DNA from: Geminocystis herdmanii PCC 6308
GTDB taxonomy: Bacteria > Cyanobacteriota > Cyanobacteriia > Cyanobacteriales > Cyanobacteriaceae
Assembly (NCBI RefSeq): GCF_000332235.1
Contig: NZ_CM001775.1
Location: 2,572,230-2,636,229 of the forward strand
Direction: 5' to 3'
DNA: 64,000 nucleotides
A program made the position numbers and the translations under genes. Below the pieces are notes generated by a model. It made no database searches and was not told where the DNA came from. It saw only the letters and a list, made by a program, of their open reading frames with translations. Shown here piece by piece: positions 1 through 64,000 of the stretch (position 1 is its first letter; each line of letters begins with the position of its first letter).

Positions 1-88
1 GAGTTTTCTGTGTCTGTTTAAATTGAATCAACAGAAACAAAAGTATTCAAAAGGCACTGAAAAGTAAAAGAGGAAGACCCTTAGTACA

Positions 89-125
89 CTTTCAATCGAC
101 TAAACATCAATGAGAGTATTTAAAC
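89..125 (-). CRISPR. degenerate 37-nt CRISPR-like repeat (possible delocalised crRNA)
   Basis: On the minus strand this 37-nt stretch begins with GTTT and ends with GATTGAAAG. Length, start and end fit the type V-K repeat pattern (37 nt, GTTTCAA...GGGTTGAAAG), but the middle is AT-rich and not like a canonical repeat. It lies about 100 nt beyond the 3' end of the tracrRNA, where a CRISPR array or the short self-homing crRNA of V-K transposons would lie. Its GATT just before GAAAG can pair with AATC that follows the last tracrRNA hairpin. No second copy is seen between 1 and 88, so this is not shown to be an array. The guide would read leftward from 88 (TGTACTAAGGGTCTTCCTC). Confidence 0.4.
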
Positions 126-219
126 TCTATAATCCCAAATCAAAATAGCAATAACAGTCTAAGCTAAGTTTGAACAAACTTCCTAGACAATTAAACTGTG
201 TGATAGGTTGTTCAAAATT

Positions 220-515
220 AATGTGAAGTAAGATTCCTTCGGTGAAGAAGGTGATTCAGTAACCATCACTGTAGTCATCCACATCCTTATTAGAGGACTA
301 AGCTCAGAAATAACCTTGTTCTTTGCTTTACTTCTTATTGCTGGGAGCGTACCTAACCGATAGAATATAAATAGCATTATCATTTTCTATCAATATTTCC
401 TTTCTCTGAGCAAGGTTCAGAGATCGCAGCCTCAGAAGCGGACAGTTACTAGGGTCAGAAAGAATAACTATTGCTTAATAGTCAAACTAACCCACTTTTT
501 TCACAGTGCAGAGGT
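220..515 (-). ncRNA. type V-K (Cas12k) tracrRNA of a CRISPR-associated transposon
   Basis: Read on the minus strand, the segment carries the ordered conserved blocks of Cas12k tracrRNAs as I remember them from the Scytonema and Anabaena elements: CCTCTGCACTGTG near 514, GGGTTAGTTTGAC (493-481), CTTTCTGACCCTAGTAACTG (462-443), GGTTAGGTACGCTCCCAGC near 358-340 followed by AATAAG, GTTACTGAATCACC (263-250), then a hairpin CCTTC/GAAGG (251-236) and AATCTTACTT (235-226) as the likely anti-repeat. The RNA would join Cas12k and the crRNA to guide TnsB/TnsC/TniQ. A 66-codon open frame on this strand (383-183) is just the RNA read as codons. No cas12k lies on its 5' side; a truncated hsdS starts there. 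The 5' end is uncertain because it runs into the hsdS frame. Identification is from recalled sequence, not alignment. Confidence 0.85.
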
Positions 516-1378
516 TTTTGTCTAAACTATTAACTGATTTTGTTCTTAAAGAAGTTGAAAAAATCCAAAGAGGGGCAAGTTATCCCGCAATTAGAGATAG
601 TGAGCTTAAGAATTTGGAAATTCCTCTTCCCCCACTAGAAGAACAGAAAAAAATAGCCCGTGTATTAACATTTATACAAGAGGCGATCGAAGAACAAGAA
701 AGGGCGATCGCATTGACAACGGAACTCAAACAAAACTTAATGCAAAAACTCTTTACGGAAGGATTAAACAATGAACCGCAAAAAATGACTGAAATAGGTC
801 TTATTCCCGAAAGTTGGGAGGTGATGAAATTTGAAGATTTTACCGTTTTACAAAGAGGAAAAGATTTAACCAAAGCAAATTTTAAAAACGGTAATATTCC
901 CGTTGCTGCTTCTAGTGGTATTATCGGCTATCATAATATAGCAAATGTTAAAGATTCAGGTGTAACAGTTGGTAGAAGTGGCTCAGTTGGTAGTGTAAAG
1001 TATTATGATTCAGATTTTTGGGCTCACAATACAACTTTATTTGTAAAAGATTTCAAGGGGAATGATAAGAAATTTACAGCTTACTATTTAGAATTTTTAA
1101 ATCTTTCTCGCTTTAAAACAGGAGCATCTGTTCCGACTTTAGATCGTAATTCCTTTAAAAAATTACCTATTAGTTTACCAAAAAAAATGGAGCAAATAGA
1201 AATTGCCAAAGTATTAGATTTAACTCAAGAGAAAATTGATTTTATATTAATGAAAAAAGAACAATTACAAGAGTTATTTAAAATATTATTACATCAATTA
1301 ATGACTGCAAAAATAAGAGTTGATGAATTAGATTTAAGCGTTCTAACCCCCAAGTTTGAAGAAATAAAAGGGGGATGA
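506..1378 (+). pseudogene. hsdS: type I restriction-modification specificity subunit HsdS, 5'-truncated
   Basis: The 290 codons match the second half of an HsdS: end of the first target-recognition domain with the conserved IPLPPLEEQKKIA segment (about residues 38-52), a helical spacer (about 53-90), a second recognition domain starting ESWEVMKFEDF (about 100-225) and a closing helix. Complete HsdS proteins have about 400-450 residues, so roughly the first third is gone. The only start is a GTG at 506 without a clear ribosome site, and it overlaps the 5' part of the divergent tracrRNA, so this looks like a deletion junction and not a real start. The last codons (LTPKFEEIKGG) come from a CCCCCAAGTTT...AAAGGGGG repeat like the one in hsdR. 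No hsdM is present. HsdS would give sequence specificity to HsdM/HsdR; this remnant is probably inactive. Confidence 0.8.
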
Positions 1379-1384
1379 GAAAAA

Positions 1385-3328
1385 ATGCTAACCTTTGATG
1401 AACTTTGGGAAATTCTAATTAACCAAGATGAAAGCACAGAAATAGAAGCAAAAAAAGCCTCTGATATGGGTAAAAGTATTTTGGATACTATTAGTGCGTT
1501 TTCCAATGAATCGGGTTTAGGTGGAGGTTATTTATTATTAGGAATAAAATCAGCAGAAGATAGCCAAAATAACATTTATGAGATTGAAGGTTTAGCCGAT
1601 CCTGATAAAATTCAAAGAGATTTAGCTTGTCAATGTCGAGAAGTTTTTAACATTCCTATTCGCCCTCAAATAGAAACGGTTACTAGAGAAGGAAAAATCG
1701 TTATCGTTGCCTTTATTCCCGAAGTTCAGCCCTCAGAAAAACCTGTTTATATTATTAAAAGAGGATTACCTAAAGGTGCATTTAGAAGGATCGGATCAAC
1801 GGATCAAAAATGCACAGAACGAGATTTAGAATTATTCTATCAAGAAAGAAGTAATCAAACTTTTGACCAAACTCCTGTTAAAGATGCAAGTTTGGATGAT
1901 TTTGAGTCACAGGCTATTGATGCTTATCGCCGTATTAGAAAACAAGTAAACCCCAATGCTAGTGAACTTAACTATAGCGATCGTGATTTATTAGATTCTT
2001 TATATGCCATAACCAAACATCCCAATCAAAAAGGAGAATATTGCCCTACTGTAGCAGGATTAATTTTATTTGGCAAAGAAATAGCCTTAAGAAAGCATTT
2101 TCCTTTACAGCGTGTTGATTATATTGTAGTTGAAGGAAAGGAATGGGTAGAGAATCCAGATAAACGTTATCAAAGTGTGATTGAAATTCGTCAGCCTTTA
2201 TTATTGGCTATTCCCCGACTAACAGCTTTAGTTTTAAACGATTTACCTAAAGCCTTTAATCTTCCTGAAGATCAGATAAATCGGCAAGATATTCCTTTAA
2301 TTCCTAGTGCGGTTATTAGAGAAGCTATTGTTAACGCTGTTATGCACAGGGATTATCGTATTCGTAGCCCAATTCAGATTATTCGATATTCAGATCGTTT
2401 AGAACTTCGTAACGCTGGTTATTCTTTAAAATCAATAGACGAATTAGATCAACCAAGTTCAAAAACTCGTAATGAAAAAATAGCTGAAACTCTCCATGAG
2501 TTAAATATAGCCGAAACTAAAGGATTTGGTATTAGAACTATGTTAGAAAATATGCGACAAGCAAATCTAACTATTCCTTTATTTGAATCAAGTAGAGAAA
2601 AAGACTCTTTTTGTCTTACTTTATTTACTCATCATTTTTTAGAGCAAGAAGATATTGACTGGTTAACTCAATTTAAATATCTTAACTTAAGTAAAGAAGA
2701 AACAAATGCTTTAGTTGTAATTAAAAAAACAGGTAAAATAAATAATTCAATTTATCGTTATGTTAATGATGTTGATATAAATAAAGCAAGTAAGCAATTA
2801 ATAAAATTAAGGGATTTAGGTTTAATTAATCAAAATGGTAAAAGCATAGCCACTTATTACACCATCAAGCCTGAATTTTTATCGGGACAGTTAGAAAAAC
2901 CTTATCAAGATAGTAGTACAGATAATCAAGACACTTTATCAGGACAGTCAGAAAAACCTTATCAGGAAGACAATACAGGCAATCAAGACACTTTATCAGG
3001 ACAGTTAGAAAAACCTTATCAAGACAGTAGTACAAGTCAACAGGGACAGTTAACTCTTGATTTATTTCCGCCTCTAAGCAAAAAAAAACTTGAAGAAAGA
3101 TTAAATAAAATTGGTAAACGAACCGAACCAGAGGAAATGAAAAGCCTAATATTGGAGTTGTGCAGAATAAAGCCTTATTCATCTAGTGAATTAGAAAAAT
3201 TGTTAAAACGAAAGCGAAAATATTTATTAGAACAATATCTTAAGCCTTTAATTGATGACAAGTTACTAGAATACACTAACCCCAATAGTCCTAACGATCC
3301 TCATCAAACTTATCGCACAAAACAATAA
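1385..3328 (+). CDS. AlbA_2/Schlafen-type DNA-binding and ATPase-like protein of the RM cargo
   Basis: A 647-residue protein, 6 nt behind hsdS, with ATG at 1385 after a weak purine tract. N-terminal AlbA_2 (Schlafen) domain, about residues 8-140 (TEIEAKKAS, GGGYLLLGI). The middle and end of the core (about 200-430) resemble the HATPase_c_4 family of 'ATP-dependent helicase RecG-like' or putative transcriptional regulators, with EAIVNAVMHRDY at about 313-324 and GFGIRTML at about 380. Three tandem 19-residue repeats follow (about 499-555), then a winged-helix-like lysine-rich tail. Such genes are commonly inserted in type I RM operons and may act in phage defence or regulation; the exact role is not established. 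It is intact while its neighbours hsdS and hsdR are broken. Confidence 0.75.
   Translation: MLTFDELWEILINQDESTEIEAKKASDMGKSILDTISAFSNESGLGGGYLLLGIKSAEDSQNNIYEIEGLADPDKIQRDLACQCREVFNIPIRPQIETVTREGKIVIVAFIPEVQPSEKPVYIIKRGLPKGAFRRIGSTDQKCTERDLELFYQERSNQTFDQTPVKDASLDDFESQAIDAYRRIRKQVNPNASELNYSDRDLLDSLYAITKHPNQKGEYCPTVAGLILFGKEIALRKHFPLQRVDYIVVEGKEWVENPDKRYQSVIEIRQPLLLAIPRLTALVLNDLPKAFNLPEDQINRQDIPLIPSAVIREAIVNAVMHRDYRIRSPIQIIRYSDRLELRNAGYSLKSIDELDQPSSKTRNEKIAETLHELNIAETKGFGIRTMLENMRQANLTIPLFESSREKDSFCLTLFTHHFLEQEDIDWLTQFKYLNLSKEETNALVVIKKTGKINNSIYRYVNDVDINKASKQLIKLRDLGLINQNGKSIATYYTIKPEFLSGQLEKPYQDSSTDNQDTLSGQSEKPYQEDNTGNQDTLSGQLEKPYQDSSTSQQGQLTLDLFPPLSKKKLEERLNKIGKRTEPEEMKSLILELCRIKPYSSSELEKLLKRKRKYLLEQYLKPLIDDKLLEYTNPNSPNDPHQTYRTKQ
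2879..3049 (+). repeat. three tandem 57-bp coding repeats in the AlbA gene
   Basis: Three direct units of 57 bp begin at 2879, 2936 and 2993. Each encodes LSGQ(L/S)EKPYQ followed by a variable D/S/T/N-rich half. The reading frame is kept, so copy number could change without breaking the protein. They form a linker between the ATPase-like core and the C-terminal basic domain. Confidence 0.85.
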
Positions 3329-3371
3329 ATTATCTTTTTCTTCTCTAAATTATCTTTTTCTTCTCTCAAAT

Positions 3372-6300
3372 ATGCCTAAACCAACTGAACATAAAACCGT
3401 CCAAGATCGCATCTTAACCTATGCCCAAGAAATAGGTTGGAGATTTGTACCTCGTAAGGAAGCCGAAGCTAAAAGAGGTTTTAACACCCCTTTACCCCCA
3501 AGTTTGGGAAAACAAAAGGGCGTTGAAATTCAACAAAAAGCCCAACAAGGATCATTATATTTTGATGATACTTTGTACCAAAAAGTCAAAGAATTTAATC
3601 CTCATTACAACGAAACCAAAGGGGATTTAATTAAACGCCTCAATAACTTATCCCTCGACATTTACGGTAATCGAGATTTTCTTAACTTATTACAAAATCA
3701 AGGGAAATACTTTTATCAGGCTGAAAATAGAGAACTAGATTTAATTTTAGTGGATTACGATCGCCCCGAAAATAATATTTATGAAGTTACAGAAGAATAT
3801 TATATCCATAACGGTAAATACGGCACAAGAGAAGATGTAGTATTTTTGATTAATGGTATTCCAGTATTGGTAATTGAATGTAAAAACGCTAATAAGAATG
3901 AGGCGATCGCATTAGGAATTGACCAAATTAGACGTTATCACCGAGAAACCCCAGAATTATTTATTCCCCAAATGTTGTTTACCGCCACAGAAGCGATCGG
4001 TTTCGCCTATGGAGTAACTTGGAATATCGTCAGACGCAATATTTTTAACTGGAAAGATGAAGAAATCGGACAACTAGAAAATAAAGTAAAGACTTTTTGC
4101 CATCCCTAAGTAATCTTAAATTTTCTGAAAAATTATATTATCTTTGCCGAAAAAGACGAAACCTTACAAAAATATATTCTGAAACAACATCAAACCTTAG
4201 CTATCGAACAAGTCATTAATCGTTGTCACGATGAAACTAAATTTAGGGGCTTAGTGTGGCACACTCAGGGAAGCGGAAAAACCTTCACCATGATTAAAAC
4301 CGCCGAAATGCTGTTTAAAGCACCAGATAGCGAAAAACCTACCATTATTTTAATGATCGATCGCAACGAATTAGAAGATCAAATGTTACGCAACCTGAAT
4401 ATACTCATCAAGGTTATAATCTGATGTTGCAAAATGTATAGTTGCCTCTTGCCTACTTGCCTTTTGCCTACCTTCACCAAACTCAAATTATGCCCTCGCC
4501 AAGTATAACTTAGGTGTTAACAATATTCGCCATGCCGATCGCATAAAAACCCTCGTGGAATTACTCGAAAACGACTATAGAGGTATTATTATCACCATGA
4601 TTCATAAATTCCGAGAAATGCCTCCTAACATCAACACAAGGAAAAATATCTATATCTTGATAGATGAGGCACACCGCACCACAGGAGGAGATTTAGGCAC
4701 ATTTTTAATGGCGGGTTTGCCTAATAGCACAATTATTGGCTTTACTGGTACACCCATTGACAAAACCAATCAAGGAAAAGGTACTTTCAAGGTTTTTGGG
4801 GTTGATGATGAGAAAGGTTATTTACATAAATACTCGATCGCTGAAAGTATCGAAGATGGTACAACTCTACCCCTTTACTATAACATCGCTCCTAATCAAT
4901 TATTAGTCCCTGCGGAAATAATGGAACAAGAATTTCTTGATTTAGTAGAAACAGAAGGGATAAACGATATAAGTGAACTCAATAAAATTTTAGATCGAGC
5001 AGTTAATTTAAAGAATTTTCTCAAAGCAGATCAAAGAATTGATCAAGTAGCAAAATATGTTGCTGAACATTATACAACCAATGTCGAACCTTTAGGATAT
5101 AAAGCCTTTTTAGTCGCAGTCGATCGCCCTGCTTGTGCTAAATATAAAGAAGCCTTAGATCGTTATTTAACCCCTGAATATTCGGCGGTAGTCTATACAG
5201 GTAATAATAATGACAGTGAAGAATTAAAGGCTTACCATCTCGATGATAAAACAGAGAAGCAAATCCGCAAAAACTTCGCTCGTTTTGGAGAATATCCGAA
5301 AATTTTAATAGTGACGGAAAAACTATTAACAGGTTATGACGCACCATTACTATATGCCATGTATCTGGATAAACCAATGCGAGATCATACCCTCTTACAA
5401 GCGATCGCCCGTGTTAATCGCCCTTATGAAAACGAAACAGAGGAGATGGTTAAACCTCATGGCTTTGTGTTAGATTTTGTAGGTATTTTTGATAAATTAG
5501 AAAAAGCATTAGCCTTTGATAGTGAAGAAGTTAACGCTATTGTTAAAGATTTACAATTACTTAAAAATTTATTCAAAATCAAAATTGAGCAATTAGTTCC
5601 CATTTACTTACCCCTAATTAAAAACAACTTTAACGATCAAGATGTCGATAATTTGATTGAATTTTTCAGAGAAAAAGAACAACGCAAAGGATTTATTAAA
5701 GGCTATAAAGAGTTAGAAATGCTTTATGAAGTTATATCTCCTGATGCCTTTTTACGCCCTTATATTGACCATTATACTAGCCTCTGTGGCATTTATCTAG
5801 TAGTTCGTAATGCTTACACTCGCAGAATTTATCTCGATCGAGAAGTCAAACGTAAAACTGATGAAATAGTACAAAAAAATATTGGGACAACGGCGATCGC
5901 ATCTATAAATGAATTTATAGAAATTAATGCAGAGACAATTGAAACCATTAAAAACAAAAAAAATGGTAACACAACCAAAGTAATTAACTTAGTGAAAAGC
6001 ATTGAAAAAATAGCAGAAGAAAACAAGGATGATCCCTTTTTAATCGCTATGGCACAAAGGGCAAAGGCGATCGAAGAAAGATTTGAAACGAGACAAGTTG
6101 ACACCCAAGAAACTTTAGATTTATTATTTCAAGAAATCAAAAATAATGAACAAAGGAAAAAGGAACAATCCGCCCAAGGCTTTGATAATTTAAGCTATTT
6201 TGTTTATAAAATCTTAAAGGATGCTGGAATAGAAAACCCCGAAGAAGTAAGTCATGAGATTAAACAGGCTTTTGTTGATTATCCTAACTGGAAGAAAAGT

Positions 6301-6420
6301 GAAAGAGAATTAAGAGAATTACGACAAGAAGTTACTTTTTCTATCTTTAGAGAAATAGATGATTTAGATCAGGTTACTAATATCGTTAATCAGTTATTCA
6401 ACCTTTTAAATCAAAATTAA
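3372..6420 (+). pseudogene. hsdR: type I restriction endonuclease subunit HsdR, broken by a stop codon and an insertion
   Basis: Three pieces of one HsdR. Piece 1 (3372-4109) has the N-terminal nuclease domain with EVT...(R)ED...VIECKN (PD-(D/E)xK type). An in-frame TAA at 4107-4109 follows; the same frame then continues with KNYIIFAEKDE, the Walker A segment WHTQGSGKT and DRNELEDQMLRNL to about 4398. Piece 3 restarts in another frame from about 4512 (YNLGVNNIRHADR; first start codon GTG 4555) with DEAH (IDEAHRTTGG), GFTGTPI, the rest of the helicase motor and the helical C-terminus to 6420. Between them about 110 bp of unrelated sequence contains a TTGCCT-rich intergenic repeat. An in-frame repeat also sits at about 3482-3530. 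HsdR would cleave DNA after ATP-driven translocation; these lesions should abolish it. Confidence 0.9.
4399..4505. repeat. intergenic-type repeat inserted in hsdR
   Basis: Between the two conserved parts of the HsdR motor there is about 107 bp with no HsdR similarity. It includes a TTGCCT(C/A)TTGCC-type run at about 4440-4471, a motif (reverse: GGCAAAAGGCAAG) common between cyanobacterial genes. It changes the frame, so it separates the Walker A and DEAH parts of the gene. The exact borders are uncertain. Confidence 0.6.
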
Positions 6421-6422
6421 TC

Positions 6423-6758
6423 ATGGTTTTAACCGATAAACAAAAAACGTGGAAAAACGCCCAACATTTCAAAACAGCAGTTTATAGATGGAGTGATCGC
6501 ATTAATGTTGAAGTAAAAGAGATTCAACTGCGTCAAATGAAAAATAAATGGGCTTCTATCTCTACAACAGGTAGATTAACTTTAAATAAAGAATTAATGG
6601 ATTTACCTCAAGAATTGGGAGAATTTGTAATTGTACATGAATTAATCCATCTACTCGTACCTAATCACAGTAAATTGTTTAAATGCTATATGTCAGCTTA
6701 TTTACCAGATTGGCAAGATCGAGAAAAACGCTTAAAAAAGTTATCTTCTCAAAAATAA
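6423..6758 (+). CDS. short YgjP/SprT-like zinc metalloprotease-type protein of the RM cargo
   Basis: A 111-residue protein starting 2 nt after the hsdR stop. It has HELIH at residues 72-76 (zinc-binding HExxH) with a further histidine in PNHS at about 82, the layout of the YgjP-like metallopeptidase domain (DUF45, M48-related). YgjP itself is about 230 residues; this is the short version that often ends type I RM operons. The role in these operons is not known. It is intact although hsdR is not. It is the last cargo gene before the convergent tniQ. Confidence 0.75.
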   Translation: MVLTDKQKTWKNAQHFKTAVYRWSDRINVEVKEIQLRQMKNKWASISTTGRLTLNKELMDLPQELGEFVIVHELIHLLVPNHSKLFKCYMSAYLPDWQDREKRLKKLSSQK

Positions 6759-6780
6759 ACAATGTAAATCAAATCAGGAT

Positions 6781-7287
6781 TTATTTTTGCTTTTTACTCA
6801 TCTTAATAAATGATAAATGACAGCGATCGCATCTACCATCTTTCCATAGAGAAGGAACAGAAAAAGAAGTTCCACAGTTAGGACATTTAGAAAGTAATTT
6901 CACCTTATGGCAATCGCATCCTCTTTTATTCTTATCTTGCCATTGTAAACGATGATAGGGAACTTCTTGATAACACATTCCACACAGCATAATCGGTTTA
7001 ATTTGCGTCACCATACCCTGATAAGGAAACATTTCCCGAAGGCGATCGACATCCAACATCACGACTGTTGCTAATTTTTCTAATTCTTGTGGCGTAGGAA
7101 AGGGAGAAAAATAAAACTTTTCCCATCGAGCCAAAATAGCCCCCAATCCTGCCACTTCACCCAATCCACTTGGTGCGGAGAAACGATTTCCCCTCGCACG
7201 ACGAAATCGACCTAAAAAATGACTAATACTTTCTCCTTCAAAGGGTTCAACCTTAGTCAACCAAAACTTATTTTCTTCTTCTTTCAT
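6781..7287 (-). CDS. tniQ: transposition protein TniQ, small V-K CAST type
   Basis: A 168-residue TniQ, close in size to the TniQ of V-K CASTs (about 167) and much shorter than TniQ/TnsD of Tn7. N-terminal part has the family signature (VEPFEGESISHFLGRFRRA, about 13-31). C-terminal zinc-ribbon pairs: C107xxC110, CDCH at about 129-132 and CPNC..CDRC at about 139-160. In V-K elements TniQ caps the end of the TnsC filament and links it to the Cas12k complex. Its ATG (7287) overlaps tnsC by 20 bp, so translation is probably coupled. It appears complete. Confidence 0.92.
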   Translation of the reverse strand: MKEEENKFWLTKVEPFEGESISHFLGRFRRARGNRFSAPSGLGEVAGLGAILARWEKFYFSPFPTPQELEKLATVVMLDVDRLREMFPYQGMVTQIKPIMLCGMCYQEVPYHRLQWQDKNKRGCDCHKVKLLSKCPNCGTSFSVPSLWKDGRCDRCHLSFIKMSKKQK

Positions 7288-8128
7288 GAGACCATTTTGT
7301 TGAAGCTATAACTTGTTTTAAAATCTCAGGAGTAATGTGTGTTTCTCCTCTGGTAAGAGAACGAATTGCGGCTTTCCGTAGAATCATGTCTAAACGTCCA
7401 ATTAATTTAAGGGTAGCAGTTTTGAGTAGTTTCAAATTTTCTGCTGTGGCTAAATTTGACGGCTCTGGTAATTCCAGCACATTTTTTTCCCAAACCTGTA
7501 CGATCATTTTAAACTCCTTATCATCGAGGCGATCGAGTTCATATTCTTCTAGGAAACGATTTGCAACCTGTTCATCCCTTTTGACAACAGTTTCCAGACG
7601 ACTGGTTGTACCTACTAATAAAACTGAGATATTTAACTCATCTTCATCGTAAACGTGTCTGACATCAGCAAAAGTTTCTTGTTTTAAATGATTAGCTTCA
7701 TCTACAATTAACATCTCGCAACCATGAATCGCTAAACCATCAAGAGTCCTTTCCCTCAAATCTGATATTGTTCCTTTGATGGGTTTATTCAATGCCTTGA
7801 GTATCTTGATAAAAAAATCTTTTGAGCCACATTTTTCAGGTACTTGAATATAAACCACTGGCTTGATCCGTTGCTTTTGCCCTTGTTTTGACTTATTGTA
7901 TCTGGCGGCAAAAGATTTACAAGTAACTGTTTTTCCACAACGAGATTCTCCTACTAATAAACCCGTCATCCGAGAAAGAATCAACTCATACATCCAACCA
8001 TGACACTGTTTGACTTGTTCAAATTCAATATATGGATCTTTCTTTAATCGATCAATTTCTGCTTGAATTTCAGGAGAGATATTAGGAAAATCACCAAACT
8101 GATGTGCGATCGTTTCTGCATTTGCCAT
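7268..8128 (-). CDS. tnsC: AAA+ transposition regulator TnsC, V-K CAST type
   Basis: An AAA+ ATPase with Walker A GESRCGKT (about residues 60-67 from the chosen start) and Walker B MLIVDEA (about 139-145), of the TniB/TnsC family. With 286 residues it matches the short TnsC of V-K elements. TnsC forms a filament on target DNA that carries the transposase to the site marked by Cas12k and TniQ. I chose ATG 8128 because GAGGA lies just upstream; a TTG at 8143 would add five residues. It follows tnsB after about 24 nt and overlaps tniQ, so tnsB-tnsC-tniQ is one operon. Confidence 0.93.
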   Translation of the reverse strand: MANAETIAHQFGDFPNISPEIQAEIDRLKKDPYIEFEQVKQCHGWMYELILSRMTGLLVGESRCGKTVTCKSFAARYNKSKQGQKQRIKPVVYIQVPEKCGSKDFFIKILKALNKPIKGTISDLRERTLDGLAIHGCEMLIVDEANHLKQETFADVRHVYDEDELNISVLLVGTTSRLETVVKRDEQVANRFLEEYELDRLDDKEFKMIVQVWEKNVLELPEPSNLATAENLKLLKTATLKLIGRLDMILRKAAIRSLTRGETHITPEILKQVIASTKWSHERRRK

Positions 8129-8152
8129 ATTTTTTATCCTCAATAAACTAAA

Positions 8153-9838
8153 TTAATCATCATCAAAAAGATCATCCATATATATGACTTCATAGGAAGG
8201 TATTTCTTCTTCCAAATCCTCATCATCCTCAATTGGCTCAGGTTCAGGAATAGTTAATTTTTCTGCTATAGATTTTGCAGGATTTACCTTTTGATGGGCT
8301 AATTGGCGGCGTTCGAGCCTATTGTTTTTAGTGAGATTTTCCAAGAGAACTTCCCTCTCTAACATCGCTTCAAGTACAGCATCATTATTAATATTTTCTT
8401 GTTCTCGATTAAGATGTTTATTAATTGCCTTTAGTTCTCGTAATGATAGCCTTTCCGCCTCTAATCCTTGAGCATGGGCATAATCGAGGAATTGTTCGGT
8501 TCCATCATTCAAGCGTTCATAAACTAAGATTGTAGTTATATCTTCAGGATCATAGCGAATAGATACAATTTCTCCTGCCATTCCCCTTAGTTGCTCACTT
8601 TTATAGGTTATATTCTCAAACTGCAACGTGCCAAACTTCTGAATAGTCCTTCGGGTTTGCTTCATCAGGCAAATGTCCAGTTCCCTTTCTTCATAGGGTT
8701 CAGGCTCAACTACTAAACCATTTTCCCACAGTTGTATCCGAGCTTGGTCTTTTCTCCTGCCATCTGGTTTTTGATTATATTCATCTACAATATATTTCAC
8801 CAAAATAAATTCTAAATCTTTTAAGTTTAGACAAGCATTTTGATCAACATTTTCGGGTCGTTCCTGAACATTAGCACCTGTATAGCCTGGTAATTCTCTT
8901 AAAACATTATCATTTAGGGTACGAAAAAATCTTTCCACAATACCACCATCTGAAGGTCTTCTTCTTAAAGAACAAGTAAACCCTAATTCCACCGCTATTT
9001 GTTCTGTTAGATGAATGGAGCGAAAATCTTTACCACCATCAGTATAAAAATAAGTGGGAGTACCATAGGCAGTCCATTCATTTCGCAAACCATATTCTGA
9101 ACTATAGAATTTAGGTAAAATAGCATGGCGTAATGCCAAAGCATCTATTTGCGAACTAGGACTTTCAAAGCCTAAATAAAATCCCATTAAACAACGAGAA
9201 TATGAATCAATAATGATTGTTAACCAAGGACGATCTAACACGCCAAACTCGTCAACTAGGCGAACATCGAGACGAGTATGATCGCACTGCCAAACATCAT
9301 TACTTCCCTCTACTTCCAATTCCCTACCATCACGAGTGATATGGGTTAACTTTGAACCTGAATATCCTGGACTTCTTGCTTTACGTTTCCTATTTTGTTC
9401 TTCCACATATTGATCTATAATTCGATAAACAGTTTGATGACTGGGGTAGTCTTTTTTTTCTAAATCTAATTGTTTAGCACGTCCTTTTACTTTTAGAAAA
9501 ACTTGATGACGAATAATGCGTTTACCATTTTGATTTCCTTTCTTGTAGGTATCTAAGATGAAATCAAACCACTCTTGATCAATACGGATTGTACCTTTAT
9601 CCGCCCTAGTTTTGATTATGCCCACAAAACCTTCTTCTCGGTATTTTTTCATCAATCTTTCGATGGAGCGAATTGATATCCCCAACTTTTCAGCCGCTTG
9701 TTGTTTTCTTTCACGATATAAGGTGCGATCGCAGGGTTCAATCAGACTTTCAACGACTTCCATCCTTAACTTCACCTCATCCGTAATCTGTTCGTCTGAG
9801 GGAAGCCGATATACTTTTGGTTGCTTCGATAATGCCAT
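8153..9838 (-). CDS. tnsB: DDE transposase TnsB, V-K CAST type
   Basis: A 561-residue Mu/Tn7-family transposase. N-terminal helix-turn-helix DNA-binding domains (about 1-150, LGISIRSIERLMKKY), RNase H-like DDE core with D186 (WQCDHT), D267 (FYTDGGKDF) and E302 (GGIVERFF), then a beta-barrel and an acidic C-terminal tail ending YMDDLFDDD that in the family contacts TnsC. All three catalytic acids are present. V-K elements lack TnsA and therefore move by a replicative route that makes cointegrates; no tnsA is seen here either. First gene after the transposon left end, with about 280 bp of end sequence upstream. Confidence 0.94.
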   Translation of the reverse strand: MALSKQPKVYRLPSDEQITDEVKLRMEVVESLIEPCDRTLYRERKQQAAEKLGISIRSIERLMKKYREEGFVGIIKTRADKGTIRIDQEWFDFILDTYKKGNQNGKRIIRHQVFLKVKGRAKQLDLEKKDYPSHQTVYRIIDQYVEEQNRKRKARSPGYSGSKLTHITRDGRELEVEGSNDVWQCDHTRLDVRLVDEFGVLDRPWLTIIIDSYSRCLMGFYLGFESPSSQIDALALRHAILPKFYSSEYGLRNEWTAYGTPTYFYTDGGKDFRSIHLTEQIAVELGFTCSLRRRPSDGGIVERFFRTLNDNVLRELPGYTGANVQERPENVDQNACLNLKDLEFILVKYIVDEYNQKPDGRRKDQARIQLWENGLVVEPEPYEERELDICLMKQTRRTIQKFGTLQFENITYKSEQLRGMAGEIVSIRYDPEDITTILVYERLNDGTEQFLDYAHAQGLEAERLSLRELKAINKHLNREQENINNDAVLEAMLEREVLLENLTKNNRLERRQLAHQKVNPAKSIAEKLTIPEPEPIEDDEDLEEEIPSYEVIYMDDLFDDD

Positions 9839-10124
9839 TACCCAAAATAATTTACTATTAAACTCTTTTTACAGAATAGCATTTACTTTAAGAAACGACA
9901 ACTAATATATTAAATCATTTTCCAAAGGACAATTAAGCCTATCTAAAAATAAGCGACAGATAAAACTTGAAAAACAATAATAAACGACATTTAACTGTTG
10001 AAATAAGTGATCTCACTCATTAAGAAGATAAAAATGACTCGAACCCATGTATAATGGAATTTATAGAGATTTTTGACCCCGACAATAATATGAGAAATAG
10101 CGACACTTAATTATTGAATGTACA
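9839..10124. mobile_element. left end of the V-K CAST with TnsB-site-like repeats
   Basis: Non-coding segment between tnsB and the outer border. On the minus strand the end reads TGTACATTCAATAATTAAGT then GTCGC (10124 to 10100), the TGTACA...TGTCG form of V-K transposon ends. Similar (C/G)GACA motifs in the same orientation start at about 10079, 9984, 9953, 9927 and 9896, giving about six possible TnsB sites and probably overlapping the tnsB promoter. The bases just outside are TATTA (10125-10129), a candidate 5-bp target duplication. The right end and the second copy are not in the window; the element reaches from here past position 1. Confidence 0.8.
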
Positions 10125-10305
10125 TATTAGAAGTCTTGTTCTATGCCTAGTTTTAAAGGTTAAAAGTAGAGTATGGACTCTGAATTATTCTGAATTTTTA
10201 CAAAAATTTACAAAATTGCAAAGTATTGCAACAAAATTGCGATTTTTTTTCCTTAATCTTTTACAATAAATTTTTCAAATACGTTTATTTAAGGATAAAA
10301 AATTA
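10125..10305 (+). other. psaK upstream region, target of the CAST insertion
   Basis: This 181-bp AT-rich stretch holds the presumed psaK promoter and leader. The transposon sits directly upstream, so regulatory sequence farther out has been displaced. No tRNA or other usual CAST attachment gene is seen. The candidate guide at 70-88 does not match it by eye. Confidence 0.4.
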
Positions 10306-10569
10306 ATGCTATATCTCAATACCTTCTTAGCTAGTATTCCTGCTACCGTTGAATGGAATACTAATGTTGCACTAACCATGATTATCTGTAACATTATAGC
10401 GATCGCATTTGCTAAGTTTACCGTAAAATATCCCAGTGCTGATCCTCAATTACCTAGCCCCACTTTTTTTGGTGGTTTTGGCTTACCTGCGGTATTAGCC
10501 GCCACTAGTTTTGGACATATTTTAGGGGTGGGAGTTATCCTTGGATTAACTAATTTTGGTGTTTTATAG
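10306..10569 (+). CDS. psaK: photosystem I reaction centre subunit PsaK
   Basis: An 87-residue thylakoid membrane protein of the PsaK family (subunit X): two hydrophobic helices, about residues 22-38 and 60-84, joined by the polar loop VKYPSADPQLPSPTFFGGFG. PsaK sits at the edge of photosystem I and helps bind antenna chlorophyll and, in cyanobacteria, take part in energy transfer from phycobilisomes. The ATG at 10306 follows AAGGATAAAAAATTA, an acceptable ribosome site. The convergent neighbour is ycf37, also a photosystem I factor. The CAST lies 182 bp upstream. Confidence 0.93.
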   Translation: MLYLNTFLASIPATVEWNTNVALTMIICNIIAIAFAKFTVKYPSADPQLPSPTFFGGFGLPAVLAATSFGHILGVGVILGLTNFGVL

Positions 10570-10571
10570 GA

Positions 10572-10640
10572 ATTAGATAATGGGTAATAGGTAGTAGGTA
10601 ATAGGTAATAGGAATGGGGAATCAGGAATTATAAGCCACT
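10572..10640. repeat. short tandem AGGTAAT-type intergenic repeat
   Basis: Run of degenerate GGTAATAGGTAGTAGGTAATA heptads followed by GGAATGGGGAATCAGG. It is the kind of short tandem repeat seen between many cyanobacterial genes; related runs occur at 14280-14315 (TTTTAGG units) and 57421-57450 (CAGGTAA units). Confidence 0.7.
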
Positions 10641-10669
10641 GTTAATTGTTAATTGTTAATTTCTAATGG

Positions 10670-11194
10670 TTAATTTTTGACAAGACGTTTTTCTAAAGAT
10701 TCAACTCGTTTGAGTGCGATCGTATTTTTAGGATCATATTCTAAAGTTTTTTGATAACATTCCAAGGCAGGAGAAACTAAGATTTTTTTCTCGTAAACAT
10801 TGCCTAAATTATTAAGGGCGATGGTATATTCAGGGTATAATTTAATTGCTTCTTTATAGTTTTTGATAGCAAGATCATATTGTTCTTGAGAAAAGTAAGA
10901 AAAACCTAAAGCATTATAAATTAAAGCCTTATTTTCGGGTTCAATATTTTGTGCTTTTAAGGCTCTTTGTAGTAATTGTACCGCTTGAACAAAGAGTTTT
11001 TTATCTAAATAAATACTAGCTAATTCATAATATTCTTGGGGAGTGCCTCTTTCATTTTTTAACTTATTTTGGAGTTTAGAAAAACGGGATTCAATTTTTC
11101 TTGTTTTAATAATTTGCCTTAATAAAACAATGGCAACAATCCCTAATAAACCTAGTAAAATAGAGATATAAAGAACGGGTAAATTTTCACGCAT
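10670..11194 (-). CDS. ycf37: Ycf37-like TPR protein for photosystem I assembly
   Basis: A 174-residue protein with one N-terminal membrane helix (about 6-25) followed by about three TPR repeats (about 50-165, for example ALIYNALGFSYFSQEQYDLA and AYALNNLG-like IALNNLGNVYEKK). Size, N-terminal helix and repeat layout match Ycf37 of cyanobacteria (about 173 residues), which helps assemble and stabilise photosystem I. Its location facing psaK supports this. A generic TPR protein cannot be fully excluded. Confidence 0.75.
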   Translation of the reverse strand: MRENLPVLYISILLGLLGIVAIVLLRQIIKTRKIESRFSKLQNKLKNERGTPQEYYELASIYLDKKLFVQAVQLLQRALKAQNIEPENKALIYNALGFSYFSQEQYDLAIKNYKEAIKLYPEYTIALNNLGNVYEKKILVSPALECYQKTLEYDPKNTIALKRVESLEKRLVKN

Positions 11195-11356
11195 AAATGT
11201 AAAACTTTTTCATAATTATTTTGTTATTTTCTTATTTTACCATAAGCTCGATCGTTCAGTTTTAACTCAATCTATTCTTTGTATCTTCGTTTTTTTTCTC
11301 TTATTTTTAGCTCAATTATCTCTTCTATTATACATTTTCATTAAGTATAAATATTC

Positions 11357-11413
11357 GTTTGTAGTAAGGGTTTTAACCCTGATTAATTAATGGCTAAAGC
11401 CATCACTACAAAC
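11357..11413. repeat. 57-bp palindromic intergenic repeat, copy 1
   Basis: Begins GTTTGTAGT and ends ACTACAAAC (9-bp terminal inverted repeat), with two inner palindromes AGGGTTTTAACCCT and TGGCTAAAGCCA. A copy differing at one base is at 42629-42685 and a half copy at about 37778-37803. It has the look of a small non-autonomous element (MITE or REP type). It ends exactly at the folD stop codon. Confidence 0.85.
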
Positions 11414-12283
11414 TTATTTTTTATTCTCCAAGAGATAACTTTCATAGGTGTTTTGTAATAACATGGCGACAGTCATCGGACCTACTCCCCCCGGCACAGG
11501 AGTAATATAACTAGCGATTTCTTTAACTTCATTATAGGCAACATCTCCCACTAAACGCCCTTTGCCGTCAGAGGTTTCTATACGGTTAATGCCAACATCA
11601 ATAACGACTGCATGGGGTTTCACCATGTCAGCAGTAATCATTTCGGGTTTCCCTACGGCAGCGATTAATATATCCGCTTCTTGACAAACTTGAGCTAAAT
11701 TAGCGGTTTTGGAATGGGCGATGGTGACGGTAGCATTTTCTTCGAGTAGCATTAAGGCTAAAGGTTTACCCACTAAAATACTTCTGCCGACAACTACGGC
11801 TTTTTTTCCTGCTATGGGGATATTATATTCTCTCAAAATTTCCATCACTCCTGCTGGAGTACAACTTCTTAAACCTTTTTCTCCTCTAACTAATTTACCT
11901 AAATTCACGGGATGAAGTCCATCAGCATCTTTTTCTGGTGCGATCGTATGTAATAATGCAACAGAGTTAAAATGATCAGGTAAGGGTAATTGTACTAAAA
12001 TACCATCAACATTAGGATCATGGTTTAATTCTTCGATGACGGCGGTTAACTCCTCTTGACTGGTGTTAGCAGGAAAATGTCTGCCAAAGGAAGCCATACC
12101 GATTTTTGTACAAGATTTTTCTTTATTGCTGACATAAACTGCACTAGCAGGATTATCTCCTACCATTAACACCGCTAATCCGGGAGGACGTTTTTTTTTT
12201 GTCATTGCCTCTTTGATGGCAACTTGTAAACGAGATTGTACTTTTTTGGCTAAACTTTTACCGTCTAAAATTTGAGCGACCAT
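11414..12283 (-). CDS. folD: FolD, methylenetetrahydrofolate dehydrogenase/cyclohydrolase
   Basis: A 289-residue protein, the normal FolD length. Catalytic segment [14 protein letters not shown] contains the family lysine (K of the NKEK motif), followed by QLPLPDH and the dinucleotide-binding [12 protein letters not shown]; it ends with [16 protein letters not shown]. It converts methylene-tetrahydrofolate to formyl-tetrahydrofolate in two steps in the cytosol. I prefer ATG 12283 (MVAQILDG), since an upstream ATG at 12325 would add 14 residues without similarity. Monocistronic; a repeat forms its 3' border. Confidence 0.95.
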
Positions 12284-12509
12284 GTTAGTATGATTAAAAT
12301 TAAAATTAGAAGTTTCGCAAAACAATTATTTTTATGACATTTTTACACTATAAATAGTGATTGGTGGGTAATACTCACAGTTCATTTAGAGTTAGTGCGT
12401 AAGTCCTAAAAATAAATTGAAAAATAAGTTCAATCCTGAGATTGCTTTTTTTATTGCCTCTAGTATCCTGTATTTTATCGGTAAAATATCGTTTTTTGAA
12501 TGAATTTTT

Positions 12510-12895
12510 ATGAAGTTAGTCTTTAAATCTGTCAATTTATTATCATTATCTTTTTTTTTTGGGGAATAACAGGTTGTACCTATTTAATCGATTTAGGGTT
12601 AGCTTCTCCTCAAGTTATCGAAATTAATGAGATTCAAAATCAAGATTCTACAGAAACTCTTAGGATTGAAGGCACTGTAGAAAAAATTATACCTCTGCTC
12701 GATCGAAAGGGTATAGAAGTTAAAGATCAAACAGGTTCTATTTGGGTTGTGACCAATAATAATAATGATATGCCAAAAGTGGGCGATCGAATTATGTTAG
12801 AAGGAATTTTAAAGTCGAAAGAGATTATCCTTGACGATGAAACATTAAATGAGTACTATTTACAACAAACTAACCATGAGTTGAGTAATAAGTAA
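12510..12895 (+). pseudogene. small lipoprotein gene with a frameshift in a T10 tract
   Basis: ATG 12510 starts a signal peptide (MKLVFKSVNLLSLSFFF) and runs into a stop (TAA 12567). One extra T in the run at 12551-12560 would join it to the frame that gives WGITGCTYLIDLG, a lipobox ending in the lipidated Cys, and then about 100 residues (VEKIIPLLDRKGIEVKDQTG, IWVV, GDRIMLEGIL) to TAA 12895. The mature part looks like a small OB-fold domain. Reads as an envelope lipoprotein of unknown role. The shift may be a real mutation, a slippage site that allows some expression, or a sequencing error. Confidence 0.65.
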
Positions 12896-13003
12896 ATCCG
12901 AAAGTTTGATATAACAAAACGATATGTCCTATTTGATGATTAACTATTCAGAAAACAATCACATAGGGTAAAATGAATCTCATTGGCACTTATTGAACAG
13001 ATT

Positions 13004-13528
13004 ATGTTTAAATTTCTCAAACAAGTAACTGATTACGCCAAAGGAAGCGTAGAAGCGGCAAAGTATATTGGGCAAGGATTTGCCGTTACTTTTGATCACA
13101 TGAGTCGTCGCCCTGTAACGGTACAATATCCCTATGAAAAACTTATCCCCTCCGAAAGATTTAGGGGGAGAATTCATTTTGAATTTGATAAATGTATCGC
13201 TTGTGAAGTCTGCGTGAGAGTTTGCCCGATTAACTTACCTGTCGTTGATTGGACGTTTAACAAGGCTGTTAAAAAGAAAGAATTAAAACACTATAGTATC
13301 GATTTCGGTGTCTGTATTTTTTGCGGTAATTGCGTAGAATATTGTCCGACTAACTGTTTATCGATGACAGAAGAATATGAGTTGGCAGCGTACGATCGAC
13401 ATGAATTAAACTATGATAATGTCGCCTTGGGGAGATTACCAACTAAAGTAACAGAAGACCCTATGGTAACACCTTTAAGAGAATTAGGATACTTACCCAA
13501 AGGAGTGATTGAACCTCATCAAAAATAA
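13004..13528 (+). CDS. ndhI: NDH-1 subunit NdhI, two [4Fe-4S] ferredoxin-type protein
   Basis: A 174-residue NdhI with two 4Fe-4S motifs, [12 protein letters not shown] and [12 protein letters not shown]. In the thylakoid NDH-1 complex these clusters carry electrons from ferredoxin toward plastoquinone (respiration and cyclic flow around photosystem I). ATG 13004 (MFKFLKQV) was chosen over a TTG at 12983. It is followed by ndhG and ndhE. In most cyanobacteria ndhA lies just upstream in an ndhAIGE operon; here the preceding gene is the frameshifted lipoprotein and ndhA is absent. Confidence 0.95.
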
Positions 13529-13670
13529 TGGATAATGAACGATCGATCGTTGATAATATGTTAAAAATTCTTAGTTGAAAATAACAAGGTCGATCGATTA
13601 TTCTTATCTATAGACAATTTGTAATAATCCTATAGTTAATTAAATATTTTAGTCAAGGTATATTAAAATC

Positions 13671-14279
13671 GTGGAAATCTCCCAAAGTGTGCAGTTTATC
13701 GCCTTCGTCATCCTCTCTGTTTTAATGATTGGTACAGCCTTAGGTGTGGTTTTATTTGATAATATCGTTTACTCGGCTTTCCTTTTGGGGGGAGTCTTTA
13801 TGAGTATTTCTGGTTTATATATTCTTCTCAATGCGGATTTTGTCGCCGCTGCCCAAATCTTAGTTTATGTAGGTGCGGTTAACGTACTAATTTTGTTTGC
13901 GATCATGTTGGTGAACAAAACTGAAATTTTCCAACAAGTAAAAGGAAGATTAATTCGTCAAGTGACAACTGGTTTAGTTTGTCTTGGTTTATTCGCTTTG
14001 TTGAGTACAATGGCTTTAGTTACTCCTTGGCAATTATCCAGTATCTCTCCCGCCGTGGTTGAAAATACGATCGTGGCAATGGGTAAACATTTCTTTAGTG
14101 ATTTTCTCTTACCCTTTGAAGTTGCTTCCGTTTTATTGTTAATGGCGATGGTAGGCGCAATTATTTTGGCGCGTAGAGATTTAATTCCCGAAGCGAAACA
14201 AACTAGAGAAATTTACACCACATCCCTTACTCTACCCGAAAAACCTAGAGATTTAATTTCTACAGGCAAAGAAAATTAG
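13671..14279 (+). CDS. ndhG: NDH-1 subunit NdhG
   Basis: A 202-residue protein with five hydrophobic helices (about 8-28, 32-52, 57-80, 95-115, 145-167), the NuoJ/NdhG family, including AAQILVYVGAVNVLILFAIML. It is a membrane-arm subunit of NDH-1. The start is a GTG at 13671 preceded by AAGGTATATTAAAATC. It lies 142 bp after ndhI and 60 bp before ndhE, probably cotranscribed with both. Confidence 0.94.
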   Translation: MEISQSVQFIAFVILSVLMIGTALGVVLFDNIVYSAFLLGGVFMSISGLYILLNADFVAAAQILVYVGAVNVLILFAIMLVNKTEIFQQVKGRLIRQVTTGLVCLGLFALLSTMALVTPWQLSSISPAVVENTIVAMGKHFFSDFLLPFEVASVLLLMAMVGAIILARRDLIPEAKQTREIYTTSLTLPEKPRDLISTGKEN

Positions 14280-14315
14280 GTTTTAGGTTTCAGGTTTTAG
14301 GTTTTAGGTTTTAAT
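14280..14315. repeat. TTTTAGG tandem repeat inside the ndh operon
   Basis: About five imperfect copies of GGTTTTA/GGTTTCA between ndhG and ndhE. It belongs to the short tandem repeat class seen elsewhere in the window. Confidence 0.7.
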
Positions 14316-14339
14316 CAATTACTCACATTGAAATAAATT

Positions 14340-14651
14340 ATGGAAATACAATTACAATATTTTTTAATTTTAGCCGCCGCTTTATTCTGCATCGGAATCT
14401 ATGGTTTAATTACCAGTCGTAACGCTGTGCGAGTTTTAATGTCGATCGAATTGTTACTTAATGCTGTTAATCTTAATTTAATGGGATTTTCTAACTATTT
14501 AGATCCGGGTGAAATTAAAGGACAAGTATTTGCGGTATTCGTCATTACTATTGCAGCCGCCGAAGCAGCCGTGGGTTTAGCTATTATCTTAGCTATTTAT
14601 CGTAACCGTGACACCATCGATATGGAGCGTTTTAACCTCCTTAAATGGTAA
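14340..14651 (+). CDS. ndhE: NDH-1 subunit NdhE
   Basis: A 103-residue NuoK/NdhE family protein with three membrane helices (about 5-23, 27-50, 62-85) and the conserved segment [15 protein letters not shown] with a buried glutamate used in proton pumping. Third gene of the ndhI-ndhG-ndhE set. ATG 14340 follows a repeat tract and has only a weak ribosome site. Confidence 0.95.
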
Positions 14652-14693
14652 TAGATAATTAGGAATGAGGAATTTTTCTTATAATTTTTTTAA

Positions 14694-15269
14694 ATGATTA
14701 AACATATTTTTTCTGATAAAATTTTTAGGTTTTTATTAATTTTATTAACCTACTTTTTTTATGAAATTATCACTTTAAAATATCAACAAAACCTATTAAA
14801 TACAAAGATTTTAGCTGAAGAAATTAGTTTTTTTAGATATTCCCCTCGTCTAGTTCGATCGACTCCTACCTTTAGAATGTCTGATGTAATTTCTACTTAT
14901 ATTTTTGAGATAGAAATCCCTGAAAATGCCGACAATAATCTTGCAAAAGTTATTATAAATCAACAAGCAAATTTGGAAACTATTACTTTTTTTCCTGAAG
15001 ATAGTCAGGCTTTTATTATCAACGGAAAAGAAAGATCGATCGAAGCTAATTTTACCTTAGATACTGATGGAAAAAACGCAATAATTGTCAACTTATTACA
15101 ACCAGTACAAGCAGGAGAAAAACTTAAATTAGCCATCAAAACGCGTAATCCTGTTTACGGTGGAATTTATCAATTTGGTGTCACTGTTTATCCCGAAGGT
15201 AACAATCCTCAGAGTTTGTATTTAGGTAACGGCAGATTTTCTTTCGATATGCGCGGAGGAAGATTTTAA
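14694..15269 (+). CDS. DUF2808 secreted protein
   Basis: A 191-residue protein with an N-terminal hydrophobic signal/anchor (about 10-25) and a DUF2808-type domain: FEIEIPENADNNLAKVIINQ, ITFFPEDSQAF, and a C-terminal GIYQFGVTVYPEGNNPQSLYLGNGRFSFD. The family is largely confined to cyanobacteria, is predicted to be exported, and has no known function. It follows ndhE by 42 bp and may be read through from it. Confidence 0.75.
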   Translation: MIKHIFSDKIFRFLLILLTYFFYEIITLKYQQNLLNTKILAEEISFFRYSPRLVRSTPTFRMSDVISTYIFEIEIPENADNNLAKVIINQQANLETITFFPEDSQAFIINGKERSIEANFTLDTDGKNAIIVNLLQPVQAGEKLKLAIKTRNPVYGGIYQFGVTVYPEGNNPQSLYLGNGRFSFDMRGGRF

Positions 15270-15374
15270 ATTGTCTCAAATTCAGACAATTAATTAGGAT
15301 TTACTGAAAATGAAAAAGTCCTTTAAAGTATATATATATTATAGTTTTATATAAAAAACTTGGGTAGATCAATC

Positions 15375-15707
15375 TTAATTATCCGTAGCAGAAAGAGTTA
15401 ACAAAAAACAAAGATTATCCGTAGCTTGTAAGGCGTGGAGGGCGTGACTTGGCATTATTACAAATACCCCTTTAGTCAAAGTAATTTTTTCTCCTTCTAA
15501 GGTTAATATCCCATCCCCTTCCATGACATTAATGGTGGCATTGCGACTGGATGTATGTTCAGAAATTTCTGTATTTTTTGCTAAACAAAACAGGGTATAT
15601 TGACAGTTTTTATCTTTGAGTAAAACTTTACTTAAAATACCTTCTATGGGATATTCGATATGATCTTGAAGGTTAACAAAACTAGATTTTAATTCTAATA
15701 TAGACAT
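15375..15707 (-). CDS. cupin-domain protein
   Basis: A 110-residue single-domain cupin: the C-terminal motif GILTLEGEKITLTKGVFVIMP is clear. The first motif (EISEHTSSRNATINVMEGDG) retains H at about residue 50 and E at about 63. It might bind a metal or small molecule. Similar to small cupins described as cytoplasmic proteins of unknown role. Confidence 0.7.
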   Translation of the reverse strand: MSILELKSSFVNLQDHIEYPIEGILSKVLLKDKNCQYTLFCLAKNTEISEHTSSRNATINVMEGDGILTLEGEKITLTKGVFVIMPSHALHALQATDNLCFLLTLSATDN

Positions 15708-15848
15708 AATTAAATTATTGATGGTTAGACTATTATAGCAGTCGCCATAATAGTTAAAATATTTTGATATTATTCCTTTGGGTCAAAATGATCACTAAAA
15801 TATTTAAAAGATATAGTAAATCAATTATTTTATTGCTATATTTTCATT

Positions 15849-16094
15849 TTAAGCCACTTGTAAAATTTTTTCTGATAACAGACACATTTGAGGCAACAAA
15901 CAAAATAAATTCGATAAAACTCTTAATTCTTCAGGATAGCAAGGCTTTGGATAGTCTTCTAACCAAATAGGAGGCACAAGCATGAAATCATATTCTTCTA
16001 CATAATATATTTTCCCACCATCTTTTTTAAATTGAACGGGTGTACCAGATTGATATACTTTAGCTTCTTCTTGTTCCCATGTTGTCCAATCCAT
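15849..16094 (-). CDS. small conserved-type hypothetical protein
   Basis: An 81-residue protein from ATG 16094 (MDWTTWEQEEAKVYQ), preceded by AAAGGTGAG. Rich in acidic and aromatic residues (KIYYVEEYDF, PPIWLEDYPKPCYPEELRVL), no membrane segment or known domain. I do not recognise a function. A plus-strand open frame at 15764-15970 overlaps it and is less convincing. Confidence 0.5.
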   Translation of the reverse strand: MDWTTWEQEEAKVYQSGTPVQFKKDGGKIYYVEEYDFMLVPPIWLEDYPKPCYPEELRVLSNLFCLLPQMCLLSEKILQVA

Positions 16095-16331
16095 TTTTCT
16101 CACCTTTACTAAACTGTCTGTATAAAATTATACTAAATGTTTTTATTAATGTCAGGAATTTTTAACATTTGTTAAAGATAGTGTTATTTTTTTTATATTT
16201 TTGGAGGTATTGACTAATTGTAATGTGAGAGAATATCATAAAGACTTAGGATTACACTCTTAAAAAAAATCTATAATTAATATCTCTTTGCTGTAAAATT
16301 ATTTAACCGATGTAAAAATCATAGCTTAATA

Positions 16332-18308
16332 ATGATTATTTTTAAACAGTTAATATTAGAAAATTTTGGACCATATAAAGGTAAAAATATTATTAATTTA
16401 GTACCTGAAAATCCTGACAATAAAAGTCCGATCGTGCTAATAGGAGGAATGAATGGTGGAGGAAAAACAACCTTAATGGATGCTATTAGATTAGCACTTT
16501 ATGGGAAACGATCTAGTAGAGAAAATATAAATTATAATGATTATTTAATTCAGTGTATAAATAACAAAATTGACTTAGGAGAAAAAACCAGAATAGAATT
16601 AACCTTTGAACATATAATTAATGATCAATGGACAGAATTAAAAATAGTACGTTATTGGGAGCAAAATGTTAGAGAAGGGAATGATAACTTAGGTATTATT
16701 GAAGGAGAATTTCCCGATATTAATTTAACCGAAAATTGGGAAGAATATATAGAGAATTTTTTACCCTTAGGTATCTCTAATTTATTTTTATTTGATGGTG
16801 AACAAGTTAAAGAATTAGCCGAACAAGATGAGCCTACCAATGATGTGAAAAAAGCTATAAAATCTTTATTAGGTTTAGAATTAGCGACTCAATTAATCAC
16901 GGATTTAGATATTTTAATCAGTCGGAAACAAAAAGATATTGATAATAACAAAGAAAAAGAAGAAAACTTAGAGAATATTCAAGGAGAATTAGCTTATTTA
17001 GAAAAAGAAAAAGATACTTTATTACAGGAATTAGCTGAAGAAGAAAAAAAAGTCAAATTAGCCACAAAAAATTATAATGAAGCCTCAAAAAATCTGAGAG
17101 AGATAGGCGGAAAAATTGCTAATGAAAAAGAAAAACTGAGGACAGAAAAAGAGTTTATAGAGCAAAAAATAGAAGATATTAATAAAAATTTAATTCATTT
17201 AGCAACTCAAGTTACTCCATTAGGATTAATTTCTGATTTATTAACAGATTTAACCTTACAAATAGAGAAAGAATCTAAGTTAATTCAAATCAAAAATGCC
17301 CAAGGTTTATGGCAGGAAAAGGATAAAAAGTTACTGAATTTTATGGAAACTTTAGATATTGATGAAAATAAATACAGTAAAATTGCTAGTTTTTTAAATC
17401 AAGAAACTTTATTTTTAAGTCAACAGTTAGAAGAAGAAAATATTTATTTAGATGCGGATGAAACTACTTTACCGCAATTAAATAATATCCTCCATAATTT
17501 ACTACCTTTTCAACAAAATCAAGTCAAAGAAAATATTATTAAATTAACTCAATTAGAAAAACAATTAATTTCTATTGAGCAAAAAATGTTAATTGTTAAT
17601 TCTCCTGCGGAATATAAAACATTAGAAAATGAATATAAACGGGAAGAAAAAACCTTAGTAAAAATCAAAAGTAATTGTGGAATTATCAAGCAAACTTTAA
17701 CGGCTGTGGAAAAAAAAATTAATGATGTGAGAAAAAAATTAAGTCATTATGGAGAGGATAATATAAAACATGAACAGGCTAAACATCTCGCTGAATTAAT
17801 GCCCAAAGTAAAGCAAACTTTAAGTATATTTCAACAAAAGTTAACCCTGAGAAAATTAAACAAATTAGAGTCAGAAGTTACTAACTGTTTTCGTTATTTA
17901 CTTCATAAGTCAAATTTTGTGGGAAAAGTGGTTATTTCTACAGAAAGTTTTGCTTTAAGTATCTATGATAATAATGGTTTATTATTACCTAAAAATCGTT
18001 TATCAGCAGGAGAAAAACAACTTTTAGCTATTGCTTTATTATGGGGTTTAGCAAGGGTTTCTGAGAAAAACTTACCTGTAGCGATCGATACTCCTTTAGG
18101 ACGTTTAGATTCATCCCATCGTTATAATTTGATCGATCGATATTTTCCCACAGCATCGCACCAAGTGATATTACTTTCTACGGATACAGAAATAGGAGAA
18201 ATGGAGGTAAATTTTTTACGAGAAAAAGAAGCGATCGCACTGGAATATTTATTAGATTATAATAGTAAAATGAATCAAACTACCATTAAATCGGGCTATT
18301 TTTGGTAA
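16332..18308 (+). CDS. dndD: DndD-like SMC/Rad50-type ATPase
   Basis: A 658-residue protein of typical DndD length. N-terminal NFGPYKGKN and Walker A GGMNGGGKTTLMDA (about 37-50), Q-loop/DGEQVKELAE at about 155-165, two long coiled-coil arms (about 190-300 and 420-520), and a C-terminal ABC signature LSAGEKQLLAIALLWGLA with Walker B VAIDTPLGRLDSSHR, then QVILLSTDTEI. The signature and Walker B context are those of DndD of the DNA phosphorothioation system. No dndB, dndC or dndE is adjacent. The gene stands alone, 230 bp after the small hypothetical gene. Confidence 0.8.
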   Translation: MIIFKQLILENFGPYKGKNIINLVPENPDNKSPIVLIGGMNGGGKTTLMDAIRLALYGKRSSRENINYNDYLIQCINNKIDLGEKTRIELTFEHIINDQWTELKIVRYWEQNVREGNDNLGIIEGEFPDINLTENWEEYIENFLPLGISNLFLFDGEQVKELAEQDEPTNDVKKAIKSLLGLELATQLITDLDILISRKQKDIDNNKEKEENLENIQGELAYLEKEKDTLLQELAEEEKKVKLATKNYNEASKNLREIGGKIANEKEKLRTEKEFIEQKIEDINKNLIHLATQVTPLGLISDLLTDLTLQIEKESKLIQIKNAQGLWQEKDKKLLNFMETLDIDENKYSKIASFLNQETLFLSQQLEEENIYLDADETTLPQLNNILHNLLPFQQNQVKENIIKLTQLEKQLISIEQKMLIVNSPAEYKTLENEYKREEKTLVKIKSNCGIIKQTLTAVEKKINDVRKKLSHYGEDNIKHEQAKHLAELMPKVKQTLSIFQQKLTLRKLNKLESEVTNCFRYLLHKSNFVGKVVISTESFALSIYDNNGLLLPKNRLSAGEKQLLAIALLWGLARVSEKNLPVAIDTPLGRLDSSHRYNLIDRYFPTASHQVILLSTDTEIGEMEVNFLREKEAIALEYLLDYNSKMNQTTIKSGYFW

Positions 18309-18501
18309 GAAACAATCAATTTTTGTTCAACTTTTTTACCTTATCTTTACCTGATACCTAACACCCTAATCGATAAACACTTTTTCAACAACCCCTAATT
18401 AATTCCTGATTCTTAAAGACATTTTGGGGTAAACTAGAAGAAGATACCTAAACTTTACAGAGATTTTATAATTGTCTCAAGAATTTACTTAAGTGTCAAT
18501 A

Positions 18502-18939
18502 ATGACTCAACCTCCAGCTCAACCTCATAAAGCTCATATACTGATAGTCGAAGATGATAAAGGCAGACGTGAAATTCTCCTAAGAAAGAGTAAGTACTCC
18601 CTAGGTCGATCGCAACAGTCTGACATTCGTATTCATTCTCCTTTTGTTTCTCGTCACCATGCCACTATGATCAGACAATTTGATGATCAAGGTTATACTT
18701 ACTATGAAATTTTAGACGGAGATGGTCATAATAATGTTAGTGCCAACGGTATTTTAGTTAACGGCAGAAAAGTTAATAATCAGCAATTGAAAAATGGTGA
18801 TAAGGTGGTTTTTGGACCGCAAATTTCAATCATATATCAACATTGTCAACGGGATATTTTCCCCTCTTTACCCCCTGATGATCCTTTTGACATTACCCTC
18901 ATCGATCCTGCTATGATGCTTACAGACTGGGAAGATTGA
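18502..18939 (+). CDS. FHA-domain protein
   Basis: A 145-residue protein with one forkhead-associated domain (about 30-110): YSLGRSQQSDIRIHSPFVSRHHATM holds the conserved GR, S and SRHH residues, and GILVNGRKV the Asn-Gly. FHA domains bind phosphothreonine peptides. The C-terminus is acidic and unstructured. ATG 18502 was chosen; a GTG at 18493 would add three residues. Partner kinase not identifiable here. Confidence 0.85.
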   Translation: MTQPPAQPHKAHILIVEDDKGRREILLRKSKYSLGRSQQSDIRIHSPFVSRHHATMIRQFDDQGYTYYEILDGDGHNNVSANGILVNGRKVNNQQLKNGDKVVFGPQISIIYQHCQRDIFPSLPPDDPFDITLIDPAMMLTDWED

Positions 18940-19020
18940 CAATTTTTGAGGGATTTTGAGATTTTGGGTTGACAATTTTTTGAAGATTTGTTATCATTGA
19001 ATATGTGAGTTAATTCAAAT

Positions 19021-19094
19021 GGGATTGTAGCTCAGCTGGTTAGAGCGTCCGCCTGTCACGCGGAAGGTCGCGGGTTCGAGTCCCGTCAGTCCCG
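19021..19094 (+). tRNA. tRNA-Asp (GTC)
   Basis: Complete 74-nt cloverleaf: acceptor GGGATTG/CAGTCCC with discriminator G, D-arm GCTCAGCTGGTTAGAGC, anticodon arm TCCGCCTGTCACGCGGA with anticodon GTC, T-arm CGCGGGTTCGAGTCCCG. CCA is not encoded. It lies between the FHA gene and the convergent export gene. Confidence 0.97.
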
Positions 19095-19105
19095 TATAAT
19101 CTATC

Positions 19106-20494
19106 TTATTGAAAGATACTAAATATATTAAGGAAAGGAATCATCCGCCCAACAGGTGCTAGTATTGATCCTACGGTGTCATTAAATTCTGCTACACCAT
19201 TACGCCCTATCATAATTACGTCGTTGTTTTTCAAAATAGGGTTAGTTTCTTCGTTAACTTGCGCAGATAGATTGACGGTTATATCTCTTTTTGTTACTGT
19301 GCCGTTAGGGTTAATTCTGACTAATTGAATGACTCGATCGTTCGCTCGTCTTTCATCAAATCCTCCTGAAGCTAAAATGGCATTATTTAAGGAAGTGTTA
19401 GGGGGGATTTTCAATGCTCCCGGATTTTTTACTGATCCTACCACATTAACGCTAATTTCATGGGGGGAAAAGTTTGCGGAGGCGATAGTTTTTGCTTCGG
19501 AAGCTGATAAGTCTTCGGCTTTAGGTACAATAATGGTATCTCCATTTTGTAAAACAATATCTTTTCCTATATCTCCTGTTTCTAACATTGCCAATAGGTT
19601 AACTTTGATGTTGAGTTCTTCACCGTCTCTGGTGATACGATTTACGGTTATATCCCGAATGTCTGCCATGTCTCGAATACCTCCGCTTTCTTGCAGTGCG
19701 ATCGTAAGTCGAGGAGGTGCTTTATCGATGGGGATAGTATAAGCCCCGGGACGATTCACTTCTCCTACAATAGTAACATTAGGTGCTTGTTCGTATTTAA
19801 TGCCAAAGTTAGCATCGGCTAATTGACGATATTCCCTAGCATTGATTTCCTCTTGTTTGGGAATGATGATAACATCGCCGTCTTGTAAATCAACGTCTTG
19901 TTTTAAATCTCCTTGTTGCAAAAGTTGCCAGAAGTTAAGGGTATAAATCCTTTCTCCGTCGGTTTCTTGTCGTCTCAGTTGAATTTGTCTGACGTTAGCA
20001 GATACGGTTAAACCTCCTGCTTTTTCTAATAAGTCAGTCACTTTGGGATTTTTTCTTTCTTCCATCCTCAAGGTATATTTGCCGGGGGTGTTTACTTCTC
20101 CAGCGATGGCTAATCGTAGCGGTCTTTGTCCTAAAAGAGTAACTGTCACCACAGGACGTTTAATGTATTTAGAATACTCTCTAGTTAACAGTTGATGGAC
20201 TTCTTGGATTGTTTTATTGGTGATGGTAAATGTACCAATAAGAGGTAAAGAAATTGTACCATCATTTAAAACTTTTACTTCTCCACCTTGATCTGCTAAA
20301 CCATAAACACTAATGTTGATTATGTCACCTGCCCCTAATGTATAGGGTTTTGTTTCTGGTAAAATACTTGAGGAATTTGTGGAATATAAGGGTTTGTTGT
20401 CGGATAGGTGGAGAATTTGGGCATAAGTGTGGTTAGTACAAAATAATAGTAAGGGAATGTTAAGGGAAAGAGTTAATATAATTTTTTTGCTCAT
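19106..20494 (-). CDS. polysaccharide export protein with SLBB domains (Wza-like)
   Basis: A 462-residue exported protein. Signal peptide at about 1-26 (ending TYAQ), Poly_export domain at about 48-135 (YTLGAGDIINISVYG), then three SLBB domains starting near 137 (LRLAIAGEVNTPGKYTL), 242 (NVTIVGEVNRPGAYTI) and 352 (SVNVVGSVKNPGALKI), and a short hydrophobic C-terminus. Such proteins form the outer-membrane/periplasmic part of a capsule or exopolysaccharide export channel. No co-polymerase or glycosyltransferase cluster adjoins. Confidence 0.9.
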   Translation of the reverse strand: MSKKIILTLSLNIPLLLFCTNHTYAQILHLSDNKPLYSTNSSSILPETKPYTLGAGDIINISVYGLADQGGEVKVLNDGTISLPLIGTFTITNKTIQEVHQLLTREYSKYIKRPVVTVTLLGQRPLRLAIAGEVNTPGKYTLRMEERKNPKVTDLLEKAGGLTVSANVRQIQLRRQETDGERIYTLNFWQLLQQGDLKQDVDLQDGDVIIIPKQEEINAREYRQLADANFGIKYEQAPNVTIVGEVNRPGAYTIPIDKAPPRLTIALQESGGIRDMADIRDITVNRITRDGEELNIKVNLLAMLETGDIGKDIVLQNGDTIIVPKAEDLSASEAKTIASANFSPHEISVNVVGSVKNPGALKIPPNTSLNNAILASGGFDERRANDRVIQLVRINPNGTVTKRDITVNLSAQVNEETNPILKNNDVIMIGRNGVAEFNDTVGSILAPVGRMIPFLNIFSIFQ

Positions 20495-20589
20495 AATTTA
20501 AGGTGATATTAGTTGTTAATTGTTGATTGTTCTTTGATATGATAAAGTATCTATTCGATCGAAAAATAACATAAATTGTTCCCCTAGTC

Positions 20590-20823
20590 ATGGCTAATAA
20601 ACAAAAATTTCCCTACTTATTAGGTTCAAAATGGACTGCAACACAAAAAACATGGGGATGGCGACACTTTGAGGTGATTAATCGTAAAAATCAAGATAAA
20701 TGGGTGTTTGCTGAAATGAAGTCTTCCTGCGACGACAATGTTAGATTTTGGATTAATGCGAAACAATTAAAGGATAGAGATTTATGGATTCCAGGATGGA
20801 TGACTTTAGAAAGTATGGGTTGA
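20590..20823 (+). CDS. Trp-rich TIGR02450-type small protein
   Basis: A 77-residue protein with the pattern LLGSKWTATQKTWGWRHFEV, then KWVFAEMKSSCD and LWIPGWM. Eight tryptophans in 77 residues and the spacing match the TIGR02450 (DUF2389) family of cyanobacteria and marine bacteria. Function unknown. Confidence 0.8.
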   Translation: MANKQKFPYLLGSKWTATQKTWGWRHFEVINRKNQDKWVFAEMKSSCDDNVRFWINAKQLKDRDLWIPGWMTLESMG

Positions 20824-20924
20824 AAGATTAGTTTAACAGATTAAGAGGCTCGATCGAGTTAAAAAATATTGTAAAAGTCAAAAATCAAGAAAAATTATTT
20901 AGATGAATTTAGGAGAATAAAAAA

Positions 20925-21152
20925 ATGACGACTCTTGAATTAAAACAAGCAAAAAATCAACTAAATGAATTATTAGAAATTGTACTTAAAGGAGAAGAAA
21001 TTATTATTACTGAAAATAACGAACCTGTGATAAAGTTAACTCCGATAAAATTAGACAAAAAACCTCCTCGTCAACCCGGAAGTGCAGAAGGAAAAGTATG
21101 GATAGCTGATGATTTTGATGCACCCTTAACAGATTTTGAAGATTATATGTAA
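20925..21152 (+). CDS. Phd/YefM-type antitoxin
   Basis: A 75-residue protein: the N-terminal half LELKQAKNQLNELLEIVLKGEEIIITENNEPVIKLTPI is the Phd/YefM DNA-binding fold and the C-terminal half is acidic (FDAPLTDFEDYM), fitting a toxin-binding tail. It precedes a PIN-domain gene by 5 nt. AGGAG lies before the ATG. The pair would be autoregulated. Confidence 0.85.
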   Translation: MTTLELKQAKNQLNELLEIVLKGEEIIITENNEPVIKLTPIKLDKKPPRQPGSAEGKVWIADDFDAPLTDFEDYM

Positions 21153-21157
21153 TTATA

Positions 21158-21562
21158 ATGAATATCTTAATGGATACACATATTTTTCTTTGGTATGTTA
21201 CCAATAACAAGAAACTAAATGAAGCCACACAAAATATTATTAATGAAAGAGATAATTTAATTTATTTGAGTGAAGCTAGTATTTGGGAAATAGCCATAAA
21301 ATATAGTTTGAAAAAATTAACTTTTGATTTACCTTTTCGAGAGTTTATTGAAGAACAAATTAAGGTAAATGATTTTAAGATTTTAAATTTTAATTTATCT
21401 CATTTTGAACAAATAACAAAATTACCTTTTCACCATCGAGATCCTTTTGATAGGATAATTATAGCTCAATCGATAATAGAAAATTATCCTCTGATTAGTT
21501 ATGATCAAATGTTTAATTCTTATGAAGTTCAACTATTAGGTTTAGAAGAAGAAAAAATTTAA
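21158..21562 (+). CDS. PIN-domain toxin of a type II toxin-antitoxin pair
   Basis: A 134-residue PIN-domain protein: MDTHIFLWY with the first Asp, E in SEASIWEIAIK, and HRDPFDRIIIAQS with further acidic residues, the usual catalytic set of VapC-type ribonucleases. Directly downstream of the Phd-type antitoxin. Confidence 0.87.
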   Translation: MNILMDTHIFLWYVTNNKKLNEATQNIINERDNLIYLSEASIWEIAIKYSLKKLTFDLPFREFIEEQIKVNDFKILNFNLSHFEQITKLPFHHRDPFDRIIIAQSIIENYPLISYDQMFNSYEVQLLGLEEEKI

Positions 21563-21681
21563 TAAGGATTATAAGAATTTATAATTAAATTTTTTATATA
21601 GTTGTCAAGGGCATAATATAATGTCACAAAATACTATTACCTATCTTCCTCAAGACTAAATTATTCTTTATCTGATTAATT

Positions 21682-23472
21682 ATGCAAACGATCGACTGGA
21701 TTATTATTCTATTATATTTAATTATTACCATGGCTCTCGGTATTTATCTATCAGGTAAAGCATCGAAAAGTATGGAAGATTTTTTTGTATCGGGGCGTAG
21801 TTTGTCGTGGTGGTTAGCAGGTACAAGTATGGCGGCTACTACCTTTTCCATCGATACCCCTTTATATATCTGCGGTGTGGTAGCCACTAGAGGCATCGCT
21901 GGTAACTGGGAATGGTGGAGTTTCGGTATTTCTCACGTTGTCTTAATCTATATTTTTGCTAGGTTATGGCGACGATCGGAAGTTGTCACCGATGCAGAAC
22001 TAACAGAATTACGATACAGTGGCAAAATGGCAGCAATTCTCCGCGCTACGAAGGGATTTTTATTTGCTGTACCCATTAACTGTATTGGTATCGGTTACGC
22101 TATGTTAGCTATGGTGAAAGTGGTTTCTGCCTTGGAATTGTGGGAAAGTCTTGGTTTTAATGTGGGAGAAAGTGGCAAGTTATGGAGTGTCATCGCTGTT
22201 AGTATTTTTGTTTTGATATACTCTGGTTTTTCAGGATTATGGGGAGTGGTAATAACAGACTTTTTCCAATTTTTTCTCGGTTTATTTGGGGCGTTTGTGG
22301 TTGCCATCGTCGCTGTTAATCATGTCGGTGGGATTCATGAATTAATCCCAGCAGTGCAAAAAGCCACAGATATTGATGTTTTATCGGTAATTCCTCTCAC
22401 CAGAGGAGAAGGCTTGTTTAATTGGCGTTGGAGTGATGTTGCTGGTATTAGTTTAAGTACTTTTTCTGCTTATTTATTAGTGCAATGGTGGAGTTTTCGC
22501 CGTAGTGATGGAGGAGGGGAATTTATTCAAAGGTTAGTATCTGCTAAAGATGAAGCGGAAGCAGAAAAAGCGGCATGGTTTTTCAATATCCTCCATTATA
22601 TTATCCGCACTTGGCCTTGGATTTTAGTGGCTTTAGTGGCTATTGTCATTTATCCTGATTTGGACGATCGAGAATTGGGTTATCCTAAATTAATGTTAGA
22701 TTTCCTTCCTCCTGCCATGCTGGGATTAGTGGTAGCCTCCCTTATTGCCGCCTTTATGAGTACTGTTTCCACCTCTATTAACTGGGGTGCGTCTTACCTT
22801 ACCAATGACTTATATCGTCGTTTTTTTGCCCCTAATGCCACTCAAGCTCAATTAGTTTTAGTGGGTAGAATTGCCTCCGTAGTAGTAACAGTCACAGGTG
22901 CGATCGCCGCTTTTTTTGCTCAGGATGTCAGTACTGTATTTCGTCTAGTAATTGCGATTGGGACAGGCCCCGGATTAGTGTTAATATTACGATGGTATTG
23001 GTGGCGCATCAACGCAACAGCAGAATTAACCGCAATGGTAGCAGGTTTTATAATCGGTTTAACTAGCGTGATTCCTAACCTCAATCTTTTTCCTGCGGAT
23101 TTTGGTTTAAGATTAATGATTATCTCAGGTTTAACCGCTATTATCTGGATTAGTGCCATGTATTTAACTCCCCCAGAATCAGAAGAAACCTTAACCAAAT
23201 TTTATCTGAAAGTGCGCCCTGCAGGAATTGGTTGGCGAAAACAGCAGGAAGACACAGGAATCGCACCGTTACAAAACTTAAAATTAGATAGTCTCAAAGT
23301 AGTCGCTTCTATCTTTTTATTGTTTGGCTTAATGCTTTCGATCGGAGGCTTCTTACTGTTACAATCTTTTACAGGTTGGGTATCTCTGATTTTTGCAGTA
23401 GGGGGCGGTTTTTGGTTACGACACCTCAACAAACAAAAAATATTTCCTATGCCACGCCCCGGAGTAAGCTAG
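21682..23472 (+). CDS. sodium:solute symporter (SSS family)
   Basis: A 596-residue integral membrane protein with about 13-14 predicted helices. The first two and the loop GKASKSMEDFFVSGRSLSWWLAGTSMAATTFS are typical of the SSS family. Later helices include the GFSGLWGVVITDFFQF segment. Substrate cannot be told; such proteins in cyanobacteria are near the proline/pantothenate/sugar branches. No linked metabolic gene. Confidence 0.85.
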   Translation: MQTIDWIIILLYLIITMALGIYLSGKASKSMEDFFVSGRSLSWWLAGTSMAATTFSIDTPLYICGVVATRGIAGNWEWWSFGISHVVLIYIFARLWRRSEVVTDAELTELRYSGKMAAILRATKGFLFAVPINCIGIGYAMLAMVKVVSALELWESLGFNVGESGKLWSVIAVSIFVLIYSGFSGLWGVVITDFFQFFLGLFGAFVVAIVAVNHVGGIHELIPAVQKATDIDVLSVIPLTRGEGLFNWRWSDVAGISLSTFSAYLLVQWWSFRRSDGGGEFIQRLVSAKDEAEAEKAAWFFNILHYIIRTWPWILVALVAIVIYPDLDDRELGYPKLMLDFLPPAMLGLVVASLIAAFMSTVSTSINWGASYLTNDLYRRFFAPNATQAQLVLVGRIASVVVTVTGAIAAFFAQDVSTVFRLVIAIGTGPGLVLILRWYWWRINATAELTAMVAGFIIGLTSVIPNLNLFPADFGLRLMIISGLTAIIWISAMYLTPPESEETLTKFYLKVRPAGIGWRKQQEDTGIAPLQNLKLDSLKVVASIFLLFGLMLSIGGFLLLQSFTGWVSLIFAVGGGFWLRHLNKQKIFPMPRPGVS

Positions 23473-23496
23473 ATTGGGGTATTAAGGTGTTTCGAG

Positions 23497-23686
23497 ATAA
23501 AATTTTTTGTGCTGTAAAGGTGTCAGGTATTAGGTATTAGGTTAAAGAATTGACAAAAAAAATATATCTTAATTGATTTTTTTATCTTCAATTCTTTGAT
23601 CAAATTATATAATCTTCTGAAAATTACACCTGAAACCTGCAACCTGAAACCTGCCCTTATCAAACATTCTTGCATCGAACTGAGGT
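23497..23686. repeat. about 190-bp dispersed intergenic repeat, family A copy 1
   Basis: From ATAAAATTTTTTGTGCTG to TTGCATCGAACTGAGGT. The same sequence, with few changes, occurs at 62894-63088 in the same orientation and at 57389-57620 reversed. All contain GGTGTCAGGTATTAGG-type short repeats, AATTGATTTTTTTATC, TATATAATCTTCTGAAAAT and an ACCTG(A/C)AACCTG run. Confidence 0.85.
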
Positions 23687-23779
23687 ATTCTTACAACTTC
23701 TTAGGGTGATTTTTTATTTTAGAGTACGATCGAGCTTACTTTAGTATATAATATGTTGTAATGAATTTATCTTAAAACA

Positions 23780-26700
23780 ATGTTAAGCAATTTACGGCAA
23801 TCTCTCAATAAAGGATATTTAAAATTACCATCTTTACGAGCAGATGTGGAGCAATTTCAAGATAACTTACATTATTTATTAAACATCACAAATCATCAAA
23901 TTAATGAGTCTGAGGAATTTCATAAAAATAATTTAATTAACTTTCTTAATCATAGTTTTTATCGCCCTAATCATTATATTAATACTAAGGAAAAAGATGA
24001 TTTAGTTATCTATAATGGTAAGGATATTAACAGCAAAGTTGGCATTATTGTTGAGGTAAAAAAGCCTACTAATAAAACAGAAATGCTCAATTTTGAACAG
24101 TTTAATAGTAAATCACTACAACAATTATTATTTTACTATCTCCAAGAAAGAATTACTCATCAAAATTTTGAGTTAAAACATTTAATTGTTACTAATATTT
24201 ATGAATGGTTTATTTTTCCTTCGGAATTATTTGAAAAGTTTTTTTATCAAGATAAATCCTTAATTAAACAGTTTAATGATTTTAATGAAAATCGTTTAAC
24301 TTCTAAAAATACTGATTTTTTCTATAAAGAAATTGCTCAAGTTTATCTAGGAAAAGTTGAGACATATTTAAAAGAAAATACCGTTTATCTTAATTTAAAA
24401 GAGTTTCAAAATGTAGATTTAAAATCTTTAAATATTCTCTATAAATTTTTATCTCCTTATCACTTATTAAAGTTACCTTTTTCCAATGATAGTAATAGTT
24501 TAGATGAAGATTTTTATAGTGAATTATTACATATAATTGGTTTAACAGAAATCAAAGAAGGGAGTAAAAAATTAATCCGTAGATTACCTATTAATCAGCG
24601 TTTTGAAGGTTCACTTTTAGAAAATACTATTAATCAATTACAGACTTATAATAAGTTAGATAATCTTGATAATATCAATATTTTTGGAGAGACACAAGAA
24701 AAACAATTATTTAATATTGCTTTAGAATTAGTTATTACATGGATTAACCGTATTTTATTCTTAAAACTGTTGGAAGCTCAATTAATTACTTATAATCGTC
24801 ATAGTTTAAATAATCAAGTTAATGACACTTCTGAATATGCTTTTTTAAATAACAAAACTATTAAAGATTTTCATGATTTAGATACCCTCTTTTTTCAGGT
24901 TTTAGCTAAACAAATATTCGATCGAACTCCGAACATACAAGAAAAATTTTACCATATTCCCTATCTTAATAGTTCCTTATTTGAATTAACTTCCTTAGAA
25001 CAAAAAATAGGTGCGATCGCACTTCTGCATCATAATAAAAATATTAGTTATTTTGGCAATACCATCTTAAAAAATAGTCAAGGAAAAAAAGAAACAGGAG
25101 ACATTAACACCCTCGAATATTTATTAAATTTTCTCACAGCCTATGATTTTGGTAGCGAAGGAGAAGGGGAAATTAAAGAAGATAATAAAAGACTAATTAA
25201 CGCCTCCGTATTAGGATTAATTTTTGAGAAAATTAACGGTTATCAAGACGGCTCATTTTTTACTCCCGGATTTATTACAATGTATATGTGTCGGGAAACA
25301 ATCCGCCGTGCAATTATCCATAAATTTAATCAAATTAAACAGTGGAATTGTCTAACTATCAACGATTTATACAATAAAATTCAAGACACAAAAGAAGCCA
25401 ATCATATCATTAATAATATCAAAATATGCGATCCGGCTGTCGGTTCAGGACATTTTTTAGTCTCCGCCTTAAACGAGATTATCTCCATTAAAAGTGAGTT
25501 AGAAATATTAGAAGATAAACAAGGAAAACGCCTTAAAAATTATCATATTATCGTAGAAAATGACGAGTTAATTATTACCGATGAAAATAATCAATTATTT
25601 ACTTATAATCCCCTTAATCAAGAAAGCCAACGCATTCAAGAAACTCTTTTTTCTGAAAAACAAACCATCATCGAAAATTGTCTTTTTGGGGTGGATATTA
25701 ACACTAATTCAGTCAAAATTTGTCGTCTTCGATTATGGATTGAGTTATTAAAAAATTCCTATTATACCTCACCTCCCCAACCCTTCTCTCCTAAAAGCAA
25801 GGGGGGAGAAAAAAATAATAAGTTATCTCATCAATTCCCTTCTCCAGATGGGAGAGGGGTTAGGGGTGAGGGCAAAACTTTACAAACTTTACCTAACATT
25901 GATATTAATATTAAATGTGGTAATTCTTTAATCAGTCGCTTTGATATTAATGATAGTTTTTCCTCCGCCAAAATAAAGCGTCAAATCGAGGAATATAAAG
26001 AAGCCGTTAAAAATTATTATCGCCCTGAAAATCGTCAAGAAAAACAAAAAATTATTCAATTAATTGAGTTAATTAAAAATAATCTTAGTAATGAAATTAC
26101 AGGTAACGATGAAAGTTCTAAAAAATTGCGACAATTACAAGGAGAATTAAATAATTTAGTTAATCAACAATCTTTATTTGAAGAAACAGTTAAGGAAAAA
26201 AAAGTCAAAGAGAAGAAGATTAAGCAGTTAGAAAAACAAATTAATCAATATCAATTAGAAATTGAAGATAAAAAACATAATCGCATTTATCATAATGCCT
26301 TTGAATGGCGTTTTGAGTTTCCCGAAGTGTTAGATAATGAGGGCAATTTTATCGGTTTTGATGTTATTATTGGCAATCCTCCCTATATTCGCCAAGAAGA
26401 ATTTTCTCCCCTTAAACCATTACTAAAACAACGGTATAAAATCTATAATTCTATAGCTGATTTATTAACTTATTTTGTAGAATTAGGTTATAATCTCTTA
26501 CATTATGATGGTATTTTTCAATTCATTATTTCTAATAAATTTACTAGGGCAAATTATGGGCAAGAAATGCGCTCTTTTTTATTAGAAAATACTACCCTAA
26601 CTCACTTTATCGACTTTAGCGGTTTAGCGGTGTTTGATGAGGCAACCGTAGATTCTGCTATTCTTGGTTATGTAAAAAATAAGGTTGCTTCTGCTGGTTT

Positions 26701-27634
26701 AATATATGCGGATGTGAAAAAAGAGACGGTAAGAATTAACGATTTTTCTAATTATTTAACGGAAATTCAGACTAACTTTTTACAAAGTGATTTAACCGTC
26801 AATAGTTGGAGTTTTGAAAATCCAGAAGTATTAAAAATTAAGGCAAAAATTGAGTCTCAAGGAATACCTTTAAAGGATTGGAATATTACTATTAATTATG
26901 GTATCAAAACTGGTTATAATGATGCTTTTATTATTGATGGTAAAACAAGACAAGATTTAATTAATCAAGATGGTAAATCGGCGGAAATTATTAAACCTCT
27001 TTTGCGGGGAAGGGATATTCACAAATATTATGCTAATTTTCAAGATTTATGGTTGATTAATCTACACAATGGCTATGAAGTTAATCATCAAAAAATTCCT
27101 GCTTTGAATGTAAATGATTATCCTGCTATTAAACAACATCTCGATCAATTTTACCCTAAATTAATCAAAAGAAGTGATCAAGGAAAAACTCCTTATAATT
27201 TAAGAAATTGTGCCTATATTCCTGATTTTGAAAAACCTAAAATATTGTATCCCGAATTTTCTTCAAAAAGTTCTTTTACTTGGGATGAAAATAATCACTA
27301 TTATACTTTAGATACTTGTTGGATTTTAAACGGTGGAAATTATTACTTATTAAGTCTCTTAAATTCTAGTCTTATGTGGTTTTATTTAAAAACAATCGTT
27401 TCTGTTTTAGGCACTCAAGCCTTTAGAATGAAGAAAATTTACTTAGAAGAATTACCAGTTAAACAAATCACAGAAAAAGAAGAAAAATTCTTTAAAAAAT
27501 TAGTAACAGACATATTAAAATTAAAGACAGAAAACCCCAATAATGACACATCAAAACTAGAGAGAAAAGTAGATTTATTAGTCTATGAATTATACGGCTT
27601 AACAGAGGAAGAAATTAGGATAATTGAGGAATAA
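23780..27634 (+). CDS. type IIG restriction-modification enzyme (Eco57I-like nuclease-methylase)
   Basis: A 1284-residue single-chain enzyme. N-terminal PD-(D/E)xK nuclease motif (VEVKK, E92/K94), long helical linker, N6-adenine methylase with SAM motif DPAVGSGHF at about 551 and catalytic NPPY at 866-869, then a TaqI-like specificity domain (AFRMKKIYLEELPVKQI near the end). It would both methylate and cut its site. A 105-bp palindromic repeat is inserted in frame at about residues 663-698 between methylase motifs. Not part of the CAST. BREX PglX is an alternative, but no other brx gene is near. Confidence 0.85.
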   Translation: MLSNLRQSLNKGYLKLPSLRADVEQFQDNLHYLLNITNHQINESEEFHKNNLINFLNHSFYRPNHYINTKEKDDLVIYNGKDINSKVGIIVEVKKPTNKTEMLNFEQFNSKSLQQLLFYYLQERITHQNFELKHLIVTNIYEWFIFPSELFEKFFYQDKSLIKQFNDFNENRLTSKNTDFFYKEIAQVYLGKVETYLKENTVYLNLKEFQNVDLKSLNILYKFLSPYHLLKLPFSNDSNSLDEDFYSELLHIIGLTEIKEGSKKLIRRLPINQRFEGSLLENTINQLQTYNKLDNLDNINIFGETQEKQLFNIALELVITWINRILFLKLLEAQLITYNRHSLNNQVNDTSEYAFLNNKTIKDFHDLDTLFFQVLAKQIFDRTPNIQEKFYHIPYLNSSLFELTSLEQKIGAIALLHHNKNISYFGNTILKNSQGKKETGDINTLEYLLNFLTAYDFGSEGEGEIKEDNKRLINASVLGLIFEKINGYQDGSFFTPGFITMYMCRETIRRAIIHKFNQIKQWNCLTINDLYNKIQDTKEANHIINNIKICDPAVGSGHFLVSALNEIISIKSELEILEDKQGKRLKNYHIIVENDELIITDENNQLFTYNPLNQESQRIQETLFSEKQTIIENCLFGVDINTNSVKICRLRLWIELLKNSYYTSPPQPFSPKSKGGEKNNKLSHQFPSPDGRGVRGEGKTLQTLPNIDINIKCGNSLISRFDINDSFSSAKIKRQIEEYKEAVKNYYRPENRQEKQKIIQLIELIKNNLSNEITGNDESSKKLRQLQGELNNLVNQQSLFEETVKEKKVKEKKIKQLEKQINQYQLEIEDKKHNRIYHNAFEWRFEFPEVLDNEGNFIGFDVIIGNPPYIRQEEFSPLKPLLKQRYKIYNSIADLLTYFVELGYNLLHYDGIFQFIISNKFTRANYGQEMRSFLLENTTLTHFIDFSGLAVFDEATVDSAILGYVKNKVASAGLIYADVKKETVRINDFSNYLTEIQTNFLQSDLTVNSWSFENPEVLKIKAKIESQGIPLKDWNITINYGIKTGYNDAFIIDGKTRQDLINQDGKSAEIIKPLLRGRDIHKYYANFQDLWLINLHNGYEVNHQKIPALNVNDYPAIKQHLDQFYPKLIKRSDQGKTPYNLRNCAYIPDFEKPKILYPEFSSKSSFTWDENNHYYTLDTCWILNGGNYYLLSLLNSSLMWFYLKTIVSVLGTQAFRMKKIYLEELPVKQITEKEEKFFKKLVTDILKLKTENPNNDTSKLERKVDLLVYELYGLTEEEIRIIEE
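25767..25872. repeat. palindromic repeat inserted in frame in the type IIG gene
   Basis: The left arm (CCTCACCTCCCCAACCCTTC) is roughly the reverse complement of the right arm (GGGTTAGGGGTGAGG); the middle has CTCCTAAAAGCAAGGGGGGA and TTCTCCAGATGGGAGAG. This is a common cyanobacterial intergenic repeat. It is translated as a Pro/Gly/Ser-rich stretch (SPPQPFSPKSKGGEK ... SPDGRGVRGEGKT) without a stop. Confidence 0.8.
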
Positions 27635-27837
27635 AACCATCGGTTTATCCAATAGACATCAAGGATATTTGAGTTAGAGGCATAAATTTTTACGTCTCGA
27701 TAGTGGAGTTTTTCCTTAATAATAAATTATGAAAGAAGAAGATAATCAAATTTGTTTAAAAAATATTAATTTTAGGTTTAATTTTTGTCAACTTTATCAT
27801 ATAATTAATTTTATAAGTTAAAATAAAACTTAGATTT

Positions 27838-28059
27838 ATGTCGATCGAACCCGTTAAGATACCAGAAAAATTACCATTTTTACAAGCAATTTGTTGGCAA
27901 CAAAAAAATGTTTATGATTTTAATTTAGAAGAAATGTTGAGTCGCTATGAGCGCGGATGGCATTATCGCAGTCTTTTTAATAATTTACAAGGAGAAGAAC
28001 TAGATTTTTTAATTTATATTGCTCAAAAATATCATTCATGGTTATTAACAGAATTATGA
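27838..28059 (+). CDS. small protein upstream of AbiEii-like gene (possible antitoxin)
   Basis: A 73-residue protein, rich in aromatic residues (AICWQQKNVYDFNLEEMLSRYERGWHYR). Its stop overlaps the next start as ATGA (28056-28059), so translation is coupled. It is not the usual AbiEi winged-helix antitoxin, but its position suggests a partner of the nucleotidyltransferase. Not recognised otherwise. Confidence 0.6.
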   Translation: MSIEPVKIPEKLPFLQAICWQQKNVYDFNLEEMLSRYERGWHYRSLFNNLQGEELDFLIYIAQKYHSWLLTEL

Positions 28060-28802
28060 TCTTTAATATTGACCATCATAATAAAATATTGACGATTATT
28101 AATCAATTAAAACAAGAAGTATTTGAAGATAATTTTGCTTATTTTGGAGGCGGAACTTTAATCGCTTTTACTCATCAAGAATATAGAACAAGTAATGATA
28201 TTGACTTTATTTGTTCTCTTAATTTATCAGGTTATAAACAATTAAGAACATTAATTTTTGAAAAGGGTTATCAAGCCTTATTTTCTAATTTAGATAACAT
28301 TTCGATCGGTAGATCAATAATGGATCAATATGGAATTCGTTTATTAGTTCAAATCGATAATTCTTTCATTAAAATGGAAATTATCGCAGAAAGTCGTTTT
28401 CAAATTGGTTCGCCTCAATACTTTTCTTGGTCATTAATTCCTTGTCTTAATAACGAAGATATTTATACATCTAAACTTTTAGCTAATGCCGATCGATTTA
28501 TGGATAATAGTGTAAAATCAAGGGATTTAATTGATTTAGCAATTCTGAGATTAGATGCAAAAATTCCCCCTAGTGCTTTAGAAAAAGCGGAAAAGGCTTA
28601 CGAAGTAATACGTCCTTTAAAAGTAGCAATTGAGCGTTTTCAAAAAAGAGAAAGTTATCGAGAACAATGTTTTTTGAGCTTACAAATTGAAGAATTAAAT
28701 TTTTCTAAAATTATCAACGGAATTGATTTATTAGCAGATGATTTATCGTTACCTTCTACTAAGAGAACTTTTAAAGAACAACCTGATCTTTTTTCTTTTT
28801 AA
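28056..28802 (+). CDS. AbiEii/AbiGii-like nucleotidyltransferase toxin
   Basis: A 248-residue protein with the AbiEii signature YFGGGTLIAFTHQEYRTSNDIDFI (glycine-rich loop and the DxD metal residues) and a helical C-terminus with SRDLIDLAIL. AbiEii enzymes add nucleotides to tRNA or another target and give abortive phage infection. I chose ATG 28056, which overlaps the preceding stop; a start at 28038 would extend into the upstream gene. Confidence 0.78.
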   Translation: MIFNIDHHNKILTIINQLKQEVFEDNFAYFGGGTLIAFTHQEYRTSNDIDFICSLNLSGYKQLRTLIFEKGYQALFSNLDNISIGRSIMDQYGIRLLVQIDNSFIKMEIIAESRFQIGSPQYFSWSLIPCLNNEDIYTSKLLANADRFMDNSVKSRDLIDLAILRLDAKIPPSALEKAEKAYEVIRPLKVAIERFQKRESYREQCFLSLQIEELNFSKIINGIDLLADDLSLPSTKRTFKEQPDLFSF

Positions 28803-28866
28803 GAATATTTAATAACAATTATCAACTATATTATTTAATTATCTATTAATCAATAATAAACAAACT

Positions 28867-29640
28867 ATGGATTTAACTACTATTACACCCTTAATTTTAA
28901 CCTACAATGAAGAACCTAACATCGATCGAACTTTAAGTAAATTAACATGGGCAAAAGAAGTTATTATAATAGATAGTTTTAGCACAGATAAAACCTTAGA
29001 AATTGTGAAAAATTATGAAAACGTAACAGTTTTTCAAAGAACTTTTGATAGTCATAGTAATCAATGGAATTATGGCTTAAATCAAATTAATTCTGAATGG
29101 ATATTATCAATGGACGCTGATTATATAATCAATGAACAATTATTAGCTGAAATTAATCATTTAGCTCAAAATTCTTTAGTAGATGGTTACTTTATCCCCT
29201 TTAAATATTGTGTATTTGGAAAACCTTTAAATCAAACAATTTTACCGCCTCGTCAATGTTTATTTCGTAAAAATAAAGCTATTTATATCGATGATGGACA
29301 TACTCAATTATTAAAAAATGATGGTAAAATTAGTCAAATTAAAAGTTATATTTACCATGACGATCGAAAATCATTAAGTAGATGGTTATGGGCGCAAGAT
29401 CGTTATATGATATTAGAAGTAGAAAAAATATTAAAAACTCCTGTAAATCAATTAAGTTTAGGAGATAAAATTCGTAAAAAAATCATTTTAGCACCTTTTA
29501 TTGTATTTTTTTACTGCCTAATATTAAAAGGTGGAATCCTTGATGGTTGGCATGGTTGGTATTATGCCTTTCAAAGAATGTTCGCTGAAATATTATTATC
29601 TTTAAGACTAATAGAAGCAAAATATTTTAATCAAGAATAG
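28867..29640 (+). CDS. family 2 glycosyltransferase
   Basis: A 257-residue GT-A protein: LTYNEEPNIDRTL, VIIIDSFSTDKT, and the metal-binding SMDADY at about 79-84, with HDDRKSLSRWLWAQDRY and C-terminal hydrophobic segments. Similar to small lipopolysaccharide/peptidoglycan-type sugar transferases (KdtX/WaaE group). Acceptor unknown. Confidence 0.85.
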   Translation: MDLTTITPLILTYNEEPNIDRTLSKLTWAKEVIIIDSFSTDKTLEIVKNYENVTVFQRTFDSHSNQWNYGLNQINSEWILSMDADYIINEQLLAEINHLAQNSLVDGYFIPFKYCVFGKPLNQTILPPRQCLFRKNKAIYIDDGHTQLLKNDGKISQIKSYIYHDDRKSLSRWLWAQDRYMILEVEKILKTPVNQLSLGDKIRKKIILAPFIVFFYCLILKGGILDGWHGWYYAFQRMFAEILLSLRLIEAKYFNQE

Positions 29641-29699
29641 GCTTTATGGAAAGTTTATTGTAAAATCGAAAGGTAAAGAGTAAAATCCCCCATTCTCCT

Positions 29700-30179
29700 A
29701 TGAATATCGCTAACTTATCCCCTGAATCCTCGAAAATTAATACTCAAAAAGTGAAAATGTTAGTATTTTCCGTGGGTAATCTCAACGCTGCTTTACACAT
29801 TGATACTGTACAAAAAGTTATTAACTATAACACCATCTTTGGTAGTGGTTTAAATCATTATGGATTAGTCAACATTGGAGAGGAAGAAATTACAGTAATC
29901 GACTTACATAAAAAATTGTTTAATCTTCCTCAAATTTTGAACTCTGACGACAAAAAATATTTACTTTTAGCCGTTAACAGTGCTAATGAAACTTTTGGTA
30001 TTCTCGTCAAAAGTACTCCTGAACTATATGATCTATCTTTAGAGAATATTAGAGAGCTACCCCCGTCTTATCGCCGAGCGGATACTTTAAAAATTGCCTC
30101 TCATGTAACAGTTATTGCGGAAGAAGATCAAGAAAGAACTGTTTTTATTTTAGACCCAGATGAACTAATTGCACCCTAA
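29700..30179 (+). CDS. CheW-domain protein
   Basis: A 159-residue single CheW domain: MLVFSVGNLNAALHIDTVQKVI at the start, YGLVNIGEEEITVIDLHKKLF in the middle. CheW proteins link chemoreceptors to CheA; in cyanobacteria single CheW-like proteins serve phototaxis and other Chp-type systems. No other che gene is near, so the pathway is unknown. Confidence 0.8.
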   Translation: MNIANLSPESSKINTQKVKMLVFSVGNLNAALHIDTVQKVINYNTIFGSGLNHYGLVNIGEEEITVIDLHKKLFNLPQILNSDDKKYLLLAVNSANETFGILVKSTPELYDLSLENIRELPPSYRRADTLKIASHVTVIAEEDQERTVFILDPDELIAP

Positions 30180-30234
30180 ATATGTGTAGTTTATTTTCTT
30201 CCTAATTTATCGATTGAATGTTGAGAATTAATTG

Positions 30235-30271
30235 AGGGAGACCTTCCCCGGAAGGGGAAGATCTTGGAAGA
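30235..30271. other. hairpin downstream of cheW-like gene
   Basis: AGACCTTCCCC and GGGGAAGATCT form a stem of 11 positions with one mismatch around the loop GGAA. It is not followed by a T run, so it is a weak terminator candidate, perhaps a repeat. The rest of the 30180-30481 gap holds a reversed family B repeat (about 30380-30478) and no gene. Confidence 0.45.
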
Positions 30272-30481
30272 CAAGAAGATAGGAAAGACAGTCTTTATTA
30301 TATCACATTTTTTTTGAAACTGGGGAAATTTGTTGAAAAATAATTCCAAATTTCTGAATGAAAGTTATTTTTTTTTGTATATGCAAAGTCTCAAAACCTT
30401 GATTTTTTTTGCTCTTTAACCTAAAATCGTTACACCTATTACCTAACACCTCCCCTCATCAAAATATTTTTTCAGCAACCT

Positions 30482-31609
30482 CTAAATTAGAGTTGAAACC
30501 ATTGCCCCTAATAATTGTTCGGGGGTTACTTTAAAAGGTAGGCGGTGAATATCTGAGGATGGTTGACAAGTTAACTCCGCCGTCGATCGAAGTTGAGCTA
30601 AAGTAATCTTATCAAGTCCTAAATCTTCGAGGGTACAAGGTAAACCAATATTACGATAAAACTTAATCAATTGATGTCTGGAAGTAGTAGCAAGTTGATT
30701 ATTCATCACCATTTCTTCTAGTCGCAGTTGTACTAAAATACCATAGGCGACTTTTGCCCCATGTAATTGATGATGCACTTCCTCCAGATGAGTTAAGGCG
30801 TTATGGATAGCATGGGCGGCTACTGTGCGACAATTTGCACCGCCTAAACCTCCGCTAACTCCTGCTAATAATACCGTTGCGTCAACTACTTCTTTCCATT
30901 CTTCACTAAGGGGATTAGCTAAGGCTTTCTCCGATTTTTGTAATAAAATATCTCTTAATACTCTCGCTTGTTGTACTGCCGCTATGGTTAAAGTGGAACT
31001 AGAATCACCGCTACTGATGGAGGCTTCATACCATTTTGCGATCGCATCTCCAATTCCAGCGATTAAAGTATGAGCAGGAGCAGTCGCCACTAAACTATAA
31101 TCAAGGATAAGTAAATTAGGACAATGACGAAGACTCACATCATACTGAAAAGCGCCCGATTCTGAATAAATATTACTTAATGCTGTCCAACCTGCACAAG
31201 TTGCCCCCGAAGTAGGGATAGTAACAATAGGCAAATTACAATTATGAGCCAATAATTTGGCAGTGTCGAGGGCTTTTCCTCCCCCAACTCCGATGATAAA
31301 ATCTCCTTTATGGGATTTCACGGCATTTTCCAGACGTTTTAAGGAAGTTTGCGCACAATCAGGGGAATAACTTTGATAACTAGGGGTGAGGTTATATTCT
31401 TCACAGATAGGATTAAGATAAGTTTCGATCAATTTTAAAGTGTTTTTACCCCCCACAATAATCGGATGTTTACCAAATTGCTCGATCGATTTTCCACTAT
31501 TGATTAAGCAATTATCACCCTTAATAATATTAGCAGGGGCGACTTGTAAACTAAAAATCTCATTAACTTTAGTAATAGCTTGGGGAGTTTTCAACTTAGT
31601 CATTTTCAT
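30482..31609 (-). CDS. iron-containing (GldA-like) alcohol dehydrogenase
   Basis: A 375-residue protein of the iron-containing dehydrogenase superfamily, GldA branch: NAD-binding GVGGGKALDTAKL, TIPTSGATCAGWTALSN, a metal site with GIGDAIAKWYEA and HAIHNALTHLEEVHHQLHGAKVAYG (histidines for Zn/Fe). It would interconvert a polyol or aldehyde with NAD. Not next to glycerol genes. Divergent from pflB, so a role in fermentative redox balance is conceivable but unproven. Confidence 0.8.
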   Translation of the reverse strand: MKMTKLKTPQAITKVNEIFSLQVAPANIIKGDNCLINSGKSIEQFGKHPIIVGGKNTLKLIETYLNPICEEYNLTPSYQSYSPDCAQTSLKRLENAVKSHKGDFIIGVGGGKALDTAKLLAHNCNLPIVTIPTSGATCAGWTALSNIYSESGAFQYDVSLRHCPNLLILDYSLVATAPAHTLIAGIGDAIAKWYEASISSGDSSSTLTIAAVQQARVLRDILLQKSEKALANPLSEEWKEVVDATVLLAGVSGGLGGANCRTVAAHAIHNALTHLEEVHHQLHGAKVAYGILVQLRLEEMVMNNQLATTSRHQLIKFYRNIGLPCTLEDLGLDKITLAQLRSTAELTCQPSSDIHRLPFKVTPEQLLGAMVSTLI

Positions 31610-32107
31610 AGTAAATATTCAAGATACTCTATTTTAATCAATTTTTAAGAAAAATAAAGAGCTTTTAACTGTTAACTAATAGTTTATTATAGTTGTTTAT
31701 ACCTACTCACGGGATAAAGGTTGACATTTTTTTTAAAATATGTTAGCTTTTAATGAAGTCGATAACCAAGACTGTTAAAACTATTTAATTTAAAGATTAA
31801 ATTAAATAAAAAATTAGTTATTATTCAAGATTAATCAATTAATTAGAATAATAAAAGTAGGGTGGGTTACACCCGAATCAACGCTTGTGGACAGTATCAA
31901 GCCGACTTGACTGGTAGAAGCAAGAAGTAAACGTCATAGGTAACTATGAGTAAGTTTTATATAACAGTTAAGTCTATGCACTCTACCTCAAGCATATGTT
32001 GATTATTCATTCCTCATTACCCATTCCTCATTAATGTCGATCGAATAGGTTATAATGAAAAGTAAGGAGGCTCTAGTACACCAAAACAAAATACTAGATC
32101 ATAACTT
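31610..32107. other. 498-bp gap upstream of pflB with a transposon remnant
   Basis: Holds the divergent promoters of the GldA-like gene and pflB. At about 31862-31930 lies a possible tnpB 3' remnant (see separate entry). AAGTAAGGAGG at about 32060 precedes a short spurious frame, not the pflB start itself. No other gene seen. Confidence 0.5.
31862..31930 (+). pseudogene. possible 3' remnant of a TnpB-type gene
   Basis: Frame VGYTRINACGQYQADLTGRS ending KK-stop resembles the last residues of cyanobacterial TnpB (NACG motif followed by a short basic tail). No body of the gene is left. The following 70 bp may be the old right end. Weak evidence based on one motif. Confidence 0.35.
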
Positions 32108-34384
32108 ATGGTACATCTATCGGAAAAATCCACCCATAACGCTACACAACACACGCCTTATGAAGGTTGGCAAGGCTTTAAACTGGGAAAATGGACAACA
32201 GAAGTTAACGTCAGAGATTTTATTCAAAGGAATTATACCGTTTATACTGGTGACGAATCTTTTTTAAATGATGCCACATCCTGCACTAATAATTTATGGA
32301 CTGAAGTTAAATTATTAATGAAGGAAGAAAGGGAAAAAGGAGTTTTAGACGTTGAAACCAAAATCCCCTCTAGTATTACCGCCTATGGCGCAGGTTATAT
32401 TAATCAAGATTTAGAGAAAATCGTTGGTTTACAAACCGATAAACCTCTGAAACGATCGATTATGCCCTACGGAGGGATTCGAGTAGTCGCTACGTCTTTA
32501 AAATCCTACGGTTACGAACTTGATCCTCAAACAGAAGAAATCTTCACAAAATACCGCAAAACCCACAATGACGGCGTTTTCTCAGCTTATACCACAGACA
32601 TGAGAAAAGCTCGTAAATCTGGTATTATTACTGGTTTACCCGATGCTTATGGTAGGGGACGTATTATTGGTGATTATCGCCGAGTGGCTTTATACGGTGT
32701 TGACTTTTTAGTCAAGGATAAACAAAATCAATTATTATCCCTCGAAAATGATGTGATTGATGAGGATGTAATTCGTTTACGGGAAGAAATCACCGATCAA
32801 ACTCAAGCCTTAAATGAGTTAAAAGCAATGGCTTTGAGTTATGGCTTCGACATCAGTAAACCAGCAACTAACGCTCAAGAAGCGGTGCAATGGACATATT
32901 TTGCTTATCTTGGTGCGGTGAAAGAACAAAATGGGGCGGCAATGTCTCTTGGTCGTATTTCAAACTTCCTCGATGTTTACTTTGAAAGAGATTTAAACAA
33001 CGGTACTATTAATGAATCGGAAGCTCAAGAGTTAATTGATCAATTTGTGATCAAGTTGCGCATGGTGCGTTTTTTACGAGCGCCTGAGTATAACCAACTT
33101 TTTGCGGCTGATCCTGTATGGGTGACAGAAGTAATTGGTGGTATGGGATCAGATGGTCGTCCTTTGGTAACAAAAAATAGTTTCCGTTTCTTACATACAT
33201 TATATAACTTAGGACCTGCTCCAGAACCTAACTTAACAGTATTATGGGCGGAAAGATTACCTGTTGCTTTTAAACGTTATTGTGCTAAAGTTTCGATCGA
33301 TACTAGCTCAATTCAGTACGAAAATGATGATTTAATGCGCCCTGATTATGGGGATGATTATGGTATCGCTTGTTGTGTCTCGGTGATGAAAATTGGCAAA
33401 CAAATGCAGTTTTTCGGCGCACGGGTTAACTTAGCCAAAGCCCTACTCTATACCATCAACGGCGGTAAAGATGAAAATAGCGGTGTGCAAGTTGCTCCTG
33501 CTTACGCTCCTATTACGGGAGATTATTTAGAGTATGAGGACATCAGCGCCAAATTTGACTTACTCATGGCATGGTTAGCGAAATTATACGTTAACACCCT
33601 CAATGTTATCCACTATATGCACGATAAATATAGCTATGAGCGCATCGAAATGGCGTTGCACGATCGAGATGTTTACCGTACAATGGCTTGTGGTATTGCA
33701 GGGTTGTCAGTCGTTGCTGATGCTTTATCCGCTATCAAATATAGTCGTGTGAAAGTGATTCGTAACGAAGCAGGTTTAGCGGTGGATTACGAAGTAGAAG
33801 GAGATTACCCCAAATTCGGTAATAATGACGATCGAGTGGATAGTATTGCGGTTGAATTAGTAACTAAATTCATGAACGAAATCCGTCAACACAAAACCTA
33901 TCGTAACGCCACTCCTACCCAATCCATTTTAACCATTACTTCTAACGTGGTTTATGGTAAAAAAACTGGTAGTACTCCTGACGGACGTAAAGCAGGTGAA
34001 CCTTTCGCCCCCGGTGCAAACCCTATGCACGGAAGGGATACCAAAGGTGCGATCGCCTCTATGGAATCCGTAGCAAAATTGCCCTACGAACACGCTCAAG
34101 ATGGTATCTCCTACACATTTTCGATCGTGCCTAATGCCTTAGGTAAAACCCCCGAAGCGAGAATTAACAACCTCGCAGGGATGTTAGACGGCTATTTCCA
34201 CGATACAGGACATCATATCAATATTAACGTGTTCGATCGAGCAACCTTATTAGATGCAATGGATCATCCTGAACAATATCCCCAGTTAACCATTCGTGTT
34301 TCAGGTTATGCTGTTAACTTTATTAAACTAACTCGTGAGCAACAGTTAGATGTAATTAACCGTACTTTCCACGAACAATTATAA
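32108..34384 (+). CDS. pflB: pyruvate formate-lyase (formate C-acetyltransferase)
   Basis: A 758-residue glycyl-radical enzyme converting pyruvate and CoA to acetyl-CoA and formate. The catalytic Cys pair is at 422-423 (GIACCVSVM), and the radical glycine G733 is in RVSGYAV near the C-terminus (about 25 residues from the end), as in E. coli PflB (760 residues). Oxygen-sensitive, so used in dark anaerobic conditions. Its activase gene pflA is not in the window. A palindromic hairpin follows the gene. Confidence 0.96.
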
Positions 34385-34417
34385 GGTGTTAGGGTGTTAG
34401 GTTTGAGGTATTAAAAA

Positions 34418-34454
34418 TAGACATCTCTGAAAATTAAATTTTTGGAGATGTCTA
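34418..34454 (+). terminator. hairpin after pflB
   Basis: TAGACATCTC and GAGATGTCTA form a perfect 10-bp stem, separated by an AT-rich loop that can pair further (AAATT). It lies 34 bp after the pflB stop and is followed by AAAAATAAAA, not T's, so on the plus strand it is an imperfect terminator; it may also be a repeat (a similar GGAGATGTCTAATAGACAT is at about 37823). Confidence 0.45.
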
Positions 34455-34488
34455 AAAATAAAAGGAAGTTGAAAAAAATTTATTAACC

Positions 34489-34812
34489 ATGTTACTAGAA
34501 TCTTTTTTTGATATTTATAGCGAAAATGATATTCGTTTAAAAGGAACAAGAATTGGTATTGAAACAATACTCTATGAATATATTTATAATCGAAAAAATG
34601 CAGAAGAAATCAGTAACTTATATACTCAAGTTTCTTTAGAAGATATTTATAGTACCATCTTGTATTATTTACACAATAAAGTTAAAATTACTGAGTATAT
34701 GATTGACTGGTTAAAAAGTTCTGAAAATTTAGCAAAACAACAGGACAAAAATCCTACGGTTAATATAATTAGATTAAAAAATTTAAAAAATCAGACGAAA
34801 ATAAGTGCTTAA
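34489..34812 (+). CDS. DUF433 protein (antitoxin-like)
   Basis: A 107-residue DUF433 protein: RLKGTRIGIETILYEYIYNRKNAEEISNLY is the family's MerR-like helix region. DUF433 genes are regularly paired with DUF5615 nuclease-like genes, as here (8-bp overlap). Presumed to repress and neutralise the partner. Confidence 0.82.
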   Translation: MLLESFFDIYSENDIRLKGTRIGIETILYEYIYNRKNAEEISNLYTQVSLEDIYSTILYYLHNKVKITEYMIDWLKSSENLAKQQDKNPTVNIIRLKNLKNQTKISA

Positions 34813-35167
34813 ATTTAATTACTTAATTGATGAAAATTTACCACCTATATATAAACAACAATTAAAGTTATATTTATCTAATATAGAGATTATCGCTATC
34901 GGAGATCCTAATACTCCCAAAAAAGGAACAAAAGATCCAGAAATATTAATTTGGTGTGAAAAAAATAACTTTATTTTAGTTACTAACAACCGAGCTTCTA
35001 TGCCTTTGCATTTGAAAGAACATTTAACACAAGGGCATCATTTACCCGGTATTTTTGTTTTTCGTCCTCAGAGTAAGATAGGTGAAATTATTAATGATTT
35101 GGTATTAATTGCCTCTGCTAGTCAGGGAAATGAATATGTTGATATGATTACTTATATCCCTCTTTAA
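34805..35167 (+). CDS. DUF5615 PIN-like toxin
   Basis: A 120-residue DUF5615 (Mut7-C/PIN-like) protein: FNYLIDENLPP with the first acidic pair, GTKDPEILIWCEKNNFILVTNNRASM. Starts with GTG at 34805 inside the end of the DUF433 gene, so the two are translationally coupled. Likely an RNase toxin; activity is inferred from the family. Confidence 0.82.
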   Translation: MLKFNYLIDENLPPIYKQQLKLYLSNIEIIAIGDPNTPKKGTKDPEILIWCEKNNFILVTNNRASMPLHLKEHLTQGHHLPGIFVFRPQSKIGEIINDLVLIASASQGNEYVDMITYIPL

Positions 35168-35213
35168 ATTTTGTTTTTTTTGCTCAGTTAATCATCTTGT
35201 AAAAGTTTATTTA

Positions 35214-35825
35214 ATGAATAAATCGATAATTGTTGGTATCAGTGGCGCATCGGGAATGATTTACGCTGTGAGGACTCTTAAATATCTTTTAGAAGCAGAA
35301 TATACCGTTTATGTGGTAGCTTCCAAAGCTAGTTATATGGTATGGTTAGAAGAAGATGGTATCAAAGTACCTCAAGAGCCTGAGACTCAAGAAAAATTTT
35401 GGCGATCGTACCTACAAATACCGACTCAAGGAAAGTTGATTTGTCATCGTTGGGGGGATGTGGGTGCAAGTATTGCTAGTGGCTCGTTTCGTACATTAGG
35501 AATGGTTGTTATACCCTGTAGCATGAGTACGGTGGCGAAAATAAGTCACGGATTAAGCTCAGATTTACTAGAAAGGGCAGCAGATGTACAACTCAAGGAA
35601 GGAAAACCATTAGTTGTTGTACCCCGTGAAACTCCTTTTAGTTTAATTCACTTGCGAAATTTAACACAATTGGCGGAAGCAGGAGCAAAAATTGTTCCTG
35701 CTATTCCTGCATGGTATCATCAACCTCGATCGATCGAAGATTTAGTTGATTTTGTCATTGCTCGTACTTTAGATCAACTCAATATAGACTGTATTCCTCT
35801 TAAAAGATGGAAAGAAACGGAGTAA
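35214..35825 (+). CDS. ubiX: flavin prenyltransferase UbiX
   Basis: A 203-residue UbiX: GISGASGMIYAVRTL flavin loop, CSMSTVAKISHGLSSDLLERAADVQLKEGKPLVVVPRETPFS. It makes prenylated FMN for UbiD decarboxylases (plastoquinone pathway). Length and motifs are normal. ubiD is not in the window. Confidence 0.93.
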   Translation: MNKSIIVGISGASGMIYAVRTLKYLLEAEYTVYVVASKASYMVWLEEDGIKVPQEPETQEKFWRSYLQIPTQGKLICHRWGDVGASIASGSFRTLGMVVIPCSMSTVAKISHGLSSDLLERAADVQLKEGKPLVVVPRETPFSLIHLRNLTQLAEAGAKIVPAIPAWYHQPRSIEDLVDFVIARTLDQLNIDCIPLKRWKETE

Positions 35826-35850
35826 ATCAGATTCGTTACCTACTCCGTTG

Positions 35851-35977
35851 TGACCGCACTCTTATGAGTGTTTTACACGAGGGCTGGTGGTAGAAATCAC
35901 CAGAGGACACGGTGTCCCGTACCAATTGACCAGTACAGGTGGCACTGAACTATCCTAACCCGTAGGAGGACGGGGTT
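35851..35977 (+). ncRNA. candidate HEARO/omega-RNA-like structured element, no ORF
   Basis: Very different from the AT-rich surroundings. Stems seen: CACTC/GAGTG (35857-35870), CTGGTG/CACCAG, GGACAC/GTGTCC, and CCCGT/ACGGG (35960-35974), with linkers GAGGGCTGGTGG, AGGACACGGTGTCCCGTACC and CAGGTGGCACTGAACTATCC. This resembles, from memory, HEARO RNAs (the IscB-associated omega RNAs), which insert after GTGA or ATGA; the segment starts right after GTGA. No iscB follows, so it would be a solitary copy. It ends at the stop codon of the convergent gene. Confidence 0.55.
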
Positions 35978-37599
35978 TAATTGAATTTGATAGTCCAAAA
36001 AGGAAAATTCTGACTAGGATTAATAGTTACTCCTGTAATGTCATTTTGAGCAAAAGCATAGTCTTTATTTTGCCATAAAGGTATATAAGGCACTGCTTCT
36101 TTCAAAATAGTTTGAATTTCCCCAAAGGCAGTTTTACGAGCTTCGGAGTTAGTTTCTTCCCGTTGTTTGTCGATTAATTCATTCATTTTTGTACTATAGA
36201 AAAATGAGCCTTGAGTTTGCGCTCCTCCTTCGATACATCCTTGGGTGTCGTTACCGTTGGTGCATTGTAAAAATGGTTGAATATAGTTATCAGCGTCAAG
36301 AAAATCGGGGTACCAGTCACCAAGGAAACTAGGATAAATACCTTTACCTAAGTTACTAAAAGCGGTGGCACTTTCTACGGCATTGGGGATAAATTGAATT
36401 ATACCTTCTAATTGTTGATCGGCGATCGCTTTTAAGGTAGCCGCCACACCGCTACGAGTTTTAGATGCGGAAGGATACCAAATTTCCACCACGGCGGGAT
36501 TAGTCGCAGAAAAACCTGCTTTGGTTAATAATTCTTTCGCTTGGGTAATATTTGCTTCAGGGGAGGTGGTTTGGAAAACTGGTTGAGATACCTCGAAAAC
36601 ACTGGGAATTAAACTATAAAGAGGCTCGGATTGTCCTTGTAATACTCTTTCGATGATTAAGTTTCGATCGAGCAAAAGTGCGATCGCTTGTCGTACTTCA
36701 ACTTGATCTAAAGGTTTTTGATTACGATTCAACACCATATAACTAACCACAGTACCAGAACCTTGAACCATTTGGAATTTTCCAGCGTTAGCATCTGACA
36801 CTAAAGTAGTTATTTGCTCCGGTGCAAAAGTTTGATAGGCTACCTTTATCGCCCCCGTCAAAAAGCTATTGTAAAGGTTAGCAGAATTACCCGCATAAAT
36901 TTGTAAATCGATACCCTCATTAACGGGTATTTCCCCCCAATAGTCAGGAAATACCTCCAATGTCACCGAATCACTATTAAACGCAGTTAACTTGTAGCGT
37001 CCTGTACCTATAAATTCATTGGGCTTAAACTGTCCTTCTCCTATAGTATAACTTTGAGGCGAAATAGCACAAGCACCGGGGAAGGCAAGTAAAGCAGAAA
37101 AAGCCGCAAAGGGTTTTTGTAGAGTGATAGTTAACTCATATTCTGCCGTAGCGGTGACATCTTTGATAGTATCTTTCAGTAAAAAAGAGGGTTTTCCTGC
37201 GTTTTGCATAAACCTATCTAAAGAAAACTTCATCGCTTCGGCGTTAAAGGGTGCATCATCATGAAACTTAACTCCCTGTCTCAAAGGGATAGTATAGGTT
37301 AAGCCATCATCGCTAATTTTTGGCAATTCTGTTGCCAGTAATGGCACTAATTCCGTTGTGCCTAATTGATAAGTATAAAGACTTTCACCCAAATTATAAA
37401 TTAAATTTAACCCTGCTAATTCATAGCTGTCTGCTGGATCTAATGTTCTAGCTTTCAGGGTAGTTCCGATCGTAATTCTATTATCTGTGGTAGTAGGAGT
37501 AACTTGTTCTGATGGATTGCTATTACAAGCAACAATTAACCCAAAACAAATTAAAGAAACTCCAAGATACTTTAAAACTTTGACTATTTTTTTTATCAT
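35977..37599 (-). CDS. peptide-type ABC transporter substrate-binding lipoprotein
   Basis: A 540-residue family 5 extracellular solute-binding protein (DppA/OppA/NikA-like). Signal peptide with lipobox LIVAC (Cys about 25), then TIGTTLKARTLDPADSYELAG, LRQGVKFHDDAPFNAEAMKFS, and the C-terminal YPDFLDADNYIQPF. The matching permease and ATPase genes are not near, as is common for cyanobacterial orphan SBPs. Confidence 0.88.
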   Translation of the reverse strand: MIKKIVKVLKYLGVSLICFGLIVACNSNPSEQVTPTTTDNRITIGTTLKARTLDPADSYELAGLNLIYNLGESLYTYQLGTTELVPLLATELPKISDDGLTYTIPLRQGVKFHDDAPFNAEAMKFSLDRFMQNAGKPSFLLKDTIKDVTATAEYELTITLQKPFAAFSALLAFPGACAISPQSYTIGEGQFKPNEFIGTGRYKLTAFNSDSVTLEVFPDYWGEIPVNEGIDLQIYAGNSANLYNSFLTGAIKVAYQTFAPEQITTLVSDANAGKFQMVQGSGTVVSYMVLNRNQKPLDQVEVRQAIALLLDRNLIIERVLQGQSEPLYSLIPSVFEVSQPVFQTTSPEANITQAKELLTKAGFSATNPAVVEIWYPSASKTRSGVAATLKAIADQQLEGIIQFIPNAVESATAFSNLGKGIYPSFLGDWYPDFLDADNYIQPFLQCTNGNDTQGCIEGGAQTQGSFFYSTKMNELIDKQREETNSEARKTAFGEIQTILKEAVPYIPLWQNKDYAFAQNDITGVTINPSQNFPFWTIKFN

Positions 37600-37859
37600 G
37601 AATTATTGTCTGGGAATTTTCCCAAAAGATAAAATGCTAGTTTATTTTAATGGAAAATAGTAATCAGGAATTAGTAATTAGGAATGAAACTGTGTTTCTC
37701 TAAAAAAAGAGAGGTTAAAGAATACATAATCAAGGTTTTGAGGCTTTATACAATAGACTTCGACCATAATTAGAAAAATGAGGGTTGAAACCCTTACTAC
37801 AAACCAATAAAAAATCTTTTCTGGAGATGTCTAATAGACATCGATTTATTGATTAACTC

Positions 37860-38249
37860 CTAACTCATCGTTTCTAAACAAGTAGCATTAGTAAGATTTT
37901 GATCTACCGTGACAAGTATTAAATCATAATATACGGCTGTAGCTGCAATGAAGCGATCAGCTGGGTCTTGATGTACAAGGTCTAATTTTCGGCTTAAAAT
38001 AGCTATATCAATGGATAAAGGTGCTTCCATGACATTTAATTCCTGTAAACTATCTCGAATCCATTGTTCTGGGGTAGGCTTTAGTATTACTCTTTGTTTT
38101 TCTCCTAATAGTAATGCTTCCCAAATAGTAACAGGACTTAGGTATAGTTTATTTGTTTCATCTTCTAGGGCTTCGATGACATTATTAGAAAGACGAGAAT
38201 CCCCTAAAAGATACCAAAGCCAAATATGAGTATCTAATAAAAGTTTCAT
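37860..38249 (-). CDS. PIN-domain toxin
   Basis: A 129-residue PIN-domain protein: MKLLLDTHIWLWYLLGDSRL with the first Asp, SPVTIWEALLL with Glu, HQDPADRFIAATAV with the last acidic residues. ATG 38249 overlaps the antitoxin stop as ATGA (38249-38246), which decides the start over an upstream TTG at 38264. Confidence 0.87.
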   Translation of the reverse strand: MKLLLDTHIWLWYLLGDSRLSNNVIEALEDETNKLYLSPVTIWEALLLGEKQRVILKPTPEQWIRDSLQELNVMEAPLSIDIAILSRKLDLVHQDPADRFIAATAVYYDLILVTVDQNLTNATCLETMS

Positions 38250-38482
38250 AATAAAATATCCCAAGCAACTAGATTAGATGTTGGCTCAACTATATCACCT
38301 AATATCGAGCCTCTATGTTTCATCGCCCCAAAGGTTGCCCTTTTTTTCTTTATCATGGGTTGAATAACAGCTAGTGGTTTTCCCTCTTGAGTTGTAATAG
38401 TTAGGCTATCCCCTGTTATTTGGACTTGGTTAACTAAGTTTTGGATGGTTTCAGGTAACTCTGATATGACTATTTGATTCAT
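38246..38482 (-). CDS. Phd-type antitoxin
   Basis: A 78-residue protein: TIQNLVNQVQITGDSLTITTQEGKPLAVIQPM is the Phd/YefM-like N-terminal fold; the C-terminal part (GSILGDIVEPTSN) would bind the toxin. Coupled to the PIN toxin by an ATGA overlap. Confidence 0.82.
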   Translation of the reverse strand: MNQIVISELPETIQNLVNQVQITGDSLTITTQEGKPLAVIQPMIKKKRATFGAMKHRGSILGDIVEPTSNLVAWDILL

Positions 38483-38565
38483 AAAAATTAGCCCTTAAAA
38501 ATTATAATTTAGATGTTTAACGGTAACTTGCTATTCCTTTCCTCACATCAATTTTAGTAAAAGGA

Positions 38566-40362
38566 TTAAAATGGAAGATCATCATCATCATCAACTTGGG
38601 GAATTTCAGGGCGATTGACAACTTTAATCTCAGGTTTTATGTCTGTTGATTTCGGCTCAACTGAAACAATTTCACCGTTAACACTTTTAGCTAAAATTGT
38701 TGCGGCATTTAGAGAATTTTGATCCCCATTTCCTCGATGAGAAATAACTGTTTCTTTTGGTTTTGAAGATGGAGAATTATTAGTTTTTGGAGTATAATCA
38801 TTAACAGATTTAGTAGAAATAGAAGTTTTTGTTTCTTCTTCTTTTTTAGGCTCAAATTTTTCTGATTTTATATCTTTATTTTCTAATAAAACCACAGACA
38901 TTTTTTTCCCAAAAACCTTAGAAAATCCTAGTTCAATATCTTTTTTTTGTTGATTACCTATTTCTAATAAAAATCTACTACCTACTGCTATTTTTACCAT
39001 TTGCCCTTCAATACTAATAATTTGACAACTTTGTTTGATAAAAGATTTTGTGGTGACTTTTTCAATAGCTAAGGCAACTTTTTCTTTCACTTCAGAAAAG
39101 TCATTAAAATTGATTTGTTGAGTATTTTGTTCAAAATTTTGTTGAGTATTATTATTAACTTTATTAACAACTTTTGTGTTGGTAGATATTTTTTCTGCTG
39201 GAGTGTTGATGACTTGAATCGATGTATTTCCTGATGAATTAACTAAAGTGGCAGGTCCGATCGAACTGACATTAGCAGAAGGTAAAAGATTAAGCAAGGT
39301 AATTTCTAACCAAAGGCGAGGTTGAGTGGTGTTTCTAATTTGTACTTCACTATCTTTAAGTTTTTTCTGCCCCTGCAAAATATGGCTTAATTCCCATGTT
39401 TTCCCTTCTTCTATCAATTTTGACCAAGTTTCATCGGTAACGGCAACTAAATCGTTTCTATGGGGTGCTGACTTACTAATTAACAGGCTGAGGTAAAAAT
39501 TAGCTAAGTTTTGTAACACAATCAAAGGTTCTCTACCTCGATCGAGCAGTTTTCGACATTGAGTAATCACATTTTCGGGGTTATCCGTGGCGATCGCCTG
39601 TATCAATTCCAACAAATCCTGTTCAGAAACCGCCCCTACCAAATCCCAGACTTTTTGGGGAGTTATAGTTTCTGATAATAGACTAAGTTGATCTAACAAA
39701 CTTTGCGCGTCTCGCATTCCCCCGTTAGATAATTGAGCTACGATCGATAATGCTTCAACAGTAATATCAATATTTTCCTTCGTGGCAATATCCCGCAAAT
39801 GAAGAATCATCGCATCTAAGGGAATACGGCGATAATCGAATCTTTGACAGCGAGAAATAATTGTCGGTAATACTCGTTGAGGATCGGTAGTTGCCAAAAC
39901 AAAAATTACCCTAGAAGGAGGCTCTTCCAAAGTCTTTAAAAGGGCGTTAAATGCCGCCGTACTGAGCATATGACACTCATCGATAACATACACCTTATAA
40001 CGACACTGAACCGGGGCAAATTGAGCTTTTTCGATGATTTCTCGAATATTATCAACCCCCGTATTACTAGCCGCATCAATCTCAATCACGTCTAAAGCCG
40101 AGCCATTAGTAATACTTCTACAGGCTTCACAAACTCCGCAAGGTTCATCCGTAGGTCGATCGCTTTGTAAACAATTAAGTGATTTAGCTAAAATTCGAGC
40201 GCTCGATGTTTTGCCTGTACCACGAGGACCACAAAATAGATAAGCTGGGACTATTTTTTCACTTTTGATGGCGTTAATGAGGGTTTGTGCGATCGCCTCC
40301 TGCCCTGCTAATTGAGCAAAAGTTTGAGGTCGATACTTGTGATGTAATGGCTCGTAAGTCAT
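38566..40362 (-). CDS. dnaX: DNA polymerase III gamma/tau subunit DnaX
   Basis: A 598-residue clamp-loader ATPase: Walker A GPRGTGKTS at about 45, zinc motif with Cys in CLQSDRPTDEPCGVCEAC (about 63-80), Walker B VYVIDECHML, SRC-type arginine finger ISRCQRFDYRR, then a variable tau-like tail ending in DDDDDLPF. Cyanobacterial dnaX genes sometimes carry an intein; none is present. No slippage site was identified. Confidence 0.94.
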   Translation of the reverse strand: MTYEPLHHKYRPQTFAQLAGQEAIAQTLINAIKSEKIVPAYLFCGPRGTGKTSSARILAKSLNCLQSDRPTDEPCGVCEACRSITNGSALDVIEIDAASNTGVDNIREIIEKAQFAPVQCRYKVYVIDECHMLSTAAFNALLKTLEEPPSRVIFVLATTDPQRVLPTIISRCQRFDYRRIPLDAMILHLRDIATKENIDITVEALSIVAQLSNGGMRDAQSLLDQLSLLSETITPQKVWDLVGAVSEQDLLELIQAIATDNPENVITQCRKLLDRGREPLIVLQNLANFYLSLLISKSAPHRNDLVAVTDETWSKLIEEGKTWELSHILQGQKKLKDSEVQIRNTTQPRLWLEITLLNLLPSANVSSIGPATLVNSSGNTSIQVINTPAEKISTNTKVVNKVNNNTQQNFEQNTQQINFNDFSEVKEKVALAIEKVTTKSFIKQSCQIISIEGQMVKIAVGSRFLLEIGNQQKKDIELGFSKVFGKKMSVVLLENKDIKSEKFEPKKEEETKTSISTKSVNDYTPKTNNSPSSKPKETVISHRGNGDQNSLNAATILAKSVNGEIVSVEPKSTDIKPEIKVVNRPEIPQVDDDDDLPF

Positions 40363-40570
40363 AATTTAGGTGATGCCAGAAAACGTAATTACTATATTGA
40401 TTATACCTAAGTTCTACAGTAGGATTTTACTTATCTTTTAGCTTTTTTATCAAAATGGCAGTAAGTCCATTTTGCAGAACAAATAAACTATTAGTCTGAA
40501 TAATTGCTTTTAATACCTAACACCTTTTTTAAGACATAATTTATCACGACGAGAAGTAAGAAAGCCGAAT

Positions 40571-40681
40571 TTACTTGATATTTTCCGCAGAATTACGAGG
40601 AATTTTTTTGCGTTTTTCTACCACCATCAACAAAACATAAACAATCAATAAATATAATAAAACGAGAAAGGGAATTAACAT
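40571..40681 (-). CDS. 36-residue membrane protein
   Basis: ATG 40681 is preceded by GGAGG at a suitable distance (12-14 nt). The product starts MLIPFLVLLYLLIVYVLLMV, one helix, and ends with a basic, charged tail (EKRKKIPRNSAENIK). Small one-helix proteins of this type occur in photosynthetic and NDH complexes; I do not recognise this one as any named subunit. The clean ribosome site and codon layout make it a likely gene. Confidence 0.55.
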   Translation of the reverse strand: MLIPFLVLLYLLIVYVLLMVVEKRKKIPRNSAENIK

Positions 40682-41622
40682 GGCAATAAATCCTCCATTA
40701 ATGGGTTATTAACTAAAATAATTGATTCGATCGTACAACACGATTAAAATCGATCGAGCTTAATAAATATAAAGATATAATTAAATAACTATCATCTTTA
40801 AAATTTTTACAACTTTATAAGTAAGATAAATAAAGGCTAAAAACCTTATATTATCAAAAATAATTGCTGAATAAAATACTGTAAAAAAAGAACAAATAAT
40901 CTCAATTCTTTATCGAATATCTAAATAATAACCAAAATTAAAACAAAAATTTTTAAAAGTTTAATGATATTTTGTATAGAAAAATTGAATTGTAAAAAAT
41001 AGTAGATTAAATCTAATATTTTAAATAAATATCAATCTAAATATTGAACCCATGAACAAAAATATCATTGTGAGTTAATCTGTTAATCAACTACCATCAA
41101 TTAACCTTCCAAAAAATTCTTTGGTTATGATATAAATATACCGATTTACAGCTTGGGAAAAAGCATATTTTCTTTACTGACAAGTTTTAAAAAAATATAC
41201 AATTTCACTTAATAATATGCCCAAAAAATTACCACCGACATTTTATAATCATAAAATTATCGACTATGAATTACTTAGGGACATTTAAGTATATTAAATC
41301 TTCTGCTCTTAGAATGAGAAACTAATTTCTTAAACTTACAAACAGAGTATGCAGTTAAATATTTACACTCTGAATTTTTTGCTTTGCCAGAGATTGTTAA
41401 CCACACTTATAGAATAACATAAATTAACATAAAATTAGAAACAGGAAAAACTTTTTTTCTGAGTCATAATACCTAATAAATCGACAGTTTTAAGGTATAT
41501 TAACTATGATTCAAAAGAAAAAAAACTTGAAGACGATCTCAGGAGGGGAATCCATAGCTTAAAATAATAATAAGATATGTGAACTTTCGTAAACTATTTT
41601 TATAAAAAACAACTACTTATCA
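40682..41622. other. 940-bp AT-rich gap without recognised gene
   Basis: Very AT-rich, many stop codons in all frames. Tiny frames such as 41219-41290 (MPKKLPPTFYNHKIIDY) and 41506-41562 (MIQKKKNLKTISGGESIA) have no supporting evidence. It holds the promoter of the downstream prenyl synthase. CAGGAGGGGAATCC at about 41540 is purine-rich but not placed before a gene start. Confidence 0.5.
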
Positions 41623-42594
41623 ATGACAACTGCAACCTCTCTATTTGACCCAGTAGAAAACGATTTATCGATACTCATAGATAATCTTACTAGCTTAGTA
41701 CAGGCACAACATCCTATTTTAGGAGCGGCAGCAGAACATTTATTTAGTGCAGGAGGCAAAAGAATTAGACCTGCGATCGTGCTATTATTATCCCGTGCCA
41801 CCATGAAAGGATTAGACATTACCCCTCGCCATAGAAGACTAGCAGAAATAACAGAAATGATACATACTGCTAGTTTAGTCCATGATGATGTAGTGGATGA
41901 TGCAGAATTAAGAAGACAAGTTCCCACCGTCAACACTTTATTTGGTAATCGCATCGCCGTCTTAGCAGGAGACTTTCTGTTTGCGCAATCATCATGGTAT
42001 TTAGCAAATTTAGATAACCTGCAAGTAGTAAAATTATTATCTGAGGTAATTAGAGATTTTGCCGAAGGAGAGATTCAGCAGGGATTAAGTTGTTTTGATA
42101 CAGATGTTACTTTAGAAAAATATTTACAGAAAAGTTATTTTAAAACAGCGTCTCTGATAGCCAACAGTGGCAAAGCCGCCGTAATATTAAGCGATGCTGG
42201 AGAAGAAATTGCCAACAAAATCTATAGTTATGGGCGTAATTTGGGGTTAGCGTTTCAGATTGTAGATGACATCCTCGATTTTACCACCACCACAGAGATT
42301 TTAGGAAAACCTGCGGCTTCGGATTTAGCCAGTGGTAATTTAACAGCGCCTGTATTGTTTGCTATGGAAGAAAAACCTTCTTTAAAAATTTTGATAGAAA
42401 GAGAATTTAGTGAGGAGGGAGATTTACCACAGGCTTTAGATTTAATTAATCAGAGTCATGGTATCGAAAAAGCGAGGGCATTAGCTTATCAACATAGTCA
42501 ATTAGCCTTAGAAGATTTGCAGTGTTTACCCAACTCTCCTGCGAAAGAATCCTTGATGGATTTAACCGATTATGTCTTGAGTCGAATCAAGTAA
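41623..42594 (+). CDS. sds: solanesyl/polyprenyl diphosphate synthase
   Basis: A 323-residue trans-prenyltransferase: AGGKRIRPA, first Asp-rich motif DDVVDDAE (about 88-95), second DDILD (about 215-219). It lengthens isoprenoid diphosphate chains for plastoquinone side chains. Of the family members, the cyanobacterial long-chain (solanesyl) type fits best, rather than CrtE/GGPP synthase. Confidence 0.88.
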   Translation: MTTATSLFDPVENDLSILIDNLTSLVQAQHPILGAAAEHLFSAGGKRIRPAIVLLLSRATMKGLDITPRHRRLAEITEMIHTASLVHDDVVDDAELRRQVPTVNTLFGNRIAVLAGDFLFAQSSWYLANLDNLQVVKLLSEVIRDFAEGEIQQGLSCFDTDVTLEKYLQKSYFKTASLIANSGKAAVILSDAGEEIANKIYSYGRNLGLAFQIVDDILDFTTTTEILGKPAASDLASGNLTAPVLFAMEEKPSLKILIEREFSEEGDLPQALDLINQSHGIEKARALAYQHSQLALEDLQCLPNSPAKESLMDLTDYVLSRIK

Positions 42595-42628
42595 TTAAGA
42601 GAATGAGTAATAGTATTCATTTAACTTT

Positions 42629-42685
42629 GTTTGTAGTAAGGGTTTTAACCCTGATTAATTAAAGGCTAAAGCCATCACTACAAAC
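42629..42685. repeat. 57-bp palindromic intergenic repeat, copy 2
   Basis: Same as 11357-11413 except one base (ATTAAAGGCT for ATTAATGGCT). GTTTGTAGT...ACTACAAAC ends, inner palindromes AGGGTTTTAACCCT and GGCTAAAGCC. Confidence 0.88.
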
Positions 42686-42838
42686 TTCTTGTATCGTTGA
42701 TTATCTATCGAAAAAAGATATTTTCCCCTTTGCGTCTTTGCGTGAGATATTCAAAATTAATTGTTTTCCCATAAAACTAAATATTTATGTAAAATTAACA
42801 TAATAAAAATGCAATAAAGTCTTAACTAGAGAAAATAT

Positions 42839-42852
42839 GTATATAAATATAC
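42839..42852 (+). promoter_or_regulatory. NtcA-binding site upstream of narB
   Basis: GTA-TATAAATA-TAC is an exact GTA-N8-TAC box, the target of the nitrogen regulator NtcA. A TATAGT -10-like element lies at 42878-42883, 25 nt downstream, close to class II spacing. It fits the known NtcA control of nitrate assimilation genes in cyanobacteria. AT-rich sequence makes chance occurrence possible. Confidence 0.6.
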
Positions 42853-42931
42853 CTTTAATTACCAAATCTCATGAGAATATAGTGTGATCAAACAAAATAT
42901 ACATTGATTTTGCATCCCTTATATCTCGATA

Positions 42932-45076
42932 ATGAATAAAAAAGTTACTACGGTTTGCCCTTATTGTGGCGTTGGTTGTGGGTTAGAAGTTTCCCCCCCC
43001 TCGTCAGGAAAAACTCTTAATTGTGACTCCCTTGGTAATCCGATTTGGAAGGTAATGGGCGATCGAACTCATCCTTCAAGTTTAGGTAAAGTGTGTGTCA
43101 AAGGGGCAACGGTAACGGAAGCAATGCACAAAAGTCGCTTAGAATATCCCCTTTATCGAGAAACATTAGAGCAGGAATTTCGACAAATTTCATGGGAAGA
43201 AGCCTATACTCTGATAGTCGATCGAATCAACACCGTAAGGGATACTATGGGAGTTGATGGTATTTGTATCTATGGTTCAGGGCAGTTTCAAACAGAAGAC
43301 TATTATATTGCTCAAAAATTAATGAAGGGCTGTTTAGGCACAAATAATTTTGATGCTAATTCCCGTTTATGTATGTCTTCAGCAGTGTCGGGTTATATCG
43401 GTAGTTTTGGCAGTGATGGGCCTCCTTGTACCTACGAAGATTTAGAATTAACAGACTGCGCTTTTTTAGTGGGTACGAATACCGCAGAATGTCACCCCAT
43501 CGTTTTTAACCGTTTTCGGGCATATCATAAGAAAAATGACCATGTTAAGTTAATAGTAGTCGATCCTCGTGGTACTGCTACAGCAGAAGTAGCTGATCTT
43601 CATTTAGCGATAAATCCGGGTACGGATATTGATTTATTTAACGGTATCGCCTATTTACTTTTACAGTGGAATCTTCTTGATCATGATTTTATTGATCATC
43701 ATACGAACAATTTTACTCAATTTAAAGAAGTTATTTTACAGTATCCCCCTCACATTGTCGCTGAAAAATGTGGGATTTCGATCGAACATTTAGAAACCTG
43801 CGCTCGTTATTGGGCAGAATCAGAAAAAGTGCTATCTTTGTGGTCAATGGGCTTAAATCAGTCTTCCGAAGGTACAGCCAAGGTAAGAGGCTTGATAAAT
43901 TTGCATCTGATGACAGGTAAAATCGGTAAAGAGGGCAGTGGTGCTTTTTCTTTAACGGGGCAACCCAACGCTATGGGAGGTAGAGAAGCAGGGGGTTTAG
44001 CACAACTTCTACCCGGTTATCGCAGTGTTTTGAATCCGCAACATCGTCAAGAGGTTGAACAATTATGGGGTTTACCGCTCGGTTCGATCGATGATAAAGT
44101 GGGTAAGACAGTATGGGAAATGATTACAGGTTTAGAAACCGAAGAAGTAGGTTTATTTTGGATTGCTGCCACAAATCCAGTCGTAAGTATGCCAGATTTA
44201 GAGCGTACTAAAAAAGCCTTATTAAAATCTCCCTTCACAGTATATCAAGAGGCTTACTATCCTACAGAAACATCCCATTATGCCCATTTACTGTTACCTG
44301 GGGCGCAATGGAGCGAAAAAGCGGGTACAATGACAAACTCAGAAAGGGTTGTGACTTATTGTCCACAATTCAATCCAGCACAAACACAAGCAAAACCAGA
44401 CTGGGAAATCTTTGCCGAAGTCGGAAGAAGACTAGGATTTGAGCAGTATTTTAACTTTGAAAATGCCTCCCAAGTATATCGAGAATTTGTCAGTTTAACT
44501 AAAAATCGCCCTTGTGATGTGTCGGGATTAAGTCATGAGCTTTTAGCAGAATATGGAGCGATACAATGGCCTTTTCCTGAAGGGAGTAATCCTGAGCATC
44601 GTTACGGTAGAAGACTTTACACGGATTTAAAATTTCACACTGATAACGGTAAAGCTAACTTTTCAGCTTACCATAGTCGAGGATTAGCTGAACCCCCTAA
44701 CCCTGATTATCCTTTTGTGTTAACCGTTGGGCGGTTATATGGGCATTGGCACACTATGACCAGAACTGGTAGAATTGATAAAATAGTAAAAATGCACCCT
44801 GAACCTTTTATCGAAATTCACCCTAAAGATGCACAACAGCTTAATTTACAAGATAACGATTTTGTCAAGGTTGAATCTATTCGGGGAGAGGGTAAGTTCA
44901 AGGTTAAGATAACACGATCGATCTCTCCCAAAACCGTATTTGTACCCATGCACTGGGGTTTTTTGTGGGCAGATAACGCTGAAGCTAACAGTTTAACTCA
45001 TTCTGAGGCTTGTCCCATTTCCAAGCAACCCGAATTGAAAGCCTGTGCCGTGAAAATAATGAAGGATGAGGAATGA
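42932..45076 (+). CDS. narB: ferredoxin-nitrate reductase NarB
   Basis: A 714-residue molybdopterin oxidoreductase. N-terminal 4Fe-4S motif CPYCGVGC (9-16) with the fourth Cys in GKVCVKG, molybdopterin domains and a C-terminal dinucleotide-binding domain (about 595-710, VLTVGRLYGHWHTMTRTGRI). Lacks the FAD and second cluster domains of NasA types; length matches cyanobacterial NarB. It reduces nitrate to nitrite with ferredoxin in the cytosol. nir and transporter genes are not adjacent. Confidence 0.93.
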   Translation: MNKKVTTVCPYCGVGCGLEVSPPSSGKTLNCDSLGNPIWKVMGDRTHPSSLGKVCVKGATVTEAMHKSRLEYPLYRETLEQEFRQISWEEAYTLIVDRINTVRDTMGVDGICIYGSGQFQTEDYYIAQKLMKGCLGTNNFDANSRLCMSSAVSGYIGSFGSDGPPCTYEDLELTDCAFLVGTNTAECHPIVFNRFRAYHKKNDHVKLIVVDPRGTATAEVADLHLAINPGTDIDLFNGIAYLLLQWNLLDHDFIDHHTNNFTQFKEVILQYPPHIVAEKCGISIEHLETCARYWAESEKVLSLWSMGLNQSSEGTAKVRGLINLHLMTGKIGKEGSGAFSLTGQPNAMGGREAGGLAQLLPGYRSVLNPQHRQEVEQLWGLPLGSIDDKVGKTVWEMITGLETEEVGLFWIAATNPVVSMPDLERTKKALLKSPFTVYQEAYYPTETSHYAHLLLPGAQWSEKAGTMTNSERVVTYCPQFNPAQTQAKPDWEIFAEVGRRLGFEQYFNFENASQVYREFVSLTKNRPCDVSGLSHELLAEYGAIQWPFPEGSNPEHRYGRRLYTDLKFHTDNGKANFSAYHSRGLAEPPNPDYPFVLTVGRLYGHWHTMTRTGRIDKIVKMHPEPFIEIHPKDAQQLNLQDNDFVKVESIRGEGKFKVKITRSISPKTVFVPMHWGFLWADNAEANSLTHSEACPISKQPELKACAVKIMKDEE

Positions 45077-45095
45077 GGAATGGACAATTAAAAAC

Positions 45096-46316
45096 TCAAA
45101 TGGTAAAATCTGCAAATTTTTCGATACAACGAGCAAAAATTTCTACTCCCAAACTCAACACAGTTTCATCAAAATCAAAACGAGGATGATGATGAGGATA
45201 GTTTAACCCTTTTCCTTCATTGGCAGAACCTAAAAAGAAATAACAACCGGGTATTTCTTGTAAAAAGAATGACATATCTTCCCCCCCCATAGTCTGACAT
45301 TCAGGCACAACTCCTAAAGGGGTTTCTACTACTTCTAACGCTACGGATTTAACTAATTGAGTAATACGAGAATTGTTGATCACTGGGGGATAAAGTTGCC
45401 AGTAGTCAAGTTCATATTTTGCCCCGTGACTCTCACAAATTCCTTTAATAATTGCCTCGATTCTCTCACCGATTAATTTTTCTAGTTTAGGGTTAAAATA
45501 ACGCACTGTACCACTCATTTTAGCGGTATCGGCAATGACGTTTAAGGCTGTACCAGCATGAAATTGTCCTACTGTCACCACCGCAGAATCGATGGGACTT
45601 ATATTTCGAGATACGATCGACTGTAAACCATTAATAATTTGTGCACCTAAAACCACCGAATCAACGGTTTGATGGGGCATTGCACCGTGTCCTCCCTTCC
45701 CAAATAAGGTACATTTAAAACACTCCACCGCCGCCATTAATGCCCCCTCCCTAACTCCGATCGTACCGACGGGTAAGTTATTCCACAAATGTAGTCCTAT
45801 AATAGCGTCCACACGAGGATTAGTTAACACCCCTGCTTCAATCATCGGTTTAGCACCACCTGGTCCTTCCTCCGCAGGTTGAAAAATAATTTTAACTGTT
45901 CCTTGCCATTTATCTCGATTGTGGGCTAAATAGTGGGCAATGCCGAGGGCGATCGCTGTATGTCCATCATGACCGCAACCGTGCATAATACCTTTATGTT
46001 TGGAGCAGTAAGCCACCTGATTTTCCTCTTGAATGGGTAAAGCATCCATATCGGCACGAATGGCTAAAACTTTCCCCTCATGGTTACTGTGAATAGTGGC
46101 AACAATGCCTGTTTTTGCAACTTGGGTTTGATAATCAATACCCCAATCGCTGAGTTTTTCGGCAATAAAATCGGCGGTTAATATTTCTTGAAAACCCAAC
46201 TCAGGATATTGATGTAGTCTGCGTCTCCAGTGTACTAATTGGGGTTGTAGTTGTGCAATTTCTGCTCTAATTGCCGATGATTCGATCGAATAATCTAAGG
46301 TGATGGTATTAGACAT
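45096..46316 (-). CDS. M20D amidohydrolase (hippurate/IAA-amino acid hydrolase-like)
   Basis: A 406-residue M20 peptidase: RRRLHQYPELGFQE, AIRADMDALPIQEEN, MHGCGHDGHTA (metal-binding), PAEEGPGGAKPMIEAG, and C-terminal YPHHHPRFDFDE. It hydrolyses N-acyl or amide-linked amino acids; substrate unknown. Normal length. Confidence 0.88.
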   Translation of the reverse strand: MSNTITLDYSIESSAIRAEIAQLQPQLVHWRRRLHQYPELGFQEILTADFIAEKLSDWGIDYQTQVAKTGIVATIHSNHEGKVLAIRADMDALPIQEENQVAYCSKHKGIMHGCGHDGHTAIALGIAHYLAHNRDKWQGTVKIIFQPAEEGPGGAKPMIEAGVLTNPRVDAIIGLHLWNNLPVGTIGVREGALMAAVECFKCTLFGKGGHGAMPHQTVDSVVLGAQIINGLQSIVSRNISPIDSAVVTVGQFHAGTALNVIADTAKMSGTVRYFNPKLEKLIGERIEAIIKGICESHGAKYELDYWQLYPPVINNSRITQLVKSVALEVVETPLGVVPECQTMGGEDMSFFLQEIPGCYFFLGSANEGKGLNYPHHHPRFDFDETVLSLGVEIFARCIEKFADFTI

Positions 46317-46429
46317 AAAATTTATATAATGGCTACTTCTATTGATTGTATCACATCGAATTATGGAGTTTAGAAGGCGGTGGATTAATTTACCCCTTGA
46401 TAAACTCTCATTGCTAAGAAAGATTTGAA

Positions 46430-47542
46430 CTAGATTAAAGCATCAGCAGTGGTAGGAGAAGAAGCCATTTGTTCTAGTTTTTCCTGTTGATCTTGTCCTA
46501 TACAAGCCTGTATCACATCTTCTATTTTTCCTTCTAAGACAGTATTGAGATCAAAGTTTCTTCCTAATCGATGATCCGTAGCTCGATTATCTTTATAATT
46601 ATAGGTGCGAATTTTCTCCGATCGAGAGCCAGTACCCACTTGAGAACGGCGTAAATCCGTTACTTCACTTTGTTGCTCCTTCATTTTGATGTCATAGAGT
46701 TTTGCTCGTAAAATCTGCATAGCGCGTTCACGGTTTTTTAACTGCGATCGTTCCTCCGTACAAAAAACCCTAATTCCCGTTGGTTTGTGCATCAAATCCA
46801 CCGCCGTTTCTACCTTGTTCACGTTTTGCCCACCTGCACCCCCCGATCGAGCGGTTGTCATCTCAATGTCTTTAGGATCAATATGAACCTCCACTTCATC
46901 CACTTCAGGCATGATTGCCACCGTTGCCGTAGAAGTGTGAACTCGTCCTCCCGCTTCCGTTAAAGGTACACGCTGAACTCGATGAACTCCTGCCTCAAAC
47001 TTCAGTTTACTATAAACACTATCCCCCGTAATTTCCAAAATTGCTTCCTTAAACCCCCCCATTTCCGCAGGAGACTCACTCAACAACTTCACATTCCAAT
47101 TCACCGTTTCGGCATAACGAGAGTACATCCGCACTAAATCCCCGGCCCAAATACTAGCTTCATCTCCCCCTGTACCTGCTCGAATTTCCAACATAATGTT
47201 TTTGTCATCATTAGGATCACGAGGTAATAGTAATAGTTTGAGTTGTTTTTCTAAATCCTTGATTTGTGCGTCTAACTCCTCAATTTCTAACCCAGCTAAC
47301 TCCTTCATTTCTGGGTCTGCGTTAGACTCTTTATAGATTTCCCTTGCACCCTTTAAATCTTCTTGGGCTTTTTGCCACTCTTGATAAGCTATTACCGTAT
47401 CTTCTAAGGACGATCGCATTTTTGCCACTTTTTGCAATTCATCGGGATTAGTCGCAATATCTGGGTCTCCCAAACGGCGAGTTAATTCCATAAAGGTACT
47501 CTCAACGGACGCTAATTTGTCTAATAGATAAGATTCAGCCAT
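46430..47542 (-). CDS. prfA: peptide chain release factor 1
   Basis: A 370-residue RF1 with the GGQ peptidyl-hydrolysis motif ([14 protein letters not shown], about 235-248) and the RF1-typical end. It ends translation at UAA/UAG. Start ATG 47542 gives [10 protein letters not shown], the normal N-terminus. Confidence 0.95.
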
Positions 47543-48046
47543 AATATACTTAAAATAAACTATAAATAATTGTTTTTGATGTTAAGACTATGTTTTAAAT
47601 TTGATTCTTTGTACATCAATTTATAAAATATGTCCAAGACAATTAGTCATTCTTAGACATAGAAAATAAGGATTTTTTCTACCATTTTAACAGATTTATA
47701 ACACCGCTCCTAAAAACTTGAACAAACTTGGACATCATGAAAATAAGTAGGGGTTGCTGAAAAAGTTTTTTGATGAGGATAGGTATTAGGTGTTAGGTAT
47801 TAGGTTAAAGAATGAAAAATCAAGGTTTTGAGCCTTTGCATAATATAAAAAAATATAGAGATATTATTAAAAATAAGGTCAAAAGTGTCGAATTTTTGAA
47901 TAAAAATCCTTAAAATTGCGCACTTTTTTCTTAATGTATTATGCCTAAACCCTTGATTTTAATAGCTTTCTGAGTTATTCAGCAAACCCTCGAATAGCTT
48001 AGGTACGGTTTTCCCCCCTTGTCCACTTTCCCCGTGAAAAGCAATC
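47543..48046. repeat. 504-bp gap with family B repeat
   Basis: About 47755-47840 holds TGCTGAAAAAGTTTTTTGATGAGG followed by GGTATTAGGTGTTAGG-type units and AAAAATCAAGGTTTTGAG. Reversed relatives lie at about 30380-30478 and partial ones at about 18370-18400, 63100-63120 and 37735. No gene seen in the gap. Confidence 0.7.
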
Positions 48047-50065
<2,019 letters not shown>

Positions 50066-50228
50066 TTAGATATATTTTCTAGTTATAACAAAATCAATGA
50101 TCGATCGAAAACTTAGATTTTGCATCATAGCTTTACTCTTGAGTAAGTCAAGATTATAGTTATATTAGGGGAAAGAGATTTAAAAGAACAAAAAAGATTA
50201 GTTGAGTAATCATTAAGAGTAAGATAAA

Positions 50229-50468
50229 ATGAATATACAAGAAACAGTGCTAGATAACTTAAAGGATTTAACCGTTGACAAACAAAAAACAGTGCTAGAT
50301 TTTGTCAAATTTTTAAGATTTCAACAGGAGACTCAAACCCCTTCCAATTATACTTTAAAGGGATTATGGGCTGATCTTGATTTTTCCGTAACGGAAGATG
50401 ATATTACTTCTATTAGACAAGAAATGTGGAGTACTTTTGCGGAGGATTTAGATGAATTAGTTCTATAG
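50229..50468 (+). CDS. antitoxin (DUF2281/VapB-like)
   Basis: A 79-residue protein, about 30 residues of which (VLDNLKDLTVDKQKTVLDFVKFLRF) match the DUF2281 type helix, followed by an acidic tail that would bind the toxin. Contains its own internal duplication: TVLDNLKDLTVDKQKTVLDF. It overlaps the PIN toxin by 13 bp. Confidence 0.75.
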   Translation: MNIQETVLDNLKDLTVDKQKTVLDFVKFLRFQQETQTPSNYTLKGLWADLDFSVTEDDITSIRQEMWSTFAEDLDELVL

Positions 50469-50845
50469 TACTTGATACTCATGCTGTTATTTGGTATTTG
50501 TTGGAGTCTCCAAAATTGTCTGTTAACGCCTTGAAAGCAATCGATTCCGCCTATATCATTTACTTTAGTGCTATTACAGTCATCGAAATAACTTATCTAA
50601 CGGAAAAGGAGAAAATTCCTCAACTAGCATTGAAACGTCTTTTAATTGCCTTAAATGAGCCTTCTGGTAATTGGAAAATTATACCCATAGATTTAGATAT
50701 AGCCTTGTCTTTATCTGAAATCGATCGACAGATAGTGCCAGAAATGCCCGATAGAATTATAACGGCTACAGCGTTATATCTGAATCTTCCTCTCGTTACC
50801 CGTGATACTAAAATTACAGCATCAATTGTTAATACTATTTGGTAA
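50456..50845 (+). CDS. PIN-domain toxin, non-standard ATT start
   Basis: The PIN motif LDTHAVIWYLL, with the catalytic Asp, is upstream of the first standard start (TTG 50498). In the same frame the open reading begins after a TGA at 50453 with ATT 50456, giving (I/M)SSIVLDTHAVIWYLLESP, the usual toxin N-terminus. GGAGG at 50441-50445 is 10 nt before it. So either ATT is used as an initiator or an ATG has mutated to ATT and the toxin is silenced. Rest of the protein: IDRQIVPEMPDRIITATAL with the other acidic residues. About 129 residues. Confidence 0.75.
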   Translation: MSSIVLDTHAVIWYLLESPKLSVNALKAIDSAYIIYFSAITVIEITYLTEKEKIPQLALKRLLIALNEPSGNWKIIPIDLDIALSLSEIDRQIVPEMPDRIITATALYLNLPLVTRDTKITASIVNTIW

Positions 50846-50995
50846 GACAACTCCTCATTTCTCCTTCCCAATTCCTAATTCCTTGAGAGATAGTTTAAAT
50901 CGTGCTAAACTGTTAAGAACGATCGTTCTTGATAAAAAGATCATTTAAGGGCTAAAAACCCAAAAAAAAGCCTTAAACAGAGGAATTATATATAA

Positions 50996-52936
<1,941 letters not shown>

Positions 52937-52940
52937 TTGT

Positions 52941-52968
52941 AGGGTGGGCAATGCCCACCTTTTTTTTA
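52941..52968 (+). terminator. Rho-independent terminator of gyrB
   Basis: GGTGGGCA and TGCCCACC form a perfect 8-bp stem around one base (A), followed by a run of eight T's (52960-52967). It begins about 5 bp after the gyrB stop. The same GGTGGGCAATGCCCACC is a common cyanobacterial repeat. Confidence 0.85.
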
Positions 52969-53000
52969 TTCATTAATCAAAAATAATTTAATAAAGAATT

Positions 53001-53177
53001 ATGGAAATACAAACATTAATTAATGATGCGATGAAAATAACAGGTTTAAAAACCGAAAAAGAAGTAATTGAATTAAGTTTAAAAACTTTAATTAACCTTA
53101 AACAACAAGAAAAAATTAAAGAATTTAAAGGAAAATTAAAATGGGAGGGAAATCTTGAGGAAATGAGGTTTGATTAA
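53001..53177 (+). CDS. VapB-type antitoxin
   Basis: A 58-residue protein too short for most gene lists: MEIQTLINDAMKITGLKTEK then EVIELSLKTLI, the ribbon-helix-helix of VapB/DUF2191, and GKLKWEGNLEEMRFD. Its stop overlaps the PIN gene start in TAATG (53175-53179). Confidence 0.82.
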   Translation: MEIQTLINDAMKITGLKTEKEVIELSLKTLINLKQQEKIKEFKGKLKWEGNLEEMRFD

Positions 53178-53566
53178 TGATTTTAGTCGATTCTAGCGTC
53201 TGGATTGATTATTTTAATGGTAGTGAAACAGAGGAGGTGAGAAAATTAGATTTATATTTAGCAACTCATCCCGTAGCCATTGGAGATATTATCTTAACTG
53301 AAGTGTTACAAGGGTTTAAAAACGATCGAGATTATCAAACAGCAAAAACTTTATTAACTTCTCTAACTATTTATTCTTTATTAGGTATTGAATTAGCCAT
53401 AAAAAGTGCAGAAAATTATAGATATTTAAGAAAACAAGGCATTACTATTAGAAAAACTAATGATGTAATTATTGCCACTTTTTGCATAGAAAATAATCTT
53501 CCTCTCCTGTTTTCCGATCGAGATTTTCAACCTTTTATCAACTACTTAGATTTGATTCCTGTCTAG
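53177..53566 (+). CDS. VapC-type PIN ribonuclease toxin
   Basis: A 129-residue VapC: MILVDSSVWIDYFNG, EVLQGF with Glu, KTNDVIIATFCIENNLPLLFSDRDF. Catalytic acidic residues present. Coupled to the VapB antitoxin. Confidence 0.9.
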   Translation: MILVDSSVWIDYFNGSETEEVRKLDLYLATHPVAIGDIILTEVLQGFKNDRDYQTAKTLLTSLTIYSLLGIELAIKSAENYRYLRKQGITIRKTNDVIIATFCIENNLPLLFSDRDFQPFINYLDLIPV

Positions 53567-53741
53567 TTGAAGTACATTTGTGCTATGAGTAATTTCCGCC
53601 TTTTTCTTTTGGTCAATAATATAAACATCCAACAAATTTAATGTAATCAAAACATGACTATTATGTAACTATTATTATTGTTTTTTCTGTTAATATGTGA
53701 TAATTTATTAAAAATACTAATAAAATAGAACAAAGTAACTA

Positions 53742-54938
53742 ATGATAATCAAACAAGTTATCTGTACCTTGCTTACTACGATTCTTTTCATCGTATCAAA
53801 TTCGATGTATTGGACTCCTTCTGCCTTTGCGTTGTCTTCAGTAAATACATCTTTTCAAACTGATAAACTGGCATTTAACAATACAAAAGACGGTGTTTTA
53901 GAAATCACAGATATTGAAAATGAAGGTAAATCTGTTTTTAAGTCATCTGTTCTTCAAAAAGTAGGAAATTTGAAAAATTCTGTCCCCGATTTACATATTG
54001 TTGAAACAGCAACAGGATTGAAAAATAAAGTTTCCGACATCAATTTGGTAGAGAAGGCAACAAATTTGAAAAATTCTGTACCTGACTTACATATTGTAGA
54101 ACAAACTCAAAAGTTAAAACAAGTTATTGCCGATATTGATCTTGAATTAAGTAGTAAAGAACTTCAAGATTTTTACGCTACAAATATTGTACAAAAAGGG
54201 GAAAATTTAAAAAATAATATTCCCAATCTTCACCTAAGCGAAAAAGCACAACAACTCAAAAAATCCATTTCTGATCAAGATTTATTAGCTCACGCAAATT
54301 CTATTAAACAGGCTCTATTATCTGTAGATATGAGTACACAATTAGGTCAATTCCGTAATTCATTATCAGACATTAATTTAGCAGGAAAATCCGATGCGAT
54401 TAAAAACTTTGTTTCGGGTATTGATATTCCGATCGCTGCAAAAAAAGTTCTCTCGAATGTTTCTATGTTAAAGGCAACAGAAAAGTTTTTATCACTTACA
54501 CCTGAAAATTTTTGTAACGCCTATAATAACTATGCCAATGGTGAAGATAAAACAGCTTGGATTTTGATTGAAAAAGGAGCGGTAACAGCTTTTACTGTTT
54601 TTCAAGCTATTTCCTCCGCTTCAGCAGTGGGTGCTGGACCATTAGCTGGATATGCAGGTATGGCTTCAGCCGTATCTCAACTAGGTATAGGTGGTCTTGT
54701 AACTTCTATGGCAGGATTTTTTGGTAGTAGTGCTACGGGAGCAGCCGCAACCGCAGTGGTAACTTCGGCAGTAGGCGGTCCGATTGTTATGGCTATTATT
54801 TTAGCTGGAGGTATCGCTGTTGTTAATATTGGCAAACACCAAGTAGCCAATTTTGCCTTTGATAAAATTAATAATTATGCTGGAGGTTTAAATGAATATG
54901 CTCAACAATATTGTCAATCTATGATTACATCTAATTAG
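53742..54938 (+). CDS. exported repeat protein with hydrophobic C-terminal domain, unknown
   Basis: A 398-residue protein. Signal peptide at about 1-30 (TILFIVSNSMYWTPSAFA). Residues about 70-250 are degenerate repeats of roughly 20 residues: LKNSVPDLHIVE(T/Q), LKNKVSDINLVE, LKNNIPNLHLSE, LRNSLSDINL, IKNFVSGIDI. Residues about 255-398 form a hydrophobic, Gly/Ala-rich domain (TAFTVFQAISSASAVGAGPL, VVTSAVGGPIVMAIILAGG) like a membrane-inserting hairpin, with two cysteines (about 264 and 392). Not recognised; the layout suggests coiled repeats plus a pore-like or anchor domain. Confidence 0.65.
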   Translation: MIIKQVICTLLTTILFIVSNSMYWTPSAFALSSVNTSFQTDKLAFNNTKDGVLEITDIENEGKSVFKSSVLQKVGNLKNSVPDLHIVETATGLKNKVSDINLVEKATNLKNSVPDLHIVEQTQKLKQVIADIDLELSSKELQDFYATNIVQKGENLKNNIPNLHLSEKAQQLKKSISDQDLLAHANSIKQALLSVDMSTQLGQFRNSLSDINLAGKSDAIKNFVSGIDIPIAAKKVLSNVSMLKATEKFLSLTPENFCNAYNNYANGEDKTAWILIEKGAVTAFTVFQAISSASAVGAGPLAGYAGMASAVSQLGIGGLVTSMAGFFGSSATGAAATAVVTSAVGGPIVMAIILAGGIAVVNIGKHQVANFAFDKINNYAGGLNEYAQQYCQSMITSN

Positions 54939-55142
54939 AGTCTGGTATTTCTTTGCAAGGTAATGGTTTTCAACAAACAATAAACCGCCTTGCAAGAAAT
55001 CAATAGCTAAAGCGATGCACTGTATCTCGACTACGCTCGATAACCGAGTTCAAGTATCTGCTAAAGCGACTTTAAAAAATACAATATAATTGATTTAGGT
55101 TAATCATACAATGATGTAATAGCTATCAATAAGAAAAAAATC

Positions 55143-55727
55143 ATGATTGCTCAACTTGAAAAAACTTACTACTCAGTAGATGAATATTTGGAGTTAGAAG
55201 AAACTGCCGAATATAAAAGCGAATACCATGACGGGGAGATTATTGCCATGACAGGAGGTACAACTAATCATAATAAAATAGCGGGTAATTTGTATTTTCA
55301 TTTTAAATCTGCTTTCAGGGGAAAAAGTTACGATATTTATATCAATGATGTGCGTCTTTCTATCCCCCTTGAGAGACGTTATACTTACCCTGATATTATG
55401 ATTATCAAGGATCGAACCATATATGAAAGAGATAATAAAACAACCGTAACTAATCCCCTCGTAATTATCGAAGTTTTATCCAATTCAACACAAAATTATG
55501 ATAAGGGAGAAAAATTTAAAAGCTATCGTTCGATCGAATCTTTTCAAGAATATATTTTAATAGATCAGTATAGTTTTTCTGTGGAACAGTTTATCAAAGA
55601 ATCTGAAAATGAATGGAAATTTAAAGAGTATTTAGGGGAAAATCAGACATTAAAGTTAGGAAAAATTGATTTTGATATATCATTTGCGGATATTTATGAA
55701 GGAGTTATGTTTAATGAAAATATTTAG
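55143..55727 (+). CDS. Uma2-family PD-(D/E)xK nuclease-like protein
   Basis: A 194-residue Uma2 (DUF820) protein: SVDEYLELEETAEYKSEYHDGEIIAMTGGT, YTYPDIMIIKDR with PD, IIEVLSNSTQ with (D/E)xK-like site. The family is hugely expanded in cyanobacteria; biological role unclear. A fragment similar to its C-terminal part follows at 55804-55869. Confidence 0.88.
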   Translation: MIAQLEKTYYSVDEYLELEETAEYKSEYHDGEIIAMTGGTTNHNKIAGNLYFHFKSAFRGKSYDIYINDVRLSIPLERRYTYPDIMIIKDRTIYERDNKTTVTNPLVIIEVLSNSTQNYDKGEKFKSYRSIESFQEYILIDQYSFSVEQFIKESENEWKFKEYLGENQTLKLGKIDFDISFADIYEGVMFNENI

Positions 55728-55803
55728 TTTTCCTATCTTCAAGTCTCCATGAAATTCTATGACAAAATGGTGTTGTTCGATGCCGAAGGCACGCTGCACA
55801 CCC

Positions 55804-55869
55804 GAATCTTTTCAAGAATATATTTTATTCGATCGAGACAGTTTTGACCTAGAACAATTTATGGAGTAA
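55804..55869 (+). pseudogene. C-terminal fragment of a second Uma2 gene
   Basis: Encodes ESFQEYILFDRDSFDLEQFM, E, stop, similar to SIESFQEYILIDQYSFSVEQF of the preceding gene. Only 22 codons remain. It overlaps the tail of the convergent hydrolase gene by 11 bp. A remnant of duplication or partial deletion. Confidence 0.7.
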
Positions 55870-57301
55870 ATTTTAAAAATTCATCGATGAGAATTACTTC
55901 CCCTGTTACATTAGTTGGATCGATACTGGAATCTATAATAGTGGAATTACTAGGAGTAACGGGATTACTAGGAGTAACGGGATTAATTGGATTATTAGAG
56001 GTAACAGGTTTCGGAGTAACCGAATTAGTAGAGGTAACAGGAGTAACGGGATTAATTGGAGTAATCGGATTAGTCGAGGTAACGGGAGTAACTGGATTAA
56101 TGGGTTTAACGGGATTAACCCTTGCAATACGCTGGGATTGATAGGGAAACAGAGATTGAAAACTAGATTTTCTGTCCACTTTCAATTCAGGAGTTTTATT
56201 CCACATACTACCATAGAAAAAGAAAGCAATTCCTAACTTTTCCCGTCGAACGGCTAAGGCTTTTTCTCTCACAAATTCTATGGGGGTTATACGATTAGTT
56301 AATCCTGTTAAAATAGCTATTCCTACAGGAATTTTTTGCCTTGCTTCCCTGATTTCTGGACGAGTAATTTCCCTTTGAAAAACAGCAAAATCCGATCGAT
56401 ATACTTGAATAATTAACTCATCAATTAAGTCTTTTCTTACCCAATCTAACCAATCTTGTAAAAATGAATTATAGGCAGGTTGGTAAGGATTCGGAGAAAT
56501 AGACAGAATTTTATTGGGGTTTTGTGCCTTAATTTTTTGGTTAAGTTGTGCCACAAATTCTGTTAGCTTATTGGCGCGCCAACGCATCCATGCCGGATTG
56601 TTATGATCATTAGGAGGATCGAGCTTTGTTTCTTGTTTGTAAAGATTTTTAGTATAATTATCATAACCAAGGGTGACAGGTAAACACAAATGATCATCAA
56701 ATTGAATACCGTCGATGTCATAGGTGTTAACAACTTCCATGACTAAATCCGTGATAAATTTTTGTACTTGTGGATGGAAGGGATTAAGCCAAACCACTTC
56801 TCCTGCCGCACTATAGGTTGTTTTTGTGCCATCTCGTGCTTGAGTTAGCCAATTAGGGTGTTTTAAAGCTAATTCTGAGGTAGGAGGCGCCATAAAACCA
56901 AACTCAAACCAAGGTAAGACTAACATTTTATGACGATGGGCTTCTTGTATCAATTCCTTTAATGGCTCTTGTCCTTGTAAACCTTTGTGTACAAAAGGTT
57001 GTATTCCTGCTTCTCTTGCCACTTTGCTAGGATAAAGGGCATAACCTGAATTCCACACTACGGGATAGATGGTATTAAAATGAATAGACGCTAAATTAGC
57101 CATGGCTTCTTTCATTTTTGGTCGATCGAGTAGTGTATCAGTATCACTGGTGGTTAACCACACCCCTCTAATTTCTGGAGTATTTTGAGAAAGAACAGGA
57201 ATAGTATTTATTAGTAAGATACTAAAGTAAGAGGCAAGAAATAAAGATAAAAGTTTAAATAGACGCAAAGAAAACCGTTGACGGACAAAAAAACTGATCA
57301 T
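55859..57301 (-). CDS. exported GHL10-type glycosyl hydrolase-like protein with Pro/Thr-rich tail
   Basis: A 480-residue protein. Signal peptide (about 1-39, ending VLSQ), then GHL10/DUF187 TIM-barrel (about 43-345: EIRGVWLTTSDTDTLLDRP, YDIDGIQFDDHLCLP, ILSISPNPYQPAY). Then about 75 residues of 5-residue repeats NPVTP/NPITP/TSTNP, and an end DEFLKFTP. The tail may span the wall. Carbohydrate substrate unknown. Confidence 0.85.
   Translation of the reverse strand: MISFFVRQRFSLRLFKLLSLFLASYFSILLINTIPVLSQNTPEIRGVWLTTSDTDTLLDRPKMKEAMANLASIHFNTIYPVVWNSGYALYPSKVAREAGIQPFVHKGLQGQEPLKELIQEAHRHKMLVLPWFEFGFMAPPTSELALKHPNWLTQARDGTKTTYSAAGEVVWLNPFHPQVQKFITDLVMEVVNTYDIDGIQFDDHLCLPVTLGYDNYTKNLYKQETKLDPPNDHNNPAWMRWRANKLTEFVAQLNQKIKAQNPNKILSISPNPYQPAYNSFLQDWLDWVRKDLIDELIIQVYRSDFAVFQREITRPEIREARQKIPVGIAILTGLTNRITPIEFVREKALAVRREKLGIAFFFYGSMWNKTPELKVDRKSSFQSLFPYQSQRIARVNPVKPINPVTPVTSTNPITPINPVTPVTSTNSVTPKPVTSNNPINPVTPSNPVTPSNSTIIDSSIDPTNVTGEVILIDEFLKFTP
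55945..56115 (-). repeat. tandem NPVTP-coding repeat
   Basis: 15-18-bp imperfect units of GGAGTAACGGGATTA type (reverse strand NPVTP). Encodes the Pro/Thr linker-like tail of the GHL10 protein. Confidence 0.8.
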
Positions 57302-57388
57302 TGTATAGATTATTCTCTATAGTTTAAGAGGTGAAGATTTGTTTTATTCTATCAAAATCTTCGTCTTTTTGCTTCGAGTATAACTTAT

Positions 57389-57620
57389 ACCTCAGTTCGA
57401 TGCAAGAATATCCGACTGAGGCAGGTAACAGGTAACAGGTAACAGGTTTGATTTTCAGAAGATTATATTATTTAATTCAAAAATTTACTTCGACTTCGCT
57501 CAGTACAAGAAAAACAAAAAAATCAATTAAGATATATTTTTTATCAATTCTTTAACCCTTTCCGATACCTGACACCTGACACCTTTACACCACCGAAAAT
57601 TTTATGGTTCACTCAGGTAA
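57389..57620. repeat. dispersed intergenic repeat, family A copy 2 (reversed)
   Basis: Starts ACCTCAGTTCGATGCAAGAA and ends TTATGGTTCACTCAGGTAA. Reverse of the sequences at 23497-23686 and 62894-63088, with an inserted ACTTCGACTTCGCTCAGTAC segment and CAGGTAA units (57421-57450). The gap 57302-57681 has no gene. Confidence 0.8.
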
Positions 57621-57681
57621 CTGATGATCGAAAAGTCAGGGAATGTTATAGTAACTAAAGTAATTGCTCTTAATCTTAGTT

Positions 57682-59334
57682 ATGAAATCTCGTTCTAGTT
57701 TATCAAAAATTGTGATTATCTCCCTAGGGGCTATTCTTGTGGTTGTCTTGAGTGTGGGTTTATTCTCAGGAAAGTATCCTAACTATATCAATAAAGGAGG
57801 GGTGAAAAATAACCCTCAAGGTATCGTATTTGTTCCCAAACGATCGCCCTTAATGGTATCTTTACTGATCAATCCTGATAAGTTGGGGGTGATAGCGAAT
57901 CTATTACCTTCTAATGATGAACAAAAACGAGTTTTACGATCGATCGAACAGTTAAGAACAAAATTACTAACTCAAGCTCAAGTAGATTCCGAAGCCGATT
58001 TAAGTAGTTGGTTGGGAGAGGAAATAACTTTTGCGGTGACATCTTTGGATTACGATCGCAATCCTGATAATGGCATTAAATCAGGATATTTATTAGTCGT
58101 CAAAAACAAGTCGGCGGATTTGGCAAGGGAATTTTTACAGACTTATTATACAAAACAAGCGGTTTCCAATAGTGCACAATTGATTTTAGATGAGTATAAA
58201 GGAGTTAAGTTAGTTTATCAGCAACCTTTAACCGCAGAGACAGAAATTAAACAGGTAGCGGCGGCAGTGGTTGGGGATTTTGTTTTATTTGCCAATGATA
58301 TACAGGTATTAAAAGAAGCGCTTAATAATGCTCAGGCGATCGATCTTAATTTAGCTCATGATTTAGCATACCAGAGTTCGATCGAATCCTTACCCCAAGA
58401 AAAAGTTAGCATCGCCTATTTTAATTTACCCTCCACTTCTGCATGGATAACCAATCAAGGAGAAGTCAGCAATCCGCAACCCCAAAGTTTAACTCTATCT
58501 TTAGCCTTAAATCCTCAAGGATTAGTGACTCATAGTCGTCTATTTGGTATGTCAGAAGCACAAAATCAATCGCCGAAGTTAACCACACCTCCCCAAACCT
58601 TAGCCTATATTCCTGATAACAGTATTTTTACGGTGGCAGGAGTTGATTTGCAAAGATTTTGGCAAGACATTCAGACTGGATTAAATAACAATAACCCCTT
58701 ACCCCAATTATTGAGTAATGGTATTCATCCTTTAGAAGAATCCTTAGCCATTGATTTTGCTGAAGATATTTTTCCTCAAGTTACGGGAGAATATGGTTTA
58801 TCTCTCTCCATTAACAAACAAACCCAAGATTTAGACTGGTTATTCGTCAACGCTAATACTTTAACTGATAAACTTGATAACCTTGCCAAAGAAAGAGGGT
58901 TAAGTGTTGGCACATTACCCTTAGAGGATAAGACTATCACTGCATGGACAAAATTAGTCACCACTTCTGATAATAATTTTTCTCGTCTGGAAGCCCAAGT
59001 AAAAGGAGTCTATACTCAAGAGGAATCCTACGAAATTTTAACTAATTCTGTTAATGTGTTGAGTGGTATTTTAAGCAATCCTACTAATAATTTACTAGAA
59101 TCTGAGGAGTTTCGATCGAGCATTAGCGCTTTACCCACAGAAAATGACGGTTATTTATATCTCCAGTGGCAACCCTTAAAACCTTACCTTGTGAAAAAAT
59201 TTCCCATCGTCAAAATTGCCGAATTAGGATTTAAACCATTATTCGATAACTTGCAATCCTTAACCATCACCAGTGAAGGAGTAGAAAATGGTATGCAAAA
59301 AGGCACAATTTTCTTTAACCTCAGTTCGAGATAA
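57682..59334 (+). CDS. DUF3352 cyanobacterial protein
   Basis: A 550-residue protein with one N-terminal membrane helix (about 8-30, IVIISLGAILVVVLSVGLF) and a large periplasm-facing domain of the DUF3352 family (VFVPKRSPLMVSLLINPDKLG, VVGDFVLFANDIQVLKEALN). ATG 57682 chosen over TTG 57664. Function unknown; thylakoid or plasma membrane location likely. Confidence 0.8.
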   Translation: MKSRSSLSKIVIISLGAILVVVLSVGLFSGKYPNYINKGGVKNNPQGIVFVPKRSPLMVSLLINPDKLGVIANLLPSNDEQKRVLRSIEQLRTKLLTQAQVDSEADLSSWLGEEITFAVTSLDYDRNPDNGIKSGYLLVVKNKSADLAREFLQTYYTKQAVSNSAQLILDEYKGVKLVYQQPLTAETEIKQVAAAVVGDFVLFANDIQVLKEALNNAQAIDLNLAHDLAYQSSIESLPQEKVSIAYFNLPSTSAWITNQGEVSNPQPQSLTLSLALNPQGLVTHSRLFGMSEAQNQSPKLTTPPQTLAYIPDNSIFTVAGVDLQRFWQDIQTGLNNNNPLPQLLSNGIHPLEESLAIDFAEDIFPQVTGEYGLSLSINKQTQDLDWLFVNANTLTDKLDNLAKERGLSVGTLPLEDKTITAWTKLVTTSDNNFSRLEAQVKGVYTQEESYEILTNSVNVLSGILSNPTNNLLESEEFRSSISALPTENDGYLYLQWQPLKPYLVKKFPIVKIAELGFKPLFDNLQSLTITSEGVENGMQKGTIFFNLSSR

Positions 59335-59557
59335 AATTTAGACTAAATCGATAAAATAATATTAATATTTGACTAAAAATTATCATAAATTGATTTTTTA
59401 GATTTATTTACTAAATTTAATCAAGGTTTTAAAGCATTTTCTTCCCCATGCTACCCCTCTTATCTTCATCATTATTATGGTTCACTCAGGTGATTAGGGT
59501 GTTAGGTTAAACAGTGAAAAATCAATTTTTACACCTAACTCCTAACACCGTGATTAC

Positions 59558-60634
59558 TTAGTCGTCGATCGAGCTAAAATCATCAGAGTCATCACTAGCA
59601 GTCTCAAAACTGACATTATTAATCTCTAACTCAGCCTTAACTTTTTGTTCAATCTCATTAGCAATCTCCAGATTTTCCTCTAAATATTTCACCGCATTAT
59701 CACGCCCTTGGGCAATATTATCACCGTTGTAGCTATACCATGCCCCCTTGCGAGTAACAGTATTCGTTTTTTCTGCCAAATCTAACAAACAACCAATTTG
59801 AGAAATACCAGAGCCAAAAATAATATCAAATTCCGCAATGCGAAAAGGAGGCGCAACTTTATTTTTTGCCACCTTCACTTTTGCCCTAATACCGTATTCC
59901 CCTTCCGTACCCTTTTTCAAAGTTTGTATGCGACGAATATCTAATCTCACAGAAGCATAAAATTTTAAAGCAGTACCTCCAGTTGTTACTTCAGGACTAC
60001 CGTAACTAATACCGATTTTTTGTCGTAACTGATTTAAGAAAATAACCGTAGAGCCAGATTTACCAATATTTCCTGCCACTTTTCTTAAGGCTTTACTCAT
60101 CAAACGAGCTTGTAAACCTACCTGCATATCTCCCATTTCCCCCTCAATTTCGGCACGGGGTACTAAAGCCGCTACAGAGTCAATCACCACAATATCCACC
60201 GCCGAACTGCGTACTAATTGATCTACAATCTCTAAAGCAGATTCACCGTTATCAGGTTGGGCTACCAATAAATTATCAATATCCACCCCTAAAGCCGCCG
60301 AGTAAGTAGGGTCTAAAGCGTGTTCTGCATCTACGAAAGCCGCAATACCTCCAGCTTTTTGAACTTCGGCGATAGCATGGAGTGCTAGAGTTGTTTTACC
60401 CGAACTTTCTGGTCCATAAATTTCAATAATACGTCCTTTAGGTAAACCACCACCCAGAGCAAGATCAAGAGTTAAAGCACCGCTAGAAATCGTCTCTATT
60501 TTCATTTTGGAGGCATCCCCAAGACGCATGATTGAGCCTTTACCAAAATTGCGTTCGATTTGAGTTAAAACGACATTTAACGCCTTTTCTTTATCAGATT
60601 TATCAGAGTTTTGAGCCATTGTACCAGTAGCCAT
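59558..60634 (-). CDS. recA: recombinase RecA
   Basis: A 358-residue RecA: Walker [14 protein letters not shown], Walker [22 protein letters not shown], loop [25 protein letters not shown], and an acidic C-terminus ([11 protein letters not shown]). Strand exchange and SOS coprotease. No LexA box was identified by eye. Confidence 0.96.
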
Positions 60635-60857
60635 AAGCTGATTTTATTTAACTTTGTTAATAATAATGGTAATTTAATATCTATGTCAGAAATCTTTAAC
60701 TTTTAGTACATAGGTATTAATATATTAACTTATTTTTGAGAAAATTGGGGAAAGTTTTACAAAAAGTTAAAAATATATTGAGAATACTTGGGGAGAATAA
60801 GGGAGAGGGGAGAAAATTTTGAAAATGACTCAAAACCCTCCTGAATTTAGAAAAAAT

Positions 60858-61766
60858 TTATAGATTATGAGTTAAGCTATCTAGCACAATTCCCGTACAC
60901 AATAGCATCATATAGAGAATTGAGTATTTAAACATTGATTTAGCTACCTGTTTATCTTCAGGATTTTTGTATAATCGCCATGCTTTAACTGTAAATAAAC
61001 TACCTAAAATTAAGGCAAATAATAGATAAATTAGTCCTAAACTATGTAATGGATAAATAAATACTAAACTAAAAACTACGGTAATTAAAGTATAAATCCA
61101 AATTTGTTTTACGGTTTCTTGAGTTCCTTCTACTACAGGTAACATGGGTACTCCTACTTCGGCATAGTCATCGGAAATCATTAAGGCTAACGCCCAAAAA
61201 TGGGGAGGTGTCCATAAAAATATTAAGGTAAAAATAGCCCAAGCACTCCAGCTTAAATCTCCTGTAACGGCTGCCCAACCGACAAGGGGCGGAATTGCTC
61301 CCGCAGCACCGCCAATGACGATATTTTGGGTGGTGTGACGTTTTAGCCAGTGGGTGTAAATCAGCATATAAAAGATAATGCCCATCATTGCTAATAATGC
61401 GGAAAGTAGATTAACCCAAATGGCAAGGAGAGAAAAAGACATAATTCCTAAAACGATACCAAAAATAATGGCATGGCTCGATCGAACTTTTCCTGATGGA
61501 ATAGGACGACTTCGGGTTCGTTTCATGTCATAATCAATATCTTGATCATAAACACAGTTAAATGTTTGAGCAGAGGCGGCGGCTAGAGTGCCTCCTAAAA
61601 GGGTTACAATAAGTAAGAAAGCGTCAACATGACCTTCTCCTGCCATAAACATCGAGGCGGCGGTGGTAATTAAGAGTAAGGGAATAATGCGAGGTTTGGT
61701 TAATAAATAGTAACTTTGAATTACTTGTCCAAAATTTTCGTTGCGAGAAAGACTTGATCCGATCAT
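60858..61766 (-). CDS. ctaB: protoheme IX farnesyltransferase (heme O synthase)
   Basis: A 302-residue UbiA-family membrane protein with about 9 helices, Asp-rich motif CVYDQDIDYDMKRTRSRPIPSG, and DDYAEVGVPMLPVVEG. Adds a farnesyl chain to heme b for cytochrome oxidase. Same strand and 83 bp downstream of ctaA. Confidence 0.94.
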   Translation of the reverse strand: MIGSSLSRNENFGQVIQSYYLLTKPRIIPLLLITTAASMFMAGEGHVDAFLLIVTLLGGTLAAASAQTFNCVYDQDIDYDMKRTRSRPIPSGKVRSSHAIIFGIVLGIMSFSLLAIWVNLLSALLAMMGIIFYMLIYTHWLKRHTTQNIVIGGAAGAIPPLVGWAAVTGDLSWSAWAIFTLIFLWTPPHFWALALMISDDYAEVGVPMLPVVEGTQETVKQIWIYTLITVVFSLVFIYPLHSLGLIYLLFALILGSLFTVKAWRLYKNPEDKQVAKSMFKYSILYMMLLCTGIVLDSLTHNL

Positions 61767-61849
61767 GATGTTAGTTAATAGTTAATGGTAGTGAGTGAAT
61801 CATTGTCAATTCACTATTTTTGGTAAATTTTCAATTCTATCGGCTTTGG

Positions 61850-62785
61850 TTAGGCAGACTTTGGCGGTAATATGGGAGATACGATCGAATCTTTACGAGC
61901 GAAAATAGTAAAGGTGATCAGAGTGCCAAAAAGAACTGCTCCCATGGTATGATGGGCGATCGTTAAAGGTTCTACTTGTAAATGTAGATAAAATGTAGCT
62001 ACACCGAGTAAAATTTGACTGAAGAGAATCAGACCGATATATTGGGTTAAATTTCTCAGTTTTTCGCTTAAAGCTGGAGTACGCCATGAGAAAAAAATCA
62101 GTACCAAACAACTGATAGTTGCTGGAAAAACCCCAATAATGTGACTATTCATGACAAAACAGAGTTGATTTCCCCCAAAACATTGATGTAAAGCCCATTG
62201 AGAAGCCACTAAACCCCCTAACAAACATTGAATATAAACGAGGATTGTAGCAACAAAACTAATGAGGGTTAAATTACCGACGGTATCATTGCCTTGATAT
62301 TCACTCAGGTTACTGCCGATAACAATTAACGTACCAAAAAAGAATAAAGCAGTAGCTAAATGGGCGGTAACAAGATCAAATCTCAGTAGTTGGGTAACGG
62401 TAAGTGCGCCTAAAATTCCTTGAAAGATAATTAATCCTAAAGCAAAAGTACATCCCCACGGCAACCATGACGGTAATTTTGTTCTATACCACCACGACAA
62501 TACTACCAGTACGATCGTGCTTAAACCGATTAAAGAAGCATCAAGACGATGAAACCACTCTAAAAAGACTTGTAAATTCATTTCTTGAGTGGGGATGACT
62601 TTACCATAACATAAAGGCCAGTCGGGACAAGCTAACCCAGCATTCATTACTCTTGTAGCGGCTCCGATCGCCATTAAGACTAAAGTTGCTATGGCAATTT
62701 TCCAGACTAACCACCTAATCCATCTAATAGGCACAGAAGCTATAGAGGATGATGAATAAGAAGAATAGAGAATTGATTCTGTCAT
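61850..62785 (-). CDS. ctaA: heme A synthase
   Basis: A 311-residue COX15/CtaA family protein: about 8 helices, conserved histidines (FLEWFHRLDA, TAHLATALFF, HHTMGAVLFG), and the Cys-containing loops typical of Gram-positive/cyanobacterial types (NAGLACPDWPLCYGK, HQCFGGNQLCF). Converts heme O to heme A. Forms ctaA-ctaB with the next gene. Confidence 0.93.
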   Translation of the reverse strand: MTESILYSSYSSSSIASVPIRWIRWLVWKIAIATLVLMAIGAATRVMNAGLACPDWPLCYGKVIPTQEMNLQVFLEWFHRLDASLIGLSTIVLVVLSWWYRTKLPSWLPWGCTFALGLIIFQGILGALTVTQLLRFDLVTAHLATALFFFGTLIVIGSNLSEYQGNDTVGNLTLISFVATILVYIQCLLGGLVASQWALHQCFGGNQLCFVMNSHIIGVFPATISCLVLIFFSWRTPALSEKLRNLTQYIGLILFSQILLGVATFYLHLQVEPLTIAHHTMGAVLFGTLITFTIFARKDSIVSPILPPKSA

Positions 62786-62893
62786 ATCTTAAAAATGCTA
62801 TTGAAGTTATCTTATTGTCGATCTTAACTCAGGATTAATTTTCTGGAACGCTTAATTTCGATCGAACTAACGTACTTAATTACCTGAGTGAAC

Positions 62894-63088
62894 AATAAAA
62901 TTTTTTGTGCTGTAAAGGTGTCAGGTGTCAGGTATCGGAAAGGGTTAAAGAATTGACAAAAAATATATCCTAATTGATTTTTTTATCTTCAATTCTTTGA
63001 TCGAATTATATAATCTTCTGAAAATTACACCTGCAACCTGCAACCTGAAACCTGCCCTTATCAAACATTCTTGCATCGAACTGAGGTA
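62894..63088. repeat. dispersed intergenic repeat, family A copy 3
   Basis: Nearly the same as 23497-23686 (ATAAAATTTTTTGTGCTG ... CATCGAACTGAGGT) but with TATCGGAAAGGG in place of one short repeat. Followed by a family B fragment at about 63100-63120. The gap 62786-63125 has no gene. Confidence 0.88.
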
Positions 63089-63125
63089 ACACTCTATCGA
63101 TAAATACTTTTTCAGCAAACTGTAA

Positions 63126-64000
63126 TTATTTCATTGCCTGTTTTTTCTCGGCTTTTAAATCCCGTTTGGTGGAGGCTTCGATTTCCGCATCGAGGAGGGT
63201 TTTTCCTGTGGCGGCTAAATAAACATCGTCTAAACTAGGGCGAGATTGACTGATACTAAACATGGATAAGTTAATTTCTGTCAGGGTTTGCTCTATTTGA
63301 CTAATGGGATTACTATTGGGGGTGACAATTAAATTAAGGGAGTTTCCTTGCACTTCGTTGATGATAATATTTTCGACAAAAGGCAGTTGAGATAATTTTT
63401 CTTTCGCCGTTTGGGCTTCTTCTAGGGTAGTAAATTCTTTAATCTTCAGGGTAACACGATCGCCTCCTAATCGATCTTTTAAACTGCTGGGGCTACCTTC
63501 GGCAATGACTTCACCTTGATCTATAATAGCCAATCGATCGCACAGTGCGTCTATTTCTTCGAGGTAATGACTGGTGATTAATACTGTTGTACCCGCAAGT
63601 TTGAGTTGACGCAGGAAATCCCACACAATCATTCTACTCTCGATGTCTAAACCGACAGAAGGCTCATCTAATACTAACACTTGGGGTTGATGGAGTAAAC
63701 CAGCGGCTAAATCAAGGCGTTTGCGAATCCCCCCTGAATATGTGCCTGTCTGTCGATCGCCATATTCTTGTAACCCTAACACTGTCAATAACTGTTCGAT
63801 TCTATTTTTGGAGAAAGAGGAGGGTAAATGATAGAGGGAGGCTTGGAGTTGTAACAATTCCCTACCTGTCAAAATTTTGTCGATCGCAACTTCTTGCGCT
63901 ACATACCCCAATTTTTGCCGTACTTGTTTAGGTTGAGTAATAGCAGAAACTCCATCAATGATGATATTACCAGAATCAGCTTGAGCGAGGGTAGTCAAGC
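63126..64000 (-). CDS. ABC transporter ATP-binding protein, N-terminus beyond the window
   Basis: The visible 291 codons begin inside the gene: the Walker A part is outside at the right. Seen are the Q-loop region (LGYVAQEVAI), signature YSGGIRKRLDLAAGLL, Walker B VLVLDEPSVGLD, and switch His TSHYLEE, followed by a C-terminal domain (DUF4162-like, about 190-275). Drug/antibiotic (DrrA/CcmA-like) family. Next to ctaB-ctaA as in other cyanobacteria, but its role is not known. The first M near 63998 is internal. Confidence 0.85.
   Translation of the reverse strand, partial: LTTLAQADSGNIIIDGVSAITQPKQVRQKLGYVAQEVAIDKILTGRELLQLQASLYHLPSSFSKNRIEQLLTVLGLQEYGDRQTGTYSGGIRKRLDLAAGLLHQPQVLVLDEPSVGLDIESRMIVWDFLRQLKLAGTTVLITSHYLEEIDALCDRLAIIDQGEVIAEGSPSSLKDRLGGDRVTLKIKEFTTLEEAQTAKEKLSQLPFVENIIINEVQGNSLNLIVTPNSNPISQIEQTLTEINLSMFSISQSRPSLDDVYLAATGKTLLDAEIEASTKRDLKAEKKQAMK

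Follow-up and report, generated by a model that had tools for sequence, protein, structure and literature searches.

The window, a 64,000-nucleotide stretch of the Geminocystis herdmanii PCC 6308 genome, begins with the transposase genes and tracrRNA of a type V-K CRISPR-associated transposon (CAST), for which a first-pass annotation had found no cas12k at its usual place. This locus raises the question of whether the element is crippled, borrows Cas12k in trans or has another way of targeting its insertions.

Boundaries, transposase genes and homing guide of the element

The element spans 10,573 bp, from -448 to 10124 in window coordinates. Its second end (-448 to -425) lies outside the window, nine bases from a tRNA-Pro(CGG) gene, and the first 21 nt are identical between both ends. 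It has the following features:

89..125, (-): single V-K-type CRISPR repeat of 37 nt, identified from its sequence
223..520, (-): V-K tracrRNA without its 5' end and usual promoter region (nhmmer, covariance model, alignment)
506..1378, (+): hsdS without its N-terminal part (Methylase_S and PRK09737 positions)
1385..3328, (+): cargo protein combining an AlbA_2 with a RecG-C-like ATPase domain (Pfam PF04326, PF13749)
3372..6420, (+): cargo hsdR, interrupted by frame breaks and open over 3372-4109 and 4555-6420
6423..6758, (+): cargo YgjP-like metallopeptidase (Pfam PF01863)
6781-7287, (-): tniQ, 168 aa (TniQ_0_V-K, E 6.9e-70)
7268-8143, (-): tnsC, AAA+ regulator, 291 aa (TnsC_0_V-K, E 1.1e-68)
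8153-9838, (-): tnsB, DDE transposase, 561 aa (PADLOC TnsB_0_V-K, E 1.4e-193)
10101..10124, (-): tnsB-side element end, TGTACATTCAATAATTAAGTGTCG, terminus at 10124

The tnsB, tnsC and tniQ reading frames are all open, and the V-K profile matches, the alignments to ShCAST chains (covering most of each protein) and the terminus at 10124 bear out the annotation of a tnsB-tnsC-tniQ module with an element end at 6781-10124. TnsB residues 17-550 align to ShCAST TnsB (8rdu_R), TnsC to ShTnsC (7m99, E 4e-64) and TniQ to TniQ 7n6i (E 1.2e-58). We take the D/D/E catalytic positions of TnsB to fall in the aligned WQCDHT, FYTDGG and GGIVER segments, and GESRCGKT in TnsC to be its Walker A motif.

The Cas12k tracrRNA proposed at about 220-515 was likewise recovered, on the same strand as the transposase genes. 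A profile HMM built from 23 other V-K tracrRNAs matched 223-520 (minus strand, E 5.4e-38) and found nothing at E ≤ 1 when window positions 1-12000 were mononucleotide-shuffled 20 times, while a covariance model built from a different set of 21 other V-K tracrRNAs gave 108 bits (E 3.1e-27) at 250-507 (minus strand); a comparison with Rfam gave no family at or above its gathering score over the region. The match covers model positions 46-246, with its 5' end missing: it begins at position 46, and 11 other matches of the same search begin at 7-16.

The CRISPR array appears vestigial, with one repeat of the length described for V-K systems (37 nt, in the excerpted text of PMC9938897), and no second full repeat was seen by eye. 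A truncated repeat (R*) with the 17-nt homing spacer GCGCACTTCGTTCGGGA occupies window positions -126 to -93. This spacer matches tRNA-Pro(CGG), just outside the element, at 17/17 positions, with a GTA PAM at a distance of 61 nt from the end of the element; the same excerpt gives a tRNA target with a GTN PAM at 46-82 nt as V-K CAST architecture (PMC9938897). The predicted tracrRNA:R* duplex has an energy of -17.1 kcal/mol, equalled in 4/1000 shuffles, and together with the complete spacer match it indicates a guide without visible decay.

The tRNA-side flank is collinear with three of the four same-genus relatives (G003, G001, G004), in which tRNA-Pro(CGG) comes after an SNF2 helicase gene, and the match to G003 breaks off at position 9544 of L004, six bases before the tRNA-side element end. 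In the fourth relative (G002) the tRNA and helicase matches lie on separate contigs, and none of the CAST matches of our 100-genome survey falls at this site in the same-genus relatives. A 5-bp target duplication is a feature of type V-K CASTs; it is absent here, the two flanks being different, and likewise at the second V-K locus of the same genome. The tnsB-side end adjoins psaK. A search with Aragorn for an empty site, with tRNA-Pro next to psaK, found no tRNA in any of 10 psaK-match loci, the window's own among them, each taken with some 1.5 kb of flanking sequence. The missing duplication and the lack of a tRNA neighbour at psaK in the relatives' loci thus suggest more than one rearrangement.

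Search for Cas12k within and beyond the element

The Cas12k profile NF038191, run over the whole single-contig genome at E ≤ 10, had no match within the element, in agreement with the annotated absence of cas12k from its usual place. A position left of the window, which the annotation had considered, can be discarded, since the element terminates at -448 and the stretch from there to the window contains no cas12k. Loss of the gene through misassembly is very improbable: the assembly consists of one 4.26-Mb contig with a completeness of 99.98%, and the tRNA-side flank follows the gene order of the relatives.

Elsewhere in the genome, the profile matched only the cas12k genes of two further V-K loci, both disrupted (E3 with one in-frame TGA, E2 split into two pieces), and a third sequence at 12 bits (E 0.07) that was judged a chance match. 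No intact Cas12k was therefore found that could help in trans. The insertion in the E2 cas12k was suspected to be a frequent dispersed repeat, but a 20-nt pattern taken from it occurs only there at ≤3 mismatches, which speaks against this idea.

These results bear on the proposal that the element borrows its effector, which finds no support in this genome, with other hosts as a conceivable source. A satellite CAST with its own homing guide and transposase, relying on the Cas12k of a different V-K CAST either at present or in some other host, would fit the preserved guide, anti-repeat pairing and ends, the two further V-K loci in the host genome and the presence of full-length cas12k genes without stops in the same-genus genomes G001 and G003. 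Yet both co-resident cas12k genes are disrupted, the tracrRNA is missing both its 5' part and the promoter region and carries extra hairpin sequence common to tracrRNAs of the type found in genome G076 (absent from the two co-resident loci, whose tracrRNAs are short), and a TnsB search found the element as one copy only, all of which makes such a satellite unlikely. More doubtful still is its full form, a homing satellite that shed its effector, kept a private transposase and a tRNA-Pro guide and is re-mobilised by a compatible Cas12k from another CAST. Were a satellite the right reading, the element would be a test case for Cas12k use in trans, and in the homing form it would mean that separate inheritance of guide and effector is possible in V-K elements. 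The suggestion of another way of targeting fares no better, as family scans of the eight element ORFs revealed no further targeting protein and the homing guide is a standard V-K one.

Probable origin of the element by deletion

The closest relative seen whole is a V-K element of G076 (L036, L037, L087), with 64-67% identity in TnsB, about 61% in TnsC and 57% in TniQ. Its layout is tnsBCQ, cargo, cas12k (637 aa), tracrRNA, array, the spacer GCGCACTTCGTTCGGGA and tRNA-Pro(CGG). It shares with the present element this layout, the identical homing spacer, the tRNA target, similar end sequences and nearly the same PAM-to-end distance (62 nt versus 61 nt), and differs in its full-length cas12k, a two-repeat array and other cargo. 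It is itself imperfect, with a frame break in tnsC.

The hsdS gene was confirmed as 5'-truncated, its residues 4-59 matching an HsdS model of 461 positions at 120-176. It meets the tracrRNA at a junction at about 506-520, for which HsdS relatives are too distant to allow base-exact placement, and a family scan of the five cargo ORF pieces found no methylase. The loss of the hsdS N-terminal part together with the 5' end and promoter region of the tracrRNA reads as the footprint of a deletion, which, with the hsdR frame breaks, favours the annotation's first option of a crippled element.

We therefore regard the element, with a probability of roughly 85%, as a deletion derivative of a former tRNA-Pro(CGG)-homing V-K CAST. 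It could at most still transpose without a guide, and is probably a defunct remnant and not a novel means of targeting. This reading draws on the G076 element, which combines the same layout, spacer and target with a cas12k; on the two truncations and the cargo without a methylase; and on the absence of Cas12k from the element, the broken state of both other genomic copies and the frequency of such loss (14/39 loci, see below). Cas12k was most likely lost through an internal deletion, presumably a single event, that would have fused mid-hsdS sequence to the 5' region of the tracrRNA and removed the remaining hsdS, cas12k, the promoter of the tracrRNA and probably also hsdM and the cas12k regulator. 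Still present are tnsB, tnsC and tniQ, the two ends, the body of the tracrRNA and the homing guide. RNA-guided transposition would now be dead in this host, and any leftover mobility would be the untargeted transposition that V-K transposases are reported to carry out without Cas12k.

A functional Cas12k-independent transposon that took up an untargeted, Tn5469-like life after losing cas12k is a lesser possibility. Besides the open transposase genes and the two ends, it has precedents in excerpted reports of Cas12k-independent integration by V-K systems (PMC11702153) and of Tn5469, which appears untargeted (PMC11406308). Against it, the element is single-copy, still sits at the tRNA target of its guide and has decaying cargo. 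Several observations also sit uneasily with a deletion relic: the open tnsB, tnsC and tniQ could mean retained use, the guide is without visible decay, the target duplication is missing, psaK forms one flank, the G076 tnsC has a frame break, and no close relative without the deletion was found. TnsB had no plasmid match at ≥60% identity and hit five loci among genome contigs, the best of which (69%, L030) is on a contig that stops 2.4 kb past tniQ. Two tnsB loci of relatives, neither with a cas12k close by, were considered as examples of the same state and rejected, since the stretches covered have no tracrRNA match. At L069 (G026:945000-964900, tnsB at 961479) the ORFs beside tnsB resemble, by eye, other transposases; at L071 (G001:3656000-3675900) tnsB has one TGA.

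With V-K transposase genes and guide parts retained and cas12k absent, the element belongs to a known kind, the Cas12k-defective V-K derivatives, and is not a complete V-K CAST. It resembles type V-K CASTs such as ShCAST and AnCAST in the order and sequence of tnsB-tnsC-tniQ, the ends, the tracrRNA, the 37-nt repeat, the R* with its 17-nt anchor spacer and the tRNA target, but has no cas12k, no tracrRNA 5' end and an array apparently reduced to one repeat. Degenerated cas12k genes are described at 12/118 V-K loci in the excerpted text of PMC9938897; these loci, like G048:C75 in our survey, retain V-K parts with a damaged cas12k, whereas here the gene is wholly absent. Tn5469 is also Tn7-like and has a single TniQ, and no CRISPR effector is named for it, but the excerpted description (PMC11406308) gives it no cargo genes and mentions no tracrRNA, and the present element has both. 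The element thus illustrates, with precise boundaries and a matched cas12k-bearing relative, a route of V-K CAST decay in which the effector goes and the transposase, ends and homing guide stay.

State of cas12k at V-K tracrRNA loci

The survey covered 100 genomes, own included, with a strictly filtered tracrRNA search that may miss weak matches. Its 50 tracrRNA rows were merged by hand into 43 loci (seven pairs within about 2 kb), and four contig-edge loci (G062:C85, G074:C5, G037:C260, G037:C295) were left out, giving 39 assessable loci. A full-length cas12k without stops was present at 25 of these. The gene was broken at nine (E2, E3, G048:C75, G001:2553598, G004:C18, G028:C10, G008:1546738, G092:C75:108134 and G058), and no cas12k lay within 2 kb at five (the present element, G001:3703247, G045:C53, G006:2216288 and G008:3610594), among which only the present element has an intact tnsB match. 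Loss or decay of cas12k is thus common among V-K tracrRNA loci: the 14 without an intact gene include all three of the own genome, and 11/36 remain when that genome is left out. Loci such as this one would mislead surveys that score a tracrRNA with tnsBCQ as a functional CAST.

Separately, eight tracrRNA copies are fused to a homing crRNA and resemble natural single-guide RNAs. Such fusions, which would serve as natural single guides for transposon homing, may matter more than the present element.

An element with tnsBCQ, tracrRNA and a homing guide

Element E1, derived from a V-K CAST, spans window positions -448 to 10124 (negative positions lie left of the window start, base 2,572,230 of a single-contig 4.26-Mb genome that is cyanobacterial in gene content). 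Its tnsB, tnsC and tniQ are all open and of V-K type, as the first-pass annotation had proposed. The reported absence of cas12k likewise held: a Cas12k profile run across the whole genome (E ≤ 10) gave zero matches within the element, and a direct hsdS–tracrRNA junction takes the usual place of the gene. Nor did leftward extension recover it, as E1 ends at -448, its 21 terminal nucleotides being identical to those of the end at 10124. The cargo between tnsBCQ and the tracrRNA comprises:

hsdS (truncated)
AlbA + RecG-like domain protein
hsdR with frame breaks
YgjP-like protein

Within hsdR (about 4430-4530), the stretch NLMLQNV.LPLAYLPFAYLHQTQ is similar to a small ORF (L038 15799-15984) near E3, another V-K locus of this chromosome, and by its sequence is perhaps a dispersed repeat.

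The proposed tracrRNA was confirmed at 223-520 (minus strand) by an HMM built on 23 other V-K tracrRNAs (E = 5.4e-38; 0 matches in 20 mononucleotide shuffles); a covariance model built from 21 tracrRNAs recognised it too (108 bits, E = 3.1e-27) and matched nothing elsewhere in the sequence stretch L003, nor in L069 or L071. In alignment it carries extra hairpin sequence, as do the tracrRNAs of G076, L044, L045, L048 and L056. A single full 37-nt repeat is left, at 89-125, while a truncated repeat (R*) followed by the homing spacer GCGCACTTCGTTCGGGA lies at -126 to -93 (minus strand), inside the tRNA-side end. This spacer is identical to tRNA-Pro(CGG) at 17/17 positions, with a GTA PAM and 61 nt to the element end, an arrangement equal to the anchor-spacer layout given for V-K elements in PMC9938897 (R* of about 12 nt, 17-nt spacer, GTN PAM, 46-82 nt). 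Predicted pairing of R* with the anti-repeat of the tracrRNA reaches -17.1 kcal/mol, equalled by 4 of 1000 shuffles; that of the full repeat is weaker (-10.2; 19 of 1000).

Flanks of E1 and the loss of cas12k

The tRNA-Pro(CGG) gene (L004 9468-9541; L004 position = window position + 9999) lies nine bases beyond the left end. Three genomes of the same genus (G003, G001 and G004) carry an SNF2 helicase followed by the same tRNA without any CAST match at that site, and in G003 the similarity extends to L004 9544, leaving six bases to the end of E1; the helicase is therefore a host gene and not cargo. No target duplication is seen between the two flanks, no tRNA adjoins psaK in the relatives' loci, and the genes that precede psaK in G003 are found 1.5 Mb away in this genome: the E1 region was rearranged at some time. 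Between helicase and tRNA-Pro, L004 9320-9410 holds a widely recurrent AT-rich short-unit repeat, on which nearly all of 60 own-genome matches fall.

In the closest relative seen whole, the G076 element (TnsB 64–67% identical), the order is tnsBCQ, cargo, cas12k (637 aa), tracrRNA, two repeats, homing spacer and tRNA-Pro(CGG), the spacer being identical to that of E1; since its tnsC has a frame break, it may also be past its prime. In E1, hsdS starts at about position 120 of the 461-position HsdS model, no methylase was found among the five cargo ORF pieces scanned, and the tracrRNA match starts at HMM position 46, against 7–16 for the other 11 matches. Because the tracrRNA begins 35 nt downstream of the cas12k stop according to PMC9938897, the promoter region was also lost. 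A simple scan found no promoter-like site at the junction on the minus strand and one within the tracrRNA (393-364), a number no higher than in shuffles. One deletion would account for the hsdS truncation and the missing methylase, cas12k, tracrRNA 5' end and promoter region, and we infer that the loss occurred as such a single event.

Cas12k elsewhere in the genome

Two more V-K loci of this genome, E2 and E3, carry cas12k, and both copies are disrupted. E2 (L005) encodes tnsB alongside a tnsC ORF of 219 aa and a tniQ ORF of 133 aa, both short; its cas12k is broken into 179 + 453 aa by a short insertion at 16800-16832, where the stop overlaps a GTG start (GTGA), and a pattern taken from the insertion occurs once in the genome. 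The E2 Cas12k could conceivably function as two pieces. E3 (L035, L006) retains tniQ; its cas12k, interrupted by a single in-frame TGA (L006, about 1984), is 96% identical to the intact G001 gene. A search for the tnsB of E3 found none, and ORFs judged IS-like by eye occupy the expected place (L038 15503-16674). In alignment, this TGA lies a few codons from the E2 break.

No intact cas12k was found by profile in this genome. Use of a foreign Cas12k by E1, borrowed in trans as first suggested, is conceivable but unsupported, and E1 is most probably no longer capable of RNA-guided transposition in this host. Its TnsB, TnsC and TniQ could still support Cas12k-independent insertion, which PMC11702153 reports for V-K systems.

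Occurrence in relatives and fused tracrRNA copies

Across 100 genomes, this one included (hand tally under strict filters, hence lower bounds), the 39 assessable tracrRNA loci had cas12k intact in 25, broken in 9 and absent within 2 kb in 5; among these five, only E1 had an intact tnsB by the survey's tnsB matches. G048:C75 resembles E1, with open tnsB (570 aa), tnsC (278) and tniQ (169) and a good tracrRNA, its cas12k being degraded. In PMC9938897, 12 of 118 Cas12k were set aside as degenerated, and of 210 regulator genes 169 lay near intact or degenerated cas12k and 18 near no CAST part; the difference suggests that remnants without cas12k are already in those data. Given these figures, G048:C75 and our counts, loss or decay of cas12k is common. 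No account of a V-K element that lacks cas12k yet keeps tnsBCQ open, a tracrRNA and a homing guide was found in the portions consulted of open-licence PubMed Central literature, including PMC11406308, PMC9938897, PMC8649781, PMC10293859 and PMC11702153.

Two other loci were seen. G026:C1:708856 has full-length cas12k and two tracrRNAs 250 kb from that genome's only tnsB match (961479), whose adjoining ORFs resemble other transposases by eye; G045:C53:23469-23667 is a 69-bit tracrRNA match in a genome without Cas12k or TnsB matches at E ≤ 0.001.

Among 23 tracrRNA copies examined from 50 survey rows, 8 run directly into a truncated homing repeat, which begins 37–49 nt past the AATCACC motif:

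L005 18844-19045, plus strand, copy of E2
L075 from 739
L070 7854-8058, minus strand
L073 from 8722
L054 397-554, minus strand
L049 from 4153
L089 from 17020
L090 3371-3528, minus strand

Minimum-energy folds of the short joining segment give an anti-repeat/repeat-region hairpin in six of the eight; for the E2 and G003 copies the best fold is a different one. In seven, the spacer matches a flanking site at 16 or 17 of 17 positions with a GTN PAM; the distance to the element end is 46–62 nt for six of these and 114 nt for the G004 copy. One G006 copy has no match within 700 nt. From their sequences, these copies resemble natural single-guide RNAs that serve homing, of which we found no description in open-licence PubMed Central literature. 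For one intact cas12k in G006, the sole tracrRNA found nearby is a fused copy (1001019).
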